A DNA stretch of 64,000 bases, from the NCBI RefSeq assembly GCF_002286735.1, contig NZ_NRTA01000008.1, positions 1 to 64,000 on the forward strand, given 5' to 3'. The position numbers and the translations under genes are program-made. Positions 1-64,000 of this stretch are shown here, in pieces. This stretch comes from Leptolyngbya sp. BC1307. Lineage in GTDB: Bacteria > Cyanobacteriota > Cyanobacteriia > Phormidesmidales > Phormidesmidaceae. A model generated the notes under the pieces. The model was not told the origin of the DNA. It ran no database searches and saw nothing but the letters and a program-made list of their open reading frames with translations. Every line of letters starts with the position of its first letter. Positions within the stretch are counted from its first letter, which is position 1.

Positions 1-475
1 CTGCCGGTAACTCCGTCAGCTGGTTGTAACTGAGGTCGAGCGTTTGCAGGCTGCTCAACTGCCCGATGTCTGCCGGTAACTCCGTCAGCTGGTTGTAACT
101 GAGGTCGAGCGTTTGCAGGCTGCTCAACTGCCCGATGTCTGCCGGTAACTCCGTCAGCTGGTTGTAACTGAGGTCGAGCGTTTGCAGGCTGCTCAACTTC
201 GCGACAATTTCTGGCAGCTCTGTAAACTGATTGCCATAGAGAAAGAGCGATCGCAACTCTGTCAACAGCCCAATCTCATCCGGTAGCGCACTCAAATTAT
301 TGCTGCGAGATTCTTCCTTTTTCTTATCCCAACGTCCCAAAACCAGCGTCTTCAAATTCGTCAGCTTGCCAATCTCCGGCGGCAGCTCGCTCAGGTTCTC
401 TCCCGATAAATCCAAAGTCGGGCGACCATCCGCCGCCGCTTCATCAATCAGCCTGAGCAATTCTTCCTGAGTCAC
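1..475 (-). CDS. Leucine-rich repeat protein, N-terminal part (3' end outside window)
   Basis: Read on the minus strand, the sequence encodes 23-residue leucine-rich repeats of the LPxxIGxLxxLxxLxLxxNxLxx type, so it probably forms a curved protein-binding surface. The last three visible repeats (positions 1-195) are nearly identical 69-bp units, which points to recent duplication or gene conversion. The N-terminus (TQEELLRLIDEAAADG) matches the start of cyanobacterial LRR proteins that often continue into Roc-COR GTPase or TIR domains; that part lies outside the window. I chose the GTG at 475 because the frame is closed by TAG at 502-500 and contains no ATG. The family call is firm; the full domain content is unknown. 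Confidence 0.8.
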   Translation of the reverse strand, partial: MTQEELLRLIDEAAADGRPTLDLSGENLSELPPEIGKLTNLKTLVLGRWDKKKEESRSNNLSALPDEIGLLTELRSLFLYGNQFTELPEIVAKLSSLQTLDLSYNQLTELPADIGQLSSLQTLDLSYNQLTELPADIGQLSSLQTLDLSYNQLTELPA

Positions 476-535
476 CGTTTTTCGCCATGCTTGCTGCGGC
501 TAGCATATCGCATAGGCTTTCTAATTCATGCGGCG

Positions 536-781
536 CTACACCGTTTCTTTATCGGCGGGCTGAGGCATTGCAGCAATCAAGGCTCTCAGTACTTTATTAA
601 CCGACTCCGGTGTTGTAAATACTTGAGCGACATCCTCATCTAGCACCACAACTCTCTTTGCCGATGCCCCTTCCTGGCTCGCAAAACGATTAGGCTTTGC
701 CTGCGCGTAGTCAAATCTATATTCCGGTAAAAGTTCGTCGTTCAGATTTTCCATGTTTTCAGAAGACGTTTTGCTCATCAT
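536..781 (-). CDS. Small conserved protein, antitoxin-like
   Basis: An 81-residue acidic protein with the pattern YRFDYAQAKPNRF near residue 21 and VVVLDEDVAQVF near residue 44, followed by a helical SVNKVLRALI tail. This layout (short linker, then a beta strand and a ribbon-helix-helix-like segment) is common in cyanobacterial BrnA/CopG-type antitoxin-like proteins. No toxin gene is visible on its strand. It is divergent from the MntA-like gene 55 bp away. Two ATGs occur in tandem at the start. The function is inferred from pattern only. Confidence 0.5.
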   Translation of the reverse strand: MMSKTSSENMENLNDELLPEYRFDYAQAKPNRFASQEGASAKRVVVLDEDVAQVFTTPESVNKVLRALIAAMPQPADKETV

Positions 782-835
782 AAACGTCTGAAACTAGGTA
801 AACTAAGGCAAACGACGACATACCTGTAGTCAACG

Positions 836-1195
836 ATGTCTGATCAACTACCAAGCAGCGTTCAATTCGTAAAACCTGTGCAGACAGTAAAGACAAAAGC
901 TCAAGTTCTATCGTCGCTGTATGAGCATCGTCAAAAGCTGCAAGACTTTGGAGTCGAGCGCTACGGGGTTTTTGGCTCCTTTGGACGCGATCGCAATATT
1001 CACCCCCTCAGCGACGTAGATATCCTGGTTTCTTTTACGCCAGAGAAAAAGACTTTTGACAACTTCATGCACCTCGGGTTTTTCTTAGAAGATCTGCTTG
1101 GCAGAACCGTCGACCTGGTAACCACTGAGTCATTAAGCCCACATATTGGCCCACATATTCTAAGCGAGGTAGAATATGTCTCTACAGGTTCGTGA
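836..1195 (+). CDS. MNT-domain nucleotidyltransferase antitoxin (MntA-like)
   Basis: A 119-residue minimal nucleotidyltransferase. The active-site signature is visible: GSF at residues 47-49 and DVD at 60-62, with 11 residues between GS and DVD (family consensus is about 10). In the MntA/HepT family the antitoxin transfers AMP to a tyrosine of the HEPN RNase and silences it. The next gene overlaps its 3' end by 20 bp and is the matching HEPN partner, but that toxin is frameshifted. The antitoxin itself looks intact. No good Shine-Dalgarno sequence precedes the ATG. Confidence 0.85.
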   Translation: MSDQLPSSVQFVKPVQTVKTKAQVLSSLYEHRQKLQDFGVERYGVFGSFGRDRNIHPLSDVDILVSFTPEKKTFDNFMHLGFFLEDLLGRTVDLVTTESLSPHIGPHILSEVEYVSTGS

Positions 1196-1543
1196 GTTTT
1201 TACAGCATATTCTTGACGAAACTCACTACATCATGACTAGCTCAGAGGGTGTGACCAAGGCTGATTTCTTAGAGAACGAAACGCTTAAAAGAGCTTACGT
1301 CAAAGAGCTTACGTCAGAAGTATCGAGGTCATCGGAGAAGCCGTTAAGCAGTTGCCAGAAGCGCTACGCCAAAAGTATGAAAAAACGGAATGGCGTAGTC
1401 TAGCGAGGATGCGCGATCGCCTCATTCATCATTATTTCGGCATTGACTACGATATCGTTTGGGATGTAGTCAGCACTAAAATCCCGACGTTAAATTCTGA
1501 AATACAGCACATCTTAAGCCAAGAATATTCGCAGGACAGCTAA
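1176..1543 (+). pseudogene. HepT-like HEPN toxin, broken by a 14-bp tandem duplication
   Basis: The first frame (from 1176) encodes the HEPN N-terminus up to KRAYVKE. A second frame running to 1543 encodes the rest, including the RNase/AMPylation motif RDRLIHHY (Rx4HxY) at 1412-1435. The break coincides with an exact 14-bp direct repeat (AGAGCTTACGTCAA-type, 1291-1304 and 1305-1318). Removing one copy restores one continuous frame reading RAYVRSIEVIGEAVKQLPEAL, which matches the family. A downstream fragment could in principle start at ATG 1352 and keep the catalytic motif, but it lacks the first helices. I infer a recently inactivated toxin. Confidence 0.85.
1289..1318 (+). repeat. 14-bp tandem duplication inside hepT
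   Basis: Two adjacent copies of a 14-bp unit (containing GAGCTTACGTC) lie at 1291-1304 and 1305-1318. Because 14 is not a multiple of three, the duplication shifts the HepT frame. Confidence 0.9.
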
Positions 1544-1595
1544 TCAGAGCGTAAGAAAGCAGCACTCCCCGCTGAAAATTTCTCAGCAAAAATAG

Positions 1596-1624
1596 TTGAC
1601 GCCTACAAAATAAGACTGTACGCT
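1596..1624 (+). promoter_or_regulatory. Sigma70-type promoter of structured leader, copy A
   Basis: TTGACG (1596-1601) and TACGCT (1619-1624) are separated by 17 bp. The same two hexamers in the same order, with 18 bp between them, occur in front of leader copy B (17310-17339), so the promoter is conserved together with the leader. Confidence 0.65.
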
Positions 1625-1629
1625 ATTCG

Positions 1630-1812
1630 TCATAGTTGTTGCCGCGTGGAACCGTCGCAATTGCTCAACCGCTCGAAAATTTAGTCGCTGCCGCTGATTG
1701 CTTGGAACCAATCAACGACAGCTAGCCCACTGAACTGACAACAGCAGTCCAGGTGACTACGGCCATGATGCCATAGCCGCCCTGACTTTTAGTAAGTTTG
1801 GGCGGCTAAATT
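1630..1812 (+). ncRNA. Structured 5' leader with alternative hairpins, copy A (candidate cis-regulatory RNA)
   Basis: This segment lies between a promoter and the ORF at 1847 and has a diverged homologue at 17345-17530. Helices seen in both copies despite sequence change: TGATTG/CAATCA (1695-1700 with 1709-1714), matching GTTGG/CCAAC in copy B; and GGTGACTACGGC (1752-1763) with GCCATAGCCGCC (1770-1781), matching GGTTGTGG/CCACAGCC in copy B. The 3' arm of the second helix overlaps TAGCCGCCC (1774-1782), which can instead pair perfectly with GGGCGGCTA (1800-1808). That second hairpin is followed by AATTTTCG and then TTTTTT, so it looks like a terminator. Mutually exclusive pairing is the architecture of an attenuator or riboswitch. 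I do not recognise it as a known Rfam class. Confidence 0.6.
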
Positions 1813-1846
1813 TTCGTGCTTTTTTCAACCCCGCACTGAAAAAATC

Positions 1847-2188
1847 ATGAAAACCATTGCCTATCTCGCCAGCGATCTGCCCAAACTCAGTCAGCGCAAC
1901 GAACAGAGCCGTCTCTATCAGACCGATGCCGATCAGAGCAACGAGCCCGCACCGTTGACGCTACCGACACCGCTCCGCCCTACCCCAGCCGAAAGCCGTC
2001 CTCCCCGAGAAGAACTGCGCCACATTTTGCTAGGCAGTCCTGACGCCATTGAGCAGACCATTCACCTGCTCTATCGGCTGAACTACACAGAGCCAGGGCT
2101 ATGGAGCCCCATTACCGCAGTAGGCGATCAGCTCATCATCACCGCCGCGCAAGCAGAAGCGATTAGTCTGCTCAGGCGTGCGATGTAG
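1847..2188 (+). CDS. Short cyanobacterial ORF with conserved ILLGSP...EAISLLRR C-terminus
   Basis: A 113-residue protein of unknown function. The N-terminal half is low-complexity and Pro/Thr-rich. The C-terminal 55 residues (HILLGSPDAIEQTIHLL, then LWSP, then EAISLLRR) form a compact predicted alpha/beta unit. The same C-terminal block is encoded, without its N-terminus, at 17543-17713, so this is a repeated family within the genome. It follows a structured leader whose terminator-like hairpin ends about 35 bp before the start, so transcription attenuation probably controls it. The heptad-repeat ORF starts 11 bp before its stop codon. I cannot assign a biochemical role. Confidence 0.7.
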   Translation: MKTIAYLASDLPKLSQRNEQSRLYQTDADQSNEPAPLTLPTPLRPTPAESRPPREELRHILLGSPDAIEQTIHLLYRLNYTEPGLWSPITAVGDQLIITAAQAEAISLLRRAM

Positions 2189-2435
2189 GCTTGAGCGCAA
2201 GCTGCTACGCGAGAAGTGTGAGCTACTCAACGAAAAGCGCAAGCTGCTACGCGAGAAGTGCGAGCTGCTCAACGAAGAGCGCAAGCTGCTACGCGAGAAG
2301 TGTGAGCTGCTCGGGGAAAAGTGTAAGCTGCTGCGCGAGAAGTGCGAGCTGCTCGGGGAAAAGTGTAAGTTAGTGTTGCAGAAGGGCGAGTGGCTCTGTG
2401 AGAAGCGATCGCCCTTTGCACTCAATTTGTTTTAA
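2178..2435 (+). CDS. Heptad-repeat (coiled-coil) ORF
   Basis: An 85-residue ORF built of 7-residue units of the form (K/E)LLxEKx, about nine copies, encoded by a 42-bp tandem DNA repeat (two 21-bp halves). The leucine pair and Glu/Lys positions fit a parallel coiled coil, and Cys recurs at the heptad end. It begins with GTG overlapping the previous ORF by 11 bp, suggesting translational coupling. Because 21 is divisible by three, two other frames also stay open here, so the reading frame is not proven. Support comes from a decayed copy at 18394-18663, whose same frame gives the same heptads. Confidence 0.5.
   Translation: MRCRLERKLLREKCELLNEKRKLLREKCELLNEERKLLREKCELLGEKCKLLREKCELLGEKCKLVLQKGEWLCEKRSPFALNLF
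2196..2370 (+). repeat. 42-bp (2 x 21-bp) tandem repeat encoding heptads
   Basis: About four copies of a 42-bp unit (GCAAGCTGCTACGCGAGAAG core followed by a GAGCTGCTCAACGA-like half). Unit length and phase exactly match a 7-residue coiled-coil period. It is coding-type repeat DNA, not a CRISPR, since there are no unique spacers. Confidence 0.8.
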
Positions 2436-2488
2436 GTCACGCTACCTGAGTAAATGTCCATACCCACCGCTCACACGAGGGCCACCGC

Positions 2489-3388
2489 ATGTCACTTCTA
2501 GGCGCGATCGAAGCAGGCGGCACCAAATTTATCTGCGCCATCGGCACCGGCCCAAACGACCTGCGAGCAGTCACCCGCATCCCCACCACCACCCCCGCCG
2601 AAACCCTCCCTCAAGTCATTCGCTTTTTTCGTCAGCAAATAAAACAACAAGGAACACTAGCAGCGATCGGCATTGGCGCTTTTGGCCCCGTAGATGTCCG
2701 CCCCGACTCTCCCAAATTTGGCTGGTTCTTAAACACACCAAAACCCGGCTGGCAACAGATTGACTTTGCAGGCATGATTCAGCGCGAGCTAAATATTCCC
2801 ATCGGCTTCGATACAGATGTCAATGCAGCCGCCTTGGGCGAGCATCAATGGGGCCATGCGCAAGGCTTAGAGACCTTCATCTATCTGACCGTGGGCACCG
2901 GCATTGGCGGCGGCGGCATGGTCAGCGGCCAGCCAATTCACGGACTGCTGCACCCCGAGATGGGCCATATTCTCATTCCTCACGATCTATCTGCCGATCC
3001 GTTTCCGGGGGTTTGTCCCTTTCACCAAGACTGCTTAGAAGGCTTAGCCTCCGGCTCTGCCATCGAAAAAAGATGGCACCAAAAAGCCGCCTCCCTCCCC
3101 GCCGACCATCCCGCCTGGGCCTTAGAAGCCAACTACTTAGCCATTGGCCTGGTCAACTACACCCTGATGCTTTCACCAGAGCGGATCATTCTCGGCGGTG
3201 GCGTCATGGAACAATCACAGCTCTTTCCGCTAATTCGCTCACAGGTTCGCCAAAAGCTAAACGCCTACCTGGACATACCCAAAATCACAGACGACATCGA
3301 AGCGTATATCCTACCGCCGCAGCTAGGCGCTCAGGCGGGCATCATGGGCGCATTCGCACTGGCACAGAGAGCCACCCAGAGCAAATAG
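2489..3388 (+). CDS. ROK-family sugar kinase (fructokinase-like)
   Basis: A 299-residue kinase expected to phosphorylate fructose (or another hexose) with ATP in the cytoplasm. The N-terminal phosphate-binding loop reads EAGGTKF (residues 8-14). The mid-protein sequence VGTGIGGGG and a zinc-type cluster CPFHQDCLEGLASG are typical of bacterial fructokinases of the ROK group, and the length is normal. The ATG at 2489 gives the conserved start MSLLGAIEAGG. The gene stands alone and is followed by a MITE-like element. Sugar specificity cannot be read from the sequence. Confidence 0.88.
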   Translation: MSLLGAIEAGGTKFICAIGTGPNDLRAVTRIPTTTPAETLPQVIRFFRQQIKQQGTLAAIGIGAFGPVDVRPDSPKFGWFLNTPKPGWQQIDFAGMIQRELNIPIGFDTDVNAAALGEHQWGHAQGLETFIYLTVGTGIGGGGMVSGQPIHGLLHPEMGHILIPHDLSADPFPGVCPFHQDCLEGLASGSAIEKRWHQKAASLPADHPAWALEANYLAIGLVNYTLMLSPERIILGGGVMEQSQLFPLIRSQVRQKLNAYLDIPKITDDIEAYILPPQLGAQAGIMGAFALAQRATQSK

Positions 3389-3418
3389 CCGCGAGCCCCA
3401 GTCTAAACCACAGCTTAA

Positions 3419-3597
3419 GAGGATGTTTTAAAAGTGCTAATAGTTACTGCGTGGCCCCCCGAGCCCCAATCCTGGGGGCTCTGAGTTCGCGGGCTAAACG
3501 TCTCAGTTTCAGATAGCTTAGCTGCGCTCTAGCTTCCCCCAGGATTGGGGGACTGAGGGGGCCAATGCAGTAAGTTTGATACTTTTCATACAGCCTC
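3419..3597. mobile_element. MITE-like element with about 50-bp terminal inverted repeats
   Basis: The two ends are imperfect inverted copies: GAGGATGTTTTAAAAGTG (3419 on) and, read backwards from 3597, GAGGCTGTATGAAAAGTA. Both continue into TTACTGC(A/G)T(T)GGCCCCC. Inside lies a second inverted pair, CCCAATCCTGGGGG and CCCCCAGGATTGGGG. The 179-bp element encodes nothing. The ends resemble those of IS5-type elements common in cyanobacteria, so it is probably non-autonomous. The flanks read TTA...TAA. Confidence 0.65.
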
Positions 3598-3648
3598 TAA
3601 AACGATCAAAACTGTTCTTGAGAAAAGCAGCCCTAAACAACACCGCTC

Positions 3649-3921
3649 CTATCGAATAATCAGCTCCAGCAGACTATCAATCATCACCTCCTGCTTCATC
3701 GGCAAAATCTCTTGCCCGTGGAGCAGCTTTTGCGTGAGCACATAGCTCATCAGCGTACCCATAAATATGCGAGCAGTGGCCTCAGGGTTAGTATGGTTTA
3801 GCTCAGGGTGGGCCTCAAAATATTCCTCTAGCAAGCGCCAAACCCGCTGCGGCAGCGCTCGAAAAAATAGCTGAGCCAACGCCGGAAACCGCCCCGATTC
3901 GGACAGCAGGGCAGCCTGAAG
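3649..3921 (-). pseudogene. TetR-family regulator, C-terminal remnant
   Basis: The minus-strand frame ending at 3649 encodes a TetR ligand-binding-domain tail (LLSESGRFPALAQLFF, then ATARIFMGTLMSYVL, then EVMIDSLLELI). Upstream of about 3921 the frame simply reads the antisense of the next gene, so the helix-turn-helix domain and promoter are missing. The divergent neighbour is an HlyD adaptor that has also lost its start. One deletion therefore removed the shared 5' region of both genes. Confidence 0.75.
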
Positions 3922-5121
3922 AAGAAACTGCGGCGGCCGATTCCGCTGGGGCTGCTGATTGTCGCCGCCGGGTTTGGCATTCGCTACTGGCTGACCCGGC
4001 CTGACGACAGCGCCATTGAGCTGAGCGGACGACTCGAAAGCTACGAAAGCGATTTGGGCGCTAAAGTCGGCGGCAAAGTGAAGTCTGTGGCCGTGCGGGA
4101 AGGCGACAGGGTGAAACAGGGCCAGGTGGTTGCCCAGCTTGACGATCAAGAACTCAGGGCACAGCTAGAGGCCGCTAAAGCCAAGGTGAATGCGGCGCAG
4201 CAACAGGTGACGCAGGCCGGGCTACAGATAGAGGTGGTAGAAAGCCAGGTGCAGGAAGCGCAGCTAACCTTAGAGCAGTCTCAGGGAGACACTACTGGCC
4301 GGGTCAGTCAGGCTGAGGCGACGGTAGCCACGGGGCAGGCGCAGCTTTCATCGGCCCAAGCCCAGGCACAGCAAGCCCAATCAGCCTTAGCGCTGGCACG
4401 AACAGACCGTGATCGCTTCTCTACTTTAGTCTCCCAAGGCGCAGTCTCCCAGCAACAGTTCGACCAGGCCCAAACCCAGTTTGAAACGGCTCAAGACACG
4501 CTAACCGCGCAGCAAGCCGCCGTCGCCGCCGCCCGTCAGCAGGTCGCCGCCAACCAGGGAGCCCTCACCCAGACTCAAACCAGCCAGCTCAACCCAGACA
4601 TTCGCGCTGCTCAGGTCACCCGCACGCAAAAGCAGCAGGCCCAGGCCCAGGCTCAGCTAGCCGCCGCCCAAGCAGAACTGGCACAGGCAAAAGCAGCTCA
4701 AGCTGAAATCGAATCGCGGCTCAGCGCCCTAGCAATCACCAGCCCCATTAATGGCGTTGTGCTCACCCGCACAGTAGAACCTGGCGAAGTAATCTCGCCG
4801 GGAACGACTGTTCTCACGGTGGTCAATCTAGAAGAGGTTTATCTACGCGGCTATATTCCTGAAGGAGAAGTTGGCGAAGTGCGGGTTGGTCAAGCCGCAC
4901 AGGTGTTTTTAGATTCTGCGCCGGAGCAGCCGCTAGCGGCAACAGTGACGGCCATTGATACTGAAGCCTCTTTTACGCCTGAGAATATCTACTTTGAAGA
5001 GGATCGGGTAACGCAGGTGTTTGGGCTAAAGCTAGAGATTGACAACCCGAGCGGCTTTGCCAAACCCGGCATGCCCGCTGACGGCAAGATTTTGCTAGAA
5101 GCCGCAGAGGCAAGTGAATGA
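3919..5121 (+). CDS. HlyD-family membrane fusion protein, start deleted
   Basis: The periplasmic adaptor of an exporter of the YbhG/ABC-2 type. A membrane anchor (LRRPIPLGLLIVAAG, near 3928-3972) is followed by the lipoyl half-motif GAKVGGKVKSVAV, a long Gln/Ala-rich coiled-coil hairpin (4180-4720) and the second lipoyl half (ITSPINGVVLTRTVEPGE). The frame is open from 3871, but no ATG or GTG precedes the anchor. The first possible codon is TTG 4054, which would remove the anchor. It overlaps the next ORF by ATGA. Probably non-functional, or expressed from an unusual start. Confidence 0.8.
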   Translation, partial: KKKLRRPIPLGLLIVAAGFGIRYWLTRPDDSAIELSGRLESYESDLGAKVGGKVKSVAVREGDRVKQGQVVAQLDDQELRAQLEAAKAKVNAAQQQVTQAGLQIEVVESQVQEAQLTLEQSQGDTTGRVSQAEATVATGQAQLSSAQAQAQQAQSALALARTDRDRFSTLVSQGAVSQQQFDQAQTQFETAQDTLTAQQAAVAAARQQVAANQGALTQTQTSQLNPDIRAAQVTRTQKQQAQAQAQLAAAQAELAQAKAAQAEIESRLSALAITSPINGVVLTRTVEPGEVISPGTTVLTVVNLEEVYLRGYIPEGEVGEVRVGQAAQVFLDSAPEQPLAATVTAIDTEASFTPENIYFEEDRVTQVFGLKLEIDNPSGFAKPGMPADGKILLEAAEASE

Positions 5122-6083
5122 CAGTAGCGCCTCTCAAAACAACGGCTGAAATGGAAACGGCAGATAGCGCGATCTCCGTCCACAGTCTGCGCAAATGCTA
5201 CGGCTCGACCGAAGCGCTCAAAGGCATTGATTTTACAGTAAAGCGCGGCGAGATCTTTGGCCTGATCATTCCGCCCGACTTTGCCCCAAAGCTCGCAGCG
5301 GGTAAATCTGTGGATGTGCAAGTGCTGATTGACGGCGTTGATGCTAATACTGCCGGTATCGCCAACGGCTACACCAATCAGCTAGTCAATCGCTACGGTC
5401 AAACCCTGGGCCAAACTCTGGGCCAACCTGAGAGAGTGCCGCCGGTTCAGACAGCGGTGATTTTTCTCTACAATCCCGGTTTGCTCAGCAGTTGGTTTTT
5501 CGTGCCGGGTGTGATTGGCGTAGTCCTAACGCTGACCGGCTCATTAGTCTCGTCATCGACGGTCATTCGTGAAAAAGACGTTGGCACGCTGGAGCAGCTT
5601 TTGATGACGCCCGCCGCCGGTTGGGAGATTTTGACGGCTAAGATTGCGCCGCTGTTTGTATTGTCAATGGGCGATGTACTGCTGGCTTCGGCGATTGGCC
5701 GCGTGGTGTTTGGATTGCCGTTTCGCGGTAATTATTTTCTGTTTCTGGCGCTGTCGGGCATTTACGTGTTTGTCTGCATTGGCATCGGTATTTTGTTGGC
5801 GACGGTCTCTCGCAATCAGCAGCAGGTGATTTTGACTTCGTTTTTCTTTAACGTGCCGCTGATTCAGCTTTCAGGGGCGATCGTCCCCATCGAAAGCATG
5901 CCAAAATTCTTCCGTATTCTCTCCTTCTTCGACCCCTTACGGCACTACGTCACCATCGCCCGCAGCCTCATCCTCAAAGGCGTTGGCGTCGGCGTCCTGC
6001 TCCCCGAAATCGTCGCCCTCACCGTCTTCGCAGTACTGCTATTAGGCGTCAGCATCAGCCGATTTCGCGCTCAGCTCAACTGA
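5118..6083 (+). CDS. In-frame fusion: first 50 residues of an ABC ATPase joined to an ABC-2 permease
   Basis: Residues 1-50 are the start of a YbhF-type ATPase (SVHSLRKCYGSTEALKGIDF, ending GEIFGLI) and stop just before the expected Walker A. The sequence then continues as the middle of an ABC-2 permease (IPPDFAPKLAAGKSVDVQVL), followed by about five membrane segments including the conserved REKDVGTLEQLLMTP. A typical operon has a complete ATPase and two permeases between these points. The 321-residue product has no nucleotide-binding site, so the exporter cannot be powered as encoded. An in-frame internal deletion is the simplest explanation. The short in-protein repeat GQTLGQTLGQ lies at 5397-5427. 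Confidence 0.85.
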   Translation: MTVAPLKTTAEMETADSAISVHSLRKCYGSTEALKGIDFTVKRGEIFGLIIPPDFAPKLAAGKSVDVQVLIDGVDANTAGIANGYTNQLVNRYGQTLGQTLGQPERVPPVQTAVIFLYNPGLLSSWFFVPGVIGVVLTLTGSLVSSSTVIREKDVGTLEQLLMTPAAGWEILTAKIAPLFVLSMGDVLLASAIGRVVFGLPFRGNYFLFLALSGIYVFVCIGIGILLATVSRNQQQVILTSFFFNVPLIQLSGAIVPIESMPKFFRILSFFDPLRHYVTIARSLILKGVGVGVLLPEIVALTVFAVLLLGVSISRFRAQLN

Positions 6084-6088
6084 TACTT

Positions 6089-6292
6089 TCAGGCAGTTTC
6101 TACTCGCGAGTTTAGCCAGCGCTGAAAAGATTTTTGACTCTCTCCAGAAGGCTGTCCAAGCAGCAGGTTCTTCAGACTAATGTCTTCGTCAAGCTCATGC
6201 CAATGAATGCCGCTGCCGTTACCGACGAATCGATAGTCACTGCGCTCTTTTGGATATCCAGAGCTGACAGATTCTTCTTTGGGGCAGCCCAA
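6089..6292 (-). pseudogene. DUF2442 protein, C-terminal remnant
   Basis: The minus-strand frame encodes YRFVGNGSGIHWHELDEDIS followed by LLLGQPSGES and a Trp/Arg-rich tail, which is the conserved C-terminal half of DUF2442 proteins (often paired with DUF4160 in toxin-antitoxin-like loci). The N-terminal half is absent: the 16 residues ahead of the match (MGCPKEESVSSGYPKE) do not fit the family. No DUF4160 partner is visible. Confidence 0.6.
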
Positions 6293-6388
6293 ATGCGGCC
6301 ACCGTGACTTTTGAGCAGCGACTCACCTCACAGTTTCCTCACAAGTTCTCTGTAAGCTGAAATCATAATTGTTTAAGAGAAATCTGCA

Positions 6389-6727
6389 ATGAGTACGAAT
6401 CCTGACGAAGCCGTTTTTGTGTCGGATACAGTCGCTACCGACACCCCACCGGAAACAGGCGCTGAGGAAAAAGTAACGGTAGAGGAATTTAAGATTTCAG
6501 GAGATGCGCTGGTTACCCGTATCAAAGCGCTAATTCAGCGAGGCAATATTCGCCGCATCATTATCAAAAATGAAGAGGGCCATACGCTGATCGAGATTCC
6601 GCTGACGGTCGGGGTGATTGGCGGCACGATTGGTGCAGCTTTGTTTCCGGTGGTCGCTGCGGTTGGGGTGATTGGCGCAATGGTGGCCCACCTGACTGTG
6701 GTGATCGAGCGCCAGGCATCCGACTAA
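6389..6727 (+). CDS. DUF4342 domain protein
   Basis: A 112-residue protein. An acidic N-terminus is followed by EEFKISGDALVTRIKALI (residues 32-49), IRRIIIKNEEG, IEIPLTVGVIGG and a hydrophobic stretch that could be one membrane-associated helix pair. This arrangement is the DUF4342 family, whose role is unknown. It is complete and uses an ATG. It is the only intact gene between the decayed exporter and the PEP synthase remnant. Confidence 0.8.
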   Translation: MSTNPDEAVFVSDTVATDTPPETGAEEKVTVEEFKISGDALVTRIKALIQRGNIRRIIIKNEEGHTLIEIPLTVGVIGGTIGAALFPVVAAVGVIGAMVAHLTVVIERQASD

Positions 6728-6814
6728 ATCCAACCGATGCTTTCTAACAGAATTTCAGTGTATAGGAGAAGGCAATCGTCAGCTTCTACAGGTTGTCTCT
6801 CAGAGTGAGTTTTT

Positions 6815-7202
6815 ATGGTACAGGCGACACATACAGCTTCGGCGACTCCCCACGGCAGCACAGACCACGGCAGCACAGACCACGGCAGCACAGACCACGG
6901 CAGCACAGACCATGCCTACCGAGACTTTATCCGTGAGGCGGGGTTAGAGGCCCAGATGCGATCACATTTTGAGTCTCTCAATATTGAAGATCTCGAAGCC
7001 CTTCGCCAGTGCAGTCGCCGGGTTCGAGACCTGATTTTGGAAACGCCCTTTCCATGTCGCGCTGATCACAGCGGCCTACGGCCTGGGTGAAAATGTTGTA
7101 CAGGGCGCGGTCATTCCAGATGAGTATTTAGTCTTTAAGCCTACGCTGGCGCAGGGCTATCGGCCTATTTTGAAGAAACGTTTGGGTAGTAAAGGCAACT
7201 AA
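6815..7202 (+). pseudogene. Phosphoenolpyruvate synthase remnant with internal deletion and frameshift
   Basis: The first frame (6815 on) has a low-complexity HGSTD repeat, then SLNIEDLEALRQCSRRVRDL and ETPFP, resembling an N-terminal region of PEP synthase. From about 7050 a second frame reads [36 protein letters not shown] and KKRLGSK, the conserved block after the nucleotide-binding region of PpsA. The stretch between them and the whole C-terminal phosphohistidine and catalytic domains are missing (the family is about 800 residues). The gene is dead. Confidence 0.75.
6852..6911 (+). repeat. 15-bp tandem repeat (4 copies)
   Basis: Four perfect copies of CACGGCAGCACAGAC, encoding (HGSTD)4 in the frame of the PEP synthase remnant. 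Confidence 0.9.
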
Positions 7203-7310
7203 CGGACTCTATTCATCAACCGAGTTTGTTATTTACGACTTATCTAGCTTCGACTTTTCGCCCAGATTCGAGCTGTTCAATAGCTTTTTGCCCAGTGCTT
7301 TCATCGCTCT

Positions 7311-7430
7311 CTACCATTCCAGTTCGGCAGGCGATCGCTTATTCACATTCCGCTTAATCTCAGCAATATTGCCGCTGCGCATGTACACGACGCGATCCGC
7401 CATCGCGACCCGCTGCTGTTCACCCCCCGA
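7311..7430 (-). pseudogene. ABC transporter ATPase, C-terminal scrap
   Basis: On the minus strand the codons [10 protein letters not shown] (ABC signature, near 7430-7401) run directly into [13 protein letters not shown], followed by a short tail ending at TAG 7311. In an intact MacB-like ATPase, Walker B, the D-loop and the H-loop lie between these blocks, so there is an internal deletion. The N-terminal part with Walker A is gone. The signature-motif bases also provide the final codons of the upstream PfpI-like gene in another frame. Confidence 0.65.
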
Positions 7431-8502
7431 TAGCAGCGACGGTAGTGGGCAGGGGTGGCTGTGGGGGCAGTGACTGATTGCGATACAGCGCGGCTAAGTA
7501 CTGTTCATATTTAGAAAGATCGGTGACAATGGTGTCCAGGATCTCTGCTGTGACCGGATCGCTCAGCTGGTTGCATAGCCTATAGGCGTCGATAATCCCG
7601 GTTTGTAAGTCACCGAGAGTTCGTCGGATAATGGCGCGATCGCCGCTAGATTGCAGCCAGCTTTGGAGGGCCGCTAAGGCTTCTCCCCCAAAGGCTTGCC
7701 AGGTGACGGCTTCACCAAAGCCATCGTGAAGTCTGTCACTGAGCTGTTTGATATGATGCTGTTTACTGTCGATAATTTCTGTCAGGATCGAAACAACACT
7801 GGGATCTTTGGCCCGGTAGCTGTACTGCTTTAACAACTCCAGAGTATAGCGTTCGCCAACGATGGCCGTGTTCAGCGCTTTCACCAACTCCACCCGGCTG
7901 GTTCCGCCCCAGGCTTCACCCAACGCCCACCAGTCATGATGGTGGAGGTGGTTCGTTGACGGAAGCTCTTTGTCAGGGGGCAAAATCTCCAATAGCCTGA
8001 ATAATGTGGCCATCACAATCGGCAAATCGCCAGGTCTGCGGGCGGTGATCAAGGGAGTGTCAACCGCCGTCGGCGTGTCTATGTAGGTCGCACCTGCATT
8101 CTCAATATCTTTGCGAATGGCGCGAAAGCCAGTGACCTGTTTGCCTGAGAGCTGATCGGCCTCAATTAAAACCTGAGGGCCAGTGCCAATGGCGACGATC
8201 CATTTTTGCAGGGCGATCGCCTCTCGAACTAGCCTGATCACGTTGGGGTTCACCCGAATACTGCCTCCCAAAATCACAAAGGCATCAAAATCTTCTGCGT
8301 GCACCTCTGTCGTTGTCGCATCCGGCGTTACGCTCACTGTCCCGTGATGGCCTTTGTACTCATCGTTCATCCGCGCGCCTAGCACAGTGACGACCACGCC
8401 CGCTTGCTTGAGAGCGGCGTTAGGAAGCTTAAAGGTAATATCTTCGAATTCGTTTTCCACCAAAATCGCAACTCGTCTCGTTCTTTGGATTTGAGCAGTC
8501 AT
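7420..8502 (-). CDS. DJ-1/PfpI-like domain fused to a ferritin-like four-helix domain
   Basis: A 360-residue protein. Residues about 9-180 form a DJ-1/PfpI fold ([24 protein letters not shown]). At the nucleophile elbow the usual AICHGP reads AIGTGP (residues about 103-108), so both catalytic Cys and His are missing and this domain is probably inactive or only binding. Residues about 200-345 contain a helical domain like DUF2383/ferritin-like stress proteins. The start is ATG with AAGGGA 9 bp upstream. The C-terminus (after SLPPQPP) is formed by bases of a deleted ABC ATPase gene, so the natural end may be altered. Neighbours are other stress genes. Confidence 0.75.
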
Positions 8503-8823
8503 GGTTTTATCCCTTCCAAGCTAAATTTATTCGACAACGTCGATAACGCTTTGTCGATAACGCTTTTCTCTCAGGTTAGCTAGAAAACTTGAGGATTTTC
8601 TGAGGATTTGCAGGCAGGGAGATGATCTACTGTAGATATTTCGTAACAGTCAAACCCCACGAGAACCTCACGAAACGTAAAAATTACTGACTGCTTTAGT
8701 CGGTACGGTCTAGCATGAAGGGTATAAGGGAGGGAGCCCCTGACCACTTCAGAGCCTGACCACTTCAGAGATTGAGAGGAAGCCTCTCTCTTCTATAAGC
8801 CCATCTTATCTCGAAGGACAACT
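8503..8823. other. Divergent spacer with two short tandem duplications
   Basis: The spacer holds the upstream regions of the PfpI-like gene (minus) and the 47-residue membrane peptide (plus). It contains GTCGATAACGCTTT twice (8539-8566) and CCTGACCACTTCAGAG twice (8739-8770). No convincing promoter pair or RNA gene was seen. Confidence 0.5.
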
Positions 8824-8967
8824 ATGATCTTCAATATCTTTGCATCCTGGTGGCAAAAGGTTCGGCAAGATCCGACCGGTTGGGGGGCGCTGTTGCTGTT
8901 TGCCGGTGGGGTAAGCACGCTACTTATCCTGATGAAATGGATGTCTACGGTGCCCAGTACGGTCTAA
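8824..8967 (+). CDS. 47-residue single-span membrane protein
   Basis: A small ORF starting at ATG 8824 with AAGGA 6 bp upstream. It encodes an amphipathic start (MIFNIFASWWQKVRQDP), one hydrophobic span (WGALLLFAGGVSTLLIL) and a short tail. It sits between the PfpI-like and universal stress genes. The strong ribosome site and clean membrane segment favour a real gene, but I recognise no family. Its stop codon lies inside a 13-bp tandem duplication (8962-8987). Confidence 0.5.
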   Translation: MIFNIFASWWQKVRQDPTGWGALLLFAGGVSTLLILMKWMSTVPSTV

Positions 8968-9043
8968 AGCGGCAGTCTAAAGCGGCAGCCAGAAGCGGTG
9001 GGCAGCTTTCTTAGCCTGCCCTCTACATTTAACGAAAAAAGCT

Positions 9044-9505
9044 ATGAATATTTTAGTCGCTATTGACCTCTCTGACGCCACAGAAACGGTTGTAAACAAG
9101 GCAGAAGAAATTGCCAAGGCGCTTTCAGCTCAGATGTGGATTGTCCATGTCACTCAGCCCAAACCAGAGCTGCTTGAATTTGACGCAGGTCCCCAAGCCG
9201 AACGAGATTTTCTAGCGGAAAGATATCACGATGAGCACAGCCAAATCCAGGAGATTTCAGCGCGTCTGCGACATGAGGGACTGAAGGCGACTGCGCTGCT
9301 GGTTCAAGGCGAAACAGTTGAGACAATCTTAGCGGAAGCATTGAAGCTCCAAGTGGATATGATCGTAGTCGGGTCGCATGGACGTGGCATGATGTCTCAG
9401 CTTTTTGTGGGGAGTGTGAGTCAGGGCATTCTCTCTCAGTCGAATCGACCTGTGCTGGTTATTCCTAACACCTATCTGGGGGCTGTCCTGGGCGTTGATG
9501 CTTAA
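9044..9505 (+). CDS. Universal stress protein (UspA family)
   Basis: A 153-residue cytoplasmic protein with the complete nucleotide-binding signature GSHGRGMMSQLFVGS (G-x2-G-x9-G-S, residues about 111-125). This indicates the ATP-binding subgroup of Usp proteins, which help cells survive energy and oxidative stress. The N-terminal strand is MNILVAIDLSD. The length is normal. It lies between a small membrane protein and the DUF4327 gene. Confidence 0.92.
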   Translation: MNILVAIDLSDATETVVNKAEEIAKALSAQMWIVHVTQPKPELLEFDAGPQAERDFLAERYHDEHSQIQEISARLRHEGLKATALLVQGETVETILAEALKLQVDMIVVGSHGRGMMSQLFVGSVSQGILSQSNRPVLVIPNTYLGAVLGVDA

Positions 9506-9545
9506 GGGCGATCGCTTCGATTCGTTAAGCTAGCCGTGCGTCTGG

Positions 9546-9782
9546 TTAGGCGTCTTCTTCCCAGCTTTCCTGGCTGAGCAAATCGACAATGTGGTCGCGC
9601 TGCAAAAACTCGTTTTCTTCTAGCTCGATTTTAAAGCATTCCCATTCACGGCCTGGAATGTAGCGGCACAGTGTATAAATGGGCTCCTGGCGAGTCACAG
9701 CGCCTTTGTCCACTAGCGCTCTGGCTTCATCGCGCAGCATATCGAGGGTGTAGATATTTTTCTGGAGCTTGATCGTGTTCAT
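9546..9782 (-). CDS. DUF4327 protein
   Basis: A 78-residue cyanobacterial protein with the DUF4327 pattern: YTLDMLRDEARALVDKGAV, then QEPIYTLCRYIPGREW and RDHIVDLLSQESWEED. The frame is open further upstream, but I chose ATG 9782 because AAGGAAGAG lies 6 bp before it and homologous proteins start near here. The function is unknown. It is convergent with the Usp gene. Confidence 0.85.
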   Translation of the reverse strand: MNTIKLQKNIYTLDMLRDEARALVDKGAVTRQEPIYTLCRYIPGREWECFKIELEENEFLQRDHIVDLLSQESWEEDA

Positions 9783-9969
9783 GGCACTCTTCCTTAAGGC
9801 AGAGAAAGCCTTTTCTGGTTCATCTTCATAGTACGAACCAATGTTGATGGAAATATGAGGAGCCAACTGTCGGCCAGTCTCTAAGGGCGATCCCGGATAG
9901 TCCTCACAGATTCTTCATTGTTTGCTTCTACTGTAAGACCTATGGTTTCGGTCGTAGGTTATAAAAGCG

Positions 9970-11517
9970 ATGCGAGAAAATTATCGGATAGACTATTTGA
10001 TTTTGGGTAGCGGCCTATCTGCGCTGGCGTTTGGAGCGCTGATGGCAAAGTCTGGAAAGACCGTTTGCGTGCTCGAAGCGCATGAGTATCCGGGTGGATT
10101 TGGCCACACCTTTACCATGGCCAAAAAATATCACTTCAACGCCCAACTGCACTACGTTTGGGACTGTGGTGAAGGGAATACCGTTAATCGGGTACTGAAA
10201 AAGCTTGGACTCGATCAAGACGTGACCTTTGAGCGCTACGACCCGGATGGGTTTGACCACATGCATCTACCGGGCTACTCCCTGGAGATTCCTTCTGATT
10301 CGGACCAGCTCTCGCGGCGGCTATCGGCTCTGTTCCCTGAGCACAAGACCCATATTCAGGGGTTCTTGCAGGCGGTACAGCAAGTCCGCCAGGGGCTGAA
10401 GTGTCTCTCGCCGCCCGTGCGCCCTCAGCTATTGCTAACACAGCTCCCAGTGGCGGTAACCGCGCTCAAATACTATGGCAGCACGCTGCAAGACGTGTTT
10501 GATGAATACCAGCTTCCTGAAGCCGCGCAAGCTCTGCTGGCTTTGCAGTGGCCCGATTTTTTACTGCCGCCCGAGCAGCTCTCTTTTTACGCCTGGGTGA
10601 TTTTGTTCACGGGCTACCAAGAAGGGGCCTACTACCCGACGCAGCATTTTGAACAGGTGATCAGTTCTCTGGTGAATACCATTGAAGAGAATGGTGGCAA
10701 GGTGCGCACTGAAACAGAGGTCACTGAGTTTCTAGTTGAGGGCAACACGGTTAAAGGCGTCAAGGCACTCGATCAGCGCAGTCATGAAACCATTGAGTTT
10801 TTAGGCGATCGCGTCATTTGTAATATCGATCCCAAAAAAGCGGCGGAGATGATTGGCCTGCAAAAATTTTCCCGAGGGGTGCGGCGTCAGCTGGACTATG
10901 ACTATTCGCCATCGAACTTTATGGCCTACTGCGTGGTGAAAGATCTAGACCTTCGTGAGTATGGGTTTGGCCCCTGGAATACCTTTCATAGTGAAGATCC
11001 TGACCTCAATGCGGCCTTTAAGCGAATGTACGAAGACAATGATTTTTCTCGGCCAAGCTTTGCGATAACGACGCCGACGCTGCTGACGACGGCAAAGCGA
11101 GATTGCCCTGAGGACTGCCAGATTATTGAATTTTTGACGGTGGCGAACTATCGCTATTTTGATGAGTTGCAAAGGAATGATCGCAAAGCCTACAACCGCA
11201 AAAAAGAAGAAATCTTAGAGACCCTGCTGGACATTGTCGAAAAGCATTACGTCCCCACTATTCGAGAGCATCTGGTCTTTAAGATTACCGGTAGTCCCAC
11301 CACGAATGAGCGCTTTTGCCGGTGCCCTCAGGGCAATTCCTACGGCTCTAGCCTCACGCCAAAGAACATGGGACTGGGCCGGTTAACGCATAAAACCTCT
11401 CTCAACCATTTCTACTTCTGCAATGCCTCTTCGGGCTATCCGGGGTTTGCGCCCACTTTTTGGACAGGTGCCCTGCTGTACCAGCGGCTATCGGGTGAGC
11501 CACTCCTTACCGCGTAG
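9970..11517 (+). CDS. FAD-dependent oxidoreductase, carotenoid isomerase/desaturase-like
   Basis: A 515-residue protein. The dinucleotide-binding fold is at the N-terminus: LILGSGLSALAFGALMA, with the ribose-binding acid E36 in VLEAHEYPGG. The C-terminal FAD contact region reads YGSSLTPKNMG and GYPGFAPTFWTG. The overall plan fits the CrtH/CrtO/retinol saturase group that isomerises or desaturates polyenes, but the substrate cannot be read. It starts the three-gene run of two FAD enzymes and a Nif11-like peptide, all on the plus strand. Confidence 0.85.
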   Translation: MRENYRIDYLILGSGLSALAFGALMAKSGKTVCVLEAHEYPGGFGHTFTMAKKYHFNAQLHYVWDCGEGNTVNRVLKKLGLDQDVTFERYDPDGFDHMHLPGYSLEIPSDSDQLSRRLSALFPEHKTHIQGFLQAVQQVRQGLKCLSPPVRPQLLLTQLPVAVTALKYYGSTLQDVFDEYQLPEAAQALLALQWPDFLLPPEQLSFYAWVILFTGYQEGAYYPTQHFEQVISSLVNTIEENGGKVRTETEVTEFLVEGNTVKGVKALDQRSHETIEFLGDRVICNIDPKKAAEMIGLQKFSRGVRRQLDYDYSPSNFMAYCVVKDLDLREYGFGPWNTFHSEDPDLNAAFKRMYEDNDFSRPSFAITTPTLLTTAKRDCPEDCQIIEFLTVANYRYFDELQRNDRKAYNRKKEEILETLLDIVEKHYVPTIREHLVFKITGSPTTNERFCRCPQGNSYGSSLTPKNMGLGRLTHKTSLNHFYFCNASSGYPGFAPTFWTGALLYQRLSGEPLLTA

Positions 11518-11523
11518 CCGCCG

Positions 11524-11567
11524 AGTAGTCACAGAGTAGTCACAGAGTAGTCACAGAGTAGTCACAG
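11524..11567. repeat. 11-bp tandem repeat (4 copies)
   Basis: Four copies of AGTAGTCACAG immediately after the stop codon of the FAD oxidoreductase and before the next gene. Confidence 0.9.
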
Positions 11568-11614
11568 AGCAACCTTCGGAGCGATCGCTTATCTCTCATC
11601 AGGAGCAAACACGT

Positions 11615-12889
11615 ATGAAAATCGCAATCATCGGCGGCGGCGCTAGCGGCATGGTTTTGGCCTACTTATTAGACCGGCAGGGGCACAGCGTGACGGTCTA
11701 CGAGTGGCAGAGCACGTTAGGCGGGCATATTCGGACGTTGAATGGGAATATTCAGGCTCGAACAGATTGCCCAGAGCGATTGGAGACTGGGGTCTTGGAG
11801 TTTTCGGCTAAGTTCACTAATTTTCTAGCGCTGATGAAGGAGCTGGCCGTTCCGCTAGCGCCGGTTGAAGTGGGGTCTGGTCTCTTCTTTAAAGATGGCC
11901 CTCATTTTCTCTCACCCGCCATGATTGATCGCAATTTTCGGGGCGTGCAAAAGTGGCGCGAGTTTTTACACCTGGAAATCCTTTATGCTCAGTCCTTGGG
12001 ACTTTGGCTAAAGACCCATCGGGCGCGATTGGAAGATCTAACGGGTCAGCCGCTCTCCAAGTATTTTTCATCTGAAAGCGATCGCACGACCTGGCTCAAG
12101 CTGCTAACGATGTACAGCTATTCTATGCCGTATGAAGCCATTGATGACTTTCCCGCCGCTCTGGCGATTCCATCGCTGTGCCGCTATATCTTTGGTGACT
12201 GGTATCGCATCAAAGGGGGGGTCTATTCTTACATCGAAAAGATCCTCTCTAAATTTTCGGGAGAGGTGTGCTTAGGGACGACTGTTACATCGGTTCGCCG
12301 CTCGGATGAGGCGGTTCAAATTGAAGGCAAAGGGAGGAATGCGCCTCCGTTTGCAGAGCAGTTTGACAAGGTTGTTTTCGCCACGCCACCGGATCAGATC
12401 TTATCACTGCTAGAGGATGCCAGGCCGGATGAGGTCAGGCGGTTTCAAGCTTGGAAGCCAAATTACATCACGACGGTTTTGCACAGCGATCGCGCCCTCT
12501 ACAAGCCTTACAACATTACCCGAGGCGCTGAGTTTGACTTTTTCCAAACGAACGCAGGCTGGGGCTACAACGCCTATCTCAATCAGTTGTGTGGCATTAC
12601 TTCTGAGCAATTCTACAGTCTTGCGTTTAATTTAGAAAAAGCAATCTCCCCTGAGAAAATTATTCATACGCAGCAGCACCATACCCCGTTTTATGATGCC
12701 GACTCTTTTCGGTCCCGGGATGAGGTAATTGCGACCAATGGCGAGAACAACACCTATCATGCAGGCGCTTACCTGAGCGACGGCCTGCATGAAGGCGCGG
12801 TGACATCGGCCATGGCGGTAGCAGAGGCGATCGCTGCTACCGCCTCAAATGACCCCGTCAGACAATCACAGCCTCAACTGGTCGCCTGA
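11615..12889 (+). CDS. FAD-dependent amine-oxidase/protoporphyrinogen-oxidase-like protein
   Basis: A 424-residue flavoprotein. The N-terminal Rossmann motif is GGGASGMVLAYLLD (residues 7-20), with acid E30 and the second glycine motif LGGHIRT. The C-terminal FAD loop reads YHAGAYLSDGLHEGAV. It resembles NAD(P)-binding amine oxidases used in desaturation and lipid or pigment tailoring. The ATG has AGGAG 9 bp upstream. It follows another FAD enzyme after 97 bp and precedes the Nif11-like gene, so the two could act on one product. Confidence 0.85.
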   Translation: MKIAIIGGGASGMVLAYLLDRQGHSVTVYEWQSTLGGHIRTLNGNIQARTDCPERLETGVLEFSAKFTNFLALMKELAVPLAPVEVGSGLFFKDGPHFLSPAMIDRNFRGVQKWREFLHLEILYAQSLGLWLKTHRARLEDLTGQPLSKYFSSESDRTTWLKLLTMYSYSMPYEAIDDFPAALAIPSLCRYIFGDWYRIKGGVYSYIEKILSKFSGEVCLGTTVTSVRRSDEAVQIEGKGRNAPPFAEQFDKVVFATPPDQILSLLEDARPDEVRRFQAWKPNYITTVLHSDRALYKPYNITRGAEFDFFQTNAGWGYNAYLNQLCGITSEQFYSLAFNLEKAISPEKIIHTQQHHTPFYDADSFRSRDEVIATNGENNTYHAGAYLSDGLHEGAVTSAMAVAEAIAATASNDPVRQSQPQLVA

Positions 12890-13103
12890 ATGATCGCGGC
12901 ATTTTCGGCCCATGACCAAAATGTTTAATGCCGCCGCCTGCAGGACAAAACAATGCTGTCTACTCTGTTTGCAGCGCCAGTGATCTACGCAGTCAGCCTG
13001 AGTCGTTGCAAATCTGATAGAATAAAGAGAGCTCATAGCATCTTTTTTATGCATTGCTGAGCCTGACTAACAGCTAAACCTGGCAGCTAAACCTGGCAAA
13101 AAA

Positions 13104-13123
13104 CAATAAGCCCATCATTATTG
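13104..13123. other. Small hairpin upstream of the Nif11-like gene
   Basis: CAATAA (13104-13109) pairs with TTATTG (13118-13123). The spacer 12890-13176 also holds the 13-bp unit CAGCTAAACCTGG twice (13071-13096). No stronger regulatory signal was seen. Confidence 0.35.
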
Positions 13124-13176
13124 TCAGATAACGCTATCAGTCAAAGTTCAATCCTTTTCTCCAGGAAATTAAGATC

Positions 13177-13410
13177 ATGCCAGAACAAAACGCGGCACGA
13201 CTATATAAGAGCGTTCAAAAAGCCCACGCCAATCAGGAGAGAACCGCTGCTCTGAATGACCCGGCGGCGTTTGTTAAGCTTGCTGCTGCGCAAGGCATTG
13301 CCTTAAATGCGGAAACGCTGGAAACGCAAATCAGCCAACTGTCTGACGAAGAAGTTGCGGCCATCTTCAATCCAGGCATTTCGCCTCGCCGTCACATCTT
13401 TCCTCGCTAG
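13177..13410 (+). CDS. Nif11-like leader-type peptide
   Basis: A 77-residue protein with the Nif11 plan: a helical N-terminus (ARLYKSVQKAHANQ), DPAAFVKLAAAQG near residue 28, and the leader end ISQLSDEEVAAIF. Nif11 leaders usually finish with a Gly-Gly cleavage site followed by a core peptide. Here GG is absent and the C-terminus is NPGISPRRHIFPR, rich in Pro, Arg and His. It could be a precursor with a short core, or a Nif11 protein with another job. AGGAA precedes the ATG by 9 bp. No lanthipeptide or cyclodehydratase enzyme is in the window. Confidence 0.65.
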   Translation: MPEQNAARLYKSVQKAHANQERTAALNDPAAFVKLAAAQGIALNAETLETQISQLSDEEVAAIFNPGISPRRHIFPR

Positions 13411-13437
13411 TCCAGGTCTAAACAAACGTATTCGGTA

Positions 13438-13476
13438 GATCAATGGGCAAGATCAACGGGCAAGATCAATGGGCAC
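13438..13476. repeat. 13-bp tandem repeat (3 copies)
   Basis: GATCAA(T/C)GGGCAA repeated three times between the Nif11-like gene and the two-component remnant. Confidence 0.85.
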
Positions 13477-13675
13477 CGGGCAGGGTGAAGTAGACATTGG
13501 TGCCCACGCCGGGTTCGGAAGCTACCCCAATACGGCCCTTGTGGTTTTCAACAATCTTTGATCTCGCCCTTAACCAGGTAGTCTTGGGCTCCTTCGCGAA
13601 GGGCTGCGATCGCACTGTTTTCATTATCAAGCCCGGTCGGGACAATAATCGGCAGCTCAGTATCGGCTGTACAGA
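13466..13675 (-). pseudogene. Two-component remnant (receiver scrap joined to histidine-kinase tail)
   Basis: Minus strand. One frame reads [19 protein letters not shown] and [15 protein letters not shown] (13667-13560), the C-terminal half of a receiver domain. Another frame continues as [19 protein letters not shown] and TNVYFTLPG to the stop at 13466, the end of a histidine kinase ATPase domain. Dimerisation and most ATPase sequences are missing. A short plus-strand stretch nearby (AQLVIEPLPPVY) also looks kinase-like but is too short to call. Confidence 0.65.
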
Positions 13676-13726
13676 GGTGTTAAAAGGGGATGGGGCGCAG
13701 CTCGTCATTGAGCCGTTACCGCCTGT

Positions 13727-14608
13727 CTACACTGCAAACCTCCCCTGATTTTGCAAAACGTCTAAGAACATTTTGACGGCGGGTGCGGGCGGGGTATTGG
13801 CTAATATCGCTGCGCCGATGATGCGATTGAGGCGAATGGGGAGCGATCGCACATACACCCCTTCTGGAATTGGCAGCGCTGCTAGCCTTGGCAAAACAGC
13901 CGCCCCTAACCCCTGAGCCACCATACTCACAATTGTGGAATCTTCTTTGATCACATAGCCCACTTCAAAAGGCTGACCGCACTGCGCCCAGTGGTCGCGC
14001 ACTGCGCTGGTGCATTCGGCATAGTTAAAAAGAATAAAGGAATACCCGGAGAGGTCTTCCCAAGTCAGATTTTTGGGCGGCAGTGCTTCTGTCTTAGGCA
14101 GTAGAACCACGTACTCATCCCGAGCGATTTCTAACGTCTTAAACTCTTCCGAGCGAGGCAGGGGAATTAAGCCTATATCGGTTTGCCCTTCGCGCAAAGA
14201 CTGTTCTACCCCAGCCGGATCGAGTTCGGCAATGGTGACTTCGACATGGGGAAACTGTTTGCGAAAGCGGGCAATATTAGCCGGTAACAAATGTGTCGCG
14301 GCGCTGCGAAAGGAGGAAATCCGCAGGCGGCTATTGTAGAGCCCTTTTTCTAAATTAACCTCGTAATCTATATGTTCCTTGAGGTCTAGCATTTTTTGGC
14401 TGTACTCAATCACCCGTTCACCCACAGGCGTTAGATTGGCTCCAAAGCGGCCTCGGGTCAGCAGCGGCACGCCCAATTCGCTCTCTAGCGAGGCCACGGC
14501 TCGGCTCACCGCCGACTGCGAAACCTCCAGGTTAACTGCCGCATCCGAAAAAGTACCGCATTCTGCCACGGCAGACAAAACCTCAAGGTGAAAGATGTTC
14601 ATAGCCAA
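13727..14608 (-). CDS. LysR-family transcriptional regulator
   Basis: A 293-residue regulator with an N-terminal winged helix-turn-helix (TFSDAAVNLEVSQSAVSRAV, residues about 18-37) followed by ELGVPLLTR and a periplasmic-binding-like effector domain. It is divergent from the cupin-like gene at 14733, which is the usual arrangement for a LysR regulator and its target. The spacer is 124 bp. Effector and regulon are unknown. Confidence 0.92.
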   Translation of the reverse strand: MAMNIFHLEVLSAVAECGTFSDAAVNLEVSQSAVSRAVASLESELGVPLLTRGRFGANLTPVGERVIEYSQKMLDLKEHIDYEVNLEKGLYNSRLRISSFRSAATHLLPANIARFRKQFPHVEVTIAELDPAGVEQSLREGQTDIGLIPLPRSEEFKTLEIARDEYVVLLPKTEALPPKNLTWEDLSGYSFILFNYAECTSAVRDHWAQCGQPFEVGYVIKEDSTIVSMVAQGLGAAVLPRLAALPIPEGVYVRSLPIRLNRIIGAAILANTPPAPAVKMFLDVLQNQGRFAV

Positions 14609-14732
14609 CTTCTATTCGCTTTCCGCATAGACATACACCAGTAGCCGGTTTGATCCTAAATATGGCTAAGGCTAAGGTAGCAACAATTCATCAATTCGCT
14701 GGAAATCTTCAGCCAAGATTCACGGGGTTCCT

Positions 14733-15221
14733 ATGTTCCAACTGCTGCAGTTCCAAAAGTTTAGAGACACACCCAGCGTTCAGTTTTTTGATATTACGGT
14801 ACCCTCCTCCAACGCCAGAGACCTGGTTTCTCACGCTGGCCCCGCCATTAGCCCAAACAACGCTCAAGATAGCAGCTGGCAGTTTTATCTCCATCCCCGT
14901 CAGGAAGATAACCTATTGGCACTGTCGGGCGGACGCACCTTTCATTTGGTCAATTTTGACTGGGAATGTCCGTACCATGTCGTTCGGCTAGATGCCAACC
15001 GTCACATTTTGCGCATTCCCCCCGGTACTTTCCACCGCTCAGAATCTGATGTCGGCGGCTCTTTGGTTATCAACCAGGCTGTTCGCACAGAAAGCGCCAA
15101 GCTTGACAACGAATTTCGGGTCTATAACAGTGGGGAGATTCCTAAGCTACAGCAGCTCTTAGCCTCAGGTCTTCAGCCTCAGTATCATGGCTTTGAGGTG
15201 GAGTATTTACGAGCCGCTTAA
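14733..15221 (+). CDS. Cupin-fold-like protein of unknown function
   Basis: A 162-residue protein. Features such as YLHPRQEDNLLALSGG, HLVNFDW and ILRIPPGTFHRSESD resemble the jelly-roll of RmlC/cupin proteins, with His residues at cupin-like positions. It is transcribed away from the LysR gene and followed by a strong hairpin terminator, so it is probably a single-gene unit. The start at ATG 14733 is likely. Catalytic activity cannot be assigned. Confidence 0.6.
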   Translation: MFQLLQFQKFRDTPSVQFFDITVPSSNARDLVSHAGPAISPNNAQDSSWQFYLHPRQEDNLLALSGGRTFHLVNFDWECPYHVVRLDANRHILRIPPGTFHRSESDVGGSLVINQAVRTESAKLDNEFRVYNSGEIPKLQQLLASGLQPQYHGFEVEYLRAA

Positions 15222-15300
15222 ATCGGACGATAAGTCAGCCTCATTCGCCGAAGCGACTTTGACCTTTAGATAAAAAATCGGATAGAATTTTCGACAAAAA

Positions 15301-15358
15301 GGCATCTGCGACAGAGACGACTGAGTCTTTGCAACGGATGTCTTTATTTTTTAGTTTT
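15301..15358 (+). terminator. Hairpin terminator after the cupin-like gene
   Basis: An 18-nt arm beginning GGCATCTGCGA (15301-15318) pairs with the arm ending AACGGATGTC (15325-15342) around the loop GACTGA, followed by TTTATTTTTTAG. The rest of the 15222-15576 spacer contains no gene and leads into leuA. Confidence 0.7.
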
Positions 15359-15576
15359 TTTAGTAGCGGATTGCCCAAGCTTGCGGTGGCGGCGGCCTTT
15401 GAACCTTGCGGGCTGGCTGGGAGCGTTGCTCACTGCCCAAATGACTGCTGAAAACGTTGCGTATGGCGGGCAAAGTGGCGCGGGCAAATGAATGCATCCC
15501 TACGCTTGCTATAGAATAATAAAGCGGGCTTCACACTAGCATTTACGCGCCCATCTCACAGCAGGTACCCTTTGCG

Positions 15577-17232
15577 ATGACTCAGCCAAATTCAGCAGAT
15601 ACCATCCAGTCCTTGAGCAGTCAGCTAGACCGGGTGCTGATCTTTGACACGACGCTGCGCGATGGCGAGCAGTCACCAGGGGCGACGATGAATGTGGCTG
15701 AGAAGCTGGCGGTGGCTAAGCAGCTAGCGCGGCTGAATGTAGATATTATCGAAGCGGGGTTTCCGTTTGCCAGTCCCGGCGACTTTGAGGCGGTGCAGAC
15801 GATTGCCGGTGAAGTCGGTACGCCGAATGGCCCGACGATTTGCGGACTGGCACGAGCGACTAAAGGCGACATTGAGGCAGCGGCGCGGGCGGTGGCTCCG
15901 GCGGCAAAGGGGCGGATTCATACCTTTATCGCCACTTCCGATATTCACATGCAGTACAAGCTGAAGAAGTCGCGGGCAGAGGTGCTGGCGATCGCTGAAG
16001 AAATGGTGGGCTATGCCAAGAGCTTTACAGGCGATGTGGAGTTTTCGCCGGAAGATGCGGGCCGCAGCGACCCTGAATTTTTGTATGAGGTGTTGGAGCG
16101 GGCGATCGCTGCTGGTGCCACTACGTTAAATATTCCTGACACAGTGGGCTACCTGACCCCCAGCGAATTTGGCGACCTGATTCGCGGCATCAAGGCGAAC
16201 GTGCCCAGCATTGACCAAGCGATTATCTCAGTTCACGGTCACAATGACTTGGGGCTGGCCGTGGCGAACTTTTTGGAAGCGGTGAAAGCGGGTGCCAGGC
16301 AGCTAGAATGCACCATCAACGGTATTGGCGAGCGAGCTGGAAACGCGGCGCTAGAAGAACTGGTGATGGCTCTGCATGTGCGCAGGCAGTATTACAATCC
16401 TTTCTTTGGTTTGCCGCCCGAATCTGAAGCGCCTCTGACGAATATCCATACGCAAGAGATTTACAAGGCTTCGCGGCTGGTCTCGAATATGACGGGCATG
16501 TTGGTGCAGCCGAACAAGGCGATTGTAGGGGCAAATGCCTTTGCGCATGAGTCGGGCATTCACCAAGACGGCGTGCTAAAAAACCGGCTGACTTACGAGA
16601 TTATGGACGCGCAGCTGATTGGCCTAAATGACAACCAGATTGTGCTGGGCAAACACTCGGGCCGCAATGCGTTTCGCACTCGGCTGAGCGAGCTAGGCCA
16701 TGAGCTGGGCGACCAGGAGCTAAACAAGGCCTTTTTGCGGTTTAAAGAAGTTGCCGACAAAAAGAAGGAGATTAGCGATCGCGATCTTGAAGCCATCGTT
16801 AATGACGAAGCTTTGCAGGTGGCCGAACACTTTAAGCTAGAGCTGGTACAGGTCTCTTGCGGCAGTAACGCGCAGCCAACGGCCACTGTCACCATCCGCA
16901 TGCCAGACGGCGAAGAGATTACTGACGCCTCTATCGGCACCGGGCCAGTAGACGCCATTTACCAGGCGATTAACCGCGTGGTCGATATCGAAAATGACCT
17001 GATTGAATATTCTGTTCAATCGGTAACGGCAGGTATTGACGCGATGGGAGAAGTCACCATTCGGGTGCGTAACGGCGCGAGAATTTATTCGGGTCATGCG
17101 GCGAATACTGACATTATTGTTGCTTCAGCCCATGCCTATGTCAATGCGCTAAATCGGCTGTATACGGCATTGCAAGCAGGCGTTTCGATTCATCCGCAGC
17201 GCGACAAGGTACCGGCTGGGACAGGGGTATAG
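15577..17232 (+). CDS. leuA: 2-isopropylmalate synthase
   Basis: The first committed enzyme of leucine synthesis, condensing acetyl-CoA with 2-oxoisovalerate. At 551 residues it is slightly long for the family. The catalytic TIM barrel carries [12 protein letters not shown] (residues 24-35) and the metal-site HGHNDLG (from about residue 218). The C-terminal LeuA dimer/regulatory domain ([16 protein letters not shown] onward) is present, consistent with leucine feedback control. ATG 15577 is chosen by the full-length match. It is monocistronic here. Confidence 0.97.
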
Positions 17233-17309
17233 ATTAGATCAGGTCTTTGCCCTTTCAATTGCGCTAGCGAGCCGCCTGCGTATTTATCAAGATTCCCTGT
17301 GTCAGATAG

Positions 17310-17339
17310 TTGACGCTTTTGAATGGGGGCTGATACGCT
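17310..17339 (+). promoter_or_regulatory. Sigma70-type promoter of structured leader, copy B
   Basis: TTGACG (17310-17315) and TACGCT (17334-17339) with 18 bp spacing: the same hexamers as in copy A. Confidence 0.6.
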
Positions 17340-17344
17340 GTTTT

Positions 17345-17530
17345 TTAGTGATTGCGCTTCTCGCAAGCTGCGGGAACCGGTGCGATCGCTAAACTGCCTC
17401 GAAAAATTTAGCCGCTACCGGCGTTGGGGTCCAGCCAACACCGATAGCTCGCCCCTAACACTGACTAACCAGTGAGAGAGGTTGTGGTCATTTTCCCACA
17501 GCCCCCCTGACTTCTGGCAAGTGTGGAGGA
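17345..17530 (+). ncRNA. Structured 5' leader, copy B (candidate cis-regulatory RNA)
   Basis: Diverged homologue of the 1630-1812 leader, sharing the promoter, the TCGAAAA-TTTAG(C/T)CGCT core and the GACAGCT/GATAGCT-like joint. Helices: CCGGT/ACCGG with GCTAAA/TTTAGC inside (17377-17420 region), GTTGG/CCAAC (17423-17427 with 17435-17439), and GGTTGTGG (17480-17487) with CCACAGCC (17496-17503). The last 3' arm can alternatively pair with GTGG (17523-17526) around an ACTT/AAGT mini-stem that both copies share. The gene behind it is truncated, so this copy may be decaying. It fills most of the spacer after leuA. Confidence 0.55.
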
Positions 17531-17542
17531 AGGCGATCGCTC

Positions 17543-17713
17543 CGCCACATTTTGCTCGGCCACCCCGAAGACGTGCGCCAGACGATCCATCTGCTGCACA
17601 CCCTGCACTATGCCGAAACTGTGCTGTGGAGCCCGGTTATGACCATAGAGGAGCCGCTAATGATTGCGCCTGCCCCCAGTGAAGCGATTAGCCTGCTGCG
17701 GAGGTTAGTCTAA
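17543..17713 (+). pseudogene. Truncated paralogue of the ILLGSP short ORF
   Basis: The frame reads HILLGHPEDVRQTIHLL, LWSPVM and EAISLLRRLV to TAA 17711-17713, clearly homologous to the C-terminal block of the ORF at 1847-2188. No start codon or N-terminal Pro/Thr-rich part lies between the leader and this block. Either the N-terminus was deleted, or translation begins at an internal codon. Confidence 0.7.
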
Positions 17714-17730
17714 GCGGCATTGAGCGAAAA

Positions 17731-17758
17731 AAGGGAGATGGCCGCTGTCATCTCCCTT
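17731..17758 (-). terminator. Terminator for the gene at 17810-18190
   Basis: A perfect 10-bp stem (AAGGGAGATG at 17731-17740 with CATCTCCCTT at 17749-17758), followed on the minus strand by a run of T. Confidence 0.75.
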
Positions 17759-17809
17759 AGGGTCGTCATAGCAAATAGTCAAATCAGAGCAGGCAAACAA
17801 GAGCGATCG

Positions 17810-18190
17810 CTATACAGGCGCTGTCACCGGAGCTACTGCCGGACGAGCTGCCGAACGAGCTGCCCGTCGCCGCTCACTCCGACGCACCCCACCGGCCATT
17901 TCATATTCGCTGCTGTCTTTGCCATATTTTACAGCGACGGATAGCAGCATCTTTTCAGATAGGCTAGACAGCAGTTTTTCGGTTTGCTGAATATCGTTAG
18001 AAGCATGGTCTACTTTAGAGAGCAGCGTATTGTAAGCCTGTATTTTTAGGCGAAGCGCGCCGATCTCTTGCTCAAAGGTTGCTGCTGTCATGCCGTTGCC
18101 CAGGTCGAGTTTGGCATCAATCGACTGCATCCCGGCCAAACGGCTTTCGGCCTTGGGTAAAATGCTAGATTTCTTTTTTCGTCTTGCCAT
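17810..18190 (-). CDS. Conserved cyanobacterial protein, basic N-terminus and coiled coil
   Basis: A 126-residue protein starting MARRKKKSSILPKAESRLAG. It has a central helical region (FEQEIGALRLKIQAYNTLLS, with DIQQTEKLLSSLSEKML), the motif KYGKDSSEYEMAGGVRRSERRR and an Ala/Pro-rich tail. I chose ATG 18190 over the upstream ATG 18271 because the upstream part looks unlike protein and AAGGAT precedes 18190. The function is unknown. It lies between the truncated short ORF and the decayed heptad tract of module copy B, but on the opposite strand. Confidence 0.7.
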   Translation of the reverse strand: MARRKKKSSILPKAESRLAGMQSIDAKLDLGNGMTAATFEQEIGALRLKIQAYNTLLSKVDHASNDIQQTEKLLSSLSEKMLLSVAVKYGKDSSEYEMAGGVRRSERRRAARSAARPAVAPVTAPV

Positions 18191-18393
18191 ATGTATTGCC
18201 TGATCCTTTTGTAGGTGAATTTTTGGCAGTAGAATTTTTCTGCTGAGGCAGGGGTGTTCTGCTGCTATCACTATGCCCGTAGCGACAGACGAAAATTACA
18301 GGGCAATCTCAGTACAACTACAGAAGTTTTGAGTGGGGCAAAAGTGGGGCGCTGCTAATGCTCGTGATTTTACAGGCGAGTAAGGAGTATTTG

Positions 18394-18663
18394 CTACTCT
18401 GCGAGAAGCGTGAACGACTCGCAGAGTAGTGGGAACGACTCACAGAGTAGCGTGAACGACTTATAGAGAAGTGCGAGCTTCACCGCCACAAGTGCGAACG
18501 ACTCACAGAGAAGTGTGAGCTGCTTCGCCATAAGCACGAACGGCTCACAGAGAAGTATGAACGGCTCACAGAGAATCGTGAGCTGCTCGGTGAAAAGTGC
18601 GGGTTGCTCTGGCAGAAGGGCGATCGCTTCCCTGACCAGTGCGAGCTGCCATGTAAGCAGTAG
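18394..18663 (+). pseudogene. Decayed heptad-repeat ORF, copy B
   Basis: In one frame this stretch encodes about eleven heptads such as CERLTEK, CELLRHK and YERLTEN, matching the (K/E)LLxEKx heptads at 2178-2435, and ends in a related WQKG segment. Two TAG codons interrupt the first heptads (18424-18426 and 18445-18447 region). The underlying 21-bp DNA repeats are more diverged than in copy A. No promoter or start was found. The rest of the 18191-18837 spacer holds nothing else recognisable. Confidence 0.65.
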
Positions 18664-18837
18664 TTGGCACTGCGGAATGGTGGGGCGTGACGATGGTGGG
18701 AATGGGTAGCGCTCGGTGGGAACGCTTGGGCGGGTTGAAGGCGTGCTGGGTCAGCGGTGGCTGCGGTGGTAGCATGGCTAAGCGTTTAGAATGCTGATGG
18801 CGCGATCGCCCTGCCTCAAGAGATACCTAAGAGATAT

Positions 18838-20442
18838 ATGGATAACGGCCAAAAGAAAAAGTTAGAGACTCAGCTTTGGAATATTGCCGATTCGCTGCGG
18901 GGCAAGATGAATGCCGATGAGTTTCGGGACTATTGTTTGGGGTTTATTTTTTATAAGTATCTGTCTGAGCGTCAGCATCTGTATGCGAATGGCATTTTGG
19001 CTGAAGATGAGATCGATTTTTTAGAGATTGATGAGGGCTCTGAAGCGGGGCAGGAGTATTTGGCGGCGCTGCGGGAGGAGTCGATTGAGACGCTGGGTTA
19101 TTTTCTGAAGCCGTCGGAGCTGTTTGGGGCGCTGGCGACGCGATCGCTGGGCAACCAAACCGATAAGGATGAGGTGAGCGACGAGGATTTGGAAAAAAGC
19201 TCGGTCTTCATTTTGGGCGATTTGGCGGATGTGTTGAGCAATATTGAGCGCTCGACGATGGGGAAGGAAAGTGAGGAGGATTTTGATCATCTGTTTGAGG
19301 ATCTAGATCTCACTTCGACGAAGCTGGGCCGCACGCCAAAGGCGAAGAATACGCTGATTGCGAAGATTTTGGTGCATCTGGATAAGATTGATTTTCGGCT
19401 AGAAGATACCGAGAGCGATGTGCTGGGCGATGCCTATGAGTATTTGATTGGGCAGTTTGCGAGTGGGGCGGGTAAAAAGGCGGGGGAGTTTTATACGCCG
19501 CAGCAGGTGAGTAAGGTGCTGGCGAAAATTGTGACGACGGGGAAGGATCGGCTAAAGGCGGTGTATGACCCGACTTGTGGATCGGGTTCGCTGCTGCTGC
19601 GGGTGGCGCGGGAGGTGACTTCTGTGGGCGATTTTTATGGGCAGGAGATGAACCGCACCACTTACAACCTGGCACGAATGAATATGATTTTGCACGGGGT
19701 GCACTATCGCAATTTTGACCTGCGGCAGGAAGATACGCTAGAGAAGCCGCAGCATGAGGGAATGCGGTTTGAGGCAGTGGTGGCGAATCCGCCGTTTTCG
19801 GCGAATTGGAGTGCGAGTGCGCTTTTTGAGAGTGATGATCGCTTTAGTCAGTATGGCAAGCTTGCGCCTAAGTCTAAGGCGGATTTTGCGTTTGTGCAGC
19901 ATATGTTGCATCACCTGGATGATAACGGCACGATGGCGGTGGTGTTGCCGCATGGGGTGCTGTTTCGCGGGGGGGCGGAGGGGCATATTCGGGAGTATGT
20001 GATCAGGGAGCGGAATTGGTTGGATGCGGTGATTGGGCTGCCTGCGAATATCTTTTATGGCACGAGTATCCCGACTTGTGTGCTGGTGTTTAAGAAGTGT
20101 CGGGAGCAGCCGGAAGATGTGTTGTTTGTGGATGCGAGTGCGCATTTTGAGAGGGCGAAGAGTCAGAACTTTTTGCGGGATGAGGATGTTGATAAGATTG
20201 TTGAGACTTATCGGGGGCGGTTAGAGGAGGAGAAGTATAGCTATCGGGCGGGGTTGGCGGAGATTGCGGAGAATGATTACAACCTAAATATTCCGCGCTA
20301 TGTGGATACGTTTGAGGAGGAGGAGCCGATTGATTTGGCGGCGGTGGTGCGGGAGTTGCGAGAGGTTGATCGGGCGATGGAAGAGACGGATCAGCTTATT
20401 CGCGGTTTTTGTGAGGAGTTGGGGATTGAGTCGCCAGTATGA
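18838..20442 (+). CDS. hsdM: Type I restriction-modification methyltransferase subunit
   Basis: A 534-residue N6-adenine methyltransferase. A helical N-terminal domain is followed by the AdoMet motif DPTCGSGSLLLRV (from residue 244) and the catalytic NPPF (residues 317-320), then a C-terminal helical part that contacts HsdS. It overlaps hsdS by ATGA. Its codons end mostly in G or T, unlike the C/A-ending codons from about 21.7 kb to hsdR, so the island looks assembled from different sources. Confidence 0.96.
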   Translation: MDNGQKKKLETQLWNIADSLRGKMNADEFRDYCLGFIFYKYLSERQHLYANGILAEDEIDFLEIDEGSEAGQEYLAALREESIETLGYFLKPSELFGALATRSLGNQTDKDEVSDEDLEKSSVFILGDLADVLSNIERSTMGKESEEDFDHLFEDLDLTSTKLGRTPKAKNTLIAKILVHLDKIDFRLEDTESDVLGDAYEYLIGQFASGAGKKAGEFYTPQQVSKVLAKIVTTGKDRLKAVYDPTCGSGSLLLRVAREVTSVGDFYGQEMNRTTYNLARMNMILHGVHYRNFDLRQEDTLEKPQHEGMRFEAVVANPPFSANWSASALFESDDRFSQYGKLAPKSKADFAFVQHMLHHLDDNGTMAVVLPHGVLFRGGAEGHIREYVIRERNWLDAVIGLPANIFYGTSIPTCVLVFKKCREQPEDVLFVDASAHFERAKSQNFLRDEDVDKIVETYRGRLEEEKYSYRAGLAEIAENDYNLNIPRYVDTFEEEEPIDLAAVVRELREVDRAMEETDQLIRGFCEELGIESPV

Positions 20443-21698
20443 GAAAGCCTGAAAGAGATATTCCCAATGTAAGATTTGTGGAATTTACAGAAGATTGGAA
20501 AAAGCTTAAAGTCGAACAGATTAGTGAATGTGTTACAAGCGGCTCGCGTGGCTGGGCAGAGTATTATTCTACTCAAGGTGCTAAGTTCATCAGAATGACG
20601 AACTTAGATCGCAACAACATCCAATTACAGCTAAGCGACCTAAAGTATGTATTGTTGCCCAGCCATAGTTCAGAAGGGAAAAGAACTGCTTTAAAGACTG
20701 GCGACATCTTAATATCTATCACAGCAGAGCTTGGAAAGATTGGGATAGTTCCCAATAACTTAGGAGAGGCATACATTAATCAACACGTATGCTTGGTTCG
20801 TCCTAATCCTGCCTACGTCTTTCCTCATTTTCTAGCTTTTGGGCTGTCTACTTTCGAATCGCATAAGCGTTTGAATAGGCTAAATGACTCTGGAGCGAAG
20901 GCGGGGCTAAATTTAGGCAGTATCAAAAAATTCTCAATTAAGACTCCGACTATCTCAGAGCAGAAGAAGATTTCTGGTTTTTTAGAAGCGATCGCAACCC
21001 ACCTAACCCAACTCCGCCGCAAACACGAACTATTGCAAACCTACAAACGGGGCGTAATGCAAAAAATATTCTCCCAACAAATTCGCTTCAAACAAGCCGA
21101 CGGCACCCCCTTTCCTGAATGGAATGGAAAGAGATTAAAAATGCTGGGTGACTTAAAAAACGGTTTTAATGCGGATAAGCAAGCCTTTGGAGAGGGAACA
21201 CAGTTTATAAATCTGATGGATATTTTTGGACAAAATGAAATCACTAAAACAACACTTGGCAGAGTTAAGATAAGCTCTAAGCAAATAGAACAATATAAAA
21301 TTCAAAAAGGCGATGTTTTATTTGTTCGATCATCGGTAAAAAGAGAGGGTGTCGGCCAATCTTGCCTTGTAAATGATGATTTTTCTGACACTGTTTATAG
21401 TGGTTTTATCATCCGATTTAGAGAACACTCAACTGAATTGAACCATCTATACAAAAAATACTGCTTTTCATCCGCTCAGTTTAGAAAAAAGCTACTCTCA
21501 CTAGCTACATCTAGTGCCAATACAAATATAAATCAGGAATCATTATCTAATATCCAGTTATCTTATCCTCATCCCAAAGAGCAAGAAAAAATAACTAATC
21601 TTCTAAGCGCTATTGACGAAAAGATAAGACTGATATCTTTTAGGATTGAATGCGGAGAGAAGTTCAAGCAAGGCTTACTACAAAAGATGTTTGTGTAA
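20439..21698 (+). CDS. hsdS: Type I restriction-modification specificity subunit
   Basis: A 419-residue DNA-recognition subunit with two target-recognition domains separated by conserved helices. The first half ends with TISEQKKISGFLEAI and the central repeat HELLQTYKRGVMQKIFSQ. The second half ends with PKEQEKITNLLSAI and FKQGLLQKMF, the matching repeat. It is A/T-richer than its neighbours, as expected for exchangeable TRD sequence. It starts 4 bp inside hsdM. Confidence 0.95.
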   Translation: MRKPERDIPNVRFVEFTEDWKKLKVEQISECVTSGSRGWAEYYSTQGAKFIRMTNLDRNNIQLQLSDLKYVLLPSHSSEGKRTALKTGDILISITAELGKIGIVPNNLGEAYINQHVCLVRPNPAYVFPHFLAFGLSTFESHKRLNRLNDSGAKAGLNLGSIKKFSIKTPTISEQKKISGFLEAIATHLTQLRRKHELLQTYKRGVMQKIFSQQIRFKQADGTPFPEWNGKRLKMLGDLKNGFNADKQAFGEGTQFINLMDIFGQNEITKTTLGRVKISSKQIEQYKIQKGDVLFVRSSVKREGVGQSCLVNDDFSDTVYSGFIIRFREHSTELNHLYKKYCFSSAQFRKKLLSLATSSANTNINQESLSNIQLSYPHPKEQEKITNLLSAIDEKIRLISFRIECGEKFKQGLLQKMFV

Positions 21699-21749
21699 AT
21701 CATTAGAATAAAACTAAGCAAATAATCGCTGACTCGGAGCTGACTCATC

Positions 21750-22361
21750 ATGATCGCAGCAAAAGAAAATATCCCACAGCTCACCCCCGAAGAATACTTT
21801 GCCTGGGAAGAACAGCAGCTCGAAAAACACGAATACATTGACGGTCAAGTCTACGCACTGTTTCGTAATAACAAAAGTGGCGGCAGCAAAAACCATAGCC
21901 TAATCTCCGTCAGACTTACTACACTACTCGCTAATCACCTAGAGGGCAGCGGCTGCGAAACCGGCAACTCAGACCTGAGAGTAAATATTGTAGAGACTAA
22001 CGATTATACCTATCCAGACATCAGCGTCACTTGCGACGAACGAGACAAAGCAACCACTCAATACATTACATACCCTTGCCTAATCGTCGAAGTCCTATCC
22101 AGCAGCACCGAAGCCTACGACCGAGGCGGCAAATTCAGACTCTACCAAAACAACCCCGCCCTACAAGACTACCTACTCGTCAGCTCCACCCGCATCGAAA
22201 TAGACCTGTACCAAAAAACCGACACCGGCAACTGGCTCATCATCAACTACAAAGCAGGCGACGCGATCAACCTCAAAAGCATCAACCTCACCTTCCCCAT
22301 AGAGCAAATCTACCGCAACCTCACCCTAGGCCCAAAAGACACCGCCCAACTGAGTTCCTAA
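21750..22361 (+). CDS. Uma2-family (DUF820) endonuclease-like protein
   Basis: A 203-residue protein of the Uma2 restriction-endonuclease-fold family, abundant in cyanobacteria. Motifs: LTPEEYFAWEEQQ at the start, NSDLRVNI, YPDISVTCD (with the catalytic Asp) and LIVEVLSSSTEAYDRGGKF (with the E-x-S type active-site region). It sits between hsdS and the AAA ATPase on the same strand. Its biological role is not established, though linkage to defence and mobile genes is common. Confidence 0.88.
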   Translation: MIAAKENIPQLTPEEYFAWEEQQLEKHEYIDGQVYALFRNNKSGGSKNHSLISVRLTTLLANHLEGSGCETGNSDLRVNIVETNDYTYPDISVTCDERDKATTQYITYPCLIVEVLSSSTEAYDRGGKFRLYQNNPALQDYLLVSSTRIEIDLYQKTDTGNWLIINYKAGDAINLKSINLTFPIEQIYRNLTLGPKDTAQLSS

Positions 22362-22373
22362 GCTGTTAAGCCT

Positions 22374-23558
22374 ATGAAAATCACCTCTATAAAAATCAAA
22401 AACTATCGCCTCTTTGAACATCTAGAAATCAAAGACCTCCCCGCCTTTTGCGTCATCATCGGAGCCAACGGCACCGGCAAATCCACCCTATTCGATATCT
22501 TTGGCTTCTTACGCGACGCCCTAAAAAATAATATTCGCCAAGCCCTGCAAATCCGAGGCGGCTTTAACGAGGTCGTCACCCGAGGCAAAGAAAAAGAGGA
22601 TATCGAAATAGAACTAAAATTTCGCATGAAGATTCTGGAAACAGAACGCCTCGTCACATACATCTTAATTGTCGGCCAAGACCAAAACCGCCCTGTCATA
22701 AAAAGAGAAATTCTCCGCTACAAACGCGGCGAATACGGTTCCCCCTACCACTTCTTAGACTTCCAACAAGGCAAAGGCTACGCCATCACCAACGAAGAAA
22801 ACTTTGAACAAACCGACGAAGAACTCGACCGCGAAGAACAACAGCTCGAATCGCAAGACATTCTAGCCATCAAAGGCTTAGGCCAGTTTCAACGCTTCAA
22901 AGCCGCCAGCGCCTTCCGCTCCCTAATAGAAAACTGGCACGTCTCCGACTTCCATATCAGCGAAGCTAGAGGCAGCAAAGCCGCCCTCTACGCCGAACAC
23001 CTCTCCCCCACAGGCGACAATATGGCCGTCGTCGCCCAATACATCTATCAAAACCACCCCGATATCTTTCAAGCCATCCTCGACAAAATGCGCGAAAGAG
23101 TCCCCGGCATTTCTCAAGTAGAAGCCAAAGAAACCGAAGACGGCAGACTCATTCTAAAATTTCAAGACCAAGCCTTCAAAGACCCCTTCATTGATCGCTA
23201 CGTCTCCGACGGCACCATGAAAATGTTCGCCTATCTCATTTTGCTCTTCGACCCCAACCCTCACCCCCTGCTCTGCGTCGAAGAACCCGAAAACCAGCTC
23301 TATCACACCCTCCTACGCGAACTCGCCGAAGAATTTGCCAGCTACGCCCACCGAGGCGGACAGGTCTTTGTCTCCACCCATTCCCCCGACTTTCTCAACG
23401 CCGTTCCGCTCAGCAGCATCTTTTGGCTCACCAAAGCCCAAGGCATTACCCAGATCTTTCGAGCCAGCGATAGCGAAGTACTCACAAACCTGGTCAAAGC
23501 AGGCGACCTACCCGGCTACCTCTGGAACCACAACTGGTTTGAAGGAGTCGCCCCTTAA
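22374..23558 (+). CDS. AAA-family ATPase (OLD/AAA15-21-like), partner of the DUF4276 gene
   Basis: A 394-residue SMC/OLD-type ATPase. Walker A is GANGTGKST (residues about 30-38), the ABC-like EEPENQL with Walker B is near residue 300, and the switch region is VFVSTHSPDFLNAVP. The N-terminus ITSIKIKNYRLFEHLEI is typical of RecF-like AAA proteins. The stop codon overlaps the start of the DUF4276 gene, so the two are translationally coupled. AAA plus TOPRIM-like partners occur in phage defence (for example PARIS and Gabija, with different partner families), so a defence role is likely but inferred. Confidence 0.9.
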   Translation: MKITSIKIKNYRLFEHLEIKDLPAFCVIIGANGTGKSTLFDIFGFLRDALKNNIRQALQIRGGFNEVVTRGKEKEDIEIELKFRMKILETERLVTYILIVGQDQNRPVIKREILRYKRGEYGSPYHFLDFQQGKGYAITNEENFEQTDEELDREEQQLESQDILAIKGLGQFQRFKAASAFRSLIENWHVSDFHISEARGSKAALYAEHLSPTGDNMAVVAQYIYQNHPDIFQAILDKMRERVPGISQVEAKETEDGRLILKFQDQAFKDPFIDRYVSDGTMKMFAYLILLFDPNPHPLLCVEEPENQLYHTLLRELAEEFASYAHRGGQVFVSTHSPDFLNAVPLSSIFWLTKAQGITQIFRASDSEVLTNLVKAGDLPGYLWNHNWFEGVAP

Positions 23559-24121
23559 TGAGCTACGACCTGATCTTTTTACTCGAAGAACCCTCTACCA
23601 AAACCGTCCTAGAAACAATCCTGCCTAAACTCATTCCTGAAGATATCCGCTACAAGTGCATCGATCATCAGGGCAAGCAAGATCTTCAAAACTCAATCCC
23701 TAAAACCATCAAAGGCTTTAGCTTTAGCCCAAGCACAAAATTTGTAATCGTTCACGACCAAGACTCCCACGACTGTAAAAAGCTAAAAGCTGAGCTACGG
23801 CAGCTTTGCCAAAGCGCTAGGAGCCCAAAGGTCATCATCCGAATTATCTGCCACGAGTTAGAATCCTGGTTTCTCGGCGATCTAGCAGCCGTCGAAAAAG
23901 CCTACAGTCTAAACGCCCCAAGCCTGAGTAAAAACCAAACTAAAAATAAGTTTCGCAATCCTGATCGACTCAACTCCGCAAAAGAAGAACTCAAAAAACT
24001 CGTACCAGAATATTATCCTGGTACTCACTCTAGAGCGATCGCCCCTCACCTATCTCTCACCGCCAACACTTCTCACAGCTTTCACGTCTTCCTCAACGGC
24101 ATCAACCAAATCTTAAGCTAA
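23558..24121 (+). CDS. DUF4276 protein (TOPRIM-like)
   Basis: A 187-residue protein. The strand LIFLLEEPSTKTVLETILP carries the acidic residues expected of a TOPRIM-like fold. FVIVHDQDSHDCKKLK supplies the D-x-D-type site, and CHELESWFLGDLAAVEKAY is the family hallmark. It starts within the stop region of the AAA ATPase (1-bp overlap), so the two probably act together: the ATPase as sensor or clamp, this protein as nuclease or effector. Activity has not been shown for this pairing to my knowledge. Confidence 0.82.
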   Translation: MSYDLIFLLEEPSTKTVLETILPKLIPEDIRYKCIDHQGKQDLQNSIPKTIKGFSFSPSTKFVIVHDQDSHDCKKLKAELRQLCQSARSPKVIIRIICHELESWFLGDLAAVEKAYSLNAPSLSKNQTKNKFRNPDRLNSAKEELKKLVPEYYPGTHSRAIAPHLSLTANTSHSFHVFLNGINQILS

Positions 24122-24183
24122 AGCGCTACAACCCAAGTCAAAGCCCAGCCGAAACAAAGTCAACATCACACACAGGCAAAACC

Positions 24184-24477
24184 ATGACGCTTAACGACCT
24201 GACCCCAGAAACCAAAGCAGCCATTAAAGCAATCTGCACCCAACACGGAGCCTTTAACGTGCGGATATTTGGTTCTGTCGCCAGAGGACAAGCCGATCAA
24301 AACAGCGATCTAGATCTGCTAGTAGATTACGACCTAGATAAAATTAGCCCCTGGTTTCCTGTGCGCCTCATCCGCGATCTTGAAAACCTTCTAAGCGTCA
24401 AAGTAGATATCGTCACCCCCAAAGGACTAAAAGCCAGAATCCGCAGCGAAGTTTTGCAAGAGGCGCTAACCCTATGA
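24184..24477 (+). CDS. MNT-domain nucleotidyltransferase antitoxin, orphaned
   Basis: A 97-residue minimal nucleotidyltransferase with a textbook GSx10DxD site: GS at residues 30-31 and DLD at 42-44. Its stop overlaps the next ATG (ATGA), the usual coupling to a HEPN toxin. Only the first dozen codons of that toxin remain (MRSDQERMRDIQES) before the sequence switches to a VapB-like antitoxin. The enzyme looks intact but has no visible target. Confidence 0.88.
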   Translation: MTLNDLTPETKAAIKAICTQHGAFNVRIFGSVARGQADQNSDLDLLVDYDLDKISPWFPVRLIRDLENLLSVKVDIVTPKGLKARIRSEVLQEALTL

Positions 24478-24536
24478 GAAGCGATCAAGAAAGAATGCGC
24501 GACATTCAAGAATCAACCGATACCCACCGAACAACC
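24474..24536 (+). pseudogene. HEPN toxin start, rest deleted
   Basis: The codons MRSDQERMRDIQES match the N-terminus of HepT-type HEPN proteins and overlap the MNT stop by 4 bp. After them the frame runs directly into the VapB-like antitoxin. The catalytic Rx4-6H region is gone, so the toxin was removed by a deletion that left the frame open. Confidence 0.65.
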
Positions 24537-24773
24537 ATGCTAACCCTAGAAACAGCCATTCAAAAGATCCAGCAGCTCCCGCTTGAGCAGCGTAACAAAG
24601 TCATTGAATTCATTGAATTCCTAGAATTTCAGTCTAACCAACGCCAAAAAGAAAACTTGGCGCAGGAAGATCAGTCTACTCAGGAATTTTTTGAACTAGC
24701 CGGAATTTGGAAAGATAGAGACATCACAACCGACTCTATCCGCAGCCAAGCATGGGGCGAAAACAGACAGTGA
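24537..24773 (+). CDS. VapB-like antitoxin (DUF2281 type)
   Basis: A 78-residue antitoxin starting MLTLETAIQKIQQLPLEQRN, with the helical segment VIEFIEFLEFQS and an acidic tail (FFELAGIWKDRDIT) typical of DUF2281 antitoxins. The open frame extends back to 24474, but those codons belong to a HEPN remnant, so I placed the start at ATG 24537. The stop overlaps the VapC start by GTGA. Confidence 0.78.
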   Translation: MLTLETAIQKIQQLPLEQRNKVIEFIEFLEFQSNQRQKENLAQEDQSTQEFFELAGIWKDRDITTDSIRSQAWGENRQ

Positions 24774-25150
24774 TTTTATGCGATACCAATATCCTTGTAG
24801 AGTTCTATAAAGGCGACTCAGCCGTCATCAGCGAGCTACGACAAATAGGCGTCAGCCAACTAGCAATTAGCGCTATCACACAAGCCGAACTTTATTACGG
24901 TGCAATCAATAAAGCAGAACTTAAGCGCATTCAAAAGCAGATCGGTTTATTTCACAACTTTCCTGTTGACCAAGCCATCTCAATCCGGTTTATTCAACTA
25001 ATGGAAGAATACTCTCTTAGCCACAAACTGGCTATCCCAGATGCACTCATTGCCGCCACAGCATTAGTAAATGACATCAGCCTCTACACACTCAACATTA
25101 AAGATTTTCGCTTTATCGAAGGACTAACCCTACATACCTATCAGCCATAG
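24770..25150 (+). CDS. vapC: VapC-like PIN-domain toxin
   Basis: A 126-residue PIN-domain RNase. Conserved acidic residues are seen at D5 (MILCDTNILVEF), E in ITQAELYYG, and D in KLAIPDALIAA, completing the metal site. I chose GTG 24770, which overlaps the antitoxin stop by 4 bp and yields the family's usual MILCDTN start, over ATG 24752, which adds six unmatched residues. It ends 3 bp before hsdR. The pair may stabilise the restriction island. Confidence 0.9.
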   Translation: MILCDTNILVEFYKGDSAVISELRQIGVSQLAISAITQAELYYGAINKAELKRIQKQIGLFHNFPVDQAISIRFIQLMEEYSLSHKLAIPDALIAATALVNDISLYTLNIKDFRFIEGLTLHTYQP

Positions 25151-25153
25151 CCC

Positions 25154-28030
25154 ATGCCTCAATCAGAACTAGAACTAGAAAAAAACCTAATCGAACGCTT
25201 AACAGGGCTCGGCTACGAACGCGCCACCATCCGCAACGCCGCAGACCTCAAAGCCAACCTCAAAACCCAGCTCGAAAAACACAACGCCACCACCCTCAGC
25301 CCCCAAGAATTCGCCCAAGTCCTCAACCACCTCGACAAAGGCACCGTCTTCACTCGCGCCAAAACCCTGCGCGACAAAATGGAACTCCTCCGCGACGACG
25401 GCACCACCACCTATCTCGAATTCCTCAACACCGAACACTGGTGCCAAAACCAATACCAAGTCACCAGCCAAGTCACCCAGCAGGGATCATACAAAAACCG
25501 CTACGACGTAACCTTACTGATCAACGGCCTGCCCCTCGTCCAAATCGAACTCAAACGCCGAGGACTCGAACTCAAAGAAGCCTTCAACCAAATCAACCGC
25601 TACCAGCGCCACTCCTACAGCGCCGAACTTGGCCTCTTCAACTACGTCCAAATCTTCGTCATCTCCAACGGCGTCAACACCCGCTACTACGCCAACAACC
25701 GCAAACAAGAATACAAACAAACCTTCTACTGGGCCAACGAACAAAACACCCTAATCACCCAGCTAGACGACTTTGCCGACAGCTTTTTGGAAAAATGCCA
25801 CCTCTCCAAAATGATCTGCAAATACATCGTCCTGCACGAATCCGACAAAGTGCTGATGGTACTGCGCCCCTACCAGTACTACGCCGTAGAAGCCATCATT
25901 AAACGAGTCGAAACCACTCACAAAAATGGCTACATCTGGCATACCACCGGATCGGGCAAAACCCTCACCAGCTTCAAAGCCGCCCAAATCCTCACTGCCC
26001 TACCCAAAGTACACAAAGTCCTCTTCGTGGTAGATCGCGCCGACCTCGACTACCAAACCAGCAAAGAATTCAACTACTTTAGCGAAGGCTGCGTAGACAC
26101 CACCGACAGCACCCGCCAGCTCGTCAGCCAAATGACCGGCGACAGCTCGCTAATTGTCACCACCATTCAAAAGCTCAACACCGCGATCAAAAGCCAGCGC
26201 CACGAAGCGGCAATGGCCCCCCTTCAAGATCAGCGCATCGTCTTTATCTTCGACGAATGCCACCGCTCCCAATTTGGCGAAACCCACAAAAATATCGTCA
26301 AATTCTTCCCTAACGCCCAACTATTTGGCTTCACCGGCACCCCCATCTTCGCCGACAACGCCGCCAGCAACGAACACGGCAAACGCACCACCAAAGACCT
26401 CTTTGAAGAACGCCTACACCGCTATGTGATTACCAACGCGATCGCCGACGAAAACGTCTTAAAGTTCTCCGTCGAATACTGGGGCAAAATTAAGCGCAAA
26501 GACGGCACCCTCATCACCGAACCCAAGCTAGATAGAGACTTCTTTGAAAACCCCGACCGCATTTCTCTGATCGTCGATTGGATCATTGCCCACCACGCCC
26601 GCAAAACCAGCGGCAAAAAATTCTCCGCCATGCTCTGCGTCAGCAGCGTAGACACCCTCATCACCTACTACGAAACCTTTAAGCGCAAGCAGCAGCAAGG
26701 ACTGCACGATCTGCGAGTCGTCACTATCTTCACCCCCGGCACCAACGAAGCCGACGAAGACGCCAACGGCCTAATCGGCGAACCCGACTTTAATATCGTC
26801 GCCGACACCAGCCGCCCCCACAGCCGCGACAAACTCAACGAATTTATCACCGACTACAACCAGCAATACCAAACCAAACAGTCCGCCAAAGACAGCAAAG
26901 CCTTCTACACCTACTACAAAGACATCGCCAAGCGCATGAAAGACCGTGACAGAGAAGGCTTTCAAGACAAAGACCGCGCCGATATCTTGCTAGTGGTCAA
27001 CATGTTCCTCACCGGCTTCGATGTCAAACACCTCAACACCCTCTACGTCGATAAAAACCTCAAATACCACGGCCTGATTCAGGCATACTCCCGCACTAAC
27101 CGCATCCTCGCCGAACTCAAATCTCAGGGCAATATCGTCTGCTTTCGCAACCTCAAAGCCAACACCGATCAGGCCGTCGCCCTCTTTTCCGACCCCAACG
27201 CCAACGAAGAAATATTCATTGAGCCCTACGAGCACTACACCGAACAATTTAATGAAGGGGTGCAGGTATTGAGAGCGATCGCCACACTCCCCAACGATGT
27301 TAACCAGCTCATCAGCGAAGACGATCAGGTCGAATTCGTCAAAGCCTTTCGTACCCTCATCCGCCTGCTAAACGTCAGCAAATCATTCACCGAGTTTGAT
27401 TTTTCTGACCTCAACCTAGACGAACAAACCTTTGAAGACTACAAAAGCAAATATCTAGACATCTACGATAGAACCCGCTCCCCAGGTGAAGAAAAAGAAG
27501 ACTCCCTGATCGAAGAAATCGACTTTGAGCTAGAGCTAATTCAAAGAGACAACATCAACGTTGCCTACATCCTCAAACTGCTAGGAGACCTACAGCGAGA
27601 CATTAAAGACGACGCCACCCAAGCAGACTATCAGCAGAAAAAAGCATCCATCCTTGAGCTACTCGACAAAGAAGCCCAGCTACGCGGCAAACGCGATCTC
27701 ATCGAAAAATTCATTGAAGATCGGATGCCTGCCATAGAGCCAGAAGAAACCGTCGAAACCGTGTTTAAAGACTTCTGGGATCAGGAACGAATTGAAGCCG
27801 TTCAGCAGCTCTGCGCCGCCGAAAACCTCAACGAAGCCGCCGTCAATAAAATGATCGCCGACTACAAATTTTCAGGCAAAGAGCCCCTGAGAGAAACCAT
27901 AATCAGCGCCTGCAACGAAAAGCCCAAGCTCCTGGAGCGCAAAAAAATATTCAAGCGAGTCGTCTCGCAGCTACTCACCATCATTCACAAGTTCGATGAT
28001 GCACTAGGCGAATTTGAAACAGAAGAATAA
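25154..28030 (+). CDS. hsdR: Type I restriction-modification endonuclease/translocase subunit
   Basis: A 958-residue motor and nuclease subunit. The N-terminal PD-(D/E)xK nuclease region has RYDVTLLINGLPLVQIELK (residues about 118-136). Helicase motifs follow: Walker A TTGSGKT (about 264-270), DECH box (about 366-369) and FTGTPIF. The C-terminal helical part binds HsdM. The length is normal. The 4.7 kb between hsdS and hsdR is filled by accessory defence and toxin genes, all co-oriented. Codons here end mostly in C or A. Confidence 0.96.
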   Translation: MPQSELELEKNLIERLTGLGYERATIRNAADLKANLKTQLEKHNATTLSPQEFAQVLNHLDKGTVFTRAKTLRDKMELLRDDGTTTYLEFLNTEHWCQNQYQVTSQVTQQGSYKNRYDVTLLINGLPLVQIELKRRGLELKEAFNQINRYQRHSYSAELGLFNYVQIFVISNGVNTRYYANNRKQEYKQTFYWANEQNTLITQLDDFADSFLEKCHLSKMICKYIVLHESDKVLMVLRPYQYYAVEAIIKRVETTHKNGYIWHTTGSGKTLTSFKAAQILTALPKVHKVLFVVDRADLDYQTSKEFNYFSEGCVDTTDSTRQLVSQMTGDSSLIVTTIQKLNTAIKSQRHEAAMAPLQDQRIVFIFDECHRSQFGETHKNIVKFFPNAQLFGFTGTPIFADNAASNEHGKRTTKDLFEERLHRYVITNAIADENVLKFSVEYWGKIKRKDGTLITEPKLDRDFFENPDRISLIVDWIIAHHARKTSGKKFSAMLCVSSVDTLITYYETFKRKQQQGLHDLRVVTIFTPGTNEADEDANGLIGEPDFNIVADTSRPHSRDKLNEFITDYNQQYQTKQSAKDSKAFYTYYKDIAKRMKDRDREGFQDKDRADILLVVNMFLTGFDVKHLNTLYVDKNLKYHGLIQAYSRTNRILAELKSQGNIVCFRNLKANTDQAVALFSDPNANEEIFIEPYEHYTEQFNEGVQVLRAIATLPNDVNQLISEDDQVEFVKAFRTLIRLLNVSKSFTEFDFSDLNLDEQTFEDYKSKYLDIYDRTRSPGEEKEDSLIEEIDFELELIQRDNINVAYILKLLGDLQRDIKDDATQADYQQKKASILELLDKEAQLRGKRDLIEKFIEDRMPAIEPEETVETVFKDFWDQERIEAVQQLCAAENLNEAAVNKMIADYKFSGKEPLRETIISACNEKPKLLERKKIFKRVVSQLLTIIHKFDDALGEFETEE

Positions 28031-28072
28031 AACCGCTTCGAGCCCTGGCAAACCGTTTCAGCGTATCCCCAT

Positions 28073-28095
28073 CCGTCTTTATTTGAGGCAGACGG
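28073..28095. terminator. Hairpin between convergent hsdR and bciB
   Basis: CCGTCT (28073-28078) pairs with AGACGG (28090-28095) around a T/A-rich loop. It is placed to end transcription from both sides. Confidence 0.5.
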
Positions 28096-28097
28096 TC

Positions 28098-29294
28098 TTA
28101 ATCTTTAGGCAGCTTGTACTGCCCGACAATTCGCTTGGCAAATTCTGGCACATGCGCCGCTAGCTTCTCAGGATAATTGCGCCGCGTATACAGATAGTTG
28201 CGCGTAAAGTGCGAGTCGATAGAAAAGCGAGCGTACTCCAGACCCTTCGGGCCAATTTTTTCGATCACAACGCCCATGAGCTTCGCCGCCCACATCGGTA
28301 GGGTGACGCCCTTGTCATAGGCAGGGATGCTGTTTTGTACGGCTTGTTTGCGATCGCCCTCACTCATTACCGGCTGCGTCTCAATGATTCCATCCAACAG
28401 CTCAAACATTTCCTGCCCGGTGTCATTGCGCACCACAATCCACTGCCAGCCAAAAGGCGCACCCATATAGCCCACCACAATATCCGCCAGCGAATTGGTG
28501 TAGTCAAAGCAGCTCATACAAGACGGCGCAAACACATCCTTCAGCTGGTTCGTTTTCAAGCCAAAGAATGGCACTTTCTCCTCCGAGCCATCTTCATGCT
28601 TAAAATGCACCTGAAAATCTTGCATAAATTCGTAGGCGACGACCGTATCCGGCGAGCGGCTCGTCGTATCTAAAAACTTCTGCAAGCCCGCCCGCGTCAC
28701 ATTATCTACACAGGGCATTCCCAGCACGTATAGTTTCTCTATCCCGAGCTTATCTTGCACAGATCGCAGCGCCTGCACCTGACAGCCCACCCCAATCACC
28801 AGCAGCCGCTTCATCCCCGACTGTTCTACCTGGTCAAGCACCGACAGGTTCGGCGACAGTGTCGGCTTATTCACCCGCGCTGCCAAAATATCTTCGGGCG
28901 ATCGCGCAATCACCGGCAGCGGCTGAAAGCGATCGTCTTCAGTATGCTGCACGCACACCACCCCCTCAACCAGTCCCCGGTTTAGCATTTCTATTGCCAG
29001 CGTGCTGACAATGCCTGTCCACTGTGCGCCGTCAATCGGGGCTAGCTTGCGGGCTGCCACCATCTGCTGCTGCACGCCAAAATACAGCTCGTCTTCATTA
29101 TCCAAATCGCGACTGCGCCCATGATTAGCCGCTTCCAAATCGCTTACCTGCTGGTTTAAAAACGCGCAGGCATCTTTGACATAGTGAATGTATGAGGTAT
29201 CGCACAAACCGCACTCACTGCACAGCTCTTTAGCAGGCTTAGCCGCACCGGGCTTGAGAGGTCGGGCTTTGGCATGGGGCTGAGCTAGAGACAT
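28098..29294 (-). CDS. bciB: Ferredoxin-type 3,8-divinyl (proto)chlorophyllide 8-vinyl reductase
   Basis: A 398-residue iron-sulfur flavoprotein of the FrhB/BciB family that reduces the C8 vinyl group during chlorophyll synthesis, using ferredoxin. The N-terminal cluster motif is CSECGLCDTSYIHYV. Further conserved stretches are ARVNKPTLSPNLSVL, VIGVGCQVQALR and FAPSCMSCFDYTN, which supply additional cluster cysteines. The match to the cyanobacterial enzyme (Slr1923 type) is continuous to the C-terminal KLPKD. It is monocistronic, convergent with hsdR and divergent from nei. Confidence 0.93.
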   Translation of the reverse strand: MSLAQPHAKARPLKPGAAKPAKELCSECGLCDTSYIHYVKDACAFLNQQVSDLEAANHGRSRDLDNEDELYFGVQQQMVAARKLAPIDGAQWTGIVSTLAIEMLNRGLVEGVVCVQHTEDDRFQPLPVIARSPEDILAARVNKPTLSPNLSVLDQVEQSGMKRLLVIGVGCQVQALRSVQDKLGIEKLYVLGMPCVDNVTRAGLQKFLDTTSRSPDTVVAYEFMQDFQVHFKHEDGSEEKVPFFGLKTNQLKDVFAPSCMSCFDYTNSLADIVVGYMGAPFGWQWIVVRNDTGQEMFELLDGIIETQPVMSEGDRKQAVQNSIPAYDKGVTLPMWAAKLMGVVIEKIGPKGLEYARFSIDSHFTRNYLYTRRNYPEKLAAHVPEFAKRIVGQYKLPKD

Positions 29295-29456
29295 AGAGGT
29301 AAGGCCGTTCCTAAAGCAATGTAACCGTGATTTAACCTATGATCACAATAGCGCAACGGCCTCTCAGGTTTACCTGCAGTCAACCTTTTTGTAACCTTTC
29401 AAGAGAATAACCGTTCGCCCCTTCCCCTTTCTCCCTTTCCCCTCCTCTCCTCCCCC

Positions 29457-30278
29457 ATGCCCGAAGGCCCCGAAATCCGCATCGCTGCCGACAAAATCGA
29501 AAAAGCCATCTGCCCCTACCCCGCCACCGAAATTTTCTTCGCCTTCGACCATCTCAAACCCTTTGAAGCCGACCTCACCGGCTGCCGGATAACCGGGGTC
29601 GAAACGCGGGGCAAAGCCATGCTCACCCATTTTGACAATGGCCTGAGCGTATACAGCCACAACCAGCTCTATGGTAAGTGGATGATACGCAAAGCTCATG
29701 ATCTGCCCGACACAAACCGTCAGCTACGCTTTGCCATTCACAATGCCAAAAAGTCAGCCCTACTCTACAGCGCCTCCGATATCCAAATTTTGAGTGAGCC
29801 TGAGATTGAGGCGCACCCGTTTTTGAGCAAGCTCGGCCCCGATGTTCTCAGCTCAAAGCTTCAGCCGGAGCAATTGCAGGCTTCTCTCAAGGCTAAAAAA
29901 CATTACCGCCGCCGCTTAGCTACCCTCTATCTCGATCAGCATTTTCTAGCAGGCATCGGCAACTACTTGCGCAGCGAAATTTTATTCATTGCCAGGCTCC
30001 ATCCGCAGCGCCGCCCGATGGACTGCACAGGCGATCAGCTACTGGCGCTAGCAGAAGCCTCGATCTCAACCGCCTATCAATCGTACAAATACAGGGGCAT
30101 TACCAATGATCTGGATTTGGCTAATAAGCTGAGGGCAAAGGGCGATCGCTACCGAGACTATCGGTACTGGGTCTTTGGCCGCGATCAAAAGCCTTGCTAT
30201 ATCTGTAGTACACCCATCGTCAAAGAGCGAGTGAGCAATCGACGAATTTACTACTGCCCGCAATGTCAGCCCGTCTGA
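29457..30278 (+). CDS. nei: Endonuclease VIII-like DNA glycosylase/AP lyase
   Basis: A 273-residue base-excision repair enzyme for oxidised pyrimidines. The catalytic N-terminus is MPEGPEIR (Pro2 nucleophile and Glu3 after Met removal). A helix-two-turn-helix region includes FLAGIGNYLRSEILF. The C-terminal zinc finger has CYIC and CPQC pairs with Arg before the second pair. The PEGPEI start favours Nei over Fpg (MutM). It has its own promoter region opposite bciB. Confidence 0.93.
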   Translation: MPEGPEIRIAADKIEKAICPYPATEIFFAFDHLKPFEADLTGCRITGVETRGKAMLTHFDNGLSVYSHNQLYGKWMIRKAHDLPDTNRQLRFAIHNAKKSALLYSASDIQILSEPEIEAHPFLSKLGPDVLSSKLQPEQLQASLKAKKHYRRRLATLYLDQHFLAGIGNYLRSEILFIARLHPQRRPMDCTGDQLLALAEASISTAYQSYKYRGITNDLDLANKLRAKGDRYRDYRYWVFGRDQKPCYICSTPIVKERVSNRRIYYCPQCQPV

Positions 30279-30551
30279 GCTAGGCTCAAGAAGCGGACTA
30301 TTGAGATGAGAAGCCCATTTAAAGGCGGCGGGCACAGTTGCCCTTGTCGTCGCTTTTTGTCAGATATCGGTCTTCAAAGCCGCTATATAGCGTTGGTCAC
30401 TTGGCTTGAATACAGCAACGTAGGCATAACTTTTGCATAACAACAGGCCAAGTGACTCGCGTTACCCGAATGTATCCGGGTAACGCTATATTCGACACAG
30501 AGGCAGCACAGTTTTGACCAGACAGCCGCAGACTTTCCCGGAGCTACCCCA

Positions 30552-32765
30552 ATGCGCATACTGCTAGTCGATGATGACGAAGCCCTAATGGAGTCTTTGG
30601 CAGAGCGGCTAATTCAGCAGCGCTACGCAGTAGATATTGCCGTCAATGGCCGCAGCGCGCAAGACTATGTCGATTTGTTTAACTATGATCTGGTCGTACT
30701 GGATTTGATGCTGCCCGACGGCGATGGCATTCAGTTTTGCGGGCAGTTTCGTCAGGGGGGCTATACCAATCCGCTGATGATCCTCACAGCCAAAGGGAGC
30801 ACGGCTGAAAAAGTCAGCGCCCTGGATGCAGGAGCCGATGACTACGTCGTCAAGCCGTTTGATTTTGATGAGCTGTGCGCCCGGATTCGGGCTTTACTGC
30901 GCCGCGATGCTCAGGGGCTGCCGCCGGTTTTGCAATGGGGGCCGCTGTCTTTAGATCCCAGCACTTGCGAAACCACCTATCAACAGCAGCCCATTCACCT
31001 GACGCCGAAAGAATTTTCGATGATGGAGCTGTTTTTGCGTCAGCCTCATCGGGTTTATAGCTTGGGAGCCATTATTGACGATCTCTGGTCGTTTGAAGAC
31101 TCACCCGGCGAAGACGCCATTCGCACGCATATCAAAGGGCTCAGGCGCAAGCTACAGACAGCGGGTGCGCCTAAAGACCTGATCAAAACGGTATATGGCC
31201 TTGGCTACCGCCTCAACGAGAAAATTGTTTGGAGCCACGACGAGCTGGCGCTGACCGCTGAGGTTCGTGAGTCTGAGGTTTATGAGTCCAAGGCTTATGA
31301 GTCTGGGGTTTATGAGCCTGGGGTTTACGAGAAAGATGCTTACAAGGAAGGCGACGCAGATGTAGCACTGACTTCGCAGGCGATCGCCAAAGCCTGCCAG
31401 CGCTATCTCAGCAGTGCTAGCCAGCAGGTGACCATCCTCGAAGCTGCCGCTAGCGCCATCAGCCGCGACGCGCTAGACCCACAGCTCCGCTATGCCAGCC
31501 AGATCAATGCTCATAAGCTAGCCGGATCTTTGGGCTGCTTTGGCATTGCCGAAGGCTCACAGATCGCCCGGCAGATAGAAACTCAGCTGCGATCGCTCTC
31601 TTCATTTTCTGCGCAGGAGACAGCAAACCCCGTCTCGCAGAGTATTAACCAGCTCGTACAAGCGCTGCGCCAACAGCTCGATCAAGCCTCGGCTGACGTG
31701 GCTACTCAGTCGGTGTCAGCGCCGGTGCCAGCAGGCAAGCCGCTCCTGCTGATCGTCAGCGAAGACGAAAATCTGACGCAGCAGCTAGTGCAAATTGCAG
31801 CGGCGGATGATCTGCAAGCTCAGGTCGTGACGGACCCCCAGCAGGCAAAAGATCTGTTTGACCTGAGGCGGCAGTCGGCAAAAACTGAAGATAGCTTCTG
31901 GTCAGATTCGATTTCATACGACCCGATTTTATACAATCCGATCAGCAGCCTAGCAGCCTGTGCGGTAGCGGCGGTTAATGGCTCTGGTGCCAGCCAACTT
32001 GCCAGCCAACTACCCGATCTGCTGCTGCTCGACCTCGCTGCCGATGCCACTGCTTTCTCAGGGCTGATTCGAGCGGCCAGACAAGACTACGCCATGCCTA
32101 CGATGGTTTTAGCAGACCGTCAGCTAGCGCTAGCGGATCGGCTTGAGCTGGTAAAACAAGGGGTCGCGCTGATGAGCGATCGCACTGCCCCGCCAGCGCA
32201 GATTATAGCCTCTGCAGCCAGCCAGCTCAAAGCGAGGGTGAGTTCTATTCGGATTGCGATCGCCGCCGCCGACCCGCAGATATTGGCCCTGCTCAAAATC
32301 CGCTTAGAGCCCCAAGGATTTCAGGTGCAAACCTTTGAAAGCGCCCTTGACCTGTGGCAGTGGCTGACTGCCGCTAGTACAGCTGCTAGCCCTACAGCCG
32401 CTAGCCCTAACAGTGCAGAAGCCACCTCAGAGCCCAAGCCCACCGCCCCCAAAGTTGACATGCTGATATTAGACGTAGAGATGCCAGAGATGAACGGCCT
32501 GGAAATTTGCCAGGTACTGAGAGCCGACACTCGCTTTCAGACGCTGCCTATTCTATTTTTGACCGCGCACCCAGAAGACAGCTTGCGCAACCAGGCGTTT
32601 CAAGCGGGCGCTAATGGTTTTATTGACAAAGCGATCGCCCCTACTGATCTCGCCGCCCGCCTACGCAATCAGCTCGATCACCAGCCGCTAGCTCATCACC
32701 CATCCATCAATCCCCCTCAGCGCGAAGCGAGCAGCTCGACCACCTGCCCACTGATCCGCTCGTAG
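30552..32765 (+). CDS. Multi-domain response regulator: REC, OmpR-type DNA binding, HPt, pseudo-REC, REC
   Basis: A 737-residue regulator. REC1 (1-115) has the phospho-acceptor D51 in VVLDLMLPD. An OmpR-type winged helix (about 125-225) ends at TVYGLGYRL. A linker contains a Tyr/Glu repeat (VYESKAYESGVYEPG). The HPt domain has H321 in AHKLAGSLG. A second receiver-like domain (about 395-550) lacks a clear acceptor, reading LLLLDLAAD. REC3 has D641 in LILDVEMPEMNG. It thus carries phosphate input, relay and DNA output in one chain. The cognate kinase is not in the window. Confidence 0.88.
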   Translation: MRILLVDDDEALMESLAERLIQQRYAVDIAVNGRSAQDYVDLFNYDLVVLDLMLPDGDGIQFCGQFRQGGYTNPLMILTAKGSTAEKVSALDAGADDYVVKPFDFDELCARIRALLRRDAQGLPPVLQWGPLSLDPSTCETTYQQQPIHLTPKEFSMMELFLRQPHRVYSLGAIIDDLWSFEDSPGEDAIRTHIKGLRRKLQTAGAPKDLIKTVYGLGYRLNEKIVWSHDELALTAEVRESEVYESKAYESGVYEPGVYEKDAYKEGDADVALTSQAIAKACQRYLSSASQQVTILEAAASAISRDALDPQLRYASQINAHKLAGSLGCFGIAEGSQIARQIETQLRSLSSFSAQETANPVSQSINQLVQALRQQLDQASADVATQSVSAPVPAGKPLLLIVSEDENLTQQLVQIAAADDLQAQVVTDPQQAKDLFDLRRQSAKTEDSFWSDSISYDPILYNPISSLAACAVAAVNGSGASQLASQLPDLLLLDLAADATAFSGLIRAARQDYAMPTMVLADRQLALADRLELVKQGVALMSDRTAPPAQIIASAASQLKARVSSIRIAIAAADPQILALLKIRLEPQGFQVQTFESALDLWQWLTAASTAASPTAASPNSAEATSEPKPTAPKVDMLILDVEMPEMNGLEICQVLRADTRFQTLPILFLTAHPEDSLRNQAFQAGANGFIDKAIAPTDLAARLRNQLDHQPLAHHPSINPPQREASSSTTCPLIRS

Positions 32766-32782
32766 CTGCGGTTATTTCTCAG

Positions 32783-33172
32783 CTAAACCAAACTCGGCGG
32801 GCAATAGCCTAAGCCCCGCACAAAAGTCGCCCGAAAATCTTCTATATCGGCTGGCTGCAGGGCACCGTGAGAAACTACTACTACCTGGCATCGGTTCATC
32901 ACCTCAGTGATCGACATACTGGCATCTAGTCCGTCGAGTGCTCGCGAAATCGGCACAGACGGCCGATATGAGCAGCCGTTTTCATTCAGAAAAGCTCTAA
33001 AATCGAGGTCTTGGTCAGGCAAAAGAGAGTCTTTTAGCTTAATCCGGACCACCCACCGGTCTACCAGATAGATCACCGTTACCGCATCGAGGTTGATCGC
33101 TACCCGCTTCGATAGGTAGGTCAAAAGGCGTATAACCAGGCTTGTGTTAGCAAAACAATAGAGGTATTGCAT
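32783..33172 (-). CDS. Conserved hypothetical protein
   Basis: A 129-residue soluble protein without a recognised domain. The N-terminus MQYLYCFANTSLVIRLLTYL is hydrophobic but short of a clear membrane span. The rest is mixed alpha/beta (VVRIKLKDSLLPDQDLDFRAF; SITEVMNRCQVVVVSHG). The gene is convergent with the multi-domain regulator (17 bp apart) and divergent from the CheY-like gene, so it may belong to that signalling cluster. Codon use resembles its neighbours. Confidence 0.6.
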   Translation of the reverse strand: MQYLYCFANTSLVIRLLTYLSKRVAINLDAVTVIYLVDRWVVRIKLKDSLLPDQDLDFRAFLNENGCSYRPSVPISRALDGLDASMSITEVMNRCQVVVVSHGALQPADIEDFRATFVRGLGYCPPSLV

Positions 33173-33284
33173 AGTCTGAAAAGCTGCTGACTCGAAAAAT
33201 TGCTATGAGTAGCGTAGCCCTCAAATCTGAGTAAACTATGAAGATACGCGTGCTTTTGTCAGAAACACGCTGTAAACATAAGCA

Positions 33285-33659
33285 ATGACTCGCAAACAGA
33301 TTTTGCTGATCGATGACCAACCCGATATTCAAACAGTTGTCCGCCTGAGCTTGAAAGTCGTCCGGGGCTGGCAGGTATTCACAGCTAGTTCCGGTAAAGA
33401 AGGCATTCAGCAGGCCAAAACCCATCAGCCCGACGCTATCTTACTGGATGTGATGATGCCAGAGATGGATGGGCCAGCGACGCTCGCCGTCCTCAAAGCC
33501 GATCCGGTCACTCAGTCTATTCCGATCATTTTTCTGACGGCTAAAGCCAGAGCTATTGACCGTAAAAAGCTCTACGAACTTGGCGCACAAGGCGTCATCA
33601 ATAAACCCTTTAGCCCCACTACCCTCGCCAGTCAGATAGCGGGCTTTTTGAGCTGGTAA
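33285..33659 (+). CDS. CheY-like single-domain response regulator
   Basis: A 124-residue receiver domain alone. Acidic pocket residues D10-D11, phospho-acceptor D55 (AILLDVMMPEMDG) and Lys in IFLTAKA are all present, so it should be phosphorylated. It has no output domain and may act by protein contact or phosphate relay, possibly with the HPt-containing regulator nearby. Confidence 0.93.
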   Translation: MTRKQILLIDDQPDIQTVVRLSLKVVRGWQVFTASSGKEGIQQAKTHQPDAILLDVMMPEMDGPATLAVLKADPVTQSIPIIFLTAKARAIDRKKLYELGAQGVINKPFSPTTLASQIAGFLSW

Positions 33660-33783
33660 GACCAGCGCTGGCATATCGGCGTGCTAACACAGCTTTAAGC
33701 AATTCTGCTCTTCATAGTTTCCTCAGATTGTTGTCTTACAGTTTTTATAGAGTTAATTCATCAGACACAAAAAATTCTAAAGT

Positions 33784-33811
33784 CTATCTCCAAAGACCTA
33801 TCTCCAAAGGG
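33784..33811. repeat. 14-bp tandem duplication
   Basis: CTATCTCCAAAG(A/G)(C/G) occurs twice in tandem, upstream of the truncated Usp gene. Confidence 0.85.
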
Positions 33812-33892
33812 CTTGCAGCATCTGACAACAGATGTATGAGAGCAAATAAAATGCCGGGAGAGGCTTTAAAGAACGTTGCCAGGGAGGAAGCT

Positions 33893-34108
33893 ATGTTCAA
33901 AAAAGTATTAGCTGCGCTTGACTTGTCAGATGCTAGCGAGGCCGTGTTTGAGAGTGCTTTGGAGCTGGCGATCGCCTCTCACTCACAGCTTATGCTCCTA
34001 CATACCCTCGTTGCCGAGCACAATGGCGGCCCCGCGCTACCTGTTTCTGCCCCTTGGGACTACTATGCCGATGAACGAGTAGATGAACTGGCGGCTTCAA
34101 ACTTATGA
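33893..34108 (+). pseudogene. Truncated universal stress protein
   Basis: A 71-residue ORF starting MFKKVLAALDLSDASEAVF with a strong GGGAGGAAG site 4 bp upstream. This is the first half of a UspA protein. It ends after DERVDELAASNL, before the C-terminal nucleotide-binding motif (G-x2-G-x9-G). The family is 140-160 residues, so the 3' half was lost. Its stop overlaps the start of the next small ORF. Confidence 0.8.
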
Positions 34109-34293
34109 ACTATCCCATGAACACTTGTATTTGCTGCGATCGCACTCTCCTCAGACACATTCTCCACGGCCAGACTTACTGGTACTGCACTCACTGCCGT
34201 CAGGCAATGCCCCGTTTAGATAGACGCACTAGCGTAAGCAAGCCAATCGGACTGTCTTCTGATCAGTTGACAGCTGCTCAGACTGTCACATAG
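34105..34293 (+). CDS. Small zinc-ribbon-like protein
   Basis: A 62-residue protein with MNTCICCDRTLLRHILHG followed by WYCTHCRQAMP. The CxxC-x18-20-CxxC spacing fits a small zinc ribbon and the sequence resembles short cyanobacterial proteins of unknown role. Translation may begin at 34105, overlapping the Usp stop, or at ATG 34117. Confidence 0.7.
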   Translation: MNYPMNTCICCDRTLLRHILHGQTYWYCTHCRQAMPRLDRRTSVSKPIGLSSDQLTAAQTVT

Positions 34294-34298
34294 AAATA

Positions 34299-34607
34299 GT
34301 AGGTTTTGAACGAGGCGAACTGATTGGTCCGGCCGTTGACTGCGACGGCGATGGCCTCAGCGACGATCTCGACCCAAATTTAAACCAGCCGCTGATCGTT
34401 CAAGCCCCGGTTGATGGCATTCGCTACGACTTTGACCTGTCGCAAGCTGACGAATTCTACGAGTATGCGATCGCCAGTTACAGCGGCGATGTCGGTCTGT
34501 ACATTTACCAAAACGGCGCACAGATTTTCGCGCCCCCCTGCGAGCCCGTTCCCGCAGCGGCTAGCGCGTCACCAGCCACAGCACCAGCGGCAAACTCGCA
34601 AAGCTGA
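34299..34607 (+). pseudogene. C-terminal fragment with a Ca-binding DxDGDG motif
   Basis: The frame is open from upstream to TGA 34605-34607 and has no start codon. It encodes VDCDGDGLSDDLDPN, a thrombospondin-type-3/EF-like calcium loop, then RYDFDLSQADEFYEYAI, a beta-rich part, and a Pro/Ala-rich tail (APPCEPVPAAASAS). It looks like the end of a secreted or surface protein. Its tail overlaps the 3' end of the AEC permease on the other strand. Confidence 0.5.
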
Positions 34608-35451
34608 GCACAGTCGATAGCACGATAGTCTTAGCGACTCGCACCGTATCGCCGCCCAGCTCAGTCACCCAAATCAGCGTATTGACGGCCACCGGCATCG
34701 CTGCCTGCATCACCAGCACAGCCAGATCGAGCCCCGCCAACCCCAGCAGCCGACCAATGCCGTAGGCGCTCAGCGGCGAAACCAGCAGCCGCAAACCCGC
34801 TGAAAGCAGCTCATAGCGGCCAAAGACAAGCTGTGTCCGCGCCAGCTGAATACCGAGTGTCAGCAGCGCCACTGGGATCGCCGCATCGCTTAGCAGCGCT
34901 AAAGCCCGATCTATAGCCAGCGGCACTGACCAGGCAAAGGCTTGTAGCGCCAGGCCCATCAGCGTCGCCCAAAAAACCGGCAGATTGAGCGTGACTTTCA
35001 CCCCGGGGCGGATGCCTTCTCCTTTGAGAATGATGGGACCGGCGATCGCAATCGAAATCGAAGACGCCACCAGATAGACAATGGCGCGCTCTAGCCCTGC
35101 CTCCCCTAAGGCAAACAAAATAAACGGCAGGCCGATATTCCCCGAGTTAGCTAGCAGCGTCGTCGCCACCAGGCTTTTGCGCGTGTCAACTGGCAGCTTT
35201 AAGCCTTTGCCGAGGGCGATCGCCAGCAGATAGAGCACCACCGAATTCAGCAAAAACCCAGCGACAATGCCCAGCGCACTCCCTAGCGCCAGGGTGTTGT
35301 CATACAGCCCCGTTAGCACCAGCGCCGGTAGCAGTACATAAATATTGAGCCGGGCCAGCGTTTTGATATCTAGCGGAAACGTGCGGCCCACCCAAACGCC
35401 CGACAGTGCAACCAAAGTAACCGGCAGCACTGCCGATATCAAGACACCCAT
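34561..35451 (-). CDS. AEC-family (auxin-efflux-carrier-type) permease
   Basis: A 296-residue inner-membrane transporter with about ten membrane segments in two five-helix halves. The central NSGNIGLPFILFALGEAGL motif with the Asn-Gly crossing point is characteristic, and the second-half equivalent is AAMPVAVNTLIW. Bacterial members move organic acids or similar anions; the substrate is unknown here. ATG 35451 gives a hydrophobic start consistent with the family. Confidence 0.9.
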   Translation of the reverse strand: MGVLISAVLPVTLVALSGVWVGRTFPLDIKTLARLNIYVLLPALVLTGLYDNTLALGSALGIVAGFLLNSVVLYLLAIALGKGLKLPVDTRKSLVATTLLANSGNIGLPFILFALGEAGLERAIVYLVASSISIAIAGPIILKGEGIRPGVKVTLNLPVFWATLMGLALQAFAWSVPLAIDRALALLSDAAIPVALLTLGIQLARTQLVFGRYELLSAGLRLLVSPLSAYGIGRLLGLAGLDLAVLVMQAAMPVAVNTLIWVTELGGDTVRVAKTIVLSTVLSFASLPLVLWLVTR

Positions 35452-35610
35452 AAACTCGCCGCCGCCTGATGCTTAACCTTTTGTTACTACAGTCTAGACC
35501 GCCCAGCCCAGCCCAAGGCCCGCTTGCGATCTGTGCCTGGCGATGCGTGATCGATGAAATGCTCAGCCCTTATGCTTAAGAAGGTCGCTATAAAATATCC
35601 TCAGAAAACC

Positions 35611-36288
35611 ATGAATGCTAACGATGCTGCCAACGCCCCTACCCCAGAGCAGATTAGCCAGGCGCTAAAGTCAGAGAACTTTGGCGATCGCATCAAAGCC
35701 CTCAATCAGCTACGCGATATCGATCCGGCAGTCGCTTTTAAGCTAATTCAGCCGCTTTGCGACGATAGAAACACCCGCGTTCGCTACGCCGCCGTCAGCC
35801 AGATATCTACCCTGGGCGAACAAGATAAGTCCACTGCCCTCAGCGTGCTTACAGCTTCCTTAGGCGACCCTGAGCCAGATGTCCAAGCCGCTGCAGCAGA
35901 CTCACTCGGCGCGCTCAAGCTCACCGCCGCGCTAGACGATTTGCACGAACTCTATCAGCAAACCCCTGAGTGGCTGGTAAAAATGAGCATCATCGCTTGC
36001 CTGGGTGAAATGGGCGATCGCCGCGCCTTTGATCTACTCCAGTCAGCCCTGACCAGCGACAACGCCTTAATTTCTGTCTCGGCCATCGGCGCACTCGGAG
36101 AACTCAAAGATGAACGCGCCCTGCCGCTGCTATTGCCCTACGCCGACAGCGACGACTGGCAAGTCAGACACCGGGTAGCTCAGGCCCTTGGTCACTTCAG
36201 CGATCAGTCCGAAGCTGCGCAAGCCCTGCAAAAGCTAGCCAAAGATGAATCCGCCATTGTTGCTGAGACCGCCCAGAGCCACAAATAA
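35611..36288 (+). CDS. nblB: HEAT-repeat protein, NblB type
   Basis: A 225-residue alpha-solenoid with about five HEAT/PBS-lyase-like repeats (VRYAAVSQISTLGE, VQAAAADSLGALK, VRHRVAQALGHF). The N-terminus ISQALKSENFGDRIKALNQL matches cyanobacterial NblB, a protein tied to phycobilisome degradation and chromophore-protein handling. The frame opens at 35554, but I placed the start at ATG 35611, where the family similarity begins. Repeats alone cannot prove the NblB role. Confidence 0.82.
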   Translation: MNANDAANAPTPEQISQALKSENFGDRIKALNQLRDIDPAVAFKLIQPLCDDRNTRVRYAAVSQISTLGEQDKSTALSVLTASLGDPEPDVQAAAADSLGALKLTAALDDLHELYQQTPEWLVKMSIIACLGEMGDRRAFDLLQSALTSDNALISVSAIGALGELKDERALPLLLPYADSDDWQVRHRVAQALGHFSDQSEAAQALQKLAKDESAIVAETAQSHK

Positions 36289-37192
36289 GTCAGCGCCGGG
36301 CAGGACACTTCTCAGCAACAGCTATTGCCAATCAACAGCGCGATCATTTTGAGTTGCGCAACAATTCTTAATACCTTTTGACCGGACAAAGCTGAGTAAT
36401 CAACCTCTCCAGCCAGATTTGTATGACTAGACAGATAGCAACTGTAAGATTACGCAACTGTTTTAACTTTGTCCGGGAGAGTTCACTATTTACCGTAGCG
36501 ATCGCCTCAAGCACTCTCTAGAAAAGGAACAAACTATTACCTGAGTACAAGCCTGAATTGAATACATAAAAGCGCTCTTCCCGGTAAGAACAGCGCTCTT
36601 ATTCACACTGACAAGCAGACTCGTTGTCCATCATCAAAACTTTATCTTCAGACAGTTTAATACCTTTATTCATGTCAACTTCAACACCCAAAACCCGACC
36701 GCTTTGGCTCGCACTCGCCATCCTAATCTTGCGTTTTACTTCGCGCATGACATCTAGAATCCTTGTGTACACATAGGTCTGACTCTATGCTAAGCGTCTT
36801 CTGCGAAATTTTCCTCTCCGTAGATTTCGCTAGTTGCGCAGACCAACCATGATATTCACTGGCTTAGTCAAAATCACAGCCTGACAGCAATACTACGGAG
36901 ATTACTGAGGGCCAATATTCCTATACTTGGCAATCTACTGATATGTTCTGATAAACTAGGAACATATCAATATGGATTTATTTCAAATCAGATAATCTTC
37001 GAACGGGCCATCTCAAACAAGTTAATTTCAAATAGATAAAGGCCGGTATTGTCCAATACAGTTTTTATTTTATTTTCTTTGTAATTAAAGTGCTCTATTT
37101 CTAGCTGTCGCCTAGCGCGAGGGATTGTTCAGCTATGTCTAGATTCCTAAACTGGTTTTTTGAATACGAGTTTTCCGGGAGAGTCATCTAAC
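36289..37192. other. Long non-coding spacer with a large inverted repeat
   Basis: About 0.9 kb without a convincing gene. It contains CCGGACAAAG (36382-36391) and its perfect inverse CTTTGTCCGG (36467-36476), with GTAATC/GATTAC nested inside, giving a 95-nt stem-type structure that may be a small RNA or a mobile relic. A 34-codon ORF at 36672-36776 (MSTSTPKTRPLWLALAILI) has a membrane-like start but is short. From 36900 on the sequence is A/T-rich and probably holds the promoter of the next gene. Confidence 0.5.
36382..36476 (+). ncRNA. Candidate structured RNA or palindromic element
   Basis: An outer 10-bp perfect stem (36382-36391 with 36467-36476) and an inner 6-bp stem (36396-36401 with 36448-36453) are collinear. 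No coding frame explains them. Confidence 0.35.
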
Positions 37193-37717
37193 TTGATTTA
37201 CTCTGCTACCTCTGTTGTAAAGTCGCCTGCTGCCAACCGGTGGGAGAGCTTGAGCTTTACCTCTACTCTGTATCTCTGCCCTATTCTAGACGCGCTTCTA
37301 GAGCCGACACCCGATCCGCTGCGCGATGAGCTACGGCTCGGCCTGCAAGAGGCGCTGGTCAATGCGGCCAAGCATGGCAATGGCCTAGATCCTCAAAAGG
37401 TCGTTTCGGTTCGCTATGCCAGGGCTCACGGCTATTACTGGTGGATTGTCACCGACCAGGGCAACGGATTTGAACGGCCCGCTGCCTGCCTTTGCCCTTC
37501 GACAGAGAGTCCGCTGGTCAGTGAGTGCGGTCGCGGCCTCTACATCTTGCATCAGGTTTTTGATCAGGTTTGCTGGAGTGAAGACGGTAAAGAAGTTCAT
37601 CTGATTAAGCAGATGCAGCCTTCCTTTTTGCCCGGCTGGGTTAGTGCCGTTTTTATGATGAGAGCGATTGAAGCCTGGTGGCGAAAATGGTTGCCTATCT
37701 CTATTCGCAGCGCCTGA
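37193..37717 (+). CDS. RsbW-type anti-sigma/serine kinase ATPase
   Basis: A 174-residue GHKL ATPase: N-box EALVNAAKHGN, G1-box DQGNGF and G2-box GRGLYIL. Such proteins act as anti-sigma factors or kinases of anti-anti-sigma factors in stress switches. I chose TTG 37193 because GGGAGAG (37177-37183) lies 9 bp upstream and the family starts at this IYSAT point; TTG 37160 is the alternative. The stop codon lies in a 13-bp tandem duplication (37713-37738). No sigma partner is adjacent. Confidence 0.85.
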   Translation: MIYSATSVVKSPAANRWESLSFTSTLYLCPILDALLEPTPDPLRDELRLGLQEALVNAAKHGNGLDPQKVVSVRYARAHGYYWWIVTDQGNGFERPAACLCPSTESPLVSECGRGLYILHQVFDQVCWSEDGKEVHLIKQMQPSFLPGWVSAVFMMRAIEAWWRKWLPISIRSA

Positions 37718-37791
37718 AAGCACGACCTGAAAGCACGATTAGTAATCAACTGGTCAAGGCTTAAGGTCAACTTCTAACCCACCACAGGATT

Positions 37792-38109
37792 TTACTGAAG
37801 CGATCGCCGCTCCCCGTGAGTTGGGCAAGGGGGTGCTTTGAGGGTTTTATCTAACCAGCCGACGGCCTGAGTGAGCCGAGGTAAAGCTTCCTCTGGTCGG
37901 TCTTTGAGCAGATAGACCAGGGCCGCTGCCGCCTGCTCACGGGCGCGCACGGTGCGGTTAGCACTCAGCCGATGCCAGTCATTGGGTGAAATTGCCAGCT
38001 GTTCAGCTAGGGCCTGAGCCAATACTTCAGGGCTAAAAGATTGGAGTACCGAGCGGTCGGTCGGTGCAGCGCTAGCCGCTGACTGCGCGGGAGAAGTCGG
38101 GGGTACCAA
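37792..38109 (-). CDS. Conserved cyanobacterial protein
   Basis: A 105-residue protein. A Ser/Ala/Pro-rich start is followed by a helical domain (EVLAQALAEQLAISPNDWHRL, then REQAAAALVYLLKDRPEEAL and RLTQAVGWLDKTL). It looks like a small cytoplasmic helical protein conserved in cyanobacteria; I do not recognise a function. It is divergent from the 38175 gene across a short spacer with a HIP1 site. Confidence 0.6.
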   Translation of the reverse strand: MVPPTSPAQSAASAAPTDRSVLQSFSPEVLAQALAEQLAISPNDWHRLSANRTVRAREQAAAALVYLLKDRPEEALPRLTQAVGWLDKTLKAPPCPTHGERRSLQ

Positions 38110-38174
38110 AGCTATGTCCCTTTATAGTGATGGCCATCTATACTCTACTTTAGCGATCGCACTCTACTAAAGCC

Positions 38175-38528
38175 ATGAAATTATTCCGCCGAGCCTCCAA
38201 GCGCAAACCCCATCTGCCGAGCGATGAAGACCTGGCAGCCTTTGAGAAAGATCTCAAAGCGGCGGCTGATGATTTCTTGCTATTGCGCGATCGCTTCTTT
38301 GCCATTCGTCGGGCCAAAGCCAAATATGAGCAAGATACCTCCATAGACATCAGCCGCCTTCCTGCCGAAGAACTTGCCCAGATGAGAGATCGAATTGAAG
38401 CGCTCAAAGTCACCTTAGAAAGTCATCTGCTCACTTGGCGCGAGGTGCAAGAACCCTTCTGGCAGGTGGTGCAGTTTGCCGGATTGGGGCTGGTCGTGGG
38501 CTGGTTTTTACGCGGTTGGCTCAGCTGA
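38175..38528 (+). CDS. Small membrane-anchored protein
   Basis: A 117-residue protein with a basic start (MKLFRRASKRKPH), a central amphipathic coiled-coil-like region (AAFEKDLKAAADDFLLLRDR onward) and one C-terminal membrane span (VVQFAGLGLVVGWFLRGWL). The layout suggests a tail-anchored cytoplasmic protein. It lies just upstream of asnS. No family is recognised. Confidence 0.6.
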   Translation: MKLFRRASKRKPHLPSDEDLAAFEKDLKAAADDFLLLRDRFFAIRRAKAKYEQDTSIDISRLPAEELAQMRDRIEALKVTLESHLLTWREVQEPFWQVVQFAGLGLVVGWFLRGWLS

Positions 38529-38605
38529 GCTGATGATTGGTTAGTTACGATTAGCCCAATAGAGCAGTCTGCCTTCATCCATCCACACTGCATAACTAAA
38601 GACAT

Positions 38606-40012
38606 ATGACGACTTCCCAGCGCATTAAGCACATCCTTAAGACCGGACAGCCCGGTGAAGCGCTGACCATTCAAGGCTGGGTCAGAACCAAGCGCGCCGC
38701 CAAGAAATTTACCTTTATTGAAGTCAATGACGGCTCTTCGATGAATGGGCTACAGGTAGTAGCGGGCGCAGATCTGCCTGACTATGTGGCCAGTATGGAG
38801 CGCCTCAGCACCGGCGCATCGGTCGAAATTAGCGGCACGCTAGCCGAGTCACCGGGTAAAGGGCAGCGCGTCGAGCTACAGGCCAAAACCATTGAAGTAT
38901 TTGGCGAGTCAGACGGGGAGACTTACCCGCTGCAAAAAAAACGCCATTCATTCGAGTTTTTGCGCACGATTGGCCATTTGCGCAGTCGTACGAATACGCT
39001 GGGCGCAGTTTTTCGGGTGCGCAACGCCTGTGCCACGGCCATTCATCAGTTTTTCCAGGAGCGGGACTTTTTATGGATGCACACGCCCATTCTTACCGCT
39101 AGCGACTGTGAAGGGGCCGGCGAAATGTTTACGGTGACTCGCTTTAACCTCGACCAGATTCCGACCGATAAAAGCGGTAAAGCCGACTATGGGCAAGACT
39201 TTTTTGGCAGACCCGCTTACCTCACCGTCAGCGGTCAGCTCGAAGCCGAAATTATGGCGATGGCCTTCAGCAATGTCTATACCTTTGGCCCCACATTTCG
39301 CGCTGAAAACTCAAATACCTCGCGCCACTTAGCCGAATTTTGGATGGTAGAGCCCGAAATGGCCTTCTGCAACCTGGCGGGCAATATGGACTTGGCGGAG
39401 GCTTTTTTAAAGTACGTTTTTGCGTACGTGATGGAGCACTGCGCTGACGATATGGAATTTTTCAATCAGCGGATTGACAATGCCGTGCTCGAAACCGCTG
39501 AGAATATTATCAACAGCGAGTTTACCCGGATTAGCTATAGCGAGGCGATCGCCCTGCTCGAAACTGCCATCGAAAAAGGGGATAAAAAGTTTGACTATCC
39601 AGTTTCCTGGGGCGTTGATATGCAGTCAGAGCACGAGCGCTACCTGGCCGAAGAGTACTTTAAAAAGCCCGTGATCGTCACCGACTACCCGCGCGAGATT
39701 AAAGCCTTTTACATGCGCTTGAATGACGACGAAAAAACCGTCGCCGCGATGGACGTATTAGCCCCACGCCTGGGCGAAATTATCGGCGGCGCGCAGCGAG
39801 AAGAGCGGCTAGACATATTGGAGCAGCGCATTACCGCCGCCGGACTGCCTAAAGAAGACTACTGGTGGTATCTTGACCTGCGCCGCTACGGCACTGTGCC
39901 TCATGCTGGCTTTGGTCTGGGCTTTGAGCGCCTGGTTCAATTTATGACCGGCATGGCCAATATTCGCGACGTGATTCCCTTTCCGCGTACGCCCGATAAT
40001 TTAGACTTCTAA
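38606..40012 (+). CDS. asnS: Asparaginyl-tRNA synthetase
   Basis: A 468-residue class IIb synthetase. The N-terminal OB-fold anticodon-binding domain ([20 protein letters not shown]) is followed by the catalytic domain with motif 2 [21 protein letters not shown] and motif 3 [15 protein letters not shown]. The length is normal. The gene is complete and in good context between small conserved genes and the ParA-like gene. Confidence 0.97.
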
Positions 40013-40105
40013 CGCGCCCCAGACACCCGGCGTAACAGGAAGATACAAACTCAGCCCAGCGCGACCAATAGCCTTTATTCTTAGATCTCGTCGGCTGTTT
40101 ACTTT

Positions 40106-40771
40106 TTGGCTGACTCCCCCCTTATGGCCCCCAAAATTCTGGCAGTCTTTAACGGCAAAGGCGGCGTTGGCAAAACAACTACCGCAGTTAATCTGGCGGC
40201 GATTTTGGCCGAGACGCATTCGGTGCTGCTAGTCGATGCCGACTCGCAGGGTTCAGCTAGCTGGTGGGTGGGTAGGGGCGATCGCACGAAGACTCGTCCC
40301 CCTGGCTTTGATGTCAGTCAGGAAGCCGATCCGACATTGCTTGGTAAACTAAAGAAAGTCGAAGGGTATGAGCTAATTGTGGTGGATACGCCCCCCGCCC
40401 TCAACTCACAGTCGCTGGCTGCGGTGATCCCGATTGCTGACTACCTGCTGCTGCCGACACCGCCCGCGCCGATGGACATTGCCGCCCTGGTGCAAACGGT
40501 CAAAAAGGCGATTGTTCCCTCGGGAGTTTTACACCGGGTGCTGCTTACTAAAGTCGATTCGCGCAGTCTGGGAGAGGCGCTCGAAGCCCAAAATATGCTG
40601 ATGGAACTAGATATTCCTACCTGCCATGCCTTTGTCAGAACCTACAAAGCCCATGAGCGGGCTGCCCTAGAGGGCGTGGCCATTACCCAGTGGAAGGGTA
40701 AAAACGCAGCTGAGGCCAGAGCTGACTATCACCGTGTTGCCAACGAAATTCAAAGGGACTGGAGATCATGA
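40106..40771 (+). CDS. mcdA: ParA-type ATPase, McdA-like
   Basis: A 221-residue ParA/MinD ATPase with deviant Walker A KGGVGKTT (residues about 12-19, signature Lys present) and Walker A' DADSQGS. Walker B is VVDTPP. It overlaps the next gene by ATGA. The partner ends in an acidic stretch with a lone Trp, as in McdB, so this is probably the carboxysome-positioning ATPase (type with signature lysine). A plasmid or chromosome ParA is the alternative, but no ParB or parS is visible. Confidence 0.68.
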
Positions 40772-41445
40772 CTAAAAAGCGGATTGCTGACCTGCTCAAA
40801 GAAGAAGTAGAGAAGCCAGCTGCGGGAGAAGCAGGCCCGACTGACGGCGACGACACAAAAGGTACTCGCAAACGCGCCGCTGCCAGCCAGTCTACCGCTC
40901 AAAAAGCGGCGGCTACTCAGACCCCATCGTCTAAGGCTCCGGCAGCTAAGGCTAAAGCCCCGGCTGCTAAAACTTCTGCGGCTAAGTCAGCGACAAAATC
41001 GACGAGCGATCGCCAGCTCACGGCCAAAATTACCGAATTAGAAGCCGCTCTCGCGCAATCTGCTGAAAAAGTGAACGCCCTGCAAACCGACGTAGACACG
41101 CACCAAAACCGCATTTTTGAATTGAAAGATAGTTTGGAGAAGACTGATGGCGATCGCCAGGCGCAAACCGTCCAAATCACCCAGCTCACTGCCGAACTCG
41201 ATGAAGCCAAGCAGGTCATCCTCAAGCTGACTGAGGCCAATCAGCAGGCTAAAGCTCAAGCTCAAGCACGGGCCGAGCAGGAAGAAGCCGCTGCCAAACC
41301 AGCGGAGCGCCAATCCTTAAAGTTGGGGCGACCACCTTACGGCAGCTACAAGTCCATTCCTGAATATGCCATTCAGCGGGGCACACCCGCAGGCGGCCAA
41401 AATAACAGTATGCTCAGCGATGACGATATTGGCTGGGTGGATTAA
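40768..41445 (+). CDS. mcdB: McdB-like partner of the ParA-type ATPase
   Basis: A 225-residue low-complexity protein. The basic start is [13 protein letters not shown], followed by an Ala/Lys/Pro-rich disordered segment (about 20-85), a Gln-rich coiled coil (about 90-175) and a short C-terminal extension ending SDDDIGWVD with Trp223. Disorder, central coiled coil and an invariant C-terminal Trp among acidic residues are the described features of McdB, the carboxysome adaptor. Translational coupling to the ATPase supports the pairing. Similarity by architecture only. Confidence 0.62.
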
Positions 41446-41503
41446 GCCACTGCCGGTAAGCTAATCGGTTAGGATTGCCAGTAAGTTTCGGTGAAGGCTT
41501 TTT

Positions 41504-42286
41504 ATGACTTCAGATCACCCAGAGCCCAAAGATCGCTCATCTTCCCAAAAACGTCGGCGAACTGTGCTGCTGTGGGCGATCGCCCTCGGCTCAATAGGCC
41601 TATTGACTGTCGCCCTGGCGCTGCTGATCCCTCGGCAAACCGAGCCGTCCCCCGAGGCCATTGCGTCAGCGCAGGCGGATGCGTCACCCGAAGCTGAAGC
41701 CGCTGCTCGGGCTGAGTGGGAAGCGCAAATGCAGCGAGTGCAGGGCGTACTGCAATCGATGGATCGCGCCGAACTGGTCGGCACTTCTCCGACTAAGGGC
41801 CCGCAAGATGCTGAGATCGTACTGATCAAGTTTTCAGATTTTCAGTGCCTCTACTGTGCGATCGCCGCTGCCGATATGAAGACCTTTACGGCGGCTCATA
41901 CGACAGATGTGCTCTACGTCTATAAGCACTTTCCGCTAGTTAGCATTCATCCAGAAGCCATGCCCGCTGCCAAAGCCGCCTGGGCCGCTGGCCAGCAAGA
42001 CCGGTTTTGGATCTATCACGATGGCCTGTTTGCCTATCAGAACAAGCTCGGTGAAGACTATTACGTAGAGCTTGCTGGGCAAATTGGGCTAGATATGGAA
42101 AAGTTTAACCGCGATCGCAATAGCCCCGAAGCCCAAGCCGCCGTCGAAAAAGACGCCGAACTCGCTCAGCAGCTCGGACTCCAGGGCACGCCCACCTTTT
42201 TAATGAACGAGCTTTTGATCCCTGGCGGGGCTCCTCTAGAATTATTTGAAGAAGCAGTTGTCAGGCTAAAAGCCGCCGCGCCATAG
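41504..42286 (+). CDS. DsbA-like thioredoxin-fold protein, membrane anchored
   Basis: A 260-residue protein. One N-terminal membrane span (residues about 20-42, VLLWAIALGSIGLLTVALAL) anchors it so that the thioredoxin domain faces the periplasm or lumen. The redox motif CLYC lies at residues 115-118 within IKFSDFQCLYC, and the cis-Pro region is GLQGTPTFLMN. It probably oxidises or isomerises disulfides in exported proteins. It is followed 38 bp later by a membrane protein gene. Confidence 0.88.
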   Translation: MTSDHPEPKDRSSSQKRRRTVLLWAIALGSIGLLTVALALLIPRQTEPSPEAIASAQADASPEAEAAARAEWEAQMQRVQGVLQSMDRAELVGTSPTKGPQDAEIVLIKFSDFQCLYCAIAAADMKTFTAAHTTDVLYVYKHFPLVSIHPEAMPAAKAAWAAGQQDRFWIYHDGLFAYQNKLGEDYYVELAGQIGLDMEKFNRDRNSPEAQAAVEKDAELAQQLGLQGTPTFLMNELLIPGGAPLELFEEAVVRLKAAAP

Positions 42287-42324
42287 CTTGAGCCGCAGCT
42301 GGCTACGTCCCTGACAGAAGACTC

Positions 42325-43131
42325 ATGGCATACGACTCTGAAACCTACGGCCAAAGCCCGTTTGGCACCCCTAGCAAGCCAGGCGGTAATGGCAGTCAGC
42401 CCGGAAAGAGCGCTGTCCCTGCCCAGAGCGGTCCTGATCAGAGGGCCGATCAGCCCGGCCCAGCAGATAGCTTTCCGGCTGTGCCAGCGGCGACTCCAGC
42501 AGCGGCTCCATCAGCGCCTAAGCCTACTAGCCCTGCGCCCAAAGCTGCCAGCACACCAGTCAATGCGCCACCTAATACCCCAAGCACAGGTGCAGATAAG
42601 GCCAGCAGCAAGCGCAAGTCACGGACCAGCCGTAAACCCGCCGCTCGTAAAAGTAAAGCTAAAGCAGCTTCAGCCGCTCAGCTCTCAGACACCGCTGCTC
42701 CCGAAGTCGCTAGTCGGTTTGATGAAGAAGATCGTCGCGCCTATCTATCGCTGCTCTATAAGACGGGCATATCGGGCCTGGTGTGGGCAGTGCTGCGGCT
42801 CTCCCGCTATGAGATTTCCGATCAGGCGATCGCCATTGTCAATATCATTCTCCATCCGCTAGTGATGGCTGCTGTTGCCCTGCTCGCCATCGTCGGGCTC
42901 ACCTTTTGGCTGCGCTACCTGCTCAAAGACTTTGCTCAGCACACCCAGCAGCTCCATACCGATGCCGAAACGCCCGACGCCCAGAACTATCGCCCCACGC
43001 TAGAGATTGTCGGCGACGCGCTCGAATACAACCCTAAGCTGCGCAAAAATTTTGCGGCTTTGTTTAATGCAGCCTCTATTCTGGTCTGTAGCCTGGTGAG
43101 CTATCTGGTTACCAGCGCCGTTTTGCCCTAG
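42325..43131 (+). CDS. Membrane protein with disordered Pro/Ala-rich N-terminus
   Basis: A 268-residue protein. Residues 1-125 are low-complexity (Pro, Ala, Ser, then a basic RKPAARKSKAKA stretch). The second half contains two or three membrane spans (AIVNIILHPLVMAAVALLAI; ASILVCSLVSYLVTSAVL) separated by a soluble loop. Function unknown. The basic disordered part could bind nucleic acid or another acidic partner. It sits between the DsbA-like and sugar-acid kinase genes. Confidence 0.65.
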   Translation: MAYDSETYGQSPFGTPSKPGGNGSQPGKSAVPAQSGPDQRADQPGPADSFPAVPAATPAAAPSAPKPTSPAPKAASTPVNAPPNTPSTGADKASSKRKSRTSRKPAARKSKAKAASAAQLSDTAAPEVASRFDEEDRRAYLSLLYKTGISGLVWAVLRLSRYEISDQAIAIVNIILHPLVMAAVALLAIVGLTFWLRYLLKDFAQHTQQLHTDAETPDAQNYRPTLEIVGDALEYNPKLRKNFAALFNAASILVCSLVSYLVTSAVLP

Positions 43132-43177
43132 CCCTAGAGCACCTCCCAAAGCATCCCCAGAGCATCCCAAAGCACCT

Positions 43178-44521
43178 ATGAATCAGCCCACCAGCCAGCC
43201 CGCTAGCCAGCCCAAGATTATCGTGCTAGATGACGATCCGACCGGGTCACAGACGGTTCATAGCTGTCTGCTGCTGCTGAAGTGGGATGTAGAAACGCTG
43301 ACCCTGGGGCTACAAGATGCTGCGCCGATTTTCTTTGTGCTGACCAATACGCGATCGCTCACCCCTGAAGCTGCCAAAGCCGTCACCGCCGAAGTCTGTG
43401 AAAATCTCAAGCTGGCGCTAGCAAAAACGCACACGCCCAATTTTCTCCTGGTCAGCCGCTCAGACTCTACGCTGCGGGGGCACTATCCGGTTGAGACAGA
43501 TGCGATCGCCCAGCAACTCGGCCCGTTCGATGCTCACTTTCTCACCCCGGCCTTTTTTGAAGGCGGTCGGGTCACCCTTGATAGCACTCACTACATTGAA
43601 TCAGATGGCAAACGGACGGCCACTCACGACACCGAATTTGCCAAAGATTCAGTGTTTGGCTACAGCACTAGCTACCTCCCCGACTACGTGGCAGAAAAGA
43701 CAAAAGGAAAAATCCCTGCCAGTCAGGTAGAGCGCTTTCTGCTTGACGACATTCGCCAGGGTTCTTTAGCCCGACTGATGAATTTGCACGATAACCAGTG
43801 TGTCGCCGTCGATAGCCAGCAGCAGAGCGATCTCGATAAATTTGCCGAAGATCTGATTGCTGCCGCCGCTCAAGGCAAAAAGTTCTTATTTCGCAGCGCC
43901 GCCAGCCTGCTCACGGCCCTAGCCAAGCTGCCGCCACAGCCCACCCCACCCGAGGAGATGAACCGCATCACCCGATCTTCATCGGGCGCGATCATCATCG
44001 GCTCTCACGTCAAAAAAACGACCCAGCAGCTGCAAAAACTGCTCGAAGTCCCTGGTATTAAAGGTATCGAGCTTGACGTTGCCCGGCTTAAAGAGAATCC
44101 CGAAACTAGCCATGACGCGCTCTTACAAGAAGTCACCAACCAGATAGAACAGATCCATACCAGCGGCCAAACCCCCGCTGTCTATACCAGTCGCGAAGAG
44201 CTGACTTTCTCAAATGCTCAAACCCGTCTGGCTTTTGGAGAAGCTGTCTCTACGCTGCTGATGGATATTGTTAAAAGTCTGCCCAGCGACATTGGCTTTT
44301 TGATTAGCAAAGGCGGTATTACCTCCAACGACACTCTCAGCAAAGGGCTGGCGCTCACCTCCGCGCGGCTGCTAGGCCAGGTCATTCCGGGAGTATCGAT
44401 CGTCACGACGGCTGCCGATCACCCTCAATTTGCCAATCTGCCAGTGGTGCTTTTTCCCGGAAATGTGGGCGATGATGACGGGTTAGCTTTAGCCTATCAA
44501 CGCCTCGCCTCGCCAGCCTAG
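43178..44521 (+). CDS. Four-carbon acid sugar kinase family protein (OtnK/DUF1537)
   Basis: A 447-residue kinase. The N-terminal signature is VLDDDPTGSQ (residues about 16-25), SRSDSTLRGHYP is the sugar-acid site, and the C-terminal nucleotide-binding domain has ISKGGITSNDTL and the closing FPGNVGDDDG. Members phosphorylate four-carbon sugar acids such as threonate or erythronate; the substrate here is unknown. ATG 43178 is followed by a short Gln/Pro tract (NQPTSQPASQP). Confidence 0.9.
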   Translation: MNQPTSQPASQPKIIVLDDDPTGSQTVHSCLLLLKWDVETLTLGLQDAAPIFFVLTNTRSLTPEAAKAVTAEVCENLKLALAKTHTPNFLLVSRSDSTLRGHYPVETDAIAQQLGPFDAHFLTPAFFEGGRVTLDSTHYIESDGKRTATHDTEFAKDSVFGYSTSYLPDYVAEKTKGKIPASQVERFLLDDIRQGSLARLMNLHDNQCVAVDSQQQSDLDKFAEDLIAAAAQGKKFLFRSAASLLTALAKLPPQPTPPEEMNRITRSSSGAIIIGSHVKKTTQQLQKLLEVPGIKGIELDVARLKENPETSHDALLQEVTNQIEQIHTSGQTPAVYTSREELTFSNAQTRLAFGEAVSTLLMDIVKSLPSDIGFLISKGGITSNDTLSKGLALTSARLLGQVIPGVSIVTTAADHPQFANLPVVLFPGNVGDDDGLALAYQRLASPA

Positions 44522-44614
44522 ACCCTCTTTTTGAGATGAGCCTGTCTAATCTTTAGCGTGCTATCGGGCGATCGCGTAGGATAAAAGAGTTGAATGGCAA
44601 AGCGCACGTAGCAG

Positions 44615-45604
44615 ATGGATATTAAATCGGGATTTGTAGGCACCGTTGGCAATACGCCCCTCATTCGGCTCAATAGCTTTAGCGAAGAAACCGGCTGTGA
44701 AATTTTGGGCAAAGCAGAATTTCTCAATCCGGGCGGTTCCGTCAAAGATCGAGCAGCGCTTTACATTGTTGAGCGGGCCGAAAAAGAAGGCCGACTGAAA
44801 CCGGGCGGTACTGTTGTAGAAGGCACAGCGGGTAATACCGGCATTGGCCTGGCCCATATCTGCAATGCCAAGGGTTACAAGTGCATCATCATCATTCCCG
44901 AAACGCAGTCCCAAGAAAAAATAGATCTGCTGCGCACCCTCGGCGCTGACGTGCGGCCCATTCCCGCTGTTCCCTACAAAGATGAGAATAACTACGTCAA
45001 GGTCTCCGGTCGCCTGGCCGATGAGCTAGACAATGCCATTTGGGCCAATCAGTTTGACGATCTGGCCAACCGTCAGGCTCACTACGAAACCACCGGGCCT
45101 GAGATGTGGGCGCAGACCGACGGCAAAATTGACGGTTGGACAGCAGCGACTGGCACCGGCGGCACCTATGCTGGAGTGGCCATGTTTCTCAAAGAAAAAA
45201 ATCCGGATGCGCGCTGCGTCGTCGCCGACCCCATGGGCAGCGGCCTCTATAGCTATGTCAAAACGGGCGAAATCAAACCCGAGGGGAATTCGGTCACCGA
45301 AGGCATTGGCAACAGCCGGATTACTGGCAACATGGAAGGCGCGCCCATTGACGACGCCATTCAGATAGACGATCACGAAGCGCTGCGAGTAATTTACCAG
45401 CTGCTGTACAAAGAAGGGCTGTTTATGGGTGGCTCAGTGGGGATCAACGTGGGCGCGGCGGTGGCACTGGCCAAACAGATGGGGCCAGGTCACACAATTG
45501 TGACTATCTTGTGCGACGGCGGCTCGCGCTATCAGTCGAAAATCTTCAACCGTGAATGGCTCGACTCTAAAGGGCTCTGGTCTGACGATTTTTTGCCAGC
45601 CTAG
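44615..45604 (+). CDS. cysK: Cysteine synthase A (O-acetylserine sulfhydrylase)
   Basis: A 329-residue PLP enzyme that makes cysteine from O-acetylserine and sulfide. The Schiff-base lysine is K44 in GGSVKDRA, the substrate loop is EGTAGNTGIGLA and the phosphate-binding loop is ATGTGGTYAG. The sequence is complete and of normal length. Neighbouring Prx-Grx and gor genes use the thiol pool it supplies. Confidence 0.93.
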   Translation: MDIKSGFVGTVGNTPLIRLNSFSEETGCEILGKAEFLNPGGSVKDRAALYIVERAEKEGRLKPGGTVVEGTAGNTGIGLAHICNAKGYKCIIIIPETQSQEKIDLLRTLGADVRPIPAVPYKDENNYVKVSGRLADELDNAIWANQFDDLANRQAHYETTGPEMWAQTDGKIDGWTAATGTGGTYAGVAMFLKEKNPDARCVVADPMGSGLYSYVKTGEIKPEGNSVTEGIGNSRITGNMEGAPIDDAIQIDDHEALRVIYQLLYKEGLFMGGSVGINVGAAVALAKQMGPGHTIVTILCDGGSRYQSKIFNREWLDSKGLWSDDFLPA

Positions 45605-45729
45605 TAAAAGAGCCAATGCAGGAGCCAATGATGTTTCCCTGGGCTAGGCGTCTTTGCTCTGCAAAAGGATTAATCTATGCCCTTTGAGGGTTTTATTGGC
45701 GCAGCCTGTTAACTCAGGTTGCTAAAACG

Positions 45730-45744
45730 TACTCATAACGAGTA
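45730..45744. promoter_or_regulatory. Small inverted repeat upstream of the Prx-Grx gene
   Basis: TACTC-ATAAC-GAGTA forms a perfect 5-bp inverted repeat about 110 bp before the Prx-Grx start, in an A/T-rich promoter-like region. It could be an operator; no regulator is assigned. Confidence 0.35.
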
Positions 45745-45853
45745 TGATTTAATTTGTACGCAGTACACACAGTATTTTTAGGGCTATGGCTGAGTCATAG
45801 CATCCTAATTCAGTGCTTCAAGTTGACTAAAGTGATAAGGAGATTTCTGTTTC

Positions 45854-46606
45854 ATGGCATTAGAAAATCGTGAAGGGCAAAAAGTTCCTAACGTCAAGTT
45901 CCGCACCCGTCAGAATGACGAATGGGTGGATGTGACGAGTGACGAGCTTTTCAAAGGCAAGACTGTTGTCGTCTTTTCGCTGCCGGGCGCATTTACCCCG
46001 ACCTGTTCGTCCACTCACCTGCCTGGCTACAACGAGTACGCTGGACTGCTGAAAAAGAACGGGATTGACGACATTATCTGCATGTCGGTTAACGATACGT
46101 TCGTAATGAATGCTTGGGCTGAAAATCAGGAAGCTGAGAACATTACCGTTCTTCCTGATGGCAATGGCGAATTTACGGAGCAGATGGGCATGCTCGTTGA
46201 CAAAGCTGACTTGGGCTTTGGGGCTCGCTCTTGGCGCTATTCTATGCTGGTCAAAGATGGCACCATCGAGAAAATGTTCATTGAGCCGGAAGTGCCTGGC
46301 GACCCGTTTGAGATCTCTGATGCGGAGACGATGTTGAACTACATCAACGAAAAAGCGGGCAAGCCTCACCGCGTATTTATGATTAGCAAGCCCGGCTGCC
46401 CCTTCTGTGCCAAGGCCAGAGACCTGCTAGACGCGCACGGCATGTCTTACGAACAGGTAGAGCTAGGCGGCGGTATCACTACCAAATCGCTCTATGCGGT
46501 TTCGGGCGCGGGTACGACGCCTCAGGTATTTGTAGACGGTCACTTAGTTGGCGGCTCGGATGACCTGGAAGCCTACTTCCAAAAAACGGAGAAGGCCGCT
46601 GTATAG
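45854..46606 (+). CDS. Hybrid peroxiredoxin-glutaredoxin
   Basis: A 250-residue fusion. The N-terminal peroxiredoxin-5 domain has the peroxidatic Cys51 in FTPTCSSTHLPGY. The C-terminal glutaredoxin domain has CPFC at residues 182-185 and the GSH-binding TTPQVFVDG. It reduces peroxides with electrons from glutathione through its own glutaredoxin. The start has AAGGAG about 11 bp upstream. gor follows about 350 bp downstream on the same strand and regenerates the glutathione it uses. Confidence 0.94.
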   Translation: MALENREGQKVPNVKFRTRQNDEWVDVTSDELFKGKTVVVFSLPGAFTPTCSSTHLPGYNEYAGLLKKNGIDDIICMSVNDTFVMNAWAENQEAENITVLPDGNGEFTEQMGMLVDKADLGFGARSWRYSMLVKDGTIEKMFIEPEVPGDPFEISDAETMLNYINEKAGKPHRVFMISKPGCPFCAKARDLLDAHGMSYEQVELGGGITTKSLYAVSGAGTTPQVFVDGHLVGGSDDLEAYFQKTEKAAV

Positions 46607-46686
46607 GGATCTAGCCCTTGACGGCCTATCTCTAATCTCTGTATGGCTTTTGAGTGTGCTGCTCTAAAGCTGTAACAAAAGAATAT

Positions 46687-46754
46687 TCCCCCTTCTTAGT
46701 TGCCTCACTCGCCCTGCTCTAGCTAGTCAGGTCGGTGGGTAAAGGGAAGGGGGA
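46687..46754 (+). terminator. Probable terminator after Prx-Grx
   Basis: TCCCCCTTC (46687-46695) pairs with GAAGGGGGA (46746-46754), followed by TTTCATTTC. The long loop makes this less certain. The rest of the 46607-46956 spacer is A/T-rich leader sequence for gor. Confidence 0.5.
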
Positions 46755-46956
46755 TTTCATTTCTCAGACAGGGAAAATCATCATTTTGTAAATTCATTTA
46801 TGATTTATATAGATGATCTCGATAGAGTGGCTGCCCATAGTTTTTATTTTCCATAGCGGCTGGGTGCGTTTTTTGCCCGCTAGTTTTTACTGATATTTCT
46901 AACGACATTCTCTGTCAGCATCGAACTTTTTATTGTTTATCCGGAGTAGCTCATTG

Positions 46957-48309
46957 ATGGCTTACGATTTTGACCTTTTTGTAATTGGCGGCGGCTCGGG
47001 TGGAATCGCGACTGCGCGGCGAGCGGCTTCTTATGGGGCCAGAGTCGCGGTGGCCGAGAGCGATCGCCTGGGCGGCACCTGTGTAAACCGGGGCTGCGTA
47101 CCTAAAAAACTGATGGTATACGCCTCTCGCTTTCCTAAATACGCCGCCGAGTCGGCAGGCTATGGCTGGGATGTTAAACCCGGTAGCTTTGACTGGCACC
47201 AGATGATCACCGATGTCAACAATGAGGTAAAACGGCTCAACAGTATCTATCAGCGTATGGTAGACACCGCCGAAGTCAAGATATTTCCTGTTCACGCCAA
47301 GCTACTCGATGGTCACACGCTAGAAGTGGGCGACCAAAAAGTCACTGCCGAAAGAATTTTGCTCGCTGTTGGCGGTAAGCCTGTTAAGCCTGATATTCCG
47401 GGAATTGAGCACGCAATCACCTCTGATGGCATGTTTGAGCTGAGCGAGCAGCCCAAGCGAATGGTCATTTTGGGCGGTGGCTACATTGGCTGCGAATTTG
47501 CCTGTGTGATGAATGGGCTAGGGACTGAAGTCACTCAGATCATCCGCAAAGAGCAGATTCTCAACGGATTTGATACCGATGTACGCAATGAGCTGCACGA
47601 GGCGCTGGTGAAGCATGGGATCAAGATTCTGACTAATTCTGAAATCGTAGGCATCGAGAAAACCAGCGATGGGGTGACCGTCACTATCAGCGACGGTAAA
47701 GACCAGCAGGTAATTGTTGCTGACGCGGTGAGCTTAGCGGCGACCGGACGGCGGCCTAAGCTAGAGAATTTGGGTTTGGAGAATACGGCGGTGGAGACGC
47801 ACAAGGGCGCGATCGCCGCTGACAAATATAGCCAAACTGCAGAACCGAGCATCTATGCCATCGGCGACTGCACCGACCGGATTAACCTGACGCCCGTCGC
47901 TATTAACGAAGGCCGGGCACTAGCCGATACGCTCTATGGCGGCAAGTCACGCATTATGAACTACGAGGCCGTTCCTTCAGCGGTCTTTACCACGCCCGAA
48001 GCTGCCAGCGTTGGCATCACCGAAGCGGAGGCGATTGAGCAGTACGGCGAAGACAATATTCACGTTTTCCGATCGCGCTTTCGCTCGATGTACTACACCT
48101 TGCCCAACAAAGACGAAAAGACCCTGATGAAGCTGATTGTGCATACTGAGAGCGACAAGGTTATCGGCGCGCATATGGTTGGCGACAGCGCGGCTGAAAT
48201 TATTCAGGGGGTGGCGATCGCCCTCAAGATGGGCGCGACCAAAGCCGACTTCGATGCGACCGTTGGCATTCACCCCAGCTCAGCCGAAGAGTTTGTCACT
48301 ATGCGTTAG
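46957..48309 (+). CDS. gor: Glutathione reductase
   Basis: A 450-residue flavoprotein disulfide reductase. FAD motif GGGSGGIATA (residues about 11-20), redox-active pair GGTCVNRGC (Cys42, Cys47), NAD(P)H motif GGGYIGCEFA and the C-terminal His-Pro site GIHPSSAEEF. It reduces glutathione disulfide with NADPH. I chose ATG 46957 over TTG 46933 because GGAG lies 11 bp upstream and the family starts here. The stop lies in a 15-bp tandem duplication. Confidence 0.95.
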   Translation: MAYDFDLFVIGGGSGGIATARRAASYGARVAVAESDRLGGTCVNRGCVPKKLMVYASRFPKYAAESAGYGWDVKPGSFDWHQMITDVNNEVKRLNSIYQRMVDTAEVKIFPVHAKLLDGHTLEVGDQKVTAERILLAVGGKPVKPDIPGIEHAITSDGMFELSEQPKRMVILGGGYIGCEFACVMNGLGTEVTQIIRKEQILNGFDTDVRNELHEALVKHGIKILTNSEIVGIEKTSDGVTVTISDGKDQQVIVADAVSLAATGRRPKLENLGLENTAVETHKGAIAADKYSQTAEPSIYAIGDCTDRINLTPVAINEGRALADTLYGGKSRIMNYEAVPSAVFTTPEAASVGITEAEAIEQYGEDNIHVFRSRFRSMYYTLPNKDEKTLMKLIVHTESDKVIGAHMVGDSAAEIIQGVAIALKMGATKADFDATVGIHPSSAEEFVTMR

Positions 48310-48332
48310 ACAGACAGGCGTTAGACGGACAG
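48303..48332. repeat. 15-bp tandem duplication over the gor stop codon
   Basis: GCGTTAGAC(A/G)GACAG occurs twice in tandem, and the first copy contains the stop codon. Confidence 0.85.
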
Positions 48333-48357
48333 GCAACGCTTCCCTTTGTAATCTAAT

Positions 48358-48408
48358 AGCGCTCCCCAGAGACGGTCTGAGAATTGTCTTTGGGGAGCGC
48401 TTTAGTTT
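48358..48408 (+). terminator. Strong terminator after gor
   Basis: AGCGCTCCCCAGAGAC (48358-48373) pairs over all 16 positions (one G-U) with GTCTTTGGGGAGCGCT (48386-48401), followed by TTAGTTT. Confidence 0.85.
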
Positions 48409-48409
48409 G

Positions 48410-49059
48410 GGCTTTAGAAGAGAGTTAATGACGGTCAGTAGATATACTCATCTGGCCGAAAAGCCGCATGAACCTTATGTGAACTTCGCATAATCTGAGC
48501 AAAAATGTTCTCTGTGAACCTGCATGCAAATTTTCTACGGTTACGATAGCCACCAGATTAGTAGATGCGAGGCTTATGCATAGCGATCGCCGCTTCTAAA
48601 AAACCTCAACTGTCACACCCATGACTATGACGCTTCGCAAACGTGCCCCCTGACCGGCAGTAACACAGCTCAGCATCGTTAACGTATTAGTAGATCGCCT
48701 AGATCTAACAACGATGCCCGCCTAGTCTGTGTTAACCCAAGTGCCTTACGCCCCGATTACCTCACTCACTTTACTGCTACAGCTCAGGGGGCAAGTTATT
48801 CACATCCCCCACATCTTTTCGATTATCAGCTCTTATAGCGTGAGTTTGCAGCCTTCTGTGGGCCTAGCCACGGCTGTTGAAAATCAAAAGACTGTCGAGG
48901 CTTGCCTTCATCAGAGTTTTAGCTGATTTGCATCAAGTTTATCGGTTGCTTTAACCAGTAATTCCCTCGAATGATTATCTTAGAGCCGTGGGAATGTTTA
49001 GCAAGTACAGCTTTCTCCGTCACTGAATACTACTGGGTCTATCCCAATACGTTTTGATC
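48410..49059. other. Non-coding spacer with a second hairpin
   Basis: No convincing gene. A long hairpin GCATCGTT (48673-48680) / AACGATGC (48710-48717), with AGATC/GATCT nested inside, may be a terminator or small RNA. The remainder is presumed promoter sequence for the Mo-nitro_C gene. Confidence 0.45.
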
Positions 49060-49350
49060 ATGAATTCTTCTATCCTCAGAAACAAAAAATCATTAGACCT
49101 TCTAACACCCGTGCGACGCCGGATTGAGCAGATTCCTGTCGAAAACCAGCAAACTGCTCGCCGCATCGTTTCTCTCATTCCCGCCGACTGCCCGTTTGAG
49201 AGAGACCTGAAGCTCTTTGGCCGCACGCTCGCTCACATTCCGCCGATGTGTAAGATCAACCCACTATACGAGCCGCTGGTCATGCTGCGCTTTAAGGCAC
49301 TCTGCTACTTAGTCGATGAGTGCGGCGAAGATATCACGGCATTCAGCTAG
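49060..49350 (+). CDS. Mo-dependent nitrogenase C-terminal-like protein (Mo-nitro_C)
   Basis: A 96-residue protein with the conserved block RRIVSLIPADCPFERDLKLF, then IPPMCKINPLYEPLV and RFKALCYLVDECGEDIT, which defines the cyanobacterial Mo-nitro_C family. Despite the name, such proteins are widespread in cyanobacteria without nitrogenase, and no nif gene is nearby. Conserved Cys residues might bind a metal. ATG 49060 is preferred over the upstream TTG. Confidence 0.85.
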   Translation: MNSSILRNKKSLDLLTPVRRRIEQIPVENQQTARRIVSLIPADCPFERDLKLFGRTLAHIPPMCKINPLYEPLVMLRFKALCYLVDECGEDITAFS

Positions 49351-49599
49351 GGTCCCGACGGTTTTTCCGGTAGGTGGGGATCAGCGATCGCTCCTCAGCT
49401 GTTCCAATCCACTCAGGCTTAAGCCCGTGCTCTGACTAATCATCTCGGCAGTACACCGAGCAAAGAACAGCAATTTCATCTGAGCGTTGCTTAGGTCGGC
49501 TTTGGCAGGCCCCTTCAAAATCACTGCGCGTAGCCGACACCTCTATATGAGCGAGGTCCGCTTGAGCCGCTCCGCGTTTTCGAGCCAGCTTTAGTAGCA

Positions 49600-50568
49600 C
49601 TAGCGTCGGTAGCCTACTGCTTGTAGCAGATTGAGCGGGCCGACCGCTTTCAGCCGGGTTAGTGTCTTTTCGTTTTTAACCAGCAGCGATCCGGCAAAGC
49701 CGAGCGAATTGACTGAAATGTCTAAGTATTTTTCCTGGCTGCGCGGAACGACCATCATCCACTGCCGGGTACAGAGCAGGTTATACGCGGCTGTTTGCGT
49801 TCCCTGCCAGTTGTTGTTACTCGATATGCCGACAGCGCTCAGCAGCTGGTGGTAGCTAGTCAGATATCGCTGGGCTGCATTTGAGCCTTCAGCAGTCTGC
49901 TGGTCGGCAGGTTGAACGAGACTGGCAAGACTGTCTGAATAGGCAAATTTGGTGATCGTATGGCGAAAAGGCAAAAGCGATGATCTGCCTACTGCTTGTT
50001 CATCTTCGCTCTGCTCATGCCTGGCCTGCTCGTATTCCACTGCTGCGATCGCCGCCGCCATCGAAAAATCCACCTGTTCTCTGACGTTGGGCACAACTTG
50101 CAAATGCTTATGAGGCTGACTAGACCCAGCCACCGTGCCGCCATTAAAGAAGGCCAGTCCTTCTACTTCTGAAAGACATCGAACCAGGGCTTCAAAATCT
50201 GCCAGCGTCAGCCAGTTTTCCTGCGACTCGTACTCGCGGGTGACGATTAAAAAGTGATGGTCTACGACGTTAAATTTGTTGAGCAGGCACAGGTGAGTCT
50301 CTGAAATATCGGTGACGTAAAGGTCTTCTTCGTAAGGCAAAAAAGGATTGGCGGGGATCGTTTTGCCTTGCTGCTTGCGGGCCTTTTCTTTGCGCGACAG
50401 GTTGGCTAAGATTCGCACGACAAAGCGCATACCTACCGATTCGAGATATTCGGCAGTCGTCTCAATGGACTCTAAAGCGCCGGTGCGTAACCCATGCGCA
50501 CTCCGCGCCTTGAGCCGAGCCCAAAGGTGACCTGTCTGCCAGGGAATGCGATCGCCTGTCTCGCTCAA
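49600..50568 (-). CDS. Ap4A phosphorylase (ATP adenylyltransferase)
   Basis: About 322 residues. The N-terminal part has [16 protein letters not shown]. The HIT-like catalytic region has [17 protein letters not shown] with the H-x-H-x-Q-type site, and the C-terminal domain has [15 protein letters not shown]. It splits diadenosine tetraphosphate into ATP and ADP. The 5' end overlaps the aroC stop: TTG 50568 (overlap TTGA) fits the family's N-terminus, with GTG 50580 as alternative. The open frame to 50664 is antisense noise. Confidence 0.85.
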
Positions 50569-51653
50569 AGCGTGCCGCACTGCGCCTGCTGACGCAGCAG
50601 ATGGTCGCACAGCACCAGGGCAACCATCGCTTCTACCATCGGGACGGCTCTGGGCAATACGCAAGGGTCGTGACGGCCTTCAGCCGCTAGCGTGGTTTCT
50701 TGCCCATCGCTATCGACAGTTTTTTGGGCTTTGCGAATGGTGGCCGTAGGCTTAAAGGCGACCCGCAAGACGATGTTTTCACCGTTAGAAATGCCGCCCT
50801 GAGTGCCGCCGGAGCGATTGGTGCGCGTGCGAAAGCCGCCGTCTTCGCCCCGATAAAACTCGTCGTTATGCTGACTGCCGGTGAGCAGCGTGCCCGCGAA
50901 GCCCGATCCCATTTCAAAGCCTTTGGTGGCCGGTAGTGACATCGCTGCTTTAGCGAGATCGGCGGTCAGCTTATCAAATACGGGCGATCCCAACCCTTTT
51001 GGCACGTTTCTAGCGACGCATTCGACCACGCCCCCAATCGAGTCGCCTTCTTTGCGAACCTGATCAATCCGCTCGATCATCTGCTCGGCTACGTCCTGAT
51101 TGGGGCAGCGCACGATGTTGCTTTCGACCTCTGCCAGGGTGACGGTGTCAGGATCTAGCGGTGCTTCGATGTCTTGAATGCGTTTGACATAGGCGATGAT
51201 TTCTACCCCAGCCACCTGCTTGAGAATTTTTTTGGCGATCGCTCCCGCTGCCACCCGGCCAATCGTCTCCCGCGCCGAAGATCGACCGCCGCCCTGCCAG
51301 TTGCGAATGCCGTACTTAGCGTCGTAAGTGGCATCGGCGTGAGAAGGCCGATATTTTTTGGCCATCTCGTCATAGTCCTGAGAACGAGCGTCTTTGTTGC
51401 GCACCAGGATAGAAATTGGCGTGCCCAGGGTTTTTCCTTCAAACACACCGGAGATAATCTCGCAGGTATCGGTTTCTTTGCGAGGGGTGGTGATTCGGCT
51501 TTGTCCTGGCCGTCGCCGGTCGAGATCGACCTGAATTTCTTCAGCCGAAATTTCCAGCTGGGGCGGGCAACCGTCAATCACAACCCCGACCCCGCCGCCG
51601 TGAGATTCTCCAAAAGTCGTGATCCGAAAAAGATGGCCGAAGGTGTTGCCCAT
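50565..51653 (-). CDS. aroC: Chorismate synthase
   Basis: A 362-residue enzyme forming chorismate from EPSP with reduced FMN. Motifs: [19 protein letters not shown] near the start, [19 protein letters not shown] in the middle and the C-terminal [17 protein letters not shown]. Complete. It is followed by an overlapping Ap4A phosphorylase gene, so the two are co-transcribed. Confidence 0.97.
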
Positions 51654-51759
51654 ATACTGCTCGTCTGTCTACATTTGGCCTGGTTGCGATCGCTTAATCG
51701 CCAGGAATTCTTACGATCCTATCGTATTTAGGGCTTGCAGATAGATCCTTGTAGCGCGT

Positions 51760-51950
51760 CTATTGAGGATTACTCGCGGCGCGAGATTCAGATAGCTTCA
51801 GCAGCTGACGCGGATTGACCGCTTCGTCGTTTTTATAAATGCTGTAGTGCAAATGAGACCCAGAAGACCGCCCGGTACTGCCGACATGGCCAATGACCTG
51901 ACCGCGCTTGAGGCGATCGCCCGCTTCCACATCGCTATTCAATGAGGTTT
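51760..51950 (-). pseudogene. M23 peptidase, C-terminal remnant
   Basis: The minus frame reads DVEAGDRLKRGQVIGHVGST, GRSSGSHLHYSIYKN and NPRQLL, the end of a LytM/M23 metallopeptidase including the H-x-H zinc residues. The first zinc-binding His/Asp region, membrane anchor and most of the protein are missing. The frame upstream to 52023 does not match the family. A dead cell-wall hydrolase fragment. Confidence 0.75.
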
Positions 51951-52262
51951 GTTGCATGAAAGATTGAAGGCGTTTGCTTGCGCAGTGCTTAGAAAAATCG
52001 AGATTCTGTGATGATTTTCGCAACTCCGAAATTATACGGGGATCATGGACTCAGCTACTAAAGACTTCTGATTTTTTGTATGCAATCTTGATATGTCACA
52101 AGAAAAACTTGAGACAATTTGTCTATATTTTTCCGGCAGATCTGACGCGGCAATTGAGATCTGAGCGCCACTATTATTCCGTTTTTATGGCGCTAGAGGG
52201 TTGTCGCGATCGCCCAATATTCGTCAAAGTAAGACATTCATGATGTGGCAAGTAATAACGCG

Positions 52263-53036
52263 ATGAAGCTTACCTGGTTCGATGCAAATACCTGGCTAAT
52301 CGAAGCTGGAAATAAACGAATTTTGATTGATCCCTGGCTGGTTGGCGACCTGATATTTGGCAATATGCCCTGGTTAGTGCGCGGCAGCAGGCCACAAGCG
52401 GCTACTATTCCGCCGGATATCGATCTGATTTTGCTCTCTCAGGGGTTAGCTGACCATGCCCATCCGCCGACACTGCAGCAATTAGACAAATCGATTCCGG
52501 TATGGGCCTCTCCCGATGGCGCAAAAGTCGCAGAGGGATTGGGTTATCAGTCAGTGACGGTGCTCAACCACGGCGACACGCTGCGTTTAGACGATGTTAA
52601 GATCCAAACGTTTGTCGGGGCTGTAGTCGGCGCGACGAAGCGGGAAAACGCCTACGTGTTGACCTTTTTGACAGACGGCACCCGGCTGTACTACGAACCG
52701 CACGGCTACCCCGATGCTGAGCATCTGAGCGATATCGGTAGCGTCGATGTGGCGATCACGCCCATGGCCGATCAAACGCTGCTGGGAATAGCGCCAGTCA
52801 TTCGAGGGGGCGTTGCCGCGCCGCAAATTGCTGACCTGCTCAAGCCTCGGGTAATGTTGCCGACGGCAGAGGCGGGCCGGGTGACCTACGACGGGCTGAT
52901 TTCGCCGTCGCTGACGACAAAGGGAGGCGCTGCCAGAATGCGATCGCGCTTTGCCGATGAAGGTAAAGATATTCGGATTATTCAGCCGGTTTCGGAAGAG
53001 GTCATTGAGCTAGATTTGCAAGCGGTAGCTGGCTAG
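52263..53036 (+). CDS. MBL-fold metallo-hydrolase-like protein
   Basis: A 257-residue protein of the UPF0173-like beta-lactamase-fold group. The start MKLTWFDANTWLIEAGNKR is typical. At the metal site the usual HxHxDH reads LSQGLADHAHP, so the first His is replaced by Gln while D and H remain. Later motifs include YYEPHGYPD and VAITPMAD. It might be a weak or non-hydrolytic member. I chose ATG 52263 over GTG 52245. Confidence 0.85.
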   Translation: MKLTWFDANTWLIEAGNKRILIDPWLVGDLIFGNMPWLVRGSRPQAATIPPDIDLILLSQGLADHAHPPTLQQLDKSIPVWASPDGAKVAEGLGYQSVTVLNHGDTLRLDDVKIQTFVGAVVGATKRENAYVLTFLTDGTRLYYEPHGYPDAEHLSDIGSVDVAITPMADQTLLGIAPVIRGGVAAPQIADLLKPRVMLPTAEAGRVTYDGLISPSLTTKGGAARMRSRFADEGKDIRIIQPVSEEVIELDLQAVAG

Positions 53037-53537
53037 TCAGTTAAAGTCCGCCTGAGATTTGGCAGTGGCGACTGTTGGCATAGCCTGAGCATTTGCCTTT
53101 GCCGAGGAATCGATGGTGTCAGAGGTAGCCAGATCGGTGGAGACGGCTTTGGGCAAAGCCAGCAGGGACTTAATTTCGGCGACGACCTGGTCTTGCTCCT
53201 GGCGCAGGGCGTCTAAGCGGGCCATGAGCTGGCTAATTTGTACCTCCTCTTCAGTTGGGGGCGTCATCGTTGCTCGTCGCCATAGCCACTGACTCAGCGC
53301 TAGCGGCAGTTTTAAAACGAAAGTCAGACCCGCCTTCAGGGCGCGCTTAATCAGATCGGCAATAATTTGCAGCAGCGTGATCGTCAGTACCACCGCAGCG
53401 ATCGCCCGAATCGGATGGCTGACCGCAGCTGTGATCGCGCTCTGTAGCTGAGCGGCCAAACTGCCCAGCGTATCTAGAGAGTCAGGCAGACTGGCCCAGG
53501 GCAGCGCCAATGGAAGGTTCAAAGTAATTAGCCACAT
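53037..53537 (-). CDS. Conserved hypothetical membrane-associated protein
   Basis: A 166-residue protein. The start is hydrophobic and signal-like (MWLITLNLPLALPWASLPD). A central span (IRAIAAVVLTITLLQIIADL, residues about 43-62) is followed by a basic amphipathic stretch, a coiled coil (EEEVQISQLMARLDALRQEQ) and a low-complexity tail. Likely one or two membrane spans with a cytoplasmic coiled coil. It is convergent with the metallo-hydrolase gene, touching its stop. Function unknown. Confidence 0.6.
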   Translation of the reverse strand: MWLITLNLPLALPWASLPDSLDTLGSLAAQLQSAITAAVSHPIRAIAAVVLTITLLQIIADLIKRALKAGLTFVLKLPLALSQWLWRRATMTPPTEEEVQISQLMARLDALRQEQDQVVAEIKSLLALPKAVSTDLATSDTIDSSAKANAQAMPTVATAKSQADFN

Positions 53538-53658
53538 GGGGCGTCGCTGATATTTGGTCTATGCTGAAAAGCGATGATGGCGAAGACACTCAGGAATTGC
53601 CTCAGTATCCATTTTCAACACTACAAGGTTTCAACACTGTAAGGAGCGACTGATCGCA

Positions 53659-54201
53659 ATGAGATCTGTTTTGTCTATTTTTTTAACGATTGCTTTAACG
53701 GTGCTGATGAGTCTGAGCATACCGGCTCAAGCGCTGGCCCAGCCAGAACCCTTGGCCGTATTACCAGGCTTGAAGGGCGTTTTTGCCAGCAGTCGCCCCG
53801 ACAATATTGGCGTAAAGGATGGCACGCTCGCTAGCTGCCCGGCTTCGCCTAACTGTGTAGTCAGCCAGGGCGCAGATGAAGACCATGCGATCGCCCCCAT
53901 TTCCTACAGCACAGACCGGGCTACGGCGCGTCAAAGCCTGATCGATATTTTGGGCGTTGTGCCCCGCACCCAAATCATTGAGCAGCAGGACGACTATATT
54001 TTGGCTGAGTCTGAGAGCCGGCTGATGGGCTTTGTCGATGACAGCGAATTTTACTTTCCTGCAGACGAGAAGGTCATTCAGATGCGGGCAGCCGCTCGAC
54101 TGGGTGAGTCAGACCTGGGCGTAAACCGTCGCCGTCTGGAGCAAATTCGCCTAGCCTTTGCAGACTTAGCGCAGCGAACCGCCCAGAGCAATACCCGGTA
54201 G
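53659..54201 (+). CDS. DUF1499 protein, exported
   Basis: A 180-residue protein with a clear signal peptide (residues 1-27, cleavage after AQALA). The mature part has the DUF1499 pattern: SCPASPNCVVSQGADEDH, ISYSTDRATARQSL and DDSEFYFPADEKVIQMRAAAR. The family is periplasmic or thylakoid-lumen in cyanobacteria, role unknown. Conserved Cys in ASCPASPNC could form a disulfide. Convergent with recA across a hairpin. Confidence 0.88.
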   Translation: MRSVLSIFLTIALTVLMSLSIPAQALAQPEPLAVLPGLKGVFASSRPDNIGVKDGTLASCPASPNCVVSQGADEDHAIAPISYSTDRATARQSLIDILGVVPRTQIIEQQDDYILAESESRLMGFVDDSEFYFPADEKVIQMRAAARLGESDLGVNRRRLEQIRLAFADLAQRTAQSNTR

Positions 54202-54212
54202 CAATCCGCTGT

Positions 54213-54254
54213 GCCTGTTCCTTTTTTCAGAAGCCTAGCGCTAGCTGAACAGGC
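54213..54254. terminator. Hairpin between convergent DUF1499 gene and recA
   Basis: GCCTGTTC (54213-54220) pairs perfectly with GAACAGGC (54247-54254). A T-run lies at the base of the loop. Confidence 0.5.
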
Positions 54255-54269
54255 GAATTGTTCAGAGGG

Positions 54270-55412
54270 CTACTGAGCCTTACTTTTGCTGCGACCTTTT
54301 TTGCTGGCCTTCTCTTCAGCCTCAGCAACGACTTCCTCAACCTCTTCTTGCATCTCGACATCAACTTCGACGGGTTCAATCACCTCGCTTTCAGTCTCGG
54401 GCTCGATGGGAATCGCTTCAGGCTTGAGCTTGGTCATCACCTGAGCTTTGACCTTGGCGGCAAATTCGGGGTCTTCTTTCATGCGGATGATGGTGTTATC
54501 GCGGCCCTGCCCCACGTTCGCACCTTCAAAGCTATACCAGGCCCCTTTGCGCACGACAATATCGTACTCTTCGGCAATGTCTAGCAGGCAGCCCAGGGTG
54601 GAGATGCCTTCACCAAAAATGATGTCAAATTCAGCGATGCGGAAGGGCGGCGCGACTTTGTTTTTGGCAACCTTTACTTTGACGCGGATACCGAACTGGT
54701 CATTGCCCTTTTTCAGCGTCTGAATGCGGCGAATGTCTAGCCGGACAGAGGCGTAAAATTTCAGTGCGTTGCCGCCGGTCGTGGTTTCGGGGTTGCCGTA
54801 GGTGACGCCAATTTTCAGGCGCAGCTGGTTGAGAAAAATTACCGTACACTTCGATTTGCCGATGTTCCCGGTGATTTTTCGCAGTGCCTGGCTCATCAAC
54901 CGGGCCTGCAAACCCATGTGCGAGTCACCCATCTCACCTTCGATTTCGGCACGAGGGGTAAGGGCCGCAACTGAATCGATCACGATCAGGTCAACGGCAG
55001 AAGAGCGAACGAGCTGGTCGCAAATTTCCAGACCCATTTCGCCGGTATCGGGCTGCGAGATCAGCAGGTCTTCGACGTTAACGCCTAAAGCAGCCGCGTA
55101 GTAAGGGTCGAGCGCGTGCTCTGCGTCAATAAAGGCGGCGACGCCCCCCTGCTGCTGAATTTCGGCGATCGCATGCAGCGCTAGCGTCGTTTTACCCGAA
55201 CTCTCCGGGCCGTAAATTTCAATCACTCTGCCTTTGGGCAGACCGCCACCGAGCGCCATATCGAGCGTGAGCGCGCCGGTGGGAATAGTTTCTACATGCA
55301 TACGGCTGGCTTCACCTAACCGCATAATGGAGCCCTTGCCAAAGTTGCGCTCAATCTGGGTGAGCACTGAGGTCAGGGCTTTTTGCCTGTCGGAAGAAGC
55401 GTTGGCAGCCAT
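54270..55412 (-). CDS. recA: Recombinase A
   Basis: A 380-residue recombinase for homologous repair and SOS induction. Walker [10 protein letters not shown] (residues about 69-77), Walker [13 protein letters not shown] and the DNA-binding loop with [15 protein letters not shown] are intact. The C-terminal tail is long and acidic (about 40 residues, Glu/Val-rich) and ends in Lys/Ser, as in many cyanobacteria. The start has AAAGGA 14 bp upstream. A candidate LexA box lies about 85 bp upstream. Confidence 0.97.
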
Positions 55413-55497
55413 AGGTGTGTCCGAGGATTCCTTTGAGTTTGCGTTGAGGGAGGGGGAGTGAAAAGGTTGATTAGATAAAATTCGCTATACTAATTTT

Positions 55498-55511
55498 AGT
55501 ACACTTGAACT
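55498..55511. promoter_or_regulatory. Candidate LexA box upstream of recA
   Basis: AGTACACTTGAACT fits the cyanobacterial LexA consensus RGTACNNNDGTWCB with one mismatch. It overlaps promoter-like TATACT and a 10-bp repeat ACTTGAACTA. The remaining 55413-55806 spacer holds CCTGA(T/C)AATAGC three times (55604-55639) and no gene. Confidence 0.5.
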
Positions 55512-55603
55512 AACTTGAACTAACTTGACATCGATAAATTAGCGCTTGGGGGTCTGCCAGCCTGTCTACTCCAGTTTATCTAGCAACGGCATCTATAGAT
55601 GAG

Positions 55604-55639
55604 CCTGATAATAGCCCTGACAATAGCCCTGACAATAGC
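55604..55639. repeat. 12-bp tandem repeat (3 copies)
   Basis: CCTGA(T/C)AATAGC occurs three times in a row in the spacer between recA and the 63-residue gene. Confidence 0.9.
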
Positions 55640-55806
55640 GCAGTCTACCGCTTACTTGCAGGGGGCTCTTTACACCCTATATATGTATAAATTAAAGATG
55701 AATTAGGATGACATACTGAGTGACCGGGCGACTAATTTTGAGAGATTGGGTTCAAGGGTGATGCGCGATCGCGACCGTCCTTTTTACATACCTTACGCTT
55801 CAAATC

Positions 55807-55998
55807 ATGCAAGACTGTGAACTCGTCGATGTTTTGACCTATCCCGGCTGGGCGATCGCCATTGGTCGCACTGCGCTGGGCTATCGCTGCTGGGTATTTA
55901 CGCCCGACTTTACGGTGCTAGATGACGGAGAATTTTATCCGACCAGTGAAGCCGCTGCTGAAACAGCCCGCTGTTTGATTATCGATTCTAGAGAATAA
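55807..55998 (+). CDS. Small conserved hypothetical protein
   Basis: A 63-residue protein (DCELVDVLTYPGWAIAIGRT, then CWVFTPDFTVLDDGEFYPTS) with a compact beta-rich pattern and a helical end. It is complete but has no recognised family or clear ribosome site. Convergent with the GH15 gene. Confidence 0.6.
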   Translation: MQDCELVDVLTYPGWAIAIGRTALGYRCWVFTPDFTVLDDGEFYPTSEAAAETARCLIIDSRE

Positions 55999-56044
55999 TT
56001 CTAGAAAATATTAGAAGAAACAGCGCTCTTAGTCCCGCCGCCAG

Positions 56045-58042
56045 CTATTTTTCGAGAGCTTCACTGAGGTTCCAGGCCGCACTGATTAGCGCAATATGAG
56101 TAAAGGCTTGCGGAAAATTGCCTAATGCTTCGCCGCTGATGCCGGTTTCTTCGGCATAGAGACCGAGATGGTTAGCGTAGGTGAGCATTTCTTCAAAGAT
56201 CCGGCGGGCTTCGTCGAGCTGCTCAGGATCGGCTCCGCCTGCGCGGGTCAGAGCTTCAACCAGCCAGAAAGTACAGAGGTTAAAGGTGCCTTCTTCTCCG
56301 GTCAAACCATCGCTAGATTCGCCACTGTCGAGAGAGTTATAGCGATACACCAGGCTATTGGCAGTGAGCCCACCCTCCTGCGGTGGTTTTTTGACAGCGC
56401 GGATGGTTTTCAGCATTTTAGGATCGCTCGGGGCCATGAAGAAAACCAGTGGCATAATCAAGCAGCCCGCATCGAGGTCTTTTTCGCCATAGGCTTGGAC
56501 AAACGCCTGACGGTCTTCGTCCCAGCCTTTTTCTAAGATTTCTTCGTAGATTTCATCTCTGACTTTTTCCCAGCGCGATCGCTCTGCCGGAAAAGATCGG
56601 CTCTCGGCAAGGCGTAATCCTCGGTCAACGGCGACCCAGCACATCAGCCGGGAATACACATGATCTTTCTTACCGCCGCGTGACTCCCAAACGCCTTGAT
56701 CTTTACGCTGCCAGTTGTCGCACACCCAGTTGGTCAAATAGCGCAGATGAACCCAAAAATCATAGGAGATAAATTCACCATATTTGTTGTAAAGATAGGC
56801 TGAATCCATCAGCTCGCCGCAGATATCGAGCTGGAGCTGCTCAAAAGCACTGTTACCGATGCGCACAGGCTGAGATCCCTTGTAGCCCTCTAAGTGATCG
56901 AGAAAGTCTTCTTCTAGATCTAACTTACCGTCGATGCGGTACATGACTTCTAAACTGCCGCCTTCACCTAGCTCCTGGCAGCGGGCTTCTAACCAGCCCA
57001 TAAAGTCTCTTGCTTCGGTTGTAAAGCCAATGCGCATCAGGGCATAGACGGTAAAGGCCGCGTCTCGAATCCAGGTGTAGCGGTAGTCCCAGTTACGCTT
57101 GCCGCCTACATGCTCTGGCAGGCTAGTTGTTGGGGCGGCAATGATGGCACCGGTTGGTTCGTAGGTCATCAGCTTGAGAGCTAGGGCCGAGCGCTCCACC
57201 TGTCTGCGCCAGCGGCCAGTGTAGACACACTGTGAAAGCCATTTCCGCCAGTAATGAGTGGTCTCATTGAAAAACTGTTCAGCCGTTTGGTTGAGATTTT
57301 CGAGCTGCGTCTGAGAAAGTGAGAGCGCAGGCTGAATTTGACCATCTTGCTGTCTGGCCTTTTGGGTGTTGATGGGTCGATCTGACTTCTCTTCTATCTC
57401 CTCGTAATCAGCTATTTCACAGTCATCACTCTGATTGGTGGCTGGCTTAAAGATAAAAGTTGCTGTTTCTCCTTCCTTGAGAGTGAACTCGGCAAAAGCG
57501 CCTTTGTCGTTAATGGTCAGCGGCACCTCGGTAACGAGTTCAAAGCATTGGCACTGCGCCTCAGCAGGATTTTCAACTGGGTCATTATCGCCTTTGCAAG
57601 GATCTTCATCGCAAAAAAATCTAACGCCTGTGTCTGTTGTTATGGTTTTATGAGCGGCGCGGCCATAGTCAAAGGCGGGGTAGCACTCAGCGCGAAAAGA
57701 GATTTCTTTGCGAACGGTGCGCACCTGACGAACAATCCAGTTATGTACGGTCGAGTTGCCCAGAGGCATAAAGTCAACCACTTCGCCCACCCCGCAGTCA
57801 CAGAGAAAGCGGGTGATCAAGATGTTGGTTTCGGGATAATAAAATTGCTTGTGGTTGTCTTGTGACACCGTTGACTCAATTTTGAAGTGGCCGCCTTTTT
57901 GGCCGTCTAGAATGGCCGCAAATATGCTGGGTGAGTCGTGACGAGGATGACAAAACCAGTCAATAGAGGCATTCAGCCCAACTAGCGCAGTCGTGCGCAT
58001 GTTGCCAATAAGGCCATAGTTCTCAATGGGCTGATAGCTCAC
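56045..58042 (-). CDS. Glycoside hydrolase family 15 protein (glucoamylase/trehalase-like)
   Basis: A 665-residue cytoplasmic enzyme. The N-terminal trehalase-like domain starts [20 protein letters not shown]. The catalytic (alpha/alpha)6 barrel has [20 protein letters not shown] and the second acid region near [20 protein letters not shown]. Family members split alpha-glucosides or trehalose; the exact substrate cannot be read. There is an acidic insert of about 60 residues ([14 protein letters not shown]) in the N-terminal domain. It is transcribed alone. Confidence 0.9.
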
Positions 58043-58213
58043 AAAAATCCCTGCCGGTATAACTTTCTCGCCTTATTTTATGCCATTCCGCAATATTTCC
58101 TGTGTGGATCAAAGAGTGCGATCGCAACTTCTACCTTTCGAGCCGTTTGTCGCTTCACCATAACGCTCTGAAGGCTGGTTTCTCAGCGACAACCCTATCT
58201 CTTTAGAGCGGTT

Positions 58214-59146
58214 TTATGGACTGTCAGGTTCTGTCAGGTCAAACCGTTTGGGGTAGGGCAGGTTGTGTTTGGTAAATTCCTTTTTGGCGCGAACGGTGAG
58301 GTCAGTCGCGTAGTCAAATTCGTCGCGAGCATCTAGCGGGTATGAGCGCAGCTTAAACAGACTGCCCCAGCTATGGTCTGACATCACCACTTTAATTGGC
58401 AGCTTCAGATGGGTGTATTTGCTGGTATAAGCAATGCGATACAGAATGTTTTCAACCTGCTCGGGGTTGGCTTCGTGCGCCAGGTAAAATTCGGTAACGA
58501 CCTGCGCTTCTAACTTGCCCACGTTAGCGTTAGAGACAGAGTTAGTCCAAATATAATTGTGCGGGACGGTGACAATGTTGTCGCTAGGGGTGCGCAGGCG
58601 AATGCCCCGGAGACCGTAGTTGACAACTTCGCCATATTCGTCGTCTATGGCAATGCGATCGCCCACCCGATAAGGCGCTTCAAACAGCCCTACAATGCCC
58701 GCAATCACCGAGCTAGCATAGTCTTTAAAGGCAAAACCCAGCGCGACTGCTACGGTACCGGTAACAGCTAGCACATTGTCTCGCGAGAGATTTAAAAACA
58801 TGTTCATCAGCGTAATGATGGTGACCATCATCACAAAGGTGCGCACAAAAGGCTTAAACTGCTTGATTTGCAAGCGGTTGTGCCTGGCTACCCGCTCTGA
58901 GATAGTCACGACCAGCCAGTCTACTGTTTTGATGATGACATAGGCTACAACGATGACAATCGCCGCCTGCAAAATTTTTGGCCCAGTAATCTTAGTGAGA
59001 ATCTCTCTGGTTTGATTGGCCGTTTCGCTAGCGGCTTCTCCTGCACTCTGGGCGGCACCCTTGGCAGCATCACCGGCTTTTTCTCCGGTTGATTGAGCAA
59101 GCAGCAGCAGACCTAGATATTGACTATTCACGATAGAATTCACCAT
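58214..59146 (-). CDS. MscS-family mechanosensitive channel (downstream member of pair)
   Basis: A 310-residue membrane protein. An Ala/Gly-rich start precedes two to three membrane spans (IVIVVAYVIIKTVDWLV; FVMMVTIITLMNMFLNL). The pore helix and MscS core follow: LAVTGTVAVALGFAFKDYAS, GLFEAPYRVGDRI and VTVPHNYIWTNSVSN. It opens under membrane tension to release solutes. It ends a three-gene minus-strand cluster with another MscS and an unknown gene between them. Confidence 0.9.
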   Translation of the reverse strand: MVNSIVNSQYLGLLLLAQSTGEKAGDAAKGAAQSAGEAASETANQTREILTKITGPKILQAAIVIVVAYVIIKTVDWLVVTISERVARHNRLQIKQFKPFVRTFVMMVTIITLMNMFLNLSRDNVLAVTGTVAVALGFAFKDYASSVIAGIVGLFEAPYRVGDRIAIDDEYGEVVNYGLRGIRLRTPSDNIVTVPHNYIWTNSVSNANVGKLEAQVVTEFYLAHEANPEQVENILYRIAYTSKYTHLKLPIKVVMSDHSWGSLFKLRSYPLDARDEFDYATDLTVRAKKEFTKHNLPYPKRFDLTEPDSP

Positions 59147-59171
59147 TGACGACTACTCTCCTTACTAGGCC

Positions 59172-60620
59172 CTAAGGCATCTCAATGATGAAATTGTTCT
59201 TAGCCAGCTCGCGACGGAGCTTGGGATAGTGAACCGGATTAGCCTTAATGACTTTTCCCTTTTGCTCAATCACGCCGGTTTTACGCAGTACCTGCACCTG
59301 ATTGTTGACAATCTGAGGGGCATCACCCAAGCTCTCCGCCATCGCCCGAATGGTCAGGTCGCCATGGAGCATTAGGGAGTAAAGCAAATACATATCGCTT
59401 TGGTCGAGTTCAGGCAGAGGGGGCAGCTTAGGAATGCCAGCGACCATTTGGCGATCGCCTTGCGGCTTATCCTTTTCTGGCGTTTCTTTGCCGGCCTGCT
59501 TTTCGGTCTCTATAGCCTCGGCTTCTACAGACTCGTCTGCTTGCTGCTCTAGCTCTGCCCCCTCTTTGCAGCGCAAAGACTTGATAAATAGCTGTACAGC
59601 TACTACGCTCACGCCGTCGGAGATATCGGCTAACCGCTCAAAGTAATCGCGCTCTGGGCTTTCGTCTGCCTCTTCATGGACATCTTCCGGCGTAAACTCG
59701 TCTTTAATCGCGCGCACTGAGGATTGCAGCGTGGCGCTCACTTCCTGACTAATTTCAGAAATTGCTTCAATGGGTTTATCTGCCGAAACATCTATTTCTA
59801 GCAGGCTGTCTGGATGCTTAAGACGCTTGTGCAGCGCCGCGTCACTGAAGTGGATATCGAACTGATCGACAATAGGTCTAAGCCAGTTTTGCAGCTCTTG
59901 GCCTGTCAGCTTAGGAAGGATTACCGTCTCGCCGCAGTAAGCGTGAAACTTGAGCGTTGATTTGAGGTATTCCCAGCTCACCATACCGCTACCAATCACC
60001 CAAAACTGCGAGCGGTCTTCTAGCAGCGTATCGCGCAGATAGTCTACCCCGTTCAAACCTTCAGCACTGCGTAAAAAGCACCAGCCTAGATTGGGAATGA
60101 CCGCTAAGTTTTTGCCGTCTCTCTGCTCCAGTCTGTCTGAGGTTTGACTGACGCGATCGCTCGCTGAATCGCTTTCTGAAGCTTCAGCATCAGACCAGCC
60201 TAACTCTTCTCGAAGCTGCTGCTCAATTGACTTAGCCTCGGGCGGGCGCTCTACCCAGCCTAAGAGATTGACTGGCAGCAGCTCGTCATGAACATCTCGG
60301 TTGCCTAGAGTGTCAACCAGGATGCGAGAGACCGAAGTTACCGACGTGCTCAAAATCACCATAGAATTGGCTGACGTGCGGGGCCGGTCTTGCCATTGAG
60401 AAATCGCTTCATCCAAAGCATCTAAAACAGCCGCTTGTTCGCGAGGAGGAGTAGGCAGTGCTTCAACTGCTGCTGTGAGCGCCTCGGCCAGCTCGTCAGG
60501 CATCTGAGAGAGCGCTTCTTCAGGCTGCGGTTTATACTGCGGATCTTTGGCAAACCGCTTCACCCTGAAAGCACGCCTCTCAAGTAGCCAGTCCTTAAAC
60601 TTTGTAATTCGATTGGCCAT
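59172..60620 (-). CDS. Unknown protein between two MscS genes; AAA-like fold with C-terminal winged helix
   Basis: A 482-residue cytoplasmic protein without membrane spans. The middle (AVIPNLGWCFLRSAEGLNG, SQFWVIGSGMVSWEYL, VILPKLTGQELQNWL) resembles an AAA+-like core with its lid, but no Walker A is present. An acidic Glu-rich insert (about 360-395) is followed by a C-terminal winged-helix segment (LYSLMLHGDLTIRAMAESLG, with VLRKTGVIEQKG). Its position 25 bp before one MscS gene and about 100 bp after another suggests a channel-linked regulator or scaffold. Confidence 0.6.
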   Translation of the reverse strand: MANRITKFKDWLLERRAFRVKRFAKDPQYKPQPEEALSQMPDELAEALTAAVEALPTPPREQAAVLDALDEAISQWQDRPRTSANSMVILSTSVTSVSRILVDTLGNRDVHDELLPVNLLGWVERPPEAKSIEQQLREELGWSDAEASESDSASDRVSQTSDRLEQRDGKNLAVIPNLGWCFLRSAEGLNGVDYLRDTLLEDRSQFWVIGSGMVSWEYLKSTLKFHAYCGETVILPKLTGQELQNWLRPIVDQFDIHFSDAALHKRLKHPDSLLEIDVSADKPIEAISEISQEVSATLQSSVRAIKDEFTPEDVHEEADESPERDYFERLADISDGVSVVAVQLFIKSLRCKEGAELEQQADESVEAEAIETEKQAGKETPEKDKPQGDRQMVAGIPKLPPLPELDQSDMYLLYSLMLHGDLTIRAMAESLGDAPQIVNNQVQVLRKTGVIEQKGKVIKANPVHYPKLRRELAKNNFIIEMP

Positions 60621-60719
60621 TAACGATGATCAGGCGCTGACTTGGCTAACTTAGTCCGCTCTAAACGCTGGTTTAAAGTTTGGAAAAACATCTTCTATTA
60701 TGCTCCTACTATTATGCTT

Positions 60720-61730
60720 CTATTGGTGGTTGCTTTGTTTTGCGGGGTCAGTTTGACGCTGGCTGCGCTGATTCTGCACCATCGTTAATACCGAGCGAGA
60801 CAGGTTGAGGGCGCGGGGTGGGTCACTCTTAGGTGAAACCGGCCAGCCTTCTCGCTGCCGGGATCTATCGCCATCGGTTTCTTCGGTTTGGTCGTGAAAG
60901 AGAATTTGCTGAGTGGGAAAGGGTAAATCAATACCAGCAGCGACCAGCTGGTTACAGATATTCTCTAGCACCCAGTCCATTGAGGCCACCGCATCGGCGC
61001 GGCGCGGCGGCTCTATCCACCAGCGGGCGCGAATATTAATAGTACTGTCGGCCAGCTCCACAACCAGCGCTTCAGGCTTGGGATCTTCAAGCACTTCCGG
61101 GCGACTGTTGAGCGTTTCTAAAATAATGTCTTTAGCGCGGGCAATATCATCGCCGTAGCCAATGCCGATGTCATACTGCAAGCGGCGGTGATCATAGGCA
61201 GTATTGACCATGACGGCGTTGGTAAATAGCTCCGCGTTGGGGATGACCACTCGCCGACCGTCGTAGGTGCGAATGGTAGTGGCGCGCGTTTCGATATGTT
61301 CGACCGTGCCTTCAAAATCTTTGAAGACAATTTGATCGTCGAGTCGAAAGGGCTCGGTGATCAAAATCAGAATGCCCGCCAGAAAGTTTTGTAGAATGTC
61401 TTTGAAGGCAAAACCGATAGCGACACCGCCGATACCCAAGGTCGCTAGCGCGTCAGCCGGATTGAAAGAAGGAAAGATAATAGTAGCCGCGACTAGAAAG
61501 CCGAGAATGATCAGTCCGCCTTGAGACAATCGCCCGAAAACTAGCCCAATATTTCTCGTGTCGCGGTTTTGCGTGCGCTGGCGGACAAAGCTGCGGAGAA
61601 TCTTGCCAATCAGCCAAAAAACAATGAAGACAACCAGGCCAATGACTAGGTTGGGGATAAGGGCGATCGCCCCCTGAACCATGCTGACAATCTTGTCCGA
61701 TGCGGCTGAGAGCGAGATGTTATCTTCCAC
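60720..61730 (-). CDS. MscS-family mechanosensitive channel (upstream member of pair)
   Basis: A 336-residue channel: three N-terminal spans (LIPNLVIGLVVFIVFWLIGK and following), pore region LATLGIGGVAIGFAFKDILQ, beta domain FRLDDQIVFKDFEG with VVIPNAELFTNAV, and a basic Gln/Arg-rich tail. It is close in size to E. coli MscS with an added tail. It heads the minus-strand cluster and is divergent from the EamA transporter. Confidence 0.92.
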   Translation of the reverse strand: MEDNISLSAASDKIVSMVQGAIALIPNLVIGLVVFIVFWLIGKILRSFVRQRTQNRDTRNIGLVFGRLSQGGLIILGFLVAATIIFPSFNPADALATLGIGGVAIGFAFKDILQNFLAGILILITEPFRLDDQIVFKDFEGTVEHIETRATTIRTYDGRRVVIPNAELFTNAVMVNTAYDHRRLQYDIGIGYGDDIARAKDIILETLNSRPEVLEDPKPEALVVELADSTINIRARWWIEPPRRADAVASMDWVLENICNQLVAAGIDLPFPTQQILFHDQTEETDGDRSRQREGWPVSPKSDPPRALNLSRSVLTMVQNQRSQRQTDPAKQSNHQ

Positions 61731-61838
61731 TAACTTGTTTTAATATCCATTATCTATACTCTGACACCCTACAGGGACGAATACCGCTGCTAACTCTACC
61801 CTAAGATAGGGGTGCAAACGTTCTGGCACAGTTTGGCA

Positions 61839-62756
61839 ATGGTGACTACGCCCCGCGCGTCTGCTCTGGCCTGGGGCTGTTTAGCGGCATTCACCTGGGG
61901 CCTGACGGGGAGCTTTATTAAGCTGCTGCCTGGCTTTTCAACCGTTGAGGTTTTAGCCGTTCGGATTTTGATAGCCTTTGCTGTTACGCTACCGATCTTT
62001 TTGGTCCAGCCGGGGCTGCTGTCGGCGTCTTTAGCCTTAGTGCGCAGGCCAGTTGGTATTTTGCTCTCTAGTCTGATGGTGTTTTACTACCTGTTTGCAG
62101 TGCGGGCATTTCAGCTAGCGCCAGTAAGCGATGTGACGCTAATGGTCGGGCTGTCGCCGATTTTGGGTCTGGCTTTTAAGCTGTTAACCAGAAAAGCGCT
62201 GGTGCGTTCAGAAATCGTCGGGGCGCTGACTGCGTTTGCCGGGTTGCTGCTGTTTGTCTTGCCCAAACTGCAAGGGGCTGCGGGCGATCGCAAGACGTAT
62301 TTAACCGGTCTGTGTTTTGCTGCGCTCGCCGCCTGTGTTTCACTCGGCTATGCGGCCCTCTTTAAGCACTGCGCCGCTAGTAAAGTTTCGCTGAGTCCGA
62401 TTGCAGTCTCCTGTACGACTTTTGCGATTGGCTCAGTAGCGATCGCCCCCATTGCCCTGGTCAGCTCGCCCGCCCTCTTAAGCAAACTAGCGCAGCCTCA
62501 TGCGCTCACGATTGCGCTTAGCCTGGGGATTGTCTCAACGGTCGTGCCGACCTTTTGCTACAGCTATGCGGCCAAGCATTTGCCGCCCGTGTTGACGACT
62601 GGGCTCAATTTGCTTGTCCCGATTTTCGCCGCCCTACTGGCCTTCTTTTTGCTGGGTGAAACACTGCCGGGGCTTAGCATGGTGGGCGCAGTTCTGGTTT
62701 TAGTTGGCGTTATGGTACTTTCTACCGCTCGGCTAGGGGCTAGCCTTGAGCGATAA
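61839..62756 (+). CDS. EamA/DMT-family transporter
   Basis: A 305-residue inner-membrane carrier with ten membrane spans in two EamA repeats (WGCLAAFTWGLTGSFIKLLP; VSLGYAALFKHCAASKV). The second-repeat signature LVPIFAALLAFFLLGETLPG is clear. Such proteins export metabolites or amino acids; the substrate is unknown. The open frame begins at GTG 61812, but I favour ATG 61839, which starts just before the first span. Confidence 0.88.
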   Translation: MVTTPRASALAWGCLAAFTWGLTGSFIKLLPGFSTVEVLAVRILIAFAVTLPIFLVQPGLLSASLALVRRPVGILLSSLMVFYYLFAVRAFQLAPVSDVTLMVGLSPILGLAFKLLTRKALVRSEIVGALTAFAGLLLFVLPKLQGAAGDRKTYLTGLCFAALAACVSLGYAALFKHCAASKVSLSPIAVSCTTFAIGSVAIAPIALVSSPALLSKLAQPHALTIALSLGIVSTVVPTFCYSYAAKHLPPVLTTGLNLLVPIFAALLAFFLLGETLPGLSMVGAVLVLVGVMVLSTARLGASLER

Positions 62757-62893
62757 CATCGGGGCGTAGCAGCACAAAGTCCCAATAGAGCACGACCCGG
62801 CATGGTATCGGCGATCGCCTTTGTCATACTCTATCTGAGGGCGCTGAAATATCGATTCAAGACAATACAGGGACGGTACTGTAAGGGTCTCCC

Positions 62894-64000
62894 TTAGTCA
62901 GTGATTGGGACTTTGGGCATTGATTTTTTGCCGATGCCGGTGGCACGGCTGAGCACCCGGGCGCTACGGCTACGGGCTCCGCTGATGTAGGTGAAAAAGA
63001 CAGGGACGACGACCAGCGTGAGCAGCGTGGACGTGGAGAAACCGCCGATGACGGCGATCGCCATCGGGCTTCGGGTGTCGCCACCTGCGCCAATTGCCAG
63101 CGCGATCGGCACCATTCCGGCCATCGTCGAAATCGAGGTCATGAGAATAGGCCGCAGACGGGTCATCCCCGCTTCAATCACGGCCTGACGACGAGACTTG
63201 CCTTCCTGCACCGCAAGCAGCGCGTAGTCCACCAGCAAAATAGAGTTTTTGGTGACCAGGCCGATCAGCAGCACCATGCCGATCAGGGCAAACAGGCCCA
63301 GTGGCTTTTGGGCAATTAGCAGACCCATCAGGGCACCGCCCAGACATAAAGGCAGCGCCACCATCACTGCAAACGGATAGAGAAAATCGTTGTACAGCAG
63401 CACCAGCACGGCGTAGATAATCATTACCGCTGTACCTAGCGCCAGGCCAAAGCGGCTGAAAATCTCTTTTTGAATTTCGGCGTCTCCTGTGGGCTGCTGT
63501 CTCACGCCAGCGGGCAGATCTTTGAAGGCGGGTAGTTCGTCTACGGCTGCAATCGCTTCGCCCAGGGTAATGCCCTGTAAGTTCGCACCGACGGTGACCT
63601 GACGGGAGCGGTCAAACCGATCAATCTGCGCGGGGCCACTGCCAAACTCAATGTCGGCGACGGCGATTAGCGGTACCAGATCGCCATTTTGGGCGGGTAC
63701 CTGAAGGTTTTGCAGGGTGCTGAGGTCGTTGGTAGAGTCGGGATTGAGACGAACGCGGATGGGAATTTGGCGATCGCCCGCATCAAAGTCAGCCAGATTC
63801 GATTCGGTATCTCCCATCGTCGCTAAAGATGCCGTGCGGGCAATACTGCTGACCGACACGCCTAGATCAGCTGCTCTAGCCGCATTTGGCTGGATCAAAA
63901 TTTCGGGCTTGACCAGCGCTGCCGTAGAACTAACTTCGACTAGACCGGGTAGCTGCTGCATCTGCTGAGTAAGGTTTTGGGCAGCTTCGTTTAGCCGTTC
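62894..64000 (-). CDS. RND-family efflux permease, C-terminal part (5' end outside window)
   Basis: At least 369 residues of an AcrB/HAE1-type proton-driven pump. Periplasmic parts (LPGLVEVSSTAALVKPEIL; RQVTVGANLQGITLGEAI) are followed by the membrane domain with FALIGMVLLIGLVTKNSIL, LVDYALLAVQEGKSR, EAGMTRLRPILMTSIST and MVPIALAIGAGGDTRSPM. It ends normally at 62894 with a short basic tail. The frame continues past 64000. An adaptor protein is expected upstream, outside the window. Confidence 0.92.
   Translation of the reverse strand, partial: ERLNEAAQNLTQQMQQLPGLVEVSSTAALVKPEILIQPNAARAADLGVSVSSIARTASLATMGDTESNLADFDAGDRQIPIRVRLNPDSTNDLSTLQNLQVPAQNGDLVPLIAVADIEFGSGPAQIDRFDRSRQVTVGANLQGITLGEAIAAVDELPAFKDLPAGVRQQPTGDAEIQKEIFSRFGLALGTAVMIIYAVLVLLYNDFLYPFAVMVALPLCLGGALMGLLIAQKPLGLFALIGMVLLIGLVTKNSILLVDYALLAVQEGKSRRQAVIEAGMTRLRPILMTSISTMAGMVPIALAIGAGGDTRSPMAIAVIGGFSTSTLLTLVVVPVFFTYISGARSRSARVLSRATGIGKKSMPKVPITD

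Follow-up and report, generated by a model that had tools for sequence, protein, structure and literature searches.

Translational riboswitches, exemplified by the add adenine riboswitch, have an expression platform that sequesters the Shine-Dalgarno (SD) sequence. Ribosomal-protein genes are known to possess autoregulatory leaders, and the Downstream-peptide and glnA motifs (RF01704 and RF01739) are known as glutamine riboswitches. The Downstream-peptide motif was described as a cyanobacterial candidate riboswitch located before short unknown ORFs (PMC2864571). The leader analyzed here lies in the window, i.e., the whole 64,000-nt stretch of Leptolyngbya sp. BC1307 DNA presented above, and it resembles each of these systems in part. 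Like the Downstream-peptide and glnA RNAs, it is a cyanobacterial structured leader that precedes short unnamed ORFs and occurs in many copies (PMC2864571), whereas its five-helix architecture is larger, its ORFs belong to one protein family, and the lineages are different. As in the add-type riboswitches, one strand is common to the closing helix P1 and to the SD hairpin; unlike them, the leader is tied to one uncharacterized protein family and reaches tens of copies per genome. It shares with the ribosomal-protein autoregulatory leaders the link between a structured leader and the gene on its 3′ side (here, a family ORF follows 135 of the 138 distinct leaders), but the protein is neutral, not basic, and has many paralogues per genome. 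By analogy, the leader would work like a translational riboswitch or an autoregulatory leader, and it is a candidate member of either class.

Rfam 15 was searched at the gathering threshold, and no match was obtained, either in the window or among 18 homologous loci representing several families. The glnA and Downstream-peptide models did not match positions 1500-1950 even at E <= 10, nor did they match any of the 18 homologous loci at the gathering score. The only sub-threshold Rfam match in 1500-1950 was to Peptidase-S11 RNA (RF03039) over positions 1762-1844, with a score of 18.1 bits, where the gathering score is 34.8, and an E-value of 1.6, which is a likeness at chance level. No description of the leader was found in the open-licence literature. 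The initial annotation did not recognise the element as a described RNA class, and its absence from Rfam has stood up. The leader, present in neither Rfam nor the papers found, is unusual in its copy number and in its dedication to one unnamed protein family.

We interpret the element as a translational switch that acts in cis from the 5′ leader of genes belonging to a dispersed family amplified within the lineage, a reading based on sequence comparison and predicted folding, to which we assign a probability of about 0.72. From 5′ to 3′, the order is promoter, P0, P1 5′ strand, P2, P3, P4, P5, toggle (P1 3′ strand), P6 and start codon. The features of the copy studied here (copy A) and of a second, damaged copy (copy B) are as follows:

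1596-1849, + strand: copy A element, promoter and ~215-nt structured leader, then short ORF
1596-1601, + strand: -35 hexamer TTGACG (sequence inspection)
1619-1624, + strand: -10 hexamer TACGCT, 17-nt spacer from -35 (sequence inspection)
1634-1665, + strand: putative P0, hairpin 5′ of the closing helix (copy A MFE; compensating variants among group-1 copies)
1671-1684, + strand: P1 5′ strand (closing helix), GCUCGAAAAUUUAG (native-versus-swapped strand energies; independent sister pairs)
1687-1700, + strand: P2 5′ arm, partner 1709-1722 (sequence-only alignment and phylogenetic-null covariation)
1709-1722, + strand: P2 3′ arm, pairs with 1687-1700 (same basis as the 5′ arm)
1734-1748, + strand: P3 hairpin, 1734-1737 with 1745-1748 (covariation, phylogenetic null)
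1755-1778, + strand: P4 hairpin, 1755-1763 with 1770-1778; outer pairs compete with P5
1774-1808, + strand: P5 hairpin, 1774-1782 with 1800-1808 (alignment evidence)
1806-1819, + strand: P1 3′ strand or toggle, CUAAAUUUUCGUGC, pairs with 1671-1684 or, in P6, with the region 5′ of the start codon
1816-1844, + strand: P6 region 5′ of the start codon, 1820-1827 with 1837-1844, or 1816-1819 with 1833-1836
1847-2188, + strand: downstream ORF of 113 aa, member of the unnamed small-protein family
17310-17522, + strand: copy B, promoter and leader to the P5 loop, then deletion junction (R1 match; paralogue comparison)
17523-17713, + strand: copy B, 3′ remainder of the ORF, with no RBS or start codon

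The promoter hexamers were found exactly where the initial annotation had placed them. The interval of 1596-1812 that it gave for the element proved too short, as the element runs to about 1849 and the P1 3′ strand and P6 lie at the edge of that interval or outside it. The TACGCT hexamer is identical in 8 of the 9 group-1 copies in the genome. TTGAC was found upstream of 44 of 54 leaders, compared with ~5.6 expected, and it mostly lies ~80 nt 5′ of the core, which makes a start of the RNA at P0 or immediately 5′ of it likely. In copy A, this would put the transcription start at ~1630, just before the hairpin. A strict consensus promoter scanner called no promoter in copy A. The evidence for P0 is weaker than that for the other helices: its region was weakly more stable than shuffled sequences (mean z of -1.3). 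This value comes from a segment without the promoter; the promoter-containing segment gave no information. At the other end of the leader, P6 of copy A is weak and its SD is poor, while in most other copies P6 is strong and covers the SD. An extra GC-rich insertion was seen between the toggle and the start codon in leaders L106, L108, L110, L114, L115, L117 and L118, and it is possibly a small repeat inserted in the P6 loop.

Both copies fold better than their dinucleotide shuffles (z = -3.2 for copy A and z = -4.8 for copy B). Covariation was assayed in 96 distinct leaders from many genomes with our own script, not R-scape, whose null preserves both the tree and each column's number of changes. 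Six column pairs among the 8001 tested reached E < 0.05; three are located in P2 and three in P3, and almost all of them are Watson-Crick. The homologues thus bear out the covariation that the initial annotation had proposed as a check of its leader. More pairs from P2, P3 and P5 were near the top of the list, below the threshold, and the P5 alignment pair 107-136 was seen as A-U, G-C and C-G. The 96-leader alignment was fitted to the structure of the model, which favours that structure; the same helices were visible in the first 20-sequence alignment, made by sequence only. These comparisons point to a conserved structured domain with covarying helices, as is characteristic of riboswitches. 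The alternative pairing described in the initial annotation for TAGCCGCCC (1774-1782) was recovered with GGGCGGCTA (1800-1808) and, on the upstream side, only in part (1755-1763). The competing P4 and P5 pairings exist, with GCC-type bases in common, and the homologues keep both options.

The column-wise analysis of the P1 and P6 strands on unstructured MAFFT alignments gave nothing significant, probably because the pairing registers shift, and strand-swap and sister-pair tests took its place. The toggle has two complementary partners, the P1 5′ strand and the sequence that precedes the start codon. This is illustrated by the triplets of 5′ strand, toggle and 3′ region in L100 (CAGAAC/GTTCTG/CAGAAC), L107 (CCC/GGG/CCC) and L103 (CCCAA/TTGGG/TCCCAA). 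In all 127 leaders, at least two toggle bases are used by both P1 and P6, with a mean of 10.6. When strands were swapped among 55 clusters, the P1 energy changed from -20.9 kcal/mol (native) to -15.1 ± 0.44 kcal/mol and the P6 energy from -19.1 to -13.8 ± 0.41 kcal/mol, each gap being ~13 standard deviations of the permuted mean. The control pairing of the 5′ strand with the RBS showed no native gain (-9.1 native versus -10.0 swapped). Since the clusters are related, the swap test was repeated on edge-disjoint sister pairs of the tree. The native partner was favoured in 28 pairs versus 5 for P6 (p 5e-5) and in 23 versus 14 for P1 (Wilcoxon p 0.004; sign test p 0.09), with no native preference for the control pairing. 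Based on these sister pairs, the comparative case for P6 is stronger than that for P1. In 47 of 53 leaders, at least 75% of the SD is paired in P6, which abuts the start codon. Between the two states, the median gap in predicted energy is 4.8 kcal/mol of about 75, the P1 state being lower, and the energies favour P1 in most sequences without any ligand; for this reason, the RNA might be mostly ON. Comparison and energy calculations together indicate a mutually exclusive expression platform of the kind found in riboswitches.

According to the mechanism we propose, the transcript would start just before hairpin P0, and P2-P5 would form inside a multi-branched domain closed by P1 and act as the sensor. 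Completion of P1 by the toggle would leave the SD free (ON), and its downstream pairing as P6 would hide the SD beside the start codon (OFF). Something bound to the P1-P5 domain would hold P1, so that translation stays on; once P1 is lost, P6 would form. Sequence comparison supports the helices, the toggle's coupling to its two partners, the position of P6 over the SD and the near-exclusive link to the protein; the direction of control and the trigger we infer. The trigger is somewhat more likely a protein, perhaps the encoded small protein or its relative acting in autoregulation, than a metabolite, and we favour it weakly because the leader accompanies a single protein family and not a pathway, and because few unpaired bases are invariant. 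The alternative of a metabolite riboswitch, in which a small molecule would bind the P1-P5 junction and stabilize P1, keeps the same platform and changes only the trigger. We consider it possible, with a clearly lower probability than the main reading. The multi-helix junction closed by P1, the P1/P6 platform and the precedent of the cyanobacterial Downstream-peptide motif before short unknown ORFs (PMC2864571) all agree with it. The link to one small-protein family in place of several genes of one pathway speaks against it, as does the small number of nearly invariant unpaired positions, counted on ~58 effective sequences in an imperfect alignment fitted to the covariance model.

The family to which the 113-aa ORF belongs showed no significant profile match in Pfam, NCBIfam or PHROGs. 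The dN/dS ratio is mostly 0.13-0.33 within subgroups, and therefore the protein is very likely translated and under purifying selection. AlphaFold predicted a beta-alpha-beta domain after a disordered N-terminus, with block pLDDT mostly 84-96 in the domain. Searches of the PDB by sequence and by fold revealed no significant match, the best fold Z of 4.3 being uninformative. With a median pI of 6.7, the protein is not basic, which gives no indication of RNA binding.

The covariance model R1, built from 20 leaders of the BC1307 genome, was used for the search of cyanobacterial genomes that the initial annotation had suggested. It matched 51 of the 65 genomes of the order, with up to 52 copies per genome, and the protein profile matched 62 of the 65. 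In a phylum sample of 386 genomes, the leader was present in 13 (families f1, f4, f5, f11 and f15) and the protein in 32. The leader was thus found in four families besides its own and recurs across many filamentous cyanobacteria. The carriers found via the protein include Phormidesmis priestleyi, Leptolyngbya sp. PCC 7375, Adonisia turfae and Nodosilinea nodulosa. When 80 loci were chosen by the protein alone, the leader was located just upstream in 72 of the 74 that had enough upstream DNA, the exceptions being L178 and L179. In the genomes of family f7, which we take to be Nostocaceae, the protein is present with a different and simpler leader, composed of one or two hairpins that contain GCGATCGC and precede the RBS; related genes thus carry a second leader type, unrelated to the first. 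These GCGATCGC palindromes were found in L232, L234, L236, L238, L241, L242, L243 and L248. As the f7 members have a different leader, the protein family is wider than the RNA, and the protein does not need this RNA. Plasmid-borne members (L270-L278, Nostocales plasmids) were also seen, one located next to parG and several in the vicinity of integrases or tyrosine recombinases. The plasmid gene context of the family is variable, with no consistent partner.

The initial annotation gave two copies of the element, which was an undercount. The genome contains 23 ORF copies and 21 strong R1 matches, the latter consisting of 20 intact leaders and copy B. The remaining two ORF copies, on contigs C73 and C94, have lost the leader. 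The copies form two subgroups with a common layout and different closing-helix sequences. Copy B, the second copy of the initial annotation, is not intact and lacks ~164 nt relative to its closest paralogue on contig C40. Its P5 loop is joined to mid-ORF, and the deletion took the switch, the ribosome site and the start codon. As a deletion derivative, it was rejected as an independent functional example. Similar coding-like tandem repeats of the EKCELLGEKRKLL type were seen 3′ of both leader copies (2195-2400 and 18380-18600). Elsewhere in the window, tandem leucine-rich-repeat-like coding repeats run off its edge at 1-500 on the minus strand. At 836-1543, a nucleotidyltransferase ORF (PF01909) is followed by two short overlapping ORFs resembling a frameshifted partner gene, possibly an MNT-HEPN pair. 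The ORF at 5118-6083 looks as if an internal deletion had fused the beginning of an ABC ATPase to an ABC permease.

For 19 of the 20 leaders of this genome, the nearest relative is in the same genome. With other genomes sparsely sampled, this suggests that the leader was amplified in the lineage. This result, the high copy number, those paralogue pairs that are alike only from about -270/-280 to the stop codon, and the occurrence of the protein on plasmids, with some copies near integrases, would also suit a mobile or actively copied element whose RNA serves propagation and not gene control. We regard this explanation as unlikely: no transposase, relaxase or common ends were seen in an unsystematic look, other paralogue pairs are alike over longer flanks, in the manner of an ordinary segmental duplication, phage and viral contigs gave no match to the protein, and the position of P6 over the SD points to translation control. 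The close predicted energies of the two states would be consistent with an RNA thermometer or a constitutive dampener, in which the P1/P6 balance sets a fixed or temperature-dependent rate without a specific trigger. This is quite doubtful, as the conservation of the covarying P2-P5 helices would be needless if only P1 and P6 mattered. The transcription attenuator proposed in the initial annotation, with P5 as terminator and P4 as antiterminator, draws on the strand common to P4 and P5 in copy A and its homologues and is highly improbable, since no terminator was called at 1800-1812 to explain the predicted termination at about 1812, only 5 of 55 leaders, taken one per sequence cluster, have a T-rich tail after P5, and the helix conserved further downstream covers the ribosome site instead, the conserved logic being translational with the toggle paired to the P1 5′ strand or the ribosome-binding site. 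A conserved intrinsic terminator after P5, made of a GC-rich hairpin and a U-tract, was rejected as a candidate, as no conserved U-tract was found.

It is rare for a structured cis-regulatory RNA to reach tens of copies per genome, and the present leader occurs in most of the sampled genomes of the order. The translational switch could be extended to a large family of switches in which every copy of a small RNA-binding or signalling protein has a switch of its own, so that a cyanobacterial genome would run tens of RNA-protein circuits in parallel, possibly insulated from one another; this is speculative, and we think it improbable. Should every leader respond to its own protein, a natural set of parallel RNA-protein switches would exist in cyanobacteria. 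If the leader binds a metabolite, it would represent a new riboswitch class controlling an unstudied protein family. Either way, the leader marks a nameless protein family under purifying selection.

What the first reader, a model, noticed from the sequence alone, without database searches (positions are those of the whole stretch)
1847..2435. Module of short ILLGSP ORF plus heptad-repeat ORF, duplicated at 17.5-18.7 kb
Both loci carry leader RNA, the ILLGSP/EAISLLRR block and a 21-bp-periodic tract coding (K/E)LLxEKx heptads. Copy A is intact, with the two ORFs overlapping. Copy B has lost the N-terminus of the first ORF and has stop codons in the heptads. Repetition of the whole set suggests a genetic unit rather than chance neighbours. 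A regulated coiled-coil-forming protein pair is one possibility.
Basis: partly seen in the sequence, partly recalled or inferred. Interest (0 to 1): 0.7.

Follow-up and report, generated by a model that had tools for sequence, protein, structure and literature searches.

The report
Multicopy RNA-led small-protein genes, cyanobacteria
The sequence belongs to a large, so far unnamed family of tiny cyanobacterial genes, up to about 80 copies per genome, nearly every one headed by the same elaborate folded RNA that looks like a switch for making the protein; the coiled-coil-like repeat next to it is not part of the unit.

Summary
Leader RNA, ILLGSP ORF and 21-bp heptad tract are all at the stated places, but only two of the three belong together. 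The ILLGSP ORF is one of 23 paralogues in this cyanobacterial genome. Up to 81 were counted in a relative, and 105 of 291 sampled genomes of the class have the family. It is absent from Pfam, NCBIfam and PHROGs. 21 of the 23 copies are preceded by the same ~180-205-nt leader: a promoter, a five-way-junction RNA closed by P1, and a hairpin P6 over the ribosome-binding site. No Rfam family matches. Base-pair covariation is strong in two subfamilies. P1 and P6 compete for one strand, so the leader most likely works as a translational switch; its trigger is unknown. In relatives, about 75-90% of these ORFs carry the leader, and 26 of 28 leaders found blind precede the ORF. One other cyanobacterium has the RNA core before a different, 47-copy small-protein family.

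The heptad tract is not part of the unit: it occurs at 3 places in this genome, and a sister species without any cassette has it beside the same restriction-modification genes, with stop codons. Copy B is a deletion-broken cassette. The protein's function and the effector remain unknown.

The parts
1596..1624 (+). promoter of copy A (TTGACG-N17-TACGCT)
   Evidence: same box spacing seen by eye in the other cassettes
1671..1849 (+). leader RNA of copy A: P1 5' strand 1674-1684, P1 3' strand 1806-1816, junction hairpins P2-P5 between
   Evidence: model match 157.8 bits, E = 2.9e-34; covariation
1820..1844 (+). hairpin P6 (1820-1827 with 1837-1844) covering the ribosome-binding site just before the start codon at 1847
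   Evidence: fold of each leader; pair counts in subfamily II
1847..2188 (+). small protein gene, 113 aa, subfamily I; conserved domain about residues 55-113
   Evidence: dN/dS 0.13-0.33 among paralogues
2178..2435 (+). heptad ORF over a 21/42-bp tandem repeat (2194-2365): neighbour, judged not part of the unit
17310..17339 (+). promoter of copy B (TTGACG-N18-TACGCT)
17398..17530 (+). broken leader of copy B: P1 5' strand and P2-P4 kept, P5 cut, P1 3' strand and P6 missing
   Evidence: 68.8 bits, E = 5e-13 over 17398-17575
17531..17713 (+). ORF remnant of copy B: conserved domain only, no start codon or ribosome-binding site
18403..18575 (+). second heptad tract, with stop codons; goes with the type I restriction-modification block, not with the cassette

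Best explanation
The unit is a stand-alone gene cassette: promoter, ~180-205-nt structured leader, small protein. Shown here: the leader folds into a P1-closed five-way junction, its pairs covary, a hairpin (P6) pairs with the ribosome-binding site just before the start codon, and in most cassettes the 3' strand of P1 overlaps the 5' strand of P6 so that both cannot fully form together. Inferred: the junction domain responds to something (a metabolite, an ion, or the small protein itself), and the trade-off between P1 and P6 opens or closes translation of the small protein, as in a translational riboswitch or an autoregulatory leader. Inferred: the protein (a compact beta-alpha-beta domain behind a variable N-terminus) is kept in many diverged copies that are gained and lost often. 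The heptad tract is an unrelated, genus-limited minisatellite.
For: Leader and ORF pair almost one to one. Covariation in two subfamilies with different P1 sequences. P6 over the ribosome-binding site; the region is less accessible than in 29 other genes of the window (0.30 against 0.50 unpaired, p = 0.01). P1 5' strand and P6 3' strand carry the same word and change together (5.5 against 3.4 re-dealt, 0/2000). Leader 95% identical between paralogues whose synonymous sites have dS near 1. Own promoter, convergent neighbours in 15 of 17 loci.
Against: No ligand, no expression data. In subfamily I, the window's own, P1 and P6 mostly abut, so competition is weaker, and accessibility is not low there. 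Some homologues lack the leader. In G053 the RNA core stands 140-370 nt upstream of another gene, mostly without P6. Re-dealing does not correct for relatedness.
Confidence: 0.62

Rival explanations
1. Autoregulation (a special case of the switch): the small protein binds its own leader and limits its own translation, like ribosomal-protein leaders; no small molecule is involved.
For: The leader is tied almost exclusively to one protein family; the ends of the conserved domain are basic; the protein is small and compact.
Against: In G053 the RNA core goes with a different protein family. No known RNA-binding fold was matched.
Confidence: 0.25
2. The RNA is the active part of a spreading or selfish cassette (an RNP or a mobile element), and the protein serves the RNA or its movement.
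For: 0 to 81 copies per genome with large differences inside one genus; similarity between paralogues usually runs from promoter to stop codon and no further; no clear shared positions between sister species; 8 of 23 copies lie near contig ends, 12% expected, p = 0.003; RNA core found with two protein families.
Against: No terminal repeats, transposase or nuclease in the cassette; sites of integron attC type absent; copies are mostly diverged rather than recent; the covarying P6 over the start codon points to translation control.
Confidence: 0.12
3. One reading: leader, ILLGSP ORF and heptad ORF form one regulated module encoding a coiled-coil protein pair.
For: All three heptad tracts of this genome lie within about 0.7 kb of a cassette or remnant; the two ORFs overlap in copy A.
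Against: Two of three tracts have stop codons; the tract is in G005, which has no cassette; 20 of 23 cassettes have no tract; no tract in 55 of 57 relatives.
Confidence: 0.03

Closest known systems
Glutamine riboswitch of cyanobacteria ahead of a small inhibitor of glutamine synthetase (review PMC6316151)
   Same: Structured leader before a short cyanobacterial gene, thought to act on translation
   Different: No match to any Rfam family here, different junction, dozens of copies, unrelated protein
yjdF motif RNA (PMC4793209)
   Same: Riboswitch candidate almost exclusively tied to one gene of unknown function
   Different: Different RNA and protein; yjdF responds to azaaromatic compounds; here 20-80 copies per genome
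Ribosomal-protein autoregulatory leaders (general knowledge)
   Same: Structured leader upstream of a small gene that may be controlled by its own product
   Different: Protein is not a known ribosomal protein; binding untested
HEARO / IscB omega RNA (general knowledge)
   Same: Structured RNA upstream of an ORF, many copies, found in cyanobacteria
   Different: ORF is 77-113 aa with no nuclease domain; no Rfam match

Membership tests
Any described RNA family (Rfam 15, which includes the glutamine riboswitch and HEARO) | match to the family's covariance model | tested here: not met
   window at gathering threshold: none; five cassettes at relaxed threshold: only sub-threshold chance-like matches
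Riboswitch (works like) | conserved covarying structure in a 5' leader of an mRNA | tested here: met
Riboswitch (works like) | alternative pairing that exposes or hides the ribosome-binding site | tested here: inconclusive
   met in sequence design for subfamily II and relatives, weaker in subfamily I; no experiment
Riboswitch (membership) | binds a ligand and changes expression | not testable with these tools
   needs probing and reporter assays
Known protein family | match in Pfam, NCBIfam, PHROGs or solved structures | tested here: not met
Integron gene cassette | attC site with RYYYAAC and GTTRRRY core sites | tested here: not met
   both sites in only 2 of 21 leaders

The most novel reading that the evidence does not exclude
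A new riboswitch-like RNA class of cyanobacteria that controls a whole multigene family of small proteins in parallel and has been taken up by at least two unrelated small-protein families, so that the RNA, not the protein, is the constant core of a multiplying cassette.
Probability: 0.4. Interest if true: 0.85.

Novelty: new variant of a known kind. Interest (0 to 1): 0.7.

Why it matters
If right, it is an unregistered structured RNA class with hundreds of natural examples, unusually multiplied within single genomes. Because dozens of paralogues share one leader, finding the trigger would show what a widespread but unnamed cyanobacterial protein family responds to. The G053 case, where the RNA heads another protein family, gives a second handle on the signal.

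Tried and rejected
Rfam scans at gathering and at relaxed threshold: nothing plausible. Protein libraries and PDB by sequence and fold: nothing; the model is of moderate confidence (mean pLDDT 69). Integron attC: core sites mostly absent, although what looks to me like an integron-type integrase tail lies upstream of two copies (not tested against a library). Functional coupling to neighbours: flanks are mixed (SecA, aquaporin, NACHT, TIR, caspase-like, type I R-M, transposase) and mostly convergent. Shared positions between species of the genus: no clear case, only a few loosely placed shared neighbour genes. Model R1 took only 16 base pairs because the automatic consensus was poor; R2 with an explicit structure served the later counts. 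The search for related loci with a mixed alignment failed. Literature searches gave no description of this RNA or protein, but the library lacks most subscription papers.

Full report
What was checked. The ILLGSP ORF (1847-2188), the overlapping heptad ORF (2178-2435), the second ILLGSP block (17531-17713) and the second heptad tract (about 18403-18575) are all present. Promoters of the form TTGACG-N17/18-TACGCT stand at 1596 and 17310.

Copy number. The conserved C-terminal block of the ILLGSP protein matches 23 places in the host genome. They fall into two subfamilies: I (ILLGSP ... EA[IM]SLLRR, 11 copies, including both window copies) and II (LFGS ... NEVMAILTKRV, 12 copies). Pfam, NCBIfam and PHROGs have no family for the members tested. 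Paralogue pairs have dN/dS of 0.13-0.33, so the frames are under selection as protein. Among 57 relatives the counts run from 0 to 81, and within the same genus they are 3, 2, 18, 1, 0 and 5. In a sample of 291 genomes of the class, 105 have the family. Named hosts include Leptolyngbya sp. Heron Island J and PCC 7375, Adonisia turfae, Leptolyngbya cf. ectocarpi LEGE 11479, Oscillatoria sp. CS-180 and cf. Phormidesmis sp. LEGE 11477. Plasmids, mostly of Nostoc-type cyanobacteria, carry it too; no phage record does.

The leader. Upstream of 21 of the 23 copies lies a leader of ~180-205 nt. A covariance model finds 22 leaders in the genome: 21 before the ORF and one broken, without ORF. The fold is a junction closed by P1, with hairpins P2 to P5, followed by hairpin P6, whose 3' side contains the ribosome-binding site and ends a few bases before the start codon. 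P1 has a different sequence in the two subfamilies (CGAAAATTTAG/CTAAATTTTCG in I, CAGAACTCAA/TTGAGTTCTG in II) but pairs in both. On 29 subfamily II sequences 89% of cells pair, with 80 double changes against 31.6 in shuffles and at most 30 in slid controls. On 13 subfamily I sequences 88% pair, with 41 double changes against 14.9. P6 has 9 against 1.8. The leader of copy A is 95% identical to that of its closest paralogue although synonymous sites of the ORF have dS near 1.

Switch design. In subfamily II and its many relatives the 3' strand of P1 and the 5' strand of P6 share four or five bases. The 5' strand of P1 and the 3' strand of P6 therefore carry the same word (CAGAAC, CAAAGC, CAGAGC, AGAACC) and change together from cassette to cassette: mean shared word 5.5 against 3.4 when re-dealt, 0 of 2000 (relatedness is not corrected for). 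Single folds show either P1 or P6 as best. This is what a translational switch looks like. In subfamily I the two helices mostly abut, and the ribosome-binding site is not clearly less accessible than in other genes. What is sensed is unknown.

Generality. Of 29 ORF-found relatives 22 have the leader, and of 80 more 70 have it (of the ten without, L162 and L179 begin at a contig end). Of 28 leader-found loci 26 are followed by the ORF, including divergent ORFs; one has a truncated ORF and one has another gene. Leaders of the same type occur in other families of the class. In G053 there are 27 leader cores, mostly without P6. By comparing the two position lists, 21 of them stand upstream of a different small protein with 47 copies in that genome, absent from the other three genomes searched; its resemblance to HTH proteins is weak. 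The RNA core is thus not bound to one protein family.

The cassette. Similarity between paralogues starts near the promoter and, in most pairs, ends at the stop codon. In 15 of 17 loci with a close downstream ORF that ORF is convergent, so the cassette is a stand-alone gene. Positions show no clear sharing within the genus. The ROK gene next to copy A is in five sister species with no cassette matched beside it. The structure prediction gives a beta-alpha-beta domain behind a low-confidence N-terminus, with no convincing match among solved structures.

The heptads. Heptad tracts are at three places in this genome, each within about 0.7 kb of a cassette or remnant, and weakly at three in two sister species. 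Two of the three have in-frame stops. In G005, which has no cassette, the tract is beside the same hsdM gene (98% identical) and again has stops. I read the tract as a 21-bp minisatellite that happens to translate into heptads; it is not a partner protein. That all three lie near cassettes is not explained.

Copy B. It is a decayed cassette: promoter, P1 5' strand and P2-P4 are present, then a deletion runs from within P5 to within the ORF, removing P6, the ribosome-binding site, the start codon and the N-terminus.

Judgement. Known here: multicopy family, conserved covarying leader, nearly one-to-one pairing, competing helices in most cassettes. Not known: the trigger, the protein's job, whether the protein acts on its own leader. 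I put the translational switch at 0.62, autoregulation by the protein (a special case of it) at 0.25, a primarily mobile or selfish role at 0.12; these overlap.

Noticed in passing
G053: L291, L295, L300, L303: The leader core stands upstream of a different small-protein family that has 47 copies in that genome; 21 of 27 leaders are so placed.
   Followed up: partly
L057, L127, L128, L136, L137, L155, L197: Leaderless relatives of the ORF lie about 100-135 nt downstream of a 164-166-aa gene of DUF7662 plus HTH type.
   Followed up: partly
L014, L015 upstream of the leader: A remnant that reads like the tail of an integron-type integrase (YTHVLNRG...), by eye only.
   Followed up: no
whole genome G000: 8 of 23 cassettes lie within 1.3 kb of a contig end (12% expected, p = 0.003), which hints at repeats next to them.
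   Followed up: no
L051: The leader of this copy seems to be interrupted by a gene that reads like a group II intron reverse transcriptase, by eye.
   Followed up: no
window 1-249: 69-bp perfect tandem repeat that looks like leucine-rich-repeat coding on the minus strand.
   Followed up: no
window 836-1195: Nucleotidyltransferase-domain gene (Pfam NTP_transf_2) followed by an ORF of HEPN/MNT look, just upstream of copy A.
   Followed up: no
window 18838-20442: Type I restriction-modification methylase next to the second heptad tract, 98% identical DNA in sister species G005, which suggests recent transfer.
   Followed up: partly
L310, L314, L317 (G096): Leaders with a long extra segment inside hairpin P5.
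   Followed up: no
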